IMG/VR virus record: IMGVR_UViG_3300042898_000008
Span: 1 to 24,308 of that record
DNA: 24,308 nucleotides
Strand: one strand, 5' to 3'
From: a virus
Under the pieces are notes generated by a model. The model was not told where the DNA came from, ran no database searches, and saw only the letters and a program-made list of their open reading frames with translations. Below, piece by piece: positions 1-24,308 of the stretch. Numbering within the stretch: the stretch's first letter is position 1; every line of letters begins with the position of its first letter. Position numbers and translations under genes: made by a program.

Positions 1-353
1 TTATCCGTAATACTACTCACATTCCCGCTTGCACGAATAGCCACAGTGCCAGTGCCGTTAAAGTTTACCCATGCTCTACACATATAAAGCGGCGCAGTCC
101 CAGATACAGTGGCTAGTTGAGCAGAGTCGAATGTAGGTGTGGCTAGAGTAGGCGAAGTACCCAATACATTAGCACCAGTACCCGTAGAAGTAGTAACTCC
201 TGTGCCGCCACTCAATACTGGCAGAGCAGCGTTTAGTCCACCAGTCAGCGTTGTTACTCCAGTGACTACCAGTGTTGTTGCTATAGTCTCACCGGCAGTA
301 TTTACTACACCCGGAGTTGTAATTCCTAAACTGCCATCGATAATTGCTGCCAT
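1..353 (-). CDS. Tail fibre protein, N-terminal part (runs off the window)
   Basis: The reading frame opens at ATG 353-351 and stays open to base 1, giving about 117 residues of a longer protein. It begins MAAIIDGSLGITTPG, a common start for short phage fibre proteins. A Gly/Thr/Val-rich stretch with LSGGTGVTTSTGTGANVLGTSPTLATP follows, then APLYMCRAWVNFNGTGTVA, which resembles a domain I recall from the C-terminal part of many phage tail proteins. The ribosome binding site AAAGGG lies just upstream, inside the end of the endonuclease gene, which overlaps this gene by 28 bases. By position it is the third short fibre gene after the gp17-like adaptor. It probably contributes to host attachment, but no receptor-binding tip is visible because the gene is cut by the window edge. 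Confidence 0.75.
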   Translation of the reverse strand, partial: MAAIIDGSLGITTPGVVNTAGETIATTLVVTGVTTLTGGLNAALPVLSGGTGVTTSTGTGANVLGTSPTLATPTFDSAQLATVSGTAPLYMCRAWVNFNGTGTVAIRASGNVSSITD

Positions 354-1027
354 GATGTACCCTTTATAAATCTACATTTATCAAAGTGCCAGTTGTTAGC
401 TGCGCCTTTCTGGTGTCCTGTTTTGTGGCAATGGGGACATATCCACTTTGGCTTCTGCTGCACTAAATCACTTAAATGCTGCCTCTGTTCTTTAGTTAGT
501 AGTACCCCCTTCTTTTTAGAGGGTCCTTTATGCGCTTCCCGCATCTTTAGTATTGATTCTGCGCTATGCTTCTTGCCGCGCATAAAAGAAGGCTTGCCTA
601 TCAATAACCTTCTGTTAATCTCACGCCTAGCTGGGTCTTGCATTTGCAGTCTAACACTATCACTAATCTTCTTTCTTGTTTCTTCAGAGTACGTCTTGCC
701 CTTATTCCACGGAACTTTACCTAGATTCATTCCCTTCTTTGTCCGTGGTGGGTATCCGCCCCCAGCAGTTATATTCCAGCCAATCCCATCTGCTGACCTT
801 AGCTTCTTCTCAATGTCTAAACAGTAATCTTTCTCGCCAATTACTATCTTCTCTTTTACTAAGTTATCCCAGCCGTACTTCTCAATGGCAAAGTTAAGAT
901 GTCTATTCCCCGATCTCTTAAAGTGCTGAATCCATCTTTTCTCAGCAGACTTGGATATTCCTACATAGCCTTGAGTAAATATATCCGTATGATCTAAACA
1001 GTGAATCCAGTAAATGCTATGCTGCAT
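326..1027 (-). CDS. GIY-YIG homing endonuclease with NUMOD3-like repeats and zinc finger
   Basis: This 233-residue protein is a free-standing mobile endonuclease. The GIY-YIG nuclease domain covers about residues 4-91: IYW at 5-7, YVG at 21-23, the catalytic-type Arg31 in EKRW, KYG at 50-52, Glu73 in the DIEKK segment and Asn85 before a glycine run. Two NUMOD3-like DNA-binding motifs follow, GKTYSEETRKKIS (110-122) and GKKHSAESILKMREA (151-165). A zinc-finger-like segment has CPHC at 197-200, His214 and Cys218. Such proteins cut DNA at a target lacking the insertion and spread by repair. The start codon overlaps the TAA of an 11-codon fibre stump (TAATG) and I see no good ribosome binding site of its own, so translation probably depends on reinitiation. 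The 3' end overlaps the following fibre gene by 28 bases. All recognisable catalytic residues are present, so it looks intact. Confidence 0.92.
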   Translation of the reverse strand: MQHSIYWIHCLDHTDIFTQGYVGISKSAEKRWIQHFKRSGNRHLNFAIEKYGWDNLVKEKIVIGEKDYCLDIEKKLRSADGIGWNITAGGGYPPRTKKGMNLGKVPWNKGKTYSEETRKKISDSVRLQMQDPARREINRRLLIGKPSFMRGKKHSAESILKMREAHKGPSKKKGVLLTKEQRQHLSDLVQQKPKWICPHCHKTGHQKGAANNWHFDKCRFIKGTSWQQLSMAV

Positions 1028-1062
1028 TAGCTTGAGAGAGTTCCATCGAGCGTAATTGCCAT
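1027..1062 (-). pseudogene. 11-codon 5' stump of a fibre gene, now a leader peptide before the endonuclease
   Basis: Two bases after the stop of the upstream chaperone-like gene, a strong ribosome binding site (AAAGGAG) leads to an ORF encoding MAITLDGTLSS and then TAA. The peptide matches the usual start of short fibre proteins, and also the start of the fibre gene that resumes at 353 (MAAIIDGSLG). The TAA overlaps the endonuclease ATG as TAATG. The simplest reading is that the endonuclease was inserted into the 5' end of the fibre gene. The original ribosome binding site and first codons were left here, and the fibre gene now restarts from a second copy of its N-terminus. Being a stump is inference; the ORF, the binding site and the similarity are direct observations. 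Confidence 0.6.
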
Positions 1063-1063
1063 A

Positions 1064-1405
1064 TTATTCTCCTTTCCAAACTTCTGTAGGCGGTGTAGGC
1101 CAGACTATCTCACCAGCAGGTGGGTAGACAGCAATCTGACGAATCACTTGGCGATAAGCAATGAACTGATCCTGATTGCTAAGACGTGGATTGGCTTCTG
1201 GTAGCCCTATGTCTGCGATGGTTGTCCAGTCAGTGCTGTTTAGGATGCCAACAGCGGTCTGTGCATTAGTCATCTTCTCTGATTCGAGTTGTACTGCTGC
1301 TTTGTCATAGATAACTGGATTGCCATCAACATCAAAGGCATCATCGCCAACAGTGCGAACAGTCTGAGGATAGAGTTTGTATAGTGCTGAAATGAAGTTG
1401 TTCAT
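1064..1405 (-). CDS. Phage tail assembly chaperone-like protein
   Basis: A 113-residue protein beginning [18 protein letters not shown] and continuing with [20 protein letters not shown]-like [14 protein letters not shown], and [18 protein letters not shown] near the C-terminus, ending in a WPTPPTEVW motif. This pattern (polypeptide describing D-G-N, then TDW, then YR..IR.....P) is what I recall of the phage tail assembly chaperone family encoded next to fibre genes. Such proteins are thought to help fibre folding or attachment. It overlaps the preceding fibre gene by four bases (ATGA), with GGAG upstream of the start, so the two are probably translated together. The family call is from memory of the pattern; a small structural role is the alternative. 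Confidence 0.6.
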
Positions 1406-2067
1406 CCCTGTATCTCCATTAGGGTTATGGTGGAGGTAGATATTGTATTGCCAAAATCTTGGACATAAGCTGCGGCATTATTATTGTAAGAAGCAAATTG
1501 AGTTTTATATGTGGTTGCAGATGTAGTTGATGGAGAGTCTAAATAAGAAGCAGATACAGAATACCCCCTATTTTGTGCTGTAGTGGCAGTAAATCCAACA
1601 AGGTCTGTAGGAGTCCAAATTTGAGTAGCACCTCTTAATAATCTAAGGTCTACTCCTGTACTATTTGTAACTTTTCCAACACCATTTTGGGCTAACAAAA
1701 CAAGAATTTTGCTTGATGTGCTTCTTGGAGTAATAGTTGCGGTTAATCCTGTGTCAGCTAAACTTGAAGTTGCATTTGTTACTAAAGTAGAAGTAGTCCC
1801 CATAACCACCTGTAAAACCGTTCCCGCAGGCAATGCTGCTTTAGCCACTCCAGTACAGTTAGTCAGCACTCCACTTGCTGGTGTACCCAATGCTGGTGTA
1901 GTTAGCACAGGGCTTGTTAGGGTCTTATTCGTCAGCGTATCAGTCGTGGCTTTCCCGATTAGGGTGTCGGTAGCAACTGGTAGAGTTAGTGTTCCTGACC
2001 CTGCAACGGCTGGAGCAGCTATTGTGATGCTGCCAGAAGTGTCCCCTGCGACTACGATTGAACTCAT
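1402..2067 (-). CDS. Short tail fibre-like protein (221 residues)
   Basis: The N-terminal half is Thr/Leu/Ala-rich, with the motif pair [14 protein letters not shown] and [16 protein letters not shown] (about residues 38-74), a signature of phage fibre shafts. The C-terminal half (about 83-221) looks like a beta-rich globular domain of the kind at fibre tips: [43 protein letters not shown], ending in ITLMEIQG. The start has an AAGGAG site seven bases upstream and overlaps the end of the preceding small gene as ATGA. It is followed, again with an ATGA overlap, by the chaperone-like gene at 1064-1405, so the two form a fibre/chaperone pair. Which receptor it binds, if any, cannot be told. Confidence 0.75.
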
Positions 2068-2324
2068 GCTGTCTCCTTAGGATACTTATTCTTAGTGACC
2101 TGTATCTCAGCTTTCCAAGCATCCAGACCACCGTGAAAGATGGTGTCTAGCTGGTCTACTATTGGTGGATAGGCAGCAGCGCGTAGTTCAGCGTAGGTTG
2201 GTGGTACTACCTTTGGCTCGACAACATCAGTCTGAGTCATGTCTTTAGTCCACTCAGGTAGCTCACTTACGCCATCCCAGTCGAATTGGTAGTAGCCATC
2301 GGCTTTATCTTTGAAGGCAATCAT
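2064..2324 (-). CDS. Small fibre-associated protein, possible chaperone (86 residues)
   Basis: It begins [18 protein letters not shown] and ends with the conserved-looking helix [22 protein letters not shown] followed by a Lys-rich tail. I recall this ending from many small proteins encoded beside phage fibre genes, some annotated as tail assembly proteins. The start at 2324 is chosen over an in-frame start ten codons upstream because the ATG overlaps the previous stop as TAATG and has GAGGG upstream. It overlaps the next fibre gene as ATGA. Its place between two short fibre genes suggests a folding or attachment aid for one of them. Function is inferred from position only. Confidence 0.6.
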
Positions 2325-2980
2325 TATTGAACCCTCGCTATTGTGAATTGACAAGCTACAGTGTTTGTACCAGACACGGTCGCATCGCCATGCGCTCGAA
2401 CAACATCGCTAACAGCCGCATAAAAAGTTGAGGAATTTGTTGTCGCAAAATTTGCTGCCGCACTTGTCTGCGCCGAAAGAACATTTACCACATTAATGGC
2501 GGTTATACTTGTGGTTAGCTGCGTAGAGTTAATAGATATTCCAGAAGTAGCGGCGGCGTTAAACTGGTCACTATAACTTACACTATAGACACCGTTTGTA
2601 TTTATAGTGAATGTTCCACCCAGTGTTGCGCTGTCTGCGTAGGTAATATCAACCCCTGCGCTATTTACTGTGGTTGTGAATCGTCTAATCTTAGTATTGG
2701 TTGAGCCATATCCATTCGCTGTATTAAGCCGGACGTAGCTTAATGGAGTTGTAACTGCACCAGTAAATGTTCCAGTTGTCCCAGACACTGCACCAGTAAA
2801 CGTACCCGTAGTGCCTGACACTGCACCCGTAGCCGCCAGAGTACCAGTTACAGCCACCCCAGTAGAGGAAACCGCCGCTACATTAGTTCCATTACTATTT
2901 AAGTTGAGAATGCCAGAGGCATCACCCGTCATCGAGATGCCACCTGCACCACTCGTCATGGCTGAAATCGTAGATGCCAT
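2324..2980 (-). CDS. Short tail fibre-like protein with TNF/C1q-like tip (218 residues)
   Basis: The N-terminus (about 1-50) is Gly/Ser/Asn-rich (GGISMTGDASGILNLNSNGTN). Two exact copies of the 11-residue unit GAVSGTTGTFT (about 53-75) then make a short repetitive shaft. From about residue 80 the protein looks like a beta sandwich: IRRFTTTVNSAGVDITY, GTFTINTNGVYSVSYSDQF, and the ending VRAHGDATVSGTNTVACQFTIARV. That ending is typical of trimeric C1q/TNF-like phage tips. A strong AAAGGAG site lies 21 bases after the stop of the gp17-like gene. The stop overlaps the next ATG (TAATG). It is probably a receptor-binding or fibre-tip subunit carried by the upstream adaptor fibre; this partnership is inferred from gene order. 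Confidence 0.72.
   Translation of the reverse strand: MASTISAMTSGAGGISMTGDASGILNLNSNGTNVAAVSSTGVAVTGTLAATGAVSGTTGTFTGAVSGTTGTFTGAVTTPLSYVRLNTANGYGSTNTKIRRFTTTVNSAGVDITYADSATLGGTFTINTNGVYSVSYSDQFNAAATSGISINSTQLTTSITAINVVNVLSAQTSAAANFATTNSSTFYAAVSDVVRAHGDATVSGTNTVACQFTIARVQ
2754..2819 (-). repeat. Two tandem 33-bp repeats in a fibre shaft
   Basis: Two adjacent 33-bp units (2754-2786 and 2787-2819) differ at a few third-codon positions but encode the same 11-residue unit ending TGTFT. A third, partial unit begins at 2820. In-frame repeats like this can change shaft length by slippage or recombination. Confidence 0.8.
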
Positions 2981-3000
2981 TTATATATCTCCTTTAATGT

Positions 3001-4509
3001 TCACAAGATAACCCATCTGCTGCCACTAGGAACGGTGACCACAACGCCACCGCCGAGCGAAATTGGCCCGACAGAGAATCCATTTTTAGATGTTGTTAAA
3101 GTGTACGATGATGTTACCGACTGAGCATTCTCGTAGATTGCACCGTTAGCTTGCGCTCCACCAACACCGCCCCAGGCACCAGCAACGTAGCCCTCGAATC
3201 CAGCAATGGTTGTGTTGTATCTGAGCATACCGTTGGTCACGCCAGTTACAGTGCGCTCACCTGTGGTCCCTGCGGGTAGTATTGCAGATCCAGTAGACGA
3301 ATCTTTAGACACCACAACTGCAGCATCTAGTGCTACATAGTCCCAGGCTGCACCTGAGTAAACTCTTACTCTATTAGCTACCGTATTGAAGTACAGATCA
3401 CCGGAGGTCAATGGCCCGCTACTTGGATCTAAAGTCGGATCGGTTGCGAAAGCACCAAGGTAGGTATTCGTGAACGATGCAAGACTGGCCGCTGCCGATA
3501 CTGCTGATGCCGCAGCATTGGTTGCCTGGGTAGTTGCTATCCCAGCTTGTGTAGTTGCGGTCGTTGCAGACGTTCCGGCATTGGTGGCCGATGTTGCCGC
3601 GTTACTTGCTTGCGTGGTTGCTATACCGGCCTGGGTGGTTGCGGTCGATGCAGAAGACGTTGCTGATGAAGCCTGTGCAGTAGCAGTAGATGCGCTTGAA
3701 GTCGCACTAGATGCCGATGCCGTTGCGCTTGTCGCTGAATTTGTTGCGCTCGTTGCTTGCGTTGTAGCAGTCGTTGCTGAGTTACTTGCGCTTGTTGCAC
3801 TGGTTGCCGCGGCTCCGGCAGATACAGCAGCAGCGGCGGCGTTTGCGGCAGCATTCTGAATAGCGACTATGTTAGTTGCGTTCGTGTTAATGCTGGCTAT
3901 ATTTGTAGCGTTAGTATTAACATTAGCAATGTCGGTTCCGACAGCATTTACATTGGCAATCGCCCCGGCAACAGTATTGATGTTGGCGATGTAAGTTGCA
4001 TCTGTATTAACTGAGGTTATGTTATTGGCAACAATGTCTATATTGGCAGCACTATCAGCCAGGCGAACAATGTCAGCCACTAAGGCATCGGCATCTTCGG
4101 TAGAAGTAATTGGAAGCTTTGCGGACCGATCAACCTCTTCCTTCAACTGCTGGGTCTGGATGGTTAAATTGTCTAGAGAACTGGTGATAACTTCCGGATA
4201 AAATCCACCCTGGTTGGTCAGGTCAGTTTCCTGTAAATAAGGAACCTGGGAAGACATAACCATGTTGTATCCAACCGCCAATGGAGCGACCAGAGTTACA
4301 TTCCCGCCAGGATTTGAGTTCTGGTCGAAATTCAAAGTTACGGTAAAGTCGGTGGTTAATACTAGAGTTGTTTCAACTGAGGTCGTATTGTTGACTTTTA
4401 CAACCAGCATATCCGATGGTTGGAATATTTTGAATGCATACGCAAATGGACCAGTTGATCCACTTCCTACGAATGGCCCTGCTTTTCTGGTCTGGCTGGA
4501 GATTGTCAT
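3001..4509 (-). CDS. T7 gp17-like tail fibre adaptor protein (502 residues)
   Basis: Residues 1 to about 125 resemble the T7 gp17 N-terminal domain that anchors fibres to the tail: GPFAYAFKIFQPSDMLVV, DFTVTLN, NPGGNVTLVAPL, SQVPYLQETDL, GGFYPEVITSSLDNLTIQTQQL. Residues about 160-218 are repeats of the form N-T-x-A-T-x-I-A-x-I/V. Residues about 220-343 are almost only Ala, Ser and Thr with Gln and Asn, probably a trimeric coiled-coil or helical shaft. Two small modules follow, GDLYFNTVANRVRVYSGAAW (370-389) and GMLRYNTTIAGFEGYVAGAW (427-446), and a short closing domain rich in Val/Gly ends at SRWVIL. No large receptor-binding domain or intramolecular chaperone is present, so it probably serves as a holder for the separate short fibres downstream. 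The start has AAAGGAG seven bases upstream. Confidence 0.85.
   Translation of the reverse strand: MTISSQTRKAGPFVGSGSTGPFAYAFKIFQPSDMLVVKVNNTTSVETTLVLTTDFTVTLNFDQNSNPGGNVTLVAPLAVGYNMVMSSQVPYLQETDLTNQGGFYPEVITSSLDNLTIQTQQLKEEVDRSAKLPITSTEDADALVADIVRLADSAANIDIVANNITSVNTDATYIANINTVAGAIANVNAVGTDIANVNTNATNIASINTNATNIVAIQNAAANAAAAAVSAGAAATSATSASNSATTATTQATSATNSATSATASASSATSSASTATAQASSATSSASTATTQAGIATTQASNAATSATNAGTSATTATTQAGIATTQATNAAASAVSAAASLASFTNTYLGAFATDPTLDPSSGPLTSGDLYFNTVANRVRVYSGAAWDYVALDAAVVVSKDSSTGSAILPAGTTGERTVTGVTNGMLRYNTTIAGFEGYVAGAWGGVGGAQANGAIYENAQSVTSSYTLTTSKNGFSVGPISLGGGVVVTVPSGSRWVIL
3480..3849 (-). repeat. Ala/Ser/Thr-rich degenerate repeats of the fibre shaft
   Basis: This part of the gp17-like gene is built from degenerate repeats of codons for Ala, Ser and Thr. 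The clearest is a longer unit around TTQAGIATTQA that appears twice, followed by NAA. The composition also opens long spurious reading frames on both strands, which are not genes. Confidence 0.7.
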
Positions 4510-4549
4510 CGAGGTACTCCTTTATTCTTTGATGATAAGTTAAATAAAT

Positions 4550-4561
4550 TAGTTACGGATA
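4550..4561 (-). promoter_or_regulatory. Intergenic motif TATCCGTAACTA before the fibre genes
   Basis: On the coding strand the motif starts at the base right after the TAG of the giant gene and lies 40 bases before the gp17-like start. The same 12-mer occurs at 22624-22635, and its octamer core TATCCGTA also at 16489-16496, always in an intergenic gap. It may be a promoter element, a protein-binding site or an RNA processing site. I see no convincing sigma-70 pair here. Confidence 0.4.
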
Positions 4562-7500
4562 CTATTGGTTCGGTCTATTTACGTCCTTGCCAGAGATAAC
4601 TCCACGAGTCACATCCATAACCCCTTCTGGACTTACCCTGCCCTGCGCCATATCGGCAGCGTATCCAAGAGGCTTTCCCATCTGGCCAAGAGGAAGACCG
4701 GTGATCATTCCAAGTGCGGTCAACGTATCCCGTATAGCCTTCTTCCAGGAACCGTCTTCAGCGATTGCTTTGTAAAGAGTATTGGGTGCGCGAACAGTTG
4801 ACTCAAGTGCTGATATTGATGCGGACGTACTTATACGGTCATCATATGGCTTAGAGTTCCACGCATTAACACCGGCCATGATAGATGGTCCAACTATAGG
4901 TATCATCGCTATGGCAGTCCTGGCTTGCGATCCAAAGAATAAAGCCATGGCATCATTCTCGTCCCACTCATCATCGTCACCATCTGCGAACCCACCGGCA
5001 CCCTGTACTATGATTTCAGACAGAACTGCCGGGATCATAAATGCGAATGTGTAGATGTAAAGCAATTGGCCCATTCCTTTTTTAACTCCGAATTCTTTAA
5101 CAGTCTTGGTGAATTCGGTGCCTAAAAGGTTCGCTTGCATATTGAAGTACGAGTAAAACATAGTGAATGCTCGAACGAATGCGGTGCCGGTCTCGAATCT
5201 GGACACATCCTCTGGGGAGAAACTTCCCTGAGTGAGTCGAACTGCTGAATCAGCCGCTCTAACAGCATCCCTCTCATTGCCAGTTTCGGTCATTGATTGG
5301 TTATACGCTCCGACCCATACAATAGTATCAACGGCATTTTGAAGACCTTGCTGCATGAAGTATCCGTGCTTACCAGCAAAGCTTCTTAATTTGTCATACT
5401 TGCTTGGATTCAGCAGTAGCTCATCAATAGTCTTTGAGATTTCAAATTGCTGGTTACTCATCCTGGTATTCATATACTTGGATTTTTCTGCAACCATTGT
5501 TGACGTATCTGTTGGCTGGCGAGTGTATAACCACAAAGCATTTCTTAGATTGCCTGGCTTTACCTTCAATGCTCCAATGGACAGGCCGGTCACCTGCTGC
5601 AATGCGTTGGTTACGTTACCAACCATCATCTGCATCCCGGTCCTGGTTCTTACCTCACTGAAGAACTTGTCTGCCAATTTGCCACCGGCTCCCTTCATTG
5701 GGGTCTTGATCATCTGCATCGCAGTTCTTTGCAGCCAAGGCACAAGCATATCTCCACGGATGGTTGGATCTAGCCTATCCATCGCGGCAGAGAATGTCTG
5801 GCTGGTCTTTACAATCTTTGCGACATCCTTAATCTTTGGCTCGATGTAAGTGAATCTTAGAACCTTATCAAGATGAGATGGGAAGTATCCAAGGTCAAGC
5901 ATTAATGGCTTGTTGTATTCAACGCGGCCCTTGGTGAATCCCCTGCCGGTGGTCGGGAACATATAAGAGTTATCGGTCTGACCGGTCTCTTGTTCGTTCC
6001 GCATAGCAGCATCGGTGTTAATCCATGGGTCGGTCACCGCAGGTACATATCCACCTCTGTATATACCGAATGGAGTTATAACTGGGTTAGCGGAGATCTC
6101 GTTGAAGTAGAAACCGTACATATCCTTGTGTACTTTCTGAGCCGCTGGCTTCATCTCTTCCAGCAGATCCCAGACAGACTGAGCAAAATCAAAGTCAACC
6201 TTGGAAAGCCTGTTCTCAGCGTACATCCTCGACATGAAGTTATCCCATCGAGCAGTATTTAATGACCCATCCTGGTTCTCTTCAGCCCATCCACGGCCAA
6301 GTAACATCTTCCTTTTGTTGGACTCGTTACCGGTATGGAGAATGGCGTGGAGTAGTTCTGCCTTATTCTTGAATGTGTATCCAATCTCACCGGCGGCTAT
6401 AGATCCAGCAGACAAGCCCTTCTCGACCGACTTAACTATATCAAGATACTTTTGGAGGTACTCATTCTTGGCGATTCTGTATTCAGCAACAGACTCAGAG
6501 ATCGGATTCCAGATGTACTTTCTGAACGGACCATCCAACCTACCCCCGTCCATGGCATCAACCCAGGACTCGACTCTACGCATTGCGGCCCTGGCACCCA
6601 TCAACATGATCTTGCGCTTATCCCAATCGGACATAGCCTTGTCATATCCACGGCGCTCTTTCTTTGTGTCAACAACATCTATGCGGTCAACGAGTTCGGA
6701 GATGATAAGGTTTCTATCGACCATCTTCCCGTCAATCTCCATCTGCTTGTTTCTGCGAGACAGGTGCCATAAAGCCTGGATCTGCTCAGACAAGTCGGTG
6801 AATTGGTCCGTTGTCAGTTCGGTAATTGGCTTGGCTTGTTGCAAGTGAGCAGTGATCATTGGCTCTATTTCTGCATAGAACTCTGGATCGTACTCTTGGA
6901 CCTTGGCCAGGTATGCTCCGGCCGGTAGTTCCGTCTTGCCAAGCCCGTAGTTTGCTAGGATTGCCCTGGCTGCGCTCACAAGATTCATGTCGCGCTTATC
7001 TGCGATTCTAGAGTCAGCAGTGAATACCTTCTTGAATAGATCGAGAGACTTAGCAACCGACCGGTTAACCTTGATGGCTTCCGATGCAAGCTGGTTGTTC
7101 AGCAACTGGTTGCGCTTGGCTTCCATCGCCCCAGCAGTGTCTCCCTTCTTGAGAGCATTAATTGCCTCTTGCGCTGCACGAGCCTCTGCAATCGAATAAT
7201 TCTTTGGTTTGATAGTACCTATAGGCCTCGATGCCAATATCGCAACAGCGGCTTGCCTAGCAGCTTCTAGCATCACTCTGACAGGAGCAGTCGCCTTCGC
7301 AAGGTGCCTTAACTCAACAGACACGAACCTTGCGCGAGCTTCGTTGTGTATTGCTGATTCGACAGCAACTTCAATAGACTTTGGATCTTGCAGTTCTGCG
7401 TGTTCGGCCAGCATTCTTTCGTCTGTTCTAACATTGACCTCATCGTTAAACTTACGAGCGGAGACCAATGCCCTAACAAGGTCATCACCAGACTTGAATC

Positions 7501-10500
7501 CGAACATCTCGGCAACTATGTCCGGGTGTATCCCGTCATGCAGGGTTCCTTTCCCGGTAACAAGCTTTTTACTTTTTAATCCGCTCCAATCGAACATCCC
7601 AGAAACCGGAGCGAAACCAGGAACGGCGAATTCTGCTGCATCCCCGTACATATCGGTTAATGCGTTGAACGATAGAAGGTGTCCGCCATCAACTCTGAAT
7701 ATACTTCCGTCAGCGCCAACAGTTTCTCCGCTTCTAATCCATGTGATAGCCCGATATACCGGATCTGCCATTACTTCATTAACAACCTTGTCTCTGAGAG
7801 ACTTGCGGATCTCGGCGGTCTCCTTCTGCATCTCCTTGAGAACCCGGCTTCTTGCGCCAGATAGCCACTTCATCTGACGTAGGCTTGCAGTCTGCATCTC
7901 TCCAATGGCTGCGTTGGTGGCTTCCTGGCTCATCTCTTGATAAGCGGCCCACTCGCTGTCATCCATCCCCGATTGTTCTTGAGTTTGGAATATAGGCACC
8001 ATGTTACGGACGGTCTCTGTCTGCTTAATCTGCTCTGAGGTGGCCAGCATTCTATCCATAACCTGCCTAACCTCGCCGGTCAGGATAGGTAGGTCAGTGC
8101 CATGCTCTTGCCGGTAGATAGCGTTGAGGTCATCACGGATTGATTTGTATACCCTAGCCAACCATGCTGAGAACCTATCAAAGATAGTCTGCAACTTGAT
8201 GTTGGGTGCCTTGCCCTCGAACAGATAGATCTCGTAGTTGTAAGCGAACTGCTCGTGGTACTTTCTCTGTTCATCCAGAGACATTTGGTTCCAGGTAGCA
8301 AGATCTTTTACACCAAACCAGTCGAGGACGGTCTGCATATCTTGCTTGGATTGCTCTGTTGCGTTGGGATTCGCTGCCATGTCCGCATATACTGACAGGA
8401 AAAAGTGAGCGGTCTCGTGGAGGAAGGTGGAGTTATCTGCTTCCGTCCCAAGAATGGTAGTTAAAGTGGTTGGGTCGAATCCGCCACGGGCATCTTCTTG
8501 ACCCTGGACCGGCTGCCGCAATAGGTTAGATGGGCGAGCTTCTGGGGTGGTCTGCTGATCTCCAACACGCCCCTCTGTCAAAGCGAACTCAGGTAGAAGT
8601 CCGGTCTTCTGATCTGCAAATATCGTATCTTCTACTTTTGCCGTGCGGTTATGCTCACCATGCGGACCAAAGTTTGTCCAACTGTTCTGTCCCCGTGTCT
8701 CACTAGTGAGGGCAGCAACTGCTGAACCAGTGAATAATCTAACGTGGGCTTGCCATGCGTTCTCCTCTCCGGCTGCACGGAATCCAGCCCCTTCCAGCCC
8801 GTGACCGAATGCATCGTGAACAGCTCGGAAGAGGTCGTTTGCTAGGACTTTTCTAGGCTTGCCATCGAACATCCATACCAGGCCGGTATCTTCTAGTAGC
8901 GGATTATTTGATACGTTTTGATCGACAGTCCCGGCGGTATCTCCAGATCCAAAGCCAGCCTCTGTCGAGTACACGCCCATACGTTGGTTGGCCCGTAGAT
9001 CGCGCATCGCGTTCCATGGGTTCCCAGCATAAGGGTCGTTGGTATTGTCGTAGAAATAGAATTCATAACCGGCATCTACAAGGGCCTGATACTGCGCCCT
9101 TGTCTGCTTGATCATATTTTGATACGCCTCAGCAACCACAGGGTCTTGAGGGTCATGCTTCATTTCAGCGTAGGCATCGGCAATTCTAGCTGCCCTAGCC
9201 GGATCTACTTGGGCGTATTCTGATTGCCGTTTAAGGTCGATTCCATTGGCTGCTGCGTATTGCTCTGCGACTCTGACAAGTTTGATGTCGGGGCTGGTGT
9301 CCTCGCCACGAACCGGTCCACCTTCAAGCGGCGCAAGGCCTCCGCTCGAATACTTTCCGCTTCCGTTTCCGGTCCCTCTGGTGCCAATTTCGGCGATTGA
9401 TTCTCTGAGGAGACTATTCGCCTCTTCACGAAACCTATCATTCCGTTTTTCAACGGATGCCCGTCCGGCAGTGGCTGGTTCATTCTCAGTGTCATAACCG
9501 TAATCCTTCTTATCAATTAAAGCTGAAAAAACATTAAGACCGTCAACCTCAAACTCTGGCCCAATGTGGTTATGTATTGTACTCGCAAATTCTTCATTAC
9601 TTAGACCAGATTGGTTTAAAATTACCATGTAGCCATCTTGGGCCGTATATCCGTTAACAAGCTTTTTACCGTCCTTCTCAAGCTCCCACAGCTTGTCATA
9701 CATAGCCGCAATTTCTCTCTCTCCATAGCCCTCTGGAAGCCCAATAGAGACCGCTCCAACAGCAGAAGTGCCTGTTATTTGCTGCTCACTTACAACCACC
9801 ATCGCATCCTGAGATAACGCGTGACCGATAAGTTTTGCTGCGATCACAGCCAGTTCTTTTCTGTCAACAGATAAAGACAGGGATGGGTTTGTTGCTCCCA
9901 GGTACCCGCCAATAGTTGCCGAAACCTTCCCGGAACTCCCGATCTCTTCAAGTATTTTAGGGATAATCGCCGCTGATACTTCTTGAGAAATTCTAAACTT
10001 ATCATCCTGTGACAAGGCATTCCATGCATCAGTCAGTTCAGCATCATTAGGATCCGGAGCAACTTCATATAGGACGTTTACAGGGTTTGGCTTGGCCCCA
10101 ACATTACCAATGGCATCGATTGCCTTTTGCGCCACGCCCTCATAGGTGCGCCCTACCGTGTCATTGAATGGAACACTAGACCAACTTGGGGGAGTGACTC
10201 CACCGGCCAAGGTAAATATTTCCTTCTGAGCCTGTTCTTGGTCTATCTCTCCAGACTTATACCGCGACCATATCGCGTTTGCGGCAGCCTTCATCCCGCT
10301 TTTTTTGGACGATTCAAAAAGCCCTCTAGCAGCTTCCCAGGTTATTGACTGCATCTGCCTCGGAAGTATTCCTCTGGCTTCGGCAGCCCTTTTATAAGCC
10401 TCGTGAATAATTGGGTAGGTGCCATTCAATCCAGTATTGCTAGATGAAGACGATCCAGCGCCGCCAAATGCCTGAGTAACTTCATCATCATTAGCCGCTA

Positions 10501-13500
10501 ATGGGCGCAAGTTCGCAGCGGCCACCGCATGGGTATCTATAGTCGCAAACCCAAGAGGACTGTTCGGAGCGAACAAATTATTATAGAAGTTCCGTACCTT
10601 GTGTTCTTTTCCAATCTGGTAATAAGTATTGCTGGCGGTTCCCTCTGTCAGAATAGATACTGCTTTGGCAATGGCTCCAAATGATTTCCACGCCATGGTT
10701 GCATCGCTTCCGTCCTTTATCGTAACGTAGTCAGATACGCCGCCCTCTGGGGTTAGTATTCTGTACGAACGATTATTGTGGGTCTGGTCGAAAACACGAA
10801 TCCATCTTGCGGCGATCTCTGGGTCATTAAGCACCTCACCCAAAGATTTCCCTTCGGCCATTTTCATCCTTGCCTTATCTTCCGGCTTTTCCTGTGGGAT
10901 TTTATTTGCTTCTTCTGTCATCGCACTATCCCAGACAAAAGATTGCATTCCAAAGATAATGTCAGCAACTCGTTCTGCTGAACTTACATTTGCAAACCAT
11001 CCATTTTGTGGAGATAGAACAGCGATAGCCGCTGCCGCTTGCATCTCGCTAATGCCATATCTGTTCGCCCACTCCTCCGTAGTTTTCCTTCCACCGTCAT
11101 ACCAAAGCTCTGCTCTCTCGCGCATCTCGGCAGGGAAAGAGTCGTGCAGAAATAGAAGATTGCTGACCATGTGGTCGATAATAGACTCGACATTCTTCTT
11201 TACATCCCTTGCCCCAGCACCCGTCAGCTTTCTAAAGTTTGCCGTGCTTTGCAATGCTTTTAAATTCTTGGCAAGTGTCACCTCATCAGACATTGTGACA
11301 TCAAAATTAATGTTCAATACCGAACTCATAGGATCTTCGGTGGCTTTGGCTGAAGATGGAAGACGAGTTGATAACGACTGATATAAAAACCCAGATTTTG
11401 GCGCGTATACTGGATTCCTTGCCATAACCAGTGGGCCTATCTGTATTACCTCATCTGCGCTTACAACCGGCTCCATTGTTTTACGGTCGTAGAAATACGA
11501 ATGCCTCTCTGGGTCCATTCCAACTTGAATCCACTCAGGATTGTTAAATACTTCAGTGACTTTTGTGTGGGCCTGTTCTTGAGTAACCGGATTCCATTTT
11601 CCTTCGATAGTGGCTATCGTTGCCTTCCCTTTACCGGCGGCTATATTCAAGCTGGCTTTCTCTTCGTTGCCAAATACAGCATCAGTAATAGATGCCACAT
11701 TATCGTAACCTATAGCCTTTCCCGCCGTTCCCTTCCCTATATTTGATCTCTTGTTATGTATAGCAACAATCCATGCGCCATGGTCTCTGTATGAAGGTAT
11801 GTCTAACCTTAGTCCAACCTCATCACCTTTGCTCAATGTTTTGTATGCTGCCCCTATTTTGTCTACCTTGTCCGTAGTTATCGCTGACTTCATGTCATCT
11901 AAAGAGGTTGGTGTAGGCGCACTTTCATATGGGGCTACTGGCTTTAATTGATTTACAAGCTTGTCATAATCTGCTGCCGTTATCTCTCCATTCTTGAGTT
12001 GGTTTGCAGCGGCGGTCAGACCTTCTATGCGTTTAGTTACATCCTTGTAATGCATATCAATTCTTTCTTGATTGAATGCGGCCTGCCCTTCAGCAGTAAC
12101 CTTGTACATATACTTATTGAAGAAATCCATAGGCATCATGTTCTGATTGGCCGCCTGGGTGACTACAAAGTCACGGACGAACTGAGCATTAATTCTTGAT
12201 ATTGGATCTGCATATCTTCCAGTCTGCTTGAGTTGCTGGAACATGATGTCTTGCACTTCATGCGATGACTTAACGAAAGCATCGTTTGTTTGTTTTTTGG
12301 CTATCGCAGCGAGAATCTGCTCTGACATCTCCGGCTGCATTGCAGTTGCTTGCTGGACCTCGCTAAGAGATGGGGCATCTACAGATCCCCTGGCATGAGG
12401 AGATAGCATTGCACCAATATCGGTTCCAACTACCTTCCCGATCCAATCATTCATTGGAATTACAATGTCTCCACCTACGTCCACGGAGTCAACTTGTGCG
12501 CCAATAGATGGGATCGCTTTACCGACCTCGACCGGATCTATTTTGTTATCTGTTAACGCCTGTTTGAATGTATTCCTGTCTATATAAACATCAGTAATAG
12601 GACCGTCAGTTGTATTTGCCATATGAGCAGCAACTGAATCAGAGAATTTGTTATATGCATCAGGTGATTTCTGTTTTAAACCCTGCTCACCACCGGCAGT
12701 CTGCAACCTCTCGAATTCGCTTTTCTGCTTATTTGCTTTGATATGTAATGCAGCATTTGCAATAGACTGAACTATGGCACCAACATACGCGCCAATCTCC
12801 CCCGCATCCTGCGCCTCTGCCCACTTTATTTTTGACTCTGGGTTTGTCATTGCTCCGGCCATATCATGCAGAACATTCTCAGCGAGTTCTGTGATGCCTT
12901 CAACTCCGGCCCCAAGGCCAACAGTAATAGAATGATGAAGCCACTTATTAGATAACGCCAGGGTCTGTGGTGCCGATATAAAGAACTTTGTTGCAAGAGT
13001 GTTGGTAACTGCGGTAATAGCAGCGCCAGTTAATCTCTGAGCAGCCTTGTCTACCTCTGAAGCAGTTCTGGAAACTGGATCATTCTTTATCATCTCCTCC
13101 ATGGCAGTTGCTCCCTGCCCCAGCATCAATGATAGTGACGTTACTTTAGCTGCCGGTGAAGCCAGCCACAGCGCAACTTGTCCGCCAGCCTGGCCAACTC
13201 CCTCTGCCACCTGCTCGATCTTGTTCAGATTACCGCTTGGCCTTAAATACTTTTTACTGAAATCTTCAATACTTTGTCCAACTTCATATATTGGAGACCC
13301 TAATTTCAGATTCTTATCCCCAGTTTGGAAGTAAGCCAGGTCGTTTATTATTGATCCAAACCCCTTAATACCGCCACCAAGAAGAGACCCAACCGCTCCT
13401 GACCCAACCGCCTTAATCGCCCTTGCCGATTGCTCTACAACACTCAGTCCATCAGCATCCGGATGCGCAATCTTAGCGAATTCCGGGTCAGCGAAAAGCT

Positions 13501-14068
13501 TCTTTAATGCCGGGTTCATCCCGTTATCAGCGATTTCCTTTATTCTTGCCGCTCTCAGATCTTGGTGGATCTTCTCTCTATTCCTAGCAACAACATCCGG
13601 AGGGAGGCCAATCTCGCTTGATAACTTTTGATCTGCCGCAGCAACATCAGAGTTAGATTTAACAGCGTTGTCTATAGATACTGTTAGGTTAGAGTTCTGC
13701 TCTGACTTTAATGAATCAAGTAATTCAAATAACTGTTTGTTAGATGGCTGCGGTACAGAGAAATACCTGTCCCCTCTCTTTTGTATATTAGATCCACGAG
13801 CATTCTCTGCCGCAATAGCTTTGTCCCATGTAGGATGAAGAGACCCTTTAAGCATGATGCTGCTGCCTTCTGGGAGTCCGTGAGTTGCCATCTCCTGTGT
13901 AGTAACAGGAGCTACAGAACCCCAGTGACCGGCGTTCGGACCCGATGCAGCCGGACCCATGCCGGAAGATATAGCCCTATCGTAATCGTAATCCTGGCCA
14001 TTCGGGTTGAATTTAGATGTTGGCTTGGTTCCTGGAACAACAATTCCCAACTTCATTGGCTCTGCCAT
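4562..14068 (-). CDS. Giant polyvalent internal virion protein (3168 residues), gp16 position
   Basis: This gene follows the gp14- and gp15-like genes, where T7 has gp16, so the protein is probably packaged in the head and injected. Its architecture fits the phage polyvalent proteins described by Aravind and colleagues. The N-terminal quarter is Ala/Gly-rich and helical, with weakly hydrophobic stretches at about 210-430. A conserved-looking domain lies at about 740-890 (GLRLDIPSYRDHGAW). Residues about 930-1250 carry SPQN (1019-1022), ATIDTHA with Asp1178, and RQMQSITWEA, resembling an HhH-GPD DNA glycosylase layout. Next come an alpha/beta-looking region (about 1330-1480), an HDAFGH motif (1751-1756) with downstream Glu/His, and a zincin-like HETAH (1884-1888). 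The rest is largely helical, with hydrophobic segments near 2998-3025 and 3048-3068 flanking an acidic cluster (DGDDDEWDEND). No gp16-type transglycosylase motif is evident. Enzyme activities are hypotheses; the polyvalent/ejection call is firmer. It starts two bases after the previous stop. Confidence 0.85.
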   Translation of the reverse strand: MAEPMKLGIVVPGTKPTSKFNPNGQDYDYDRAISSGMGPAASGPNAGHWGSVAPVTTQEMATHGLPEGSSIMLKGSLHPTWDKAIAAENARGSNIQKRGDRYFSVPQPSNKQLFELLDSLKSEQNSNLTVSIDNAVKSNSDVAAADQKLSSEIGLPPDVVARNREKIHQDLRAARIKEIADNGMNPALKKLFADPEFAKIAHPDADGLSVVEQSARAIKAVGSGAVGSLLGGGIKGFGSIINDLAYFQTGDKNLKLGSPIYEVGQSIEDFSKKYLRPSGNLNKIEQVAEGVGQAGGQVALWLASPAAKVTSLSLMLGQGATAMEEMIKNDPVSRTASEVDKAAQRLTGAAITAVTNTLATKFFISAPQTLALSNKWLHHSITVGLGAGVEGITELAENVLHDMAGAMTNPESKIKWAEAQDAGEIGAYVGAIVQSIANAALHIKANKQKSEFERLQTAGGEQGLKQKSPDAYNKFSDSVAAHMANTTDGPITDVYIDRNTFKQALTDNKIDPVEVGKAIPSIGAQVDSVDVGGDIVIPMNDWIGKVVGTDIGAMLSPHARGSVDAPSLSEVQQATAMQPEMSEQILAAIAKKQTNDAFVKSSHEVQDIMFQQLKQTGRYADPISRINAQFVRDFVVTQAANQNMMPMDFFNKYMYKVTAEGQAAFNQERIDMHYKDVTKRIEGLTAAANQLKNGEITAADYDKLVNQLKPVAPYESAPTPTSLDDMKSAITTDKVDKIGAAYKTLSKGDEVGLRLDIPSYRDHGAWIVAIHNKRSNIGKGTAGKAIGYDNVASITDAVFGNEEKASLNIAAGKGKATIATIEGKWNPVTQEQAHTKVTEVFNNPEWIQVGMDPERHSYFYDRKTMEPVVSADEVIQIGPLVMARNPVYAPKSGFLYQSLSTRLPSSAKATEDPMSSVLNINFDVTMSDEVTLAKNLKALQSTANFRKLTGAGARDVKKNVESIIDHMVSNLLFLHDSFPAEMRERAELWYDGGRKTTEEWANRYGISEMQAAAAIAVLSPQNGWFANVSSAERVADIIFGMQSFVWDSAMTEEANKIPQEKPEDKARMKMAEGKSLGEVLNDPEIAARWIRVFDQTHNNRSYRILTPEGGVSDYVTIKDGSDATMAWKSFGAIAKAVSILTEGTASNTYYQIGKEHKVRNFYNNLFAPNSPLGFATIDTHAVAAANLRPLAANDDEVTQAFGGAGSSSSSNTGLNGTYPIIHEAYKRAAEARGILPRQMQSITWEAARGLFESSKKSGMKAAANAIWSRYKSGEIDQEQAQKEIFTLAGGVTPPSWSSVPFNDTVGRTYEGVAQKAIDAIGNVGAKPNPVNVLYEVAPDPNDAELTDAWNALSQDDKFRISQEVSAAIIPKILEEIGSSGKVSATIGGYLGATNPSLSLSVDRKELAVIAAKLIGHALSQDAMVVVSEQQITGTSAVGAVSIGLPEGYGEREIAAMYDKLWELEKDGKKLVNGYTAQDGYMVILNQSGLSNEEFASTIHNHIGPEFEVDGLNVFSALIDKKDYGYDTENEPATAGRASVEKRNDRFREEANSLLRESIAEIGTRGTGNGSGKYSSGGLAPLEGGPVRGEDTSPDIKLVRVAEQYAAANGIDLKRQSEYAQVDPARAARIADAYAEMKHDPQDPVVAEAYQNMIKQTRAQYQALVDAGYEFYFYDNTNDPYAGNPWNAMRDLRANQRMGVYSTEAGFGSGDTAGTVDQNVSNNPLLEDTGLVWMFDGKPRKVLANDLFRAVHDAFGHGLEGAGFRAAGEENAWQAHVRLFTGSAVAALTSETRGQNSWTNFGPHGEHNRTAKVEDTIFADQKTGLLPEFALTEGRVGDQQTTPEARPSNLLRQPVQGQEDARGGFDPTTLTTILGTEADNSTFLHETAHFFLSVYADMAANPNATEQSKQDMQTVLDWFGVKDLATWNQMSLDEQRKYHEQFAYNYEIYLFEGKAPNIKLQTIFDRFSAWLARVYKSIRDDLNAIYRQEHGTDLPILTGEVRQVMDRMLATSEQIKQTETVRNMVPIFQTQEQSGMDDSEWAAYQEMSQEATNAAIGEMQTASLRQMKWLSGARSRVLKEMQKETAEIRKSLRDKVVNEVMADPVYRAITWIRSGETVGADGSIFRVDGGHLLSFNALTDMYGDAAEFAVPGFAPVSGMFDWSGLKSKKLVTGKGTLHDGIHPDIVAEMFGFKSGDDLVRALVSARKFNDEVNVRTDERMLAEHAELQDPKSIEVAVESAIHNEARARFVSVELRHLAKATAPVRVMLEAARQAAVAILASRPIGTIKPKNYSIAEARAAQEAINALKKGDTAGAMEAKRNQLLNNQLASEAIKVNRSVAKSLDLFKKVFTADSRIADKRDMNLVSAARAILANYGLGKTELPAGAYLAKVQEYDPEFYAEIEPMITAHLQQAKPITELTTDQFTDLSEQIQALWHLSRRNKQMEIDGKMVDRNLIISELVDRIDVVDTKKERRGYDKAMSDWDKRKIMLMGARAAMRRVESWVDAMDGGRLDGPFRKYIWNPISESVAEYRIAKNEYLQKYLDIVKSVEKGLSAGSIAAGEIGYTFKNKAELLHAILHTGNESNKRKMLLGRGWAEENQDGSLNTARWDNFMSRMYAENRLSKVDFDFAQSVWDLLEEMKPAAQKVHKDMYGFYFNEISANPVITPFGIYRGGYVPAVTDPWINTDAAMRNEQETGQTDNSYMFPTTGRGFTKGRVEYNKPLMLDLGYFPSHLDKVLRFTYIEPKIKDVAKIVKTSQTFSAAMDRLDPTIRGDMLVPWLQRTAMQMIKTPMKGAGGKLADKFFSEVRTRTGMQMMVGNVTNALQQVTGLSIGALKVKPGNLRNALWLYTRQPTDTSTMVAEKSKYMNTRMSNQQFEISKTIDELLLNPSKYDKLRSFAGKHGYFMQQGLQNAVDTIVWVGAYNQSMTETGNERDAVRAADSAVRLTQGSFSPEDVSRFETGTAFVRAFTMFYSYFNMQANLLGTEFTKTVKEFGVKKGMGQLLYIYTFAFMIPAVLSEIIVQGAGGFADGDDDEWDENDAMALFFGSQARTAIAMIPIVGPSIMAGVNAWNSKPYDDRISTSASISALESTVRAPNTLYKAIAEDGSWKKAIRDTLTALGMITGLPLGQMGKPLGYAADMAQGRVSPEGVMDVTRGVISGKDVNRPNQ

Positions 14069-14070
14069 AA

Positions 14071-15765
14071 CTACTTTACCCCCGCTTGTGACATAGCCTT
14101 GTCCATGTTATCTATAGTCAATTCAACCCCTTGAGCATTCATTTGATCAATAACTTGCTGCTGCCGTTTGCTAAGAGACTGCGGACTAACTTCAGAAGTG
14201 CCAAACATTTTCCCACGGACCGTCATTCTTTTTATTAAAACACGGTCTATTATTTCTTGTCTTTTACTTTCGGTTAGGCCATTTTTAGCTCCGATACTAA
14301 CCTCTTCAGCTCTTATTTGTTTCTGTATTTCTAGCGTTGAACTGTAGGCATATTGCTGCTGCTTTAAATCTCCGGCACCCTTCTCTGGTAATATTTTTGC
14401 ATCCTTTAGTGAGTAAGTTATCTGGTCTTGCTCCGAGACTAAATTGGTCCCTCCTTTTGTGTCCCCACCAAGGCCCACCGCCCTTCTTGTAAACATTGCA
14501 TCGTAATCTTCATTGGAAAGTCGAGATCTAAAGTTATTATAAAAGTCAGAATCTGAAATTTTAGCCAATTCATTTGGACTAGTAGAAGCTAAAGTATTAT
14601 AAATGTCAGCATCAGTATTGAAACGCTTCCCATCCCTATCGTACTTATTTAACTTCCCCCGCAGACCAGGCACCTTATCTATTGCCAATTGCTGGGCTGC
14701 TGGCAAGTCTCCAATCTTAATAAATGGATTGCTGTTTAATGCTTGATACGCGCCAGATTCTATATTCGCATGGCTTTCAGATGTTCTTTGCTTAAATTCA
14801 GACTCTAATTTGTTTATTTGTTGCGATGTGGCTCGATACAGATTATCACTTATAGACTCGTTTTTTAACATACTGTCTAGTTTATTCTGCTTATCAACAA
14901 AGCTTCCAGGTAGCGTATTAGATAGCACGACAGACTCTTTAGAAAGAGCGGCTACATCAACTAATTGAGTCATCTGGTTCATTGCTGTTTGATCTATCTG
15001 CTTCTTGTTAGCATCAAGATATCCCCTGGCAAGAGTAGTCTTTCCTTGGATTACCCAATTACCAACAATGTCTTGAGCAAGTTTAGTGTCTGCTTGCATG
15101 AGTGCATTCTTGTAAATTGGATTATTCTTGTCTATACCGAGATCAGCGAAGTGTTGTTCCAACTCCGCATTTCTTGCATTAGTAAGAGCCGCTACTTGTG
15201 CAGATGGCGCGCCGCTCCTAGTTGCCGGATTATCGTAATGCTCTTTTGTTAACTGGGCTATATCATTTGTTTTTGATTGCATACTAGCCACGAATACCGA
15301 CTCTTTATAGACCTTGCCTTGGGTGAAGGCATGGGAGTCTACAGTTTGATATGCGTGTTGCAGTCTAGCGTTAGCTGCTCTCGAAACAAGACCAGCCTCC
15401 AATGGATCTTTAATTCCAGAAACATATGTCTTAACATATTTATTAAGACCTTCTGTAAATTGCTCTCTTTGATCAACAGCATTCTTCCCTGACTGCGCGG
15501 TGTATCCCGTATTGGGATCTGAAATTCTCACCCTGATCTCGTCAGCTATTCTGTTGTCGTGATCTTTTGCGTTTGTTTCTGCGCGGTCAAGCATGACCTG
15601 GTCCATCATAATCTTCAGATGGGTGCCTGACGATACCATCTGTCTTCCGGACTCGACCATCTGCTCTGCTTGGAGGTTAGGATATGTCTTAACATCAACC
15701 CCTTCTCTCATCCCCGGGCTGACTACATTGAGTCCTTGCGTTAGTTCATATGGAACTTGTGGCAT
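14071..15765 (-). CDS. Internal virion (ejection) protein, gp15-like (564 residues)
   Basis: A soluble, mostly helical protein beginning MPQVPYELTQGLNVVSPGM, with charged, Gln-rich helices throughout (for example QAEQMVESGRQMVSSG, YKNALMQADTKLAQDIVGN, QRTSESHANIESGAYQAL). There are no membrane segments and no enzyme motif that I recognise. It lies between the small gp14-like gene and the giant gene, the slot of gp15 in T7, whose product forms part of the internal core and enters the cell during DNA ejection. It starts ten bases after the upstream stop with AAGGTGAT as ribosome binding site, and ends two bases before the giant gene. The role rests mainly on gene order; sequence similarity to T7 gp15 itself is not evident by eye. 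Confidence 0.65.
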   Translation of the reverse strand: MPQVPYELTQGLNVVSPGMREGVDVKTYPNLQAEQMVESGRQMVSSGTHLKIMMDQVMLDRAETNAKDHDNRIADEIRVRISDPNTGYTAQSGKNAVDQREQFTEGLNKYVKTYVSGIKDPLEAGLVSRAANARLQHAYQTVDSHAFTQGKVYKESVFVASMQSKTNDIAQLTKEHYDNPATRSGAPSAQVAALTNARNAELEQHFADLGIDKNNPIYKNALMQADTKLAQDIVGNWVIQGKTTLARGYLDANKKQIDQTAMNQMTQLVDVAALSKESVVLSNTLPGSFVDKQNKLDSMLKNESISDNLYRATSQQINKLESEFKQRTSESHANIESGAYQALNSNPFIKIGDLPAAQQLAIDKVPGLRGKLNKYDRDGKRFNTDADIYNTLASTSPNELAKISDSDFYNNFRSRLSNEDYDAMFTRRAVGLGGDTKGGTNLVSEQDQITYSLKDAKILPEKGAGDLKQQQYAYSSTLEIQKQIRAEEVSIGAKNGLTESKRQEIIDRVLIKRMTVRGKMFGTSEVSPQSLSKRQQQVIDQMNAQGVELTIDNMDKAMSQAGVK

Positions 15766-15775
15766 CTATATCACC

Positions 15776-16444
15776 TTAGTTTTGTGGCATGAACATACCG
15801 CCCATGTATCTCTTAGACATTTCTAGGTTGTACCATGCTGAAGCAACATTCCCGCCGGAAGACATAAGATTTGTACTCGCCTGACCGAATGGACTTATTT
15901 GGCTTGCTGCCGATCTTGCTCCGAATGCTGACACCCCAGCCATTGCAGCTTGTGCCTCGTAATTCTGAGCCTGAGTCCTGGCGGCCCATGCAGCCCGTAC
16001 AGTATTTGAGTTTATGGTAAGAGCATCGGTCTGTGTCATTAACTCTAATGATGCCAACTCTTCAGCATTCGATCCAGTTCCAATCTGCCCTCCACGAGCA
16101 GCCTGCGCCACCTTTGACGATGCCTTTACTTGGCCAGCCCTAAGAGTAAGCCTGCCAATGTCCTGTTCTCCGGCCCTCATTATCTGCTGGGCGGTGTCTT
16201 CCATGGCCCTGGCGTTCAATGCTGACATCTGCTTCTGGTAGTCAAAGGTCATTGCCTGAGACTTCAACTGATTCTTTGCTGACTTGGCTGCGTAGAATGT
16301 TCCTATCCCGCTCTGGATCATTCCCATGATAGCCATGCCAACGCCAATATTGCCCATAGCAGAACCGCCACTACCGGCAGATGGGCTGGCAGGCTGCCCT
16401 CCGGTCCAGCCAAGGTTGTTAATGTTTCTGAAAGTTTCAGTCAT
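15776..16444 (-). CDS. Internal virion protein, gp14-like (222 residues)
   Basis: Residues about 25-55 are Gly/Met/Ile-rich and hydrophobic (MGNIGVGMAIMGMIQSGIG), followed by FYAAKSAKNQLKSQ. A long helical region then shows the pattern common in small podovirus internal proteins: alternating Ala, Gln and Arg (ALNARAMEDTAQQIMRAGEQ, RLTLRAGQVKASSKVAQAA), a GGQIGTGSNAEEL turn and AAWAARTQAQNYEAQAAM. T7 gp14 is the outermost of the ejected proteins and inserts in the outer membrane. The size, the hydrophobic N-terminal stretch and the position directly before the gp15- and gp16-like genes support the same role here. GGGGA precedes the ATG. Upstream lies a 52-base gap holding the TATCCGTA motif. 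Confidence 0.75.
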   Translation of the reverse strand: MTETFRNINNLGWTGGQPASPSAGSGGSAMGNIGVGMAIMGMIQSGIGTFYAAKSAKNQLKSQAMTFDYQKQMSALNARAMEDTAQQIMRAGEQDIGRLTLRAGQVKASSKVAQAARGGQIGTGSNAEELASLELMTQTDALTINSNTVRAAWAARTQAQNYEAQAAMAGVSAFGARSAASQISPFGQASTNLMSSGGNVASAWYNLEMSKRYMGGMFMPQN

Positions 16445-16488
16445 TTTATTCCCCGCTTTTCTTGTATTGGAACATCAGCCAACAGTGA

Positions 16489-16496
16489 TACGGATA
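16489..16496 (-). promoter_or_regulatory. Intergenic octamer TATCCGTA before the ejection genes
   Basis: The octamer follows directly on the TAG of the nozzle gene, exactly as at 4554-4561, and lies 44 bases before the gp14-like start. The flanking bases (TAG before, TCAC after) differ from the full 12-mer, so this copy is the weakest of the three. Confidence 0.35.
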
Positions 16497-19205
16497 CTAA
16501 CTTCCGACAGCGACCTCAAGAGTCAGTCCAACTATACTCAGAGGCAGGGGATCTGTTTGACGAATGTAGACCTGACCACCATCTGCCCAGGTTGGAGTTG
16601 TCATCACTAAAATTTCTTGCGACCTCAGTGCCGGCGGTGATCCGTATGGCTCTGTAGTTCTTTGCTTTGCCTCGACCAGGTTGTTCTCATCCGGCCCTAT
16701 GAATAATCCAGAAGATTTATAGACTCTGATCCAAGCCTTGTTTATATTCTTGTACCGTCCTTGGCCAAATGCACTGTCCATCTGAGAGGCCGCTGGCAGC
16801 GTTTGAAGATCGGCGGTGATAGGAAGGCCTATGACGATGTACGATCCCGCCCTGTCGAGCGTTACAGACCCACTAGAAACGGTTCTCTGTGGATGCACCG
16901 CTCCATCTACAAGAATATTAACTACCTTCCCCTCAATGTGGGAGAGTCCGGTGATTATATTTCGTGCGAATGACCAGTCGGTGGTGGCAACATTCCTTAA
17001 AGCGACCTCTAATATCTTGTCAATTCTTGCAATTGCTACAGTTGTTGATGTGGTCGAGGTAATCAAAAGATGGTACTCAGTAACCCCGTCCGCGCTATAA
17101 ATAACTATCTCGTCACCGACATCAGCTTGCGATGGGAAGTTAAATTGCGCCGTTGATGAGGTTATTGTTAGCGGTTCAGATGGACCCCATAAGGTGCCGC
17201 CGCTGACAGTGACCGTGGTTGCAGAAAGATTCGTTCCGTCATATATCCCGCCGCAATCAACAAAGTATGCATTCTTCTGCTCTGGAAATATTCTTGGCTG
17301 CTGCTGCTCAATGTATCTTTTTGTTACGCTGTTGATGGTTCTTTTGACTATTACATAAAGAACGTCATTGGTTCCTTCAGCAACTACCGTGCAACTCTCG
17401 AACGTCCCATCAGTGTCATGCCGGTGCCAGGCGCCAATGCTTTGCTCTGGAATGTAAGTAAGGCCGAGCAGATCTCCGGTGCTAGATACCATCCAAATTA
17501 ACGGCAATGGAGACTTTGAGTAGCACATATCGTTAACAGTATATGTGTCAAATAGGTGAGCCGCTCTGATTGAAAGGTCGCCGGTGATGAATCCCTGCGC
17601 TTGCCAGTTGTAGCCGCACTCGCGTACATGGCCGCCCCTCGATGATGCGTACACCAAGGTATTGTTAATCACCACCGGCTGCACATTGCTCGATCCGACA
17701 TAACTCTGGGGTCTAACACTGATCGTTGATGGGGTGATCGCATCTGAATTGACTGATGTGACCCTCCATTCTGCGGCTGATGTGAGCAATAGAAGTTGAG
17801 TGAGGGGGATAATGTGTCTAATCGTATTCGCTTCACGAGCGGCCACTCTGAATGCGATCCTATCGTCATCCTTGATTGGTAGAGAATAGGACATATCTGA
17901 TTCAGTCCCGGACCTGGTCATCCAGATCTTCTGTGGTTCTAATGTAGTCCCTGCGAAACACCTTCTCTGCTCGTAATATGAAACGGCTGCCGGGTAGTTG
18001 CCTGCCGAGTTGAACGCGCTCTCATAGGTTGGTGGAGTTACCCCCAGGTCAGGAGCAATATTGTCATCAACAATTGAAAGGCCGCCAGTTTCTCCAATGT
18101 AACCATATATCCCGCCCTGTAATTTGTAGACTCTGTACCTAGTGGCACCACTAACAGCATCCCAGCTTATGAAATTAGTACACCCTGTCTCGAATAGATT
18201 CGATCTTATAAAGGCAAGCTTTACAGTTCCACCAGCAACCCATGCCGGCATTGCGGCAGTAGACACAACTACGCCAGCTTCTGTTTTTAGTGTCAGAGTT
18301 GTCGCTAAAGGAACCGTATTAACCAGGTAGAAGTTCCCGTTCAATGCTGTTGGACCGGTTGTGATCCCAGATATGTACACTCGGTCGTTAACCGCAAGGC
18401 CATGGGCCGCTGTTGTGATCACGCCAGGATTGGCAACAGTAATGCCGGTGATATTAAATGAAAGCCCTAGTGCGTTGGTACTGGCAGCAGATTGACTTAT
18501 ATCGTCAGCCCCCACAGCAGTTACTGTGTAGTATGCGTTGTACTTCCCAGGAGCCGTAAACCCTGTCGATGTTACTGTTGGGTTTGTTGGTGCCGATATA
18601 GGTGGCGTGAAATTAATGGTTGGCAGTGTCCAGTTGGTGGCGCCGTTCCTTCTTAATTCCCTGGGAGGATACGTTGGATGCACCAAAGTAATAACGTCAG
18701 CAGACTGCACATAGTGGATATCGAACAGATCTGCAGCAGCGTATGGATTTGGAATCTCGTAGTAAATACTTGGCAATGGATACCAGTAAGTTGCATTCGG
18801 CGGGGCGTTCCCGGTGGTTCCTAGTATGCAGTAGTAGTTAATCCCGGCAGAACTGACCAGTCCACCGACAATGTACGCTGTTGCTCCGCTGTACGCCGCT
18901 GGAGACCCTGCTAGTAGAGTCGCTCCCTGGGTATGGAATCTGAAATACCCGGCACCCATCTCGATCACCATGGTTTGGGTGGTTGAGTAGGTGAACGGTA
19001 TTAAGCGAGTCGCTACGTTTGAGTTCTTAACTTCATTTACAAAGGCAAATCCAGCCCTATTCTCTGCCGGACCCTGCGGCCTTGCTATGAAGTTTCTGCA
19101 CTTTGCCACTCCACTCTGATACTTACCGTCATCTATACGCCCGAACATATCTGGTGACATCTCACCACCAGAAAAAGATCCTTTAAATATCTTTATATTT
19201 GGCAT
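16497..19205 (-). CDS. Tail nozzle protein, gp12-like / tail tubular protein B (902 residues)
   Basis: The N-terminus reads KIFKGSFSGGEMSPDMFGRIDDGKYQ in two segments, then CRNFIARPQGPAENRAGFAF. This opening is widely shared by the long tail protein that follows the gp11-like gene in podoviruses. The middle (about 200-390) contains beta-rich inserted modules with fibronectin-like strands (KYNAYYTVTAVG, GATRYRVYKLQGG). The end includes HIEGKVVNILVDG and GSYIVIGLPI, a segment I recall from gp12-type proteins. These form the nozzle at the end of the short tail. An upstream TTG at 19220 would add five residues. I prefer ATG 19205, one base after the stop of the gp11-like gene, although neither has a strong ribosome binding site, so coupling to the upstream gene is likely. 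Confidence 0.82.
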   Translation of the reverse strand: MPNIKIFKGSFSGGEMSPDMFGRIDDGKYQSGVAKCRNFIARPQGPAENRAGFAFVNEVKNSNVATRLIPFTYSTTQTMVIEMGAGYFRFHTQGATLLAGSPAAYSGATAYIVGGLVSSAGINYYCILGTTGNAPPNATYWYPLPSIYYEIPNPYAAADLFDIHYVQSADVITLVHPTYPPRELRRNGATNWTLPTINFTPPISAPTNPTVTSTGFTAPGKYNAYYTVTAVGADDISQSAASTNALGLSFNITGITVANPGVITTAAHGLAVNDRVYISGITTGPTALNGNFYLVNTVPLATTLTLKTEAGVVVSTAAMPAWVAGGTVKLAFIRSNLFETGCTNFISWDAVSGATRYRVYKLQGGIYGYIGETGGLSIVDDNIAPDLGVTPPTYESAFNSAGNYPAAVSYYEQRRCFAGTTLEPQKIWMTRSGTESDMSYSLPIKDDDRIAFRVAAREANTIRHIIPLTQLLLLTSAAEWRVTSVNSDAITPSTISVRPQSYVGSSNVQPVVINNTLVYASSRGGHVRECGYNWQAQGFITGDLSIRAAHLFDTYTVNDMCYSKSPLPLIWMVSSTGDLLGLTYIPEQSIGAWHRHDTDGTFESCTVVAEGTNDVLYVIVKRTINSVTKRYIEQQQPRIFPEQKNAYFVDCGGIYDGTNLSATTVTVSGGTLWGPSEPLTITSSTAQFNFPSQADVGDEIVIYSADGVTEYHLLITSTTSTTVAIARIDKILEVALRNVATTDWSFARNIITGLSHIEGKVVNILVDGAVHPQRTVSSGSVTLDRAGSYIVIGLPITADLQTLPAASQMDSAFGQGRYKNINKAWIRVYKSSGLFIGPDENNLVEAKQRTTEPYGSPPALRSQEILVMTTPTWADGGQVYIRQTDPLPLSIVGLTLEVAVGS

Positions 19206-19206
19206 C

Positions 19207-19887
19207 TTATCGTCCGGCAACCCATGAAACTATATGACCCGGCTTAACCTGGCGGTCAATAGAATCAGATTCCTTCGCTTTCTGTAAATAGATGGACATC
19301 ATTTTTGCACATCTTTCCGCTTCCGCAGCCCCGATATCACCTTTAATTATTGGACCGGCAAGCATCGATGCCAGGTGCCAGGCCAAGGTCATGGTGAACA
19401 TCGCGGTGAATTTTGTGGTGTCAGTTACCGATACAGAATATCTAAGTATCGCATTCTCTTGATTTGTAAGGATAATGTCTGAGCCATCATCAGCAGACTC
19501 TACTTGATATGGTTGTGGAATATATTGGCCGCCCTGTACTAGAGGGACATTGTTGGCTGTATACCCAAGAGTATCAACTGGGGAGTATATTGAACTGTAA
19601 TCTGAATTTGAATCTGGTGGAAGGATTGCGATGCAACCGATCCAGTTGTTTGGTACTGCGTAGACATACTGCCATTGAGGAACTGTAATGTTCAGCAGAT
19701 TAAGGGTTGCTCGTCTGGTGGTGAACGCCCATGTATGCATTTCTAACAGGGTGTCCCGTGCTATTGGGTAGAATCTTGCAGCGTGTTCTGACTGAGCAGA
19801 TCCTTCTGGAGGATATAAACTCGTTACAGTTGCGTTATCTCCAAGGTTTGCTAGAGCAAGATTAACAATATCGACTTCTGATGCCAT
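19207..19887 (-). CDS. Head-tail adaptor, gp11-like / tail tubular protein A (226 residues)
   Basis: It begins MASEVDIVNLALANLGD followed by EGSAQSEHAARFYPIARDTL and LEMHTWAFTTRRATL, a well-conserved N-terminal pattern of T7 gp11-type adaptors. Further landmarks are YVYAVPNNWIGCIAIL, ILRYSVSVTDTTKFTAMFTM, LAWHLASMLAGPI and a terminal helical part with Lys and Glu. Its length is close to the usual size of the family (about 200 residues). The protein forms the ring between portal and nozzle that gates DNA exit. GAGGGG precedes the ATG. It is the first gene after the terminator at 19901-19935, so it needs its own promoter or read-through; I see no clear promoter in the gap. Confidence 0.88.
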   Translation of the reverse strand: MASEVDIVNLALANLGDNATVTSLYPPEGSAQSEHAARFYPIARDTLLEMHTWAFTTRRATLNLLNITVPQWQYVYAVPNNWIGCIAILPPDSNSDYSSIYSPVDTLGYTANNVPLVQGGQYIPQPYQVESADDGSDIILTNQENAILRYSVSVTDTTKFTAMFTMTLAWHLASMLAGPIIKGDIGAAEAERCAKMMSIYLQKAKESDSIDRQVKPGHIVSWVAGR

Positions 19888-19900
19888 AATTTCCCCTCAG

Positions 19901-19935
19901 AAAAAAGGGGGAAAAGGTTTCCCGAATCCCCCTTT
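19901..19935 (-). terminator. Rho-independent terminator after the head genes
   Basis: On the minus strand AAAGGGGG (19935-19928) pairs with CCCCCTTT (19911-19904) around a 16-base loop, and six T residues close the transcript (19906-19901). It lies between the stop of the 52-residue gene (19960) and the gp11-like start (19887), where it would stop or reduce transcription passing from the head to the tail genes. The stem is GC-rich and the U-tract clear. The complement has only a short T run, so it is weaker in the other direction. Confidence 0.8.
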
Positions 19936-19959
19936 ATAAACACTAGAAACGCACCACAA

Positions 19960-20118
19960 CTATTTCTTTTTTGTTTCCTTTACAACCTCTTCTTTAGCAT
20001 CGTCCTCTACCAGTTGAAGATTGGATCCTGGCTTCGTGTCGTACTCAACAACATCGCCTTCCTCACGAATTGCATTGTTGATATATGATTTTACTAAAAC
20101 AAGGTATTTCTTAGTCAT
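19960..20118 (-). CDS. Small conserved-looking protein after the cement gene (52 residues)
   Basis: It begins MTKKYLVLVKSYINNAIREE, continues with GDVVEYDTKPGSNLQLVEDD and ends in a Lys/Glu tail closing with KKK. The opening pattern (aromatic, hydrophobic, then S-Y-I-N and a G-D/E-x-V-E-Y turn) is like small proteins I recall beside podovirus capsid genes. It may be a small beta-barrel with a charged tail. AAGGAA lies about ten bases upstream of the ATG. It starts 17 bases after the cement gene and is the last gene before the terminator, so it is in the head operon. A minor head or assembly role is an inference from position. Confidence 0.7.
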   Translation of the reverse strand: MTKKYLVLVKSYINNAIREEGDVVEYDTKPGSNLQLVEDDAKEEVVKETKKK

Positions 20119-20135
20119 GGCTAGTTTCCTTTAAA

Positions 20136-20567
20136 TTATGTTACTGAAAATCCTGATGCGTAGAATTTCTTACCATCTTGGATGTCTGTAACCAGATCAG
20201 CAGTCACCGTGCCAGCACTGTATGTGCCAACAATGGTGTATCGCGTACCGAGATACCGTTGCCCCAAACTTGCCAAGGCAGGGTTTACTCGTACAGCAAC
20301 ATTTGTACCAATCGTTAAGGATGCGGTGACGATTGCATCACTAGATCCGATAACGGTTGGTGAGGTCAATGCTGCTGCGGCTGAACTGATAACTTCAAAT
20401 TTTACACTAGTACCACCAGCAGCAGCGGTAATCATAGCGAAGTTGAAGTATAAGTCCGCACCTTCGCCCATGTCCCGCGCTTGCACTAGGTCAATGGTGT
20501 TGGTGCTAACTGCTGTGGTCGTTAATGCTTGCGCATCTGAAACCCGTAGAAGTGCATCTGTGATCAT
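20136..20567 (-). CDS. Capsid cement protein, Bbp16-like (143 residues)
   Basis: It begins MITDALLRVSDAQALTTTAV, then STNTIDLVQARDMGEGADLYF, a beta-rich centre (SVKFEVISSAAAAL, DAIVTASLTIG) and a closing LVTDIQDGKKFYASGF. This is the pattern of Bbp16 of Bordetella phage BPP-1, a jelly-roll cement protein that sits on the capsid surface and stabilises it. It follows the major capsid gene by 24 bases, as in BPP-1, with AGGAG ahead of the ATG. Length is in the usual range for this family (about 140 residues). Confidence 0.82.
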   Translation of the reverse strand: MITDALLRVSDAQALTTTAVSTNTIDLVQARDMGEGADLYFNFAMITAAAGGTSVKFEVISSAAAALTSPTVIGSSDAIVTASLTIGTNVAVRVNPALASLGQRYLGTRYTIVGTYSAGTVTADLVTDIQDGKKFYASGFSVT

Positions 20568-20591
20568 TTTAATTCTCCTCTGTTATCTAGA

Positions 20592-21611
20592 TTAGGATAC
20601 AACTGCTTCGGTGTTAAGCAACGAATCAACACGGCGCAGTGGAACTCCCAGGAAGCTCAACCATGAATCAGGCTGACCAAATTGGGTGAGACCTTGTTCA
20701 ATCTTCAGAACGTATTGGCTCTTGTCCATAGCAGCAAGTGCCAGGCCAGAGTGAACAGTACGGTTCATGTAGAAAGCTGCACGACCCATGCTCATGTTAG
20801 GGATGCGATACAGTGAACGAGCCATCAATTTAATCAACGCAGTTGCATCGGTTGGTTCTTGCGTTCCGCTTTGCGAGATAAGATCGCTGACATCGATGTT
20901 AGGGATACGAACGACATAACGCCAATCCTTAACAACCAAGCCATTCTTCCACTGGTAGCGGGTGGCCAATGCTTGCATACGGGTGCCATCTGAGTTGTAG
21001 ACGGTCTGTTCGCCCAGATCTTCATGGACCAAACCAGCCTTAGAACCCTTAGGGAACGGGCAGTAAACAGTGTTGTCACCCCAAACTACCAAGTAAACAG
21101 AGGTGTTGTCTGAACCAGAACCACCGGCGCTCAGAATGTTCTGTGCGTTGCCGCCAGACAGACTTGAGTAACGTGATGCCAGGCCAAGGAACTGCTTTGG
21201 ATCTGTACCAGGATTGCCGTAGAACAAGGTCGTTGCTTGGGTTTGGTTCATTGCTTCCAAGAACGCCTGGTCTTCAGACAGACGGAACTGGCTGGTGTTG
21301 CCATTCAGCATAGCCAAGTCTTTGTCCACTTCTGAACGGGCTTCCAGAATACCGCAAGCTTCATCCACTTGTGCCGTGGTTGATTTGCTGTTTGGAATAC
21401 CTTGGTTCAATGCGCGCCAATAGACGGTAGGCAAGCCGGTACGGATAACAACACGCTCACCCGTTGGCAAGTTACCTTCCTTGAATACTGCATCTTCCAA
21501 GATCTCGTTGCTTTGTGATAACAGTTCTGCAACGACTGGTACATTCCCGGTAGGGTCTGTACGTTTAGCCCAATCCGCTAGGGTTAGGGCCGTGTTTGAT
21601 AGTGTAGCCAT
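20592..21611 (-). CDS. Major capsid protein, Bbp17-like (339 residues)
   Basis: The sequence ATLSNTALTLADWAKRTD, GNVPVVAELLSQSNEILED and LPTGERVVIRTGLPTVYWRA opens the protein. It continues with GNTSQFRLSEDQAFLEAMNQ, WRYVVRIPNIDVSDL and a C-terminal FLGVPLRRVDSLLNTEA. This matches what I recall of the HK97-fold major capsid protein of BPP-1-like podoviruses (Bbp17), which is of similar length. No HK97-type delta domain precedes it; the separate scaffold gene upstream supplies that function. The ribosome binding site is strong (AAGGAG, seven bases before ATG), as expected for the most abundant virion protein. The neighbours (scaffold upstream, cement downstream) support the call. Confidence 0.9.
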   Translation of the reverse strand: MATLSNTALTLADWAKRTDPTGNVPVVAELLSQSNEILEDAVFKEGNLPTGERVVIRTGLPTVYWRALNQGIPNSKSTTAQVDEACGILEARSEVDKDLAMLNGNTSQFRLSEDQAFLEAMNQTQATTLFYGNPGTDPKQFLGLASRYSSLSGGNAQNILSAGGSGSDNTSVYLVVWGDNTVYCPFPKGSKAGLVHEDLGEQTVYNSDGTRMQALATRYQWKNGLVVKDWRYVVRIPNIDVSDLISQSGTQEPTDATALIKLMARSLYRIPNMSMGRAAFYMNRTVHSGLALAAMDKSQYVLKIEQGLTQFGQPDSWLSFLGVPLRRVDSLLNTEAVVS

Positions 21612-21626
21612 TTTTAAATCTCCTTT

Positions 21627-22295
21627 TTAATGCTGTTGTTGAGTAGGATAAAGTGAAGCGGCATAGTCAGCATTAGACTTCGCTGAGTTCTTACCACCTT
21701 GACCGCCACCGACAAACTTATCTTCACCAATTGCTTTACCGGCTCTATAGAAAAATCTGATTATCTCAGGGTGATTTCCAAGTCCCGATTCATTCAGTAG
21801 TGAAAGTAAGCCAGGCGTACCAAACTGATCTAAACTTTTCTTTGCGATTGCCAGGTTTTCTGTGAGTCTTTCCCCACCAAACTCCGTGTCAGCCTTAGAA
21901 TCATTAGTCCATCCAGTACGCAACTGCTCCAACTCACGAGCCTGACGGGCCTCGACAGGTGGACCAAGTTTCGATAATAACTTCTGCGCAGCATCCTGAG
22001 ACAAATTCAACTCTTTAGCCACTTCGGTATAAACCTTCATTACTTCTGGGTCGTAGTTCTTACCCTCTGGAGGTTTAAAATCATAGTTATCAGGAGAGCC
22101 ATATCTGACATCTGCCTGTTGGCTTGTTTGCTGACCCTGCTTGCCATCTGTAATGTTGGGCTGGGTTTGCTCTGATGCTGCTTGCTGCGATTGCGCTTGC
22201 TGGCTTCCTTGCGGTTGCTGGCTTACGCTACCTTGCGATACAGATTGGCTTTCAGTGGTCGTTGGGGCCGATTCCGTCATCGTTGTTTCTTGCAT
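21627..22295 (-). CDS. Scaffolding protein-like (222 residues)
   Basis: The first 65 or so residues are low-complexity Gln/Ser/Thr (SQSVSQGSVSQQPQGSQQAQ), followed by YGSPDNYDFKPPEGKNYDPE and charged helices (VMKVYTEVAKELNLSQDAAQ, KSLDQFGTPGLLSLLNESGL). The end is GGGQGGKNSAKSNADY then a short SLYPT tail. This order of disordered N-terminus, acidic helices and a Gly-rich hinge before ..LYP is common to podovirus scaffolds encoded just before the capsid gene, which guide shell assembly and leave. AAAGGAG lies ahead of the start at 22295. The start is inside the upstream gene, a 44-base overlap. No protease motif is visible. Confidence 0.75.
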   Translation of the reverse strand: MQETTMTESAPTTTESQSVSQGSVSQQPQGSQQAQSQQAASEQTQPNITDGKQGQQTSQQADVRYGSPDNYDFKPPEGKNYDPEVMKVYTEVAKELNLSQDAAQKLLSKLGPPVEARQARELEQLRTGWTNDSKADTEFGGERLTENLAIAKKSLDQFGTPGLLSLLNESGLGNHPEIIRFFYRAGKAIGEDKFVGGGQGGKNSAKSNADYAASLYPTQQQH

Positions 22296-22599
22296 TTTGA
22301 GACTCCTTTAGCATGGCTGGATAAAGCTCTGGACATAAAGTGTGGATCATTGCAAGCATACGATTACCAAAGTTCCTCTGCCCCTCGTTGAAAGCCATCG
22401 TCATCGAGTTGCTATTGAACGATAGTCGAAATACGCCCGACTGATCCAGAAGCCGCCATATAATCCTACGGCCCCTTTTGTTTCCCATGAGCCACTTAAT
22501 ATCTATCGACTCATTCTCAGATTCCATTCTATCGCGCACCTCTTTATCAGACTTTGCGCGGTCCTGGTCTCGTGTATCTAATGGATCGTAGCTGCTCAT
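22252..22599 (-). CDS. Bbp19-like protein (115 residues)
   Basis: It begins MSSYDPLDTRDQDRAKSD, then WLMGNKRGRRIIWRLLDQSG, VFRLSFNSNSMTMAFNEGQR and CPELYPAMLKESQN. The central G-R-R-I-x-W-R-L-L-x-x-x-G-V-F-R...MAFNEG-x-R-N pattern is the one I recall for the Bbp19 family of BPP-1-like phages, usually encoded between portal and capsid genes. Its function is not established to my knowledge; location suggests a role in head assembly. The preceding gap of about 43 bases holds the TATCCGTAACTA motif and a possible sigma-70-like promoter. The 3' end overlaps the scaffold gene by 44 bases. Confidence 0.78.
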   Translation of the reverse strand: MSSYDPLDTRDQDRAKSDKEVRDRMESENESIDIKWLMGNKRGRRIIWRLLDQSGVFRLSFNSNSMTMAFNEGQRNFGNRMLAMIHTLCPELYPAMLKESQNARNNDDGIGPNDH

Positions 22600-22617
22600 T
22601 TCCTAATTTAAACCTAT

Positions 22618-22646
22618 ATTAAATAGTTACGGATAGTTCTCTTCAA
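22618..22646 (-). promoter_or_regulatory. Possible sigma-70-like promoter before the Bbp19-like gene
   Basis: On the minus strand TTGAAG (22646-22641) and TTTAAT (22623-22618) are 17 bases apart and match the -35 and -10 consensus at four and five of six positions. The TATCCGTAACTA motif fills most of the spacer. The -35 overlaps the stop of the 14-codon ORF. It would drive the Bbp19-like, scaffold and capsid genes. The match is modest and could be chance. Confidence 0.3.
22624..22635 (-). promoter_or_regulatory. Intergenic motif TATCCGTAACTA before the Bbp19/scaffold/capsid genes
   Basis: This is an exact 12-base copy of the motif at 4550-4561. Here it lies eight bases after the stop of the 14-codon ORF and 25 bases before the Bbp19-like start. 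TTTAATATAGG follows it directly. Confidence 0.45.
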
Positions 22647-22687
22647 TACTTTGGCGGCTTTGGTGGCTTTTTGCTTTTACCTTTCAT
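22643..22687 (-). CDS. Micro-ORF, 14 residues, Lys/Pro-rich
   Basis: A very short frame encoding MKGKSKKPPKPPKY with an excellent ribosome binding site (AAAGGAGG, five bases before ATG). The peptide is strongly basic and proline-rich, with five Lys and four Pro in its last nine residues. It sits between another micro-ORF and the Bbp19-like gene in the head operon. The strong site suggests it is translated, but a peptide this small could also be a leader. No function can be given. Confidence 0.45.
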   Translation of the reverse strand: MKGKSKKPPKPPKY

Positions 22688-22703
22688 GGCAACCTCCTTT
22701 AAG

Positions 22704-22760
22704 TTACTTCATTGAGTGGTCATAAAGCCATTGACCACCTTGCTTCATAAAGACAGCCAT
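22704..22760 (-). CDS. Micro-ORF, 18 residues
   Basis: It encodes MAVFMKQGGQWLYDHSMK. The ATG overlaps the stop of the upstream gene (TAATG), with AGGCGGG about ten bases upstream as a possible ribosome binding site. This is the same junction type used between true genes in this window, which is the only reason to consider it translated. The stop is 16 bases before the 14-residue micro-ORF. No function can be given, and chance is a real alternative. Confidence 0.35.
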   Translation of the reverse strand: MAVFMKQGGQWLYDHSMK

Positions 22761-23296
22761 TATCTAACCCGCCTTGCTCTCAATACCCCGTAACAATCTA
22801 CGGCTGCGATAGTAAACAGAGCATGAGCAACCATATAAACCACTGTTGTTGTCGCTATTGATATTCTTACTACTGGAGTTACACCTAAAAATGATAACGC
22901 GCCAGGAACATACGCTCCATTATTGTGCGAGGTCTCGGTCCCAATGCCGCCCATCGTATTATCAACTAGAGAAATGCTTTGAGATGTATGGCTAATCGAT
23001 GTTGTAGCTGCTGTGCGGCTACCAACCAATCCAGTTACATCCCAATCCCCTGGGGTCAGGGTTATAGATGTTACCGTCTTCCCTACATTGGTTACCATGC
23101 TTACGGCATTTGCGACCAGTACCGTTGAAGATACATACTCTCCAACATTTCCAGCAATCGCATCGTCATTTGTTTTCGTTCCAACCGGGCTTGAGAATAA
23201 CCACTCACTCCCGTCAGGATCTTTCATTCCAACTACATCATTAGTTGCCGCATCATATAGCAGCGGAGACCCAGAAGTCTTTTGGTATACGGACAT
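22760..23296 (-). CDS. Possible head fibre or head decoration protein (178 residues)
   Basis: It begins MSVYQKTSGSPLLYDAATND, then MKDPDGSEWLFSSP, and has a beta-rich C-terminal domain (VTSITLTPGDWDVTGLVG, VVRISIATTTVVYMVAHALF, ending YGVLRARRVR). The TLTPGDWDVTG and final RARRVR patterns recur in phage fibre- or decoration-type jelly-roll domains. The gene is in the head cluster between capsid staple and scaffold, so a head surface protein is more likely than a tail fibre. Its ATG overlaps the staple stop (TAATG), with GGAGG upstream. The exact role is uncertain. Confidence 0.6.
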   Translation of the reverse strand: MSVYQKTSGSPLLYDAATNDVVGMKDPDGSEWLFSSPVGTKTNDDAIAGNVGEYVSSTVLVANAVSMVTNVGKTVTSITLTPGDWDVTGLVGSRTAATTSISHTSQSISLVDNTMGGIGTETSHNNGAYVPGALSFLGVTPVVRISIATTTVVYMVAHALFTIAAVDCYGVLRARRVR

Positions 23297-23643
23297 TATT
23301 CGCCTCCGTTTGAAGTAACTTGCGGACCGTAAAGCATTGCAGCCATGGTGGTATTGTCTGACTTACCTTCTGCTGGCAAGATCTCCATGTCCGTAATCTG
23401 AAGGTCTACTTTAATATCCTTGCCGCCACCCTGTGTACCGTATGAGCTTGTTGATTTAACGTATACATTGGCATGAAGCATCATCGTTGAGCCAACTTCT
23501 GGCAGCGTGGTGATGTTTAGTTTTTCTAATTCATCAGTACCAAGATGCAGACACAGACCATACGGATATTCTGGAGCATCTCCCTCCATCTCTCCCGGCA
23601 TCTCTTCCATCTCAGGCTTGCTCTTCATATTAATCATTGCCAT
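23296..23643 (-). CDS. Capsid staple-like protein (115 residues)
   Basis: The opening MAMINMKSKPEMEEMPGEME is followed by APEYPYGLCLHLGTDELEKL, LPEVGSTMMLHANVYVKSTS and a Gly-rich turn before VDLQITDMEILP. I recall this order (PYGL-x-LHL, EL-x-KL, LPEVGSTM, QITDM) from proteins annotated as capsid staple proteins, which link capsomers from inside or between subunits. The start at 23643 is chosen over one 14 codons upstream because AAGGAGG lies five bases ahead of it and it begins one base after the portal stop. It overlaps the next gene by one base. The name rests on recalled annotation. Confidence 0.7.
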   Translation of the reverse strand: MAMINMKSKPEMEEMPGEMEGDAPEYPYGLCLHLGTDELEKLNITTLPEVGSTMMLHANVYVKSTSSYGTQGGGKDIKVDLQITDMEILPAEGKSDNTTMAAMLYGPQVTSNGGE

Positions 23644-23644
23644 T

Positions 23645-24308
23645 TCAACCTCCTTGTGGTGTGTTATAACCGCTGAACATATCAATCACGTTTGTCAAAG
23701 CATTCGGATCTTGTGTTGGAGACTGGGCAAGATTCTTAATGGTCTGAGATGATTGCTGCGCCTGCGCTTCTTGCTGCTGCGCTGCCATTGCCTCCTGCCT
23801 TCCTTGTCTAATTATTGCAACCTGCTCACCAGAGACTATCAGATGAGGATCAACCCCCAGCATATCTGAGTAAACATCAACCCATTGGTCGGAGTCGAAC
23901 CTGTCGAGAACATCCGGCTTGATCTGGGCGATATTGCCTAAGCCTGTTACGAATCTATCTACAGAATTAGTACCAATTGCACGTTGAGCCTGCGCCAGCA
24001 TGGAGACAAACTCGATGTTAAGGTCCACTCCCTGCAACTCCTGTGGTGGAGTTGGGAGGATACCGGCCTCAACAATGCGATCAAAAGTTAAAGTGACCAA
24101 TGGCTCTAGCAGCTCGTTATGTAGCCGCTCAAGAACCGGCCCAAGCATCAATAACTTCTCTTCGTGTCTCTCAGCAACCTCAGTTGCAGTCATCCTGGTG
24201 TCGGTTGCAGATGCAAGCATAAGGAAAAGATCGGCATAGAACGCGCCACGAATGCGCTCACGCACATCTTGTATGTCTGCCAATAGGTGAGATAGGTCTA
24301 GGTTTACA
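23645..24308 (-). CDS. Portal (head-tail connector) protein, C-terminal part
   Basis: The frame is open to the right edge of the window, so only about 220 C-terminal residues are seen; a TTG at 24283 is not the true start. The first visible residues (VNLDLSHLLADIQDVRERIR) lead into GAFYADLFLMLASATDTRMT and ATEVAERHEEKLLMLGPVLE, a hallmark of podovirus portals of the T7/BPP-1 type. Then come LTFDRIVEAGILPTPP and IEFVSMLAQAQRAIG. The last 50 residues are Gln/Ala-rich, probably a flexible tail. Twelve portal subunits form the channel at the head vertex. The gene ends one base before the capsid staple-like gene. Confidence 0.9.
   Translation of the reverse strand, partial: VNLDLSHLLADIQDVRERIRGAFYADLFLMLASATDTRMTATEVAERHEEKLLMLGPVLERLHNELLEPLVTLTFDRIVEAGILPTPPQELQGVDLNIEFVSMLAQAQRAIGTNSVDRFVTGLGNIAQIKPDVLDRFDSDQWVDVYSDMLGVDPHLIVSGEQVAIIRQGRQEAMAAQQQEAQAQQSSQTIKNLAQSPTQDPNALTNVIDMFSGYNTPQGG

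Follow-up and report, generated by a model that had tools for sequence, protein, structure and literature searches.

Free-standing homing genes are usually pictured as lying between genes or as splitting them. Endonuclease insertions that split genes and coupling through overlapping start and stop codons are both known from T4-like phages, and translational coupling has been proposed for mobE in nrdA of Aeromonas phage Aeh1, where start and stop overlap as UAAUGA (PMC2988022). The homing endonucleases of phages cleave alleles that lack the element, which is then copied in by repair, with co-conversion of its flanks (PMC2988022). Mobile endonuclease ORFs that replace gene ends have been described in atp6 of Allomyces macrogynus and in atp6, atp9, cox2, and nad3 of Glomus; the endonuclease ORF brings a replacement C-terminus, the native end is left as a relic, and the differences between the two are largely synonymous (PMC3630166). 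The part of the description of phage MEP301 considered here reads gp20 of that phage as a host-DNA-degrading endonuclease (PMC8024684, MW452941) and makes no mention of a duplicated fibre start (PMC8024684). Likewise, neither tail fibres nor start codons are mentioned in the portion considered of a survey of phage endonucleases at genetic-exchange boundaries (PMC10448857), and we found no earlier description of a phage 5′ stump followed by a restart in the open-licence literature.

Here we compare such an arrangement with these systems. It very probably reflects the entry of a GIY-YIG homing gene into the first codons of a fibre gene, which left a leader stump, with translation by reinitiation, a replacement fibre start, and several separate origins.

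A homing endonuclease gene between a stump and a fibre start

The window (the whole stretch of DNA analysed, a virus record of 24,308 bases) derives from a podovirus-like phage whose structural genes are encoded on the minus strand. Its capsid protein matches Pfam GP7 and is 88.5 per cent identical to the capsid protein of Limnohabitans phage DC33, a likeness that suggests a Limnohabitans-like host. DC33 itself (GenBank PQ492659) is filed under Inoviridae despite this capsid identity with a tailed phage, which is probably a taxonomy error in the record. A single ORF of 3168 codons (4562-14068, minus strand) takes up more than one-third of the contig. At the low end of the window, fibre and chaperone genes form an array, with three to four fibre modules in tandem, in which we recognize the following features:

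4509-3001, minus strand: fibre gene
2980-2324, minus strand: fibre-like gene
2354-2064, minus strand: small gene
1402-2067, minus strand: second fibre gene of the array (fibre-like), uninterrupted in the window
1064-1405, minus strand: tail-fibre assembly chaperone-like gene (PHROG phrog_4912, tail fiber assembly, 1.6e-5; Pfam PF16778, 4e-4, below cut-off)
1069-1075, minus strand: AAAGGAG ribosome-binding site, originally that of the fibre gene and now that of the stump; the same leader precedes intact fibre genes
1027-1062, minus strand: 11-codon stump MAITLDGTLSS-stop; codons 1-8 match the old fibre, LSS-stop comes from the insert
1030-1038, minus strand: left edge of the insert, CTCTCAAGC then TAATGCAGC, identical in alignment in the window and in the related loci L002 and L003
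326-1027, minus strand: GIY-YIG homing endonuclease ORF, 233 aa (Pfam GIY-YIG and NUMOD3; phrog_314), its ATG overlapping the stump TAA
800-1021, minus strand: GIY-YIG catalytic domain, residues 3-76 (Pfam match; Y6/Y21, R31, E73, and N85 conserved)
662-721, minus strand: NUMOD3 DNA-binding motif, best stretch, residues 103-122 (Pfam match)
374-439, minus strand: C-terminal CxxC...HxxxC (CPHC...HFDKC in translation), a probable zinc finger; Cys and His positions conserved in the alignment
360-365, minus strand: AAAGGG ribosome-binding site of the fibre restart, within endonuclease codons
3-353, minus strand: restarted tail-fibre gene, MAAIIDGSLGITTPGVV... (PHROG phrog_11355, tail fiber protein, 2.5e-4); body as in the intact fibres of L054 and L059

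The elements on which the sequence-only reading built its case (the AAAGGAG site, the stump, the TAATG overlap, the AAAGGG site, and the fibre restart at 353) are all present base for base. Specifically, the chaperone-like gene directly upstream ends in TAA at 1066-1064, the stump runs from its ATG at 1062 to its TAA at 1029-1027, and the endonuclease ATG at 1027 shares one base with that stop codon, giving TAATG at 1029-1025. The restart ATG at 353 lies 28 nt inside the endonuclease ORF, and its translation, MAAIIDGSLGITTPG..., runs off the contig end.

The endonuclease matches phrog_314, a PHROG family of homing endonucleases (E = 4e-25), and NUMOD3 (E = 1.5e-9; 38 bits against a cut-off of 20.4), and its match to GIY-YIG (PF01541; E = 9e-5) is just above the curated cut-off (23.1 against 22.6 bits). 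Its profile only grazes the solved structure of I-TevI (1mk0; E = 0.13). The predicted active-site residues Y6, Y21, R31, E73, and N85 are invariant in an alignment of seven relatives. With these catalytic residues, a DNA-binding part, a site that is polymorphic among relatives, and no intron or intein, the gene shares these four attributes with free-standing GIY-YIG homing endonucleases.

In the window, the stump pairs with the anti-Shine-Dalgarno at -8.7 kcal/mol, the fibre restart at -4.5, and the endonuclease at +0.5; the medians over nine stump loci are -7.9 (stump), -5.6 (fibre restart), and -1.8 (endonuclease), against a background median of -0.9. As in mobE-type coupling, the endonuclease start overlaps the upstream stop and is without a ribosome site of its own, and there is no other in-frame start upstream of the endonuclease ATG in the window. 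Because the endonuclease has neither a Shine-Dalgarno sequence nor another in-frame start, and because there is a T4-type precedent, we infer with good support that it is made by termination-reinitiation at TAATG: ribosomes would most likely translate the leader, terminate at its TAA, and start again at the ATG that overlaps it. The fibre would be expressed from its restored frame and its own ribosome site.

Empty sites and insertion junctions

A search with the chaperone protein identified 31 related loci, in which the insertion locus was recognized by the conserved end of the chaperone gene and the leader. After removal of duplicates, 27 distinct chaperone-fibre junctions remained, 24 of them intact and three (the window, L002, and L003) with the endonuclease. 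The leader AAGGAGAATAAT-ATG opens an uninterrupted fibre gene in most of the 31 loci, bearing out the proposal that the stump has retained the ribosome site of a fibre gene; the intact N-termini that follow it include MAITLDGNLGITTPAE, MAITLDGTLGITSPAE, MITLDGTLGITTPSE, MSVIINGDTGITTPAE, MSMILDGSAGLTTPGVV, and MALILDGTTGVPVTTV. The continuous fibre gene predicted for endonuclease-free relatives was found at all 24 such junctions. The opposite pattern, in which the 11-codon ORF and the start at 353 exist without an endonuclease, was found at none of the 24, and the stump itself is present in 3/3 carriers and 0/24 endonuclease-free junctions. When codons 1-8 of the stump are joined to the restart from codon 9 on, they form one open fibre frame, MAITLDGTLGITTPGVVNTAGETIATTL....

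From its ATG on, the stump is identical over 26 nt to an intact fibre gene that follows the same leader in L079. The stumps of the other two carriers read MAVIINGD-LSS-stop and MTMILDGD-LSS-stop. Judged by this identity and by two independent contigs with the same left junction, the resemblance of the stump to a fibre start is far above chance. The left edge, CTCTCAAGCTAATGCAGC, is exact in all three carriers, after codon 8 of the MAITLDGT, MAVIINGD, and MTMILDGD alleles, with a boundary that could lie up to 4 nt away, since CTCT follows in the L079-type allele. The right edge reads ...TTTATAAAGG(GTAC/AAAC)(A/G)TC, and the fibre start beyond it differs between carriers: three different complete starts (MAAIIDGSLG, MAIVLDGNLG, and MALILDGSLG) are found there, and the last endonuclease codons with the stop sit inside the fibre start (TCA TGG CTA TAG in L002). 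The carriers of stumps or fusions, here and below, are all metagenomic contigs except MEP301, and an assembly error is unlikely because separate contigs share the same junction.

The restart had been taken for a second copy of the fibre start. It is indeed a complete fibre start, but not that of the allele in the stump (MAAIIDGS vs MAITLDGT), and it appears to belong to another allele rather than to be a copy of the old one. The stump allele of the window is found in relatives with ITTPAETVQ-type bodies, and its fibre body, GVVNTAGETIATT, in relatives with MSMILDG or MSCIIDG starts; stump and body represent different allele classes in the window and could share one class in L002 and L003. This difference in class within the window suggests that the fibre allele was swapped when the endonuclease arrived, or afterwards.

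The insert comprises 685 nt, nearly all of it endonuclease ORF. Its first ~250 bases are 92-100 per cent identical per 50-base block between the window and L002/L003; identity in the rest is 32-80 per cent per block, with 44 per cent amino-acid identity from residue 98 on. The C-terminal half of the window endonuclease is closest to that of L208, another stump carrier (58 per cent). The endonuclease is a mosaic of a catalytic half (800-1027) almost the same as in L002/L003 and a diverged DNA-binding half (326-720), as if domains had been swapped at an unchanged insertion site.

The exact 18-base junction is also present in a few unrelated contigs (L202, L203/L205, and L204), where it belongs to SQANAA-coding repeats in fibre-like genes; we rejected a common origin, since by our estimate a few chance matches are to be expected in a collection of such size. 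Separately, a stump-like ORF that does not lead straight into an endonuclease occurs once: in L219, a fibre-like 10-codon ORF (4561-4593, MTIIIDGTDT-stop) overlaps a different gene (MFGFSSFS...) through TAATG. It is possibly a relic of a lost endonuclease or fibre.

Endonuclease relatives at other fibre genes

Alignment searches yielded 142 distinct endonuclease places. Most of them directly precede one of three kinds of gene: fibre-type genes, a gene starting with MSVIMTYDSLV, or a gene carrying the motif ICDRCK close to its start. Clear stumps or fusions away from fibre genes were found at none of the 142. Two further branches of the clade (L258, L259, L265, and L285; L006, L417, and L428) are stumpless and lie directly 5′ of MSVIMTYDSLV... 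and ICDRCK genes. Of 80 other fibre-associated relatives, 64 have no recognizable stump. The stump-plus-restart, which the sequence-only reading singled out as the notable part of this fibre locus, is therefore real but not unique to it: it recurs across the endonuclease clade, sometimes as an in-frame fusion.

Homologues of the window's second fibre gene (1402-2067) carry the endonuclease and a stump in L238, L303, and L049, making the window's copy an empty site. In L238 and L303, this gene is cut as MSSISVAGDSS, followed by E and a stop and then by the endonuclease; L068, which reads uninterrupted where L238 has MSSISVAGDSS and the endonuclease, is an empty site of the L238-type insertion. 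There are further terminated stumps at fibre genes, perhaps including MPVSIV-stop. In-frame fusions comprise MASIKLKGDT-SLYW (L274), MASIKLQGDT-SLYW (MEP301), MSSIKLTGDT-SLYW (L354), MASTINATTSSGIVATADN-KCSVYW (L350, with 19 fibre codons), and L347. In the cultured phage MEP301, the fusion is gp20, and gp19 is MASIKLQGDVSG. Behind each stump or fusion, wherever the contig extends far enough, comes a fibre gene whose N-terminus is similar and which has a ribosome site of its own. In L274, 2/27 nt differ between stump and restart, and in MEP301 8/27, all of the differences being synonymous.

The left junctions fall into about eight types, mostly 1-3 codons past the conserved glycine of the fibre N-terminus, and the stump and fusion loci occupy about eight separate branches of the catalytic-domain tree, in which deeper branches are weakly supported. 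These sequence comparisons show that a stump or an in-frame fusion arose several times within the clade, the number of events being an estimate. Additionally, very similar endonucleases come in pairs of which one member has a stump and the other (L297, L302, and L348) is stumpless (L296/L297, L300/L302, and L303/L348), which argues that the stump is set by the landing place and is not an obligatory part of the element.

In related freshwater phages, unrelated endonuclease-like genes, of a different GIY-YIG group and including an HNH-like protein, stand directly before MAYG-type fibre genes (L236, 2674-3189; L239, 2371-3024; L237, 3894-4538; L244, 1273-1767), and no stump was found at these four. 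Since unrelated endonucleases also adjoin fibre genes, homing genes in general seem to use fibre starts as a landing zone. In the stretches examined, no endonuclease of the window's type lies at the fibre genes of DC33 and zth2-2, two cultured phages with related capsids.

Origin of the arrangement and its known parallels

The empty sites show that a free-standing GIY-YIG homing endonuclease gene entered the 5′ end of the tail-fibre gene just past codon 8. The old fibre start and ribosome site persist as a leader of 11 codons, with a stop that overlaps the start of the endonuclease. At its end, the endonuclease gene supplies a new ribosome site and runs into a complete fibre start, apparently of another allele; with the frame preserved, the fibre would presumably still be made whole. 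The end of the stump is the probable cut point of the recipient gene, which would place the cleavage site near fibre codons 8-11. A cut there would leave the recipient's codons as the stump, and homing would copy in the endonuclease together with the fibre start of the donor.

Alternatively, recombination within the tandem fibre array may have moved an endonuclease and its fibre behind the start of another fibre without any involvement of endonuclease cutting. The three to four tandem modules, the plain shuffling of fibre alleles among relatives, and the different allele classes of stump and fibre body in the window would all fit such an exchange. We nevertheless regard it as unlikely: the left junctions recur at codons 8-11, at the motif G-D/T-T/S, in two fibre families, a pattern not expected of random exchange. 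Far less probable still is that the 11 codons encode an independent leader peptide, or form a chance ORF, that regulates the endonuclease and bears no relation to the fibre. Such a leader would account for the strong ribosome site and the tight TAATG coupling, but the codons match intact fibre genes on the same leader (over the 26 nt shared with L079) and vary between carriers as fibre alleles do, and the empty sites already contradict it.

Proteins with GIY-YIG and NUMOD3 parts are often encoded in introns, which would favour an intron- or intein-borne endonuclease and a spliced fibre. We rejected this explanation as hardly credible, because positions 1-2500 of the window have no Rfam match at E ≤ 1 and because an insert that is almost wholly ORF leaves no room for a group I core; moreover, the fibre is equipped with a start and a ribosome site of its own, and the endonuclease stop sits inside the fibre start.

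Entry of a homing gene into the fibre 5′ end remains our preferred explanation. A bolder version of it is possible but rather doubtful: the element may be a cut-and-rescue cassette that cuts a conserved site at the fibre 5′ end, captures the ribosome site by stop-start overlap, brings a replacement start, and drags a new fibre allele, and with it a host-range allele, along. If so, it would invade an important gene without breaking it, and the stump would be a fossil of the replaced fibre allele. More generally, one clade repeatedly enters the first codons of tail-fibre genes and makes good the damage by bringing a replacement start. Rescue-type gene drives are paralleled here in nature, and the fungal atp6 case is mirrored at the 5′ end. 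Host range is set by fibres, so homing at fibre genes could actively spread fibre alleles. The stumps preserve the displaced allele and point to the likely cut site, so that the idea is open to a direct test.

Among phage systems, the locus resembles the T4-type seg and mob genes, especially mobE, in being a free-standing phage endonuclease whose start overlaps an upstream stop, with insertion into coding sequence and co-conversion of flanking markers as common ground. It differs from mobE and mobA, which split their target into two reassembling polypeptides, in that the target loses only eight codons and receives a full new start. With gp20 of Methylophilales phage MEP301, it shares a related endonuclease (44 per cent identity), a fibre gene, and a duplicated fibre start; unlike in the window, the stump of MEP301 is fused in frame to the endonuclease and not terminated. 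As in the fungal mitochondrial mobile ORFs, the gene entered by an endonuclease ORF stays functional through a replacement copy of the end it lost, relic and replacement flank the endonuclease ORF, in-frame fusions occur, and the differences between relic and replacement lie largely at synonymous sites. In the fungal genes, however, replacement affects the 3′ (C-terminal) end, and the core gene retains its original start, whereas here the 5′ end is replaced, and the phage relic lies upstream, as a leader of the endonuclease, at fibre genes in an array of structural genes. The fungal mobile ORFs that replace 3′ ends are the closest known kind, and the arrangement in the window is their 5′-end counterpart in phages.
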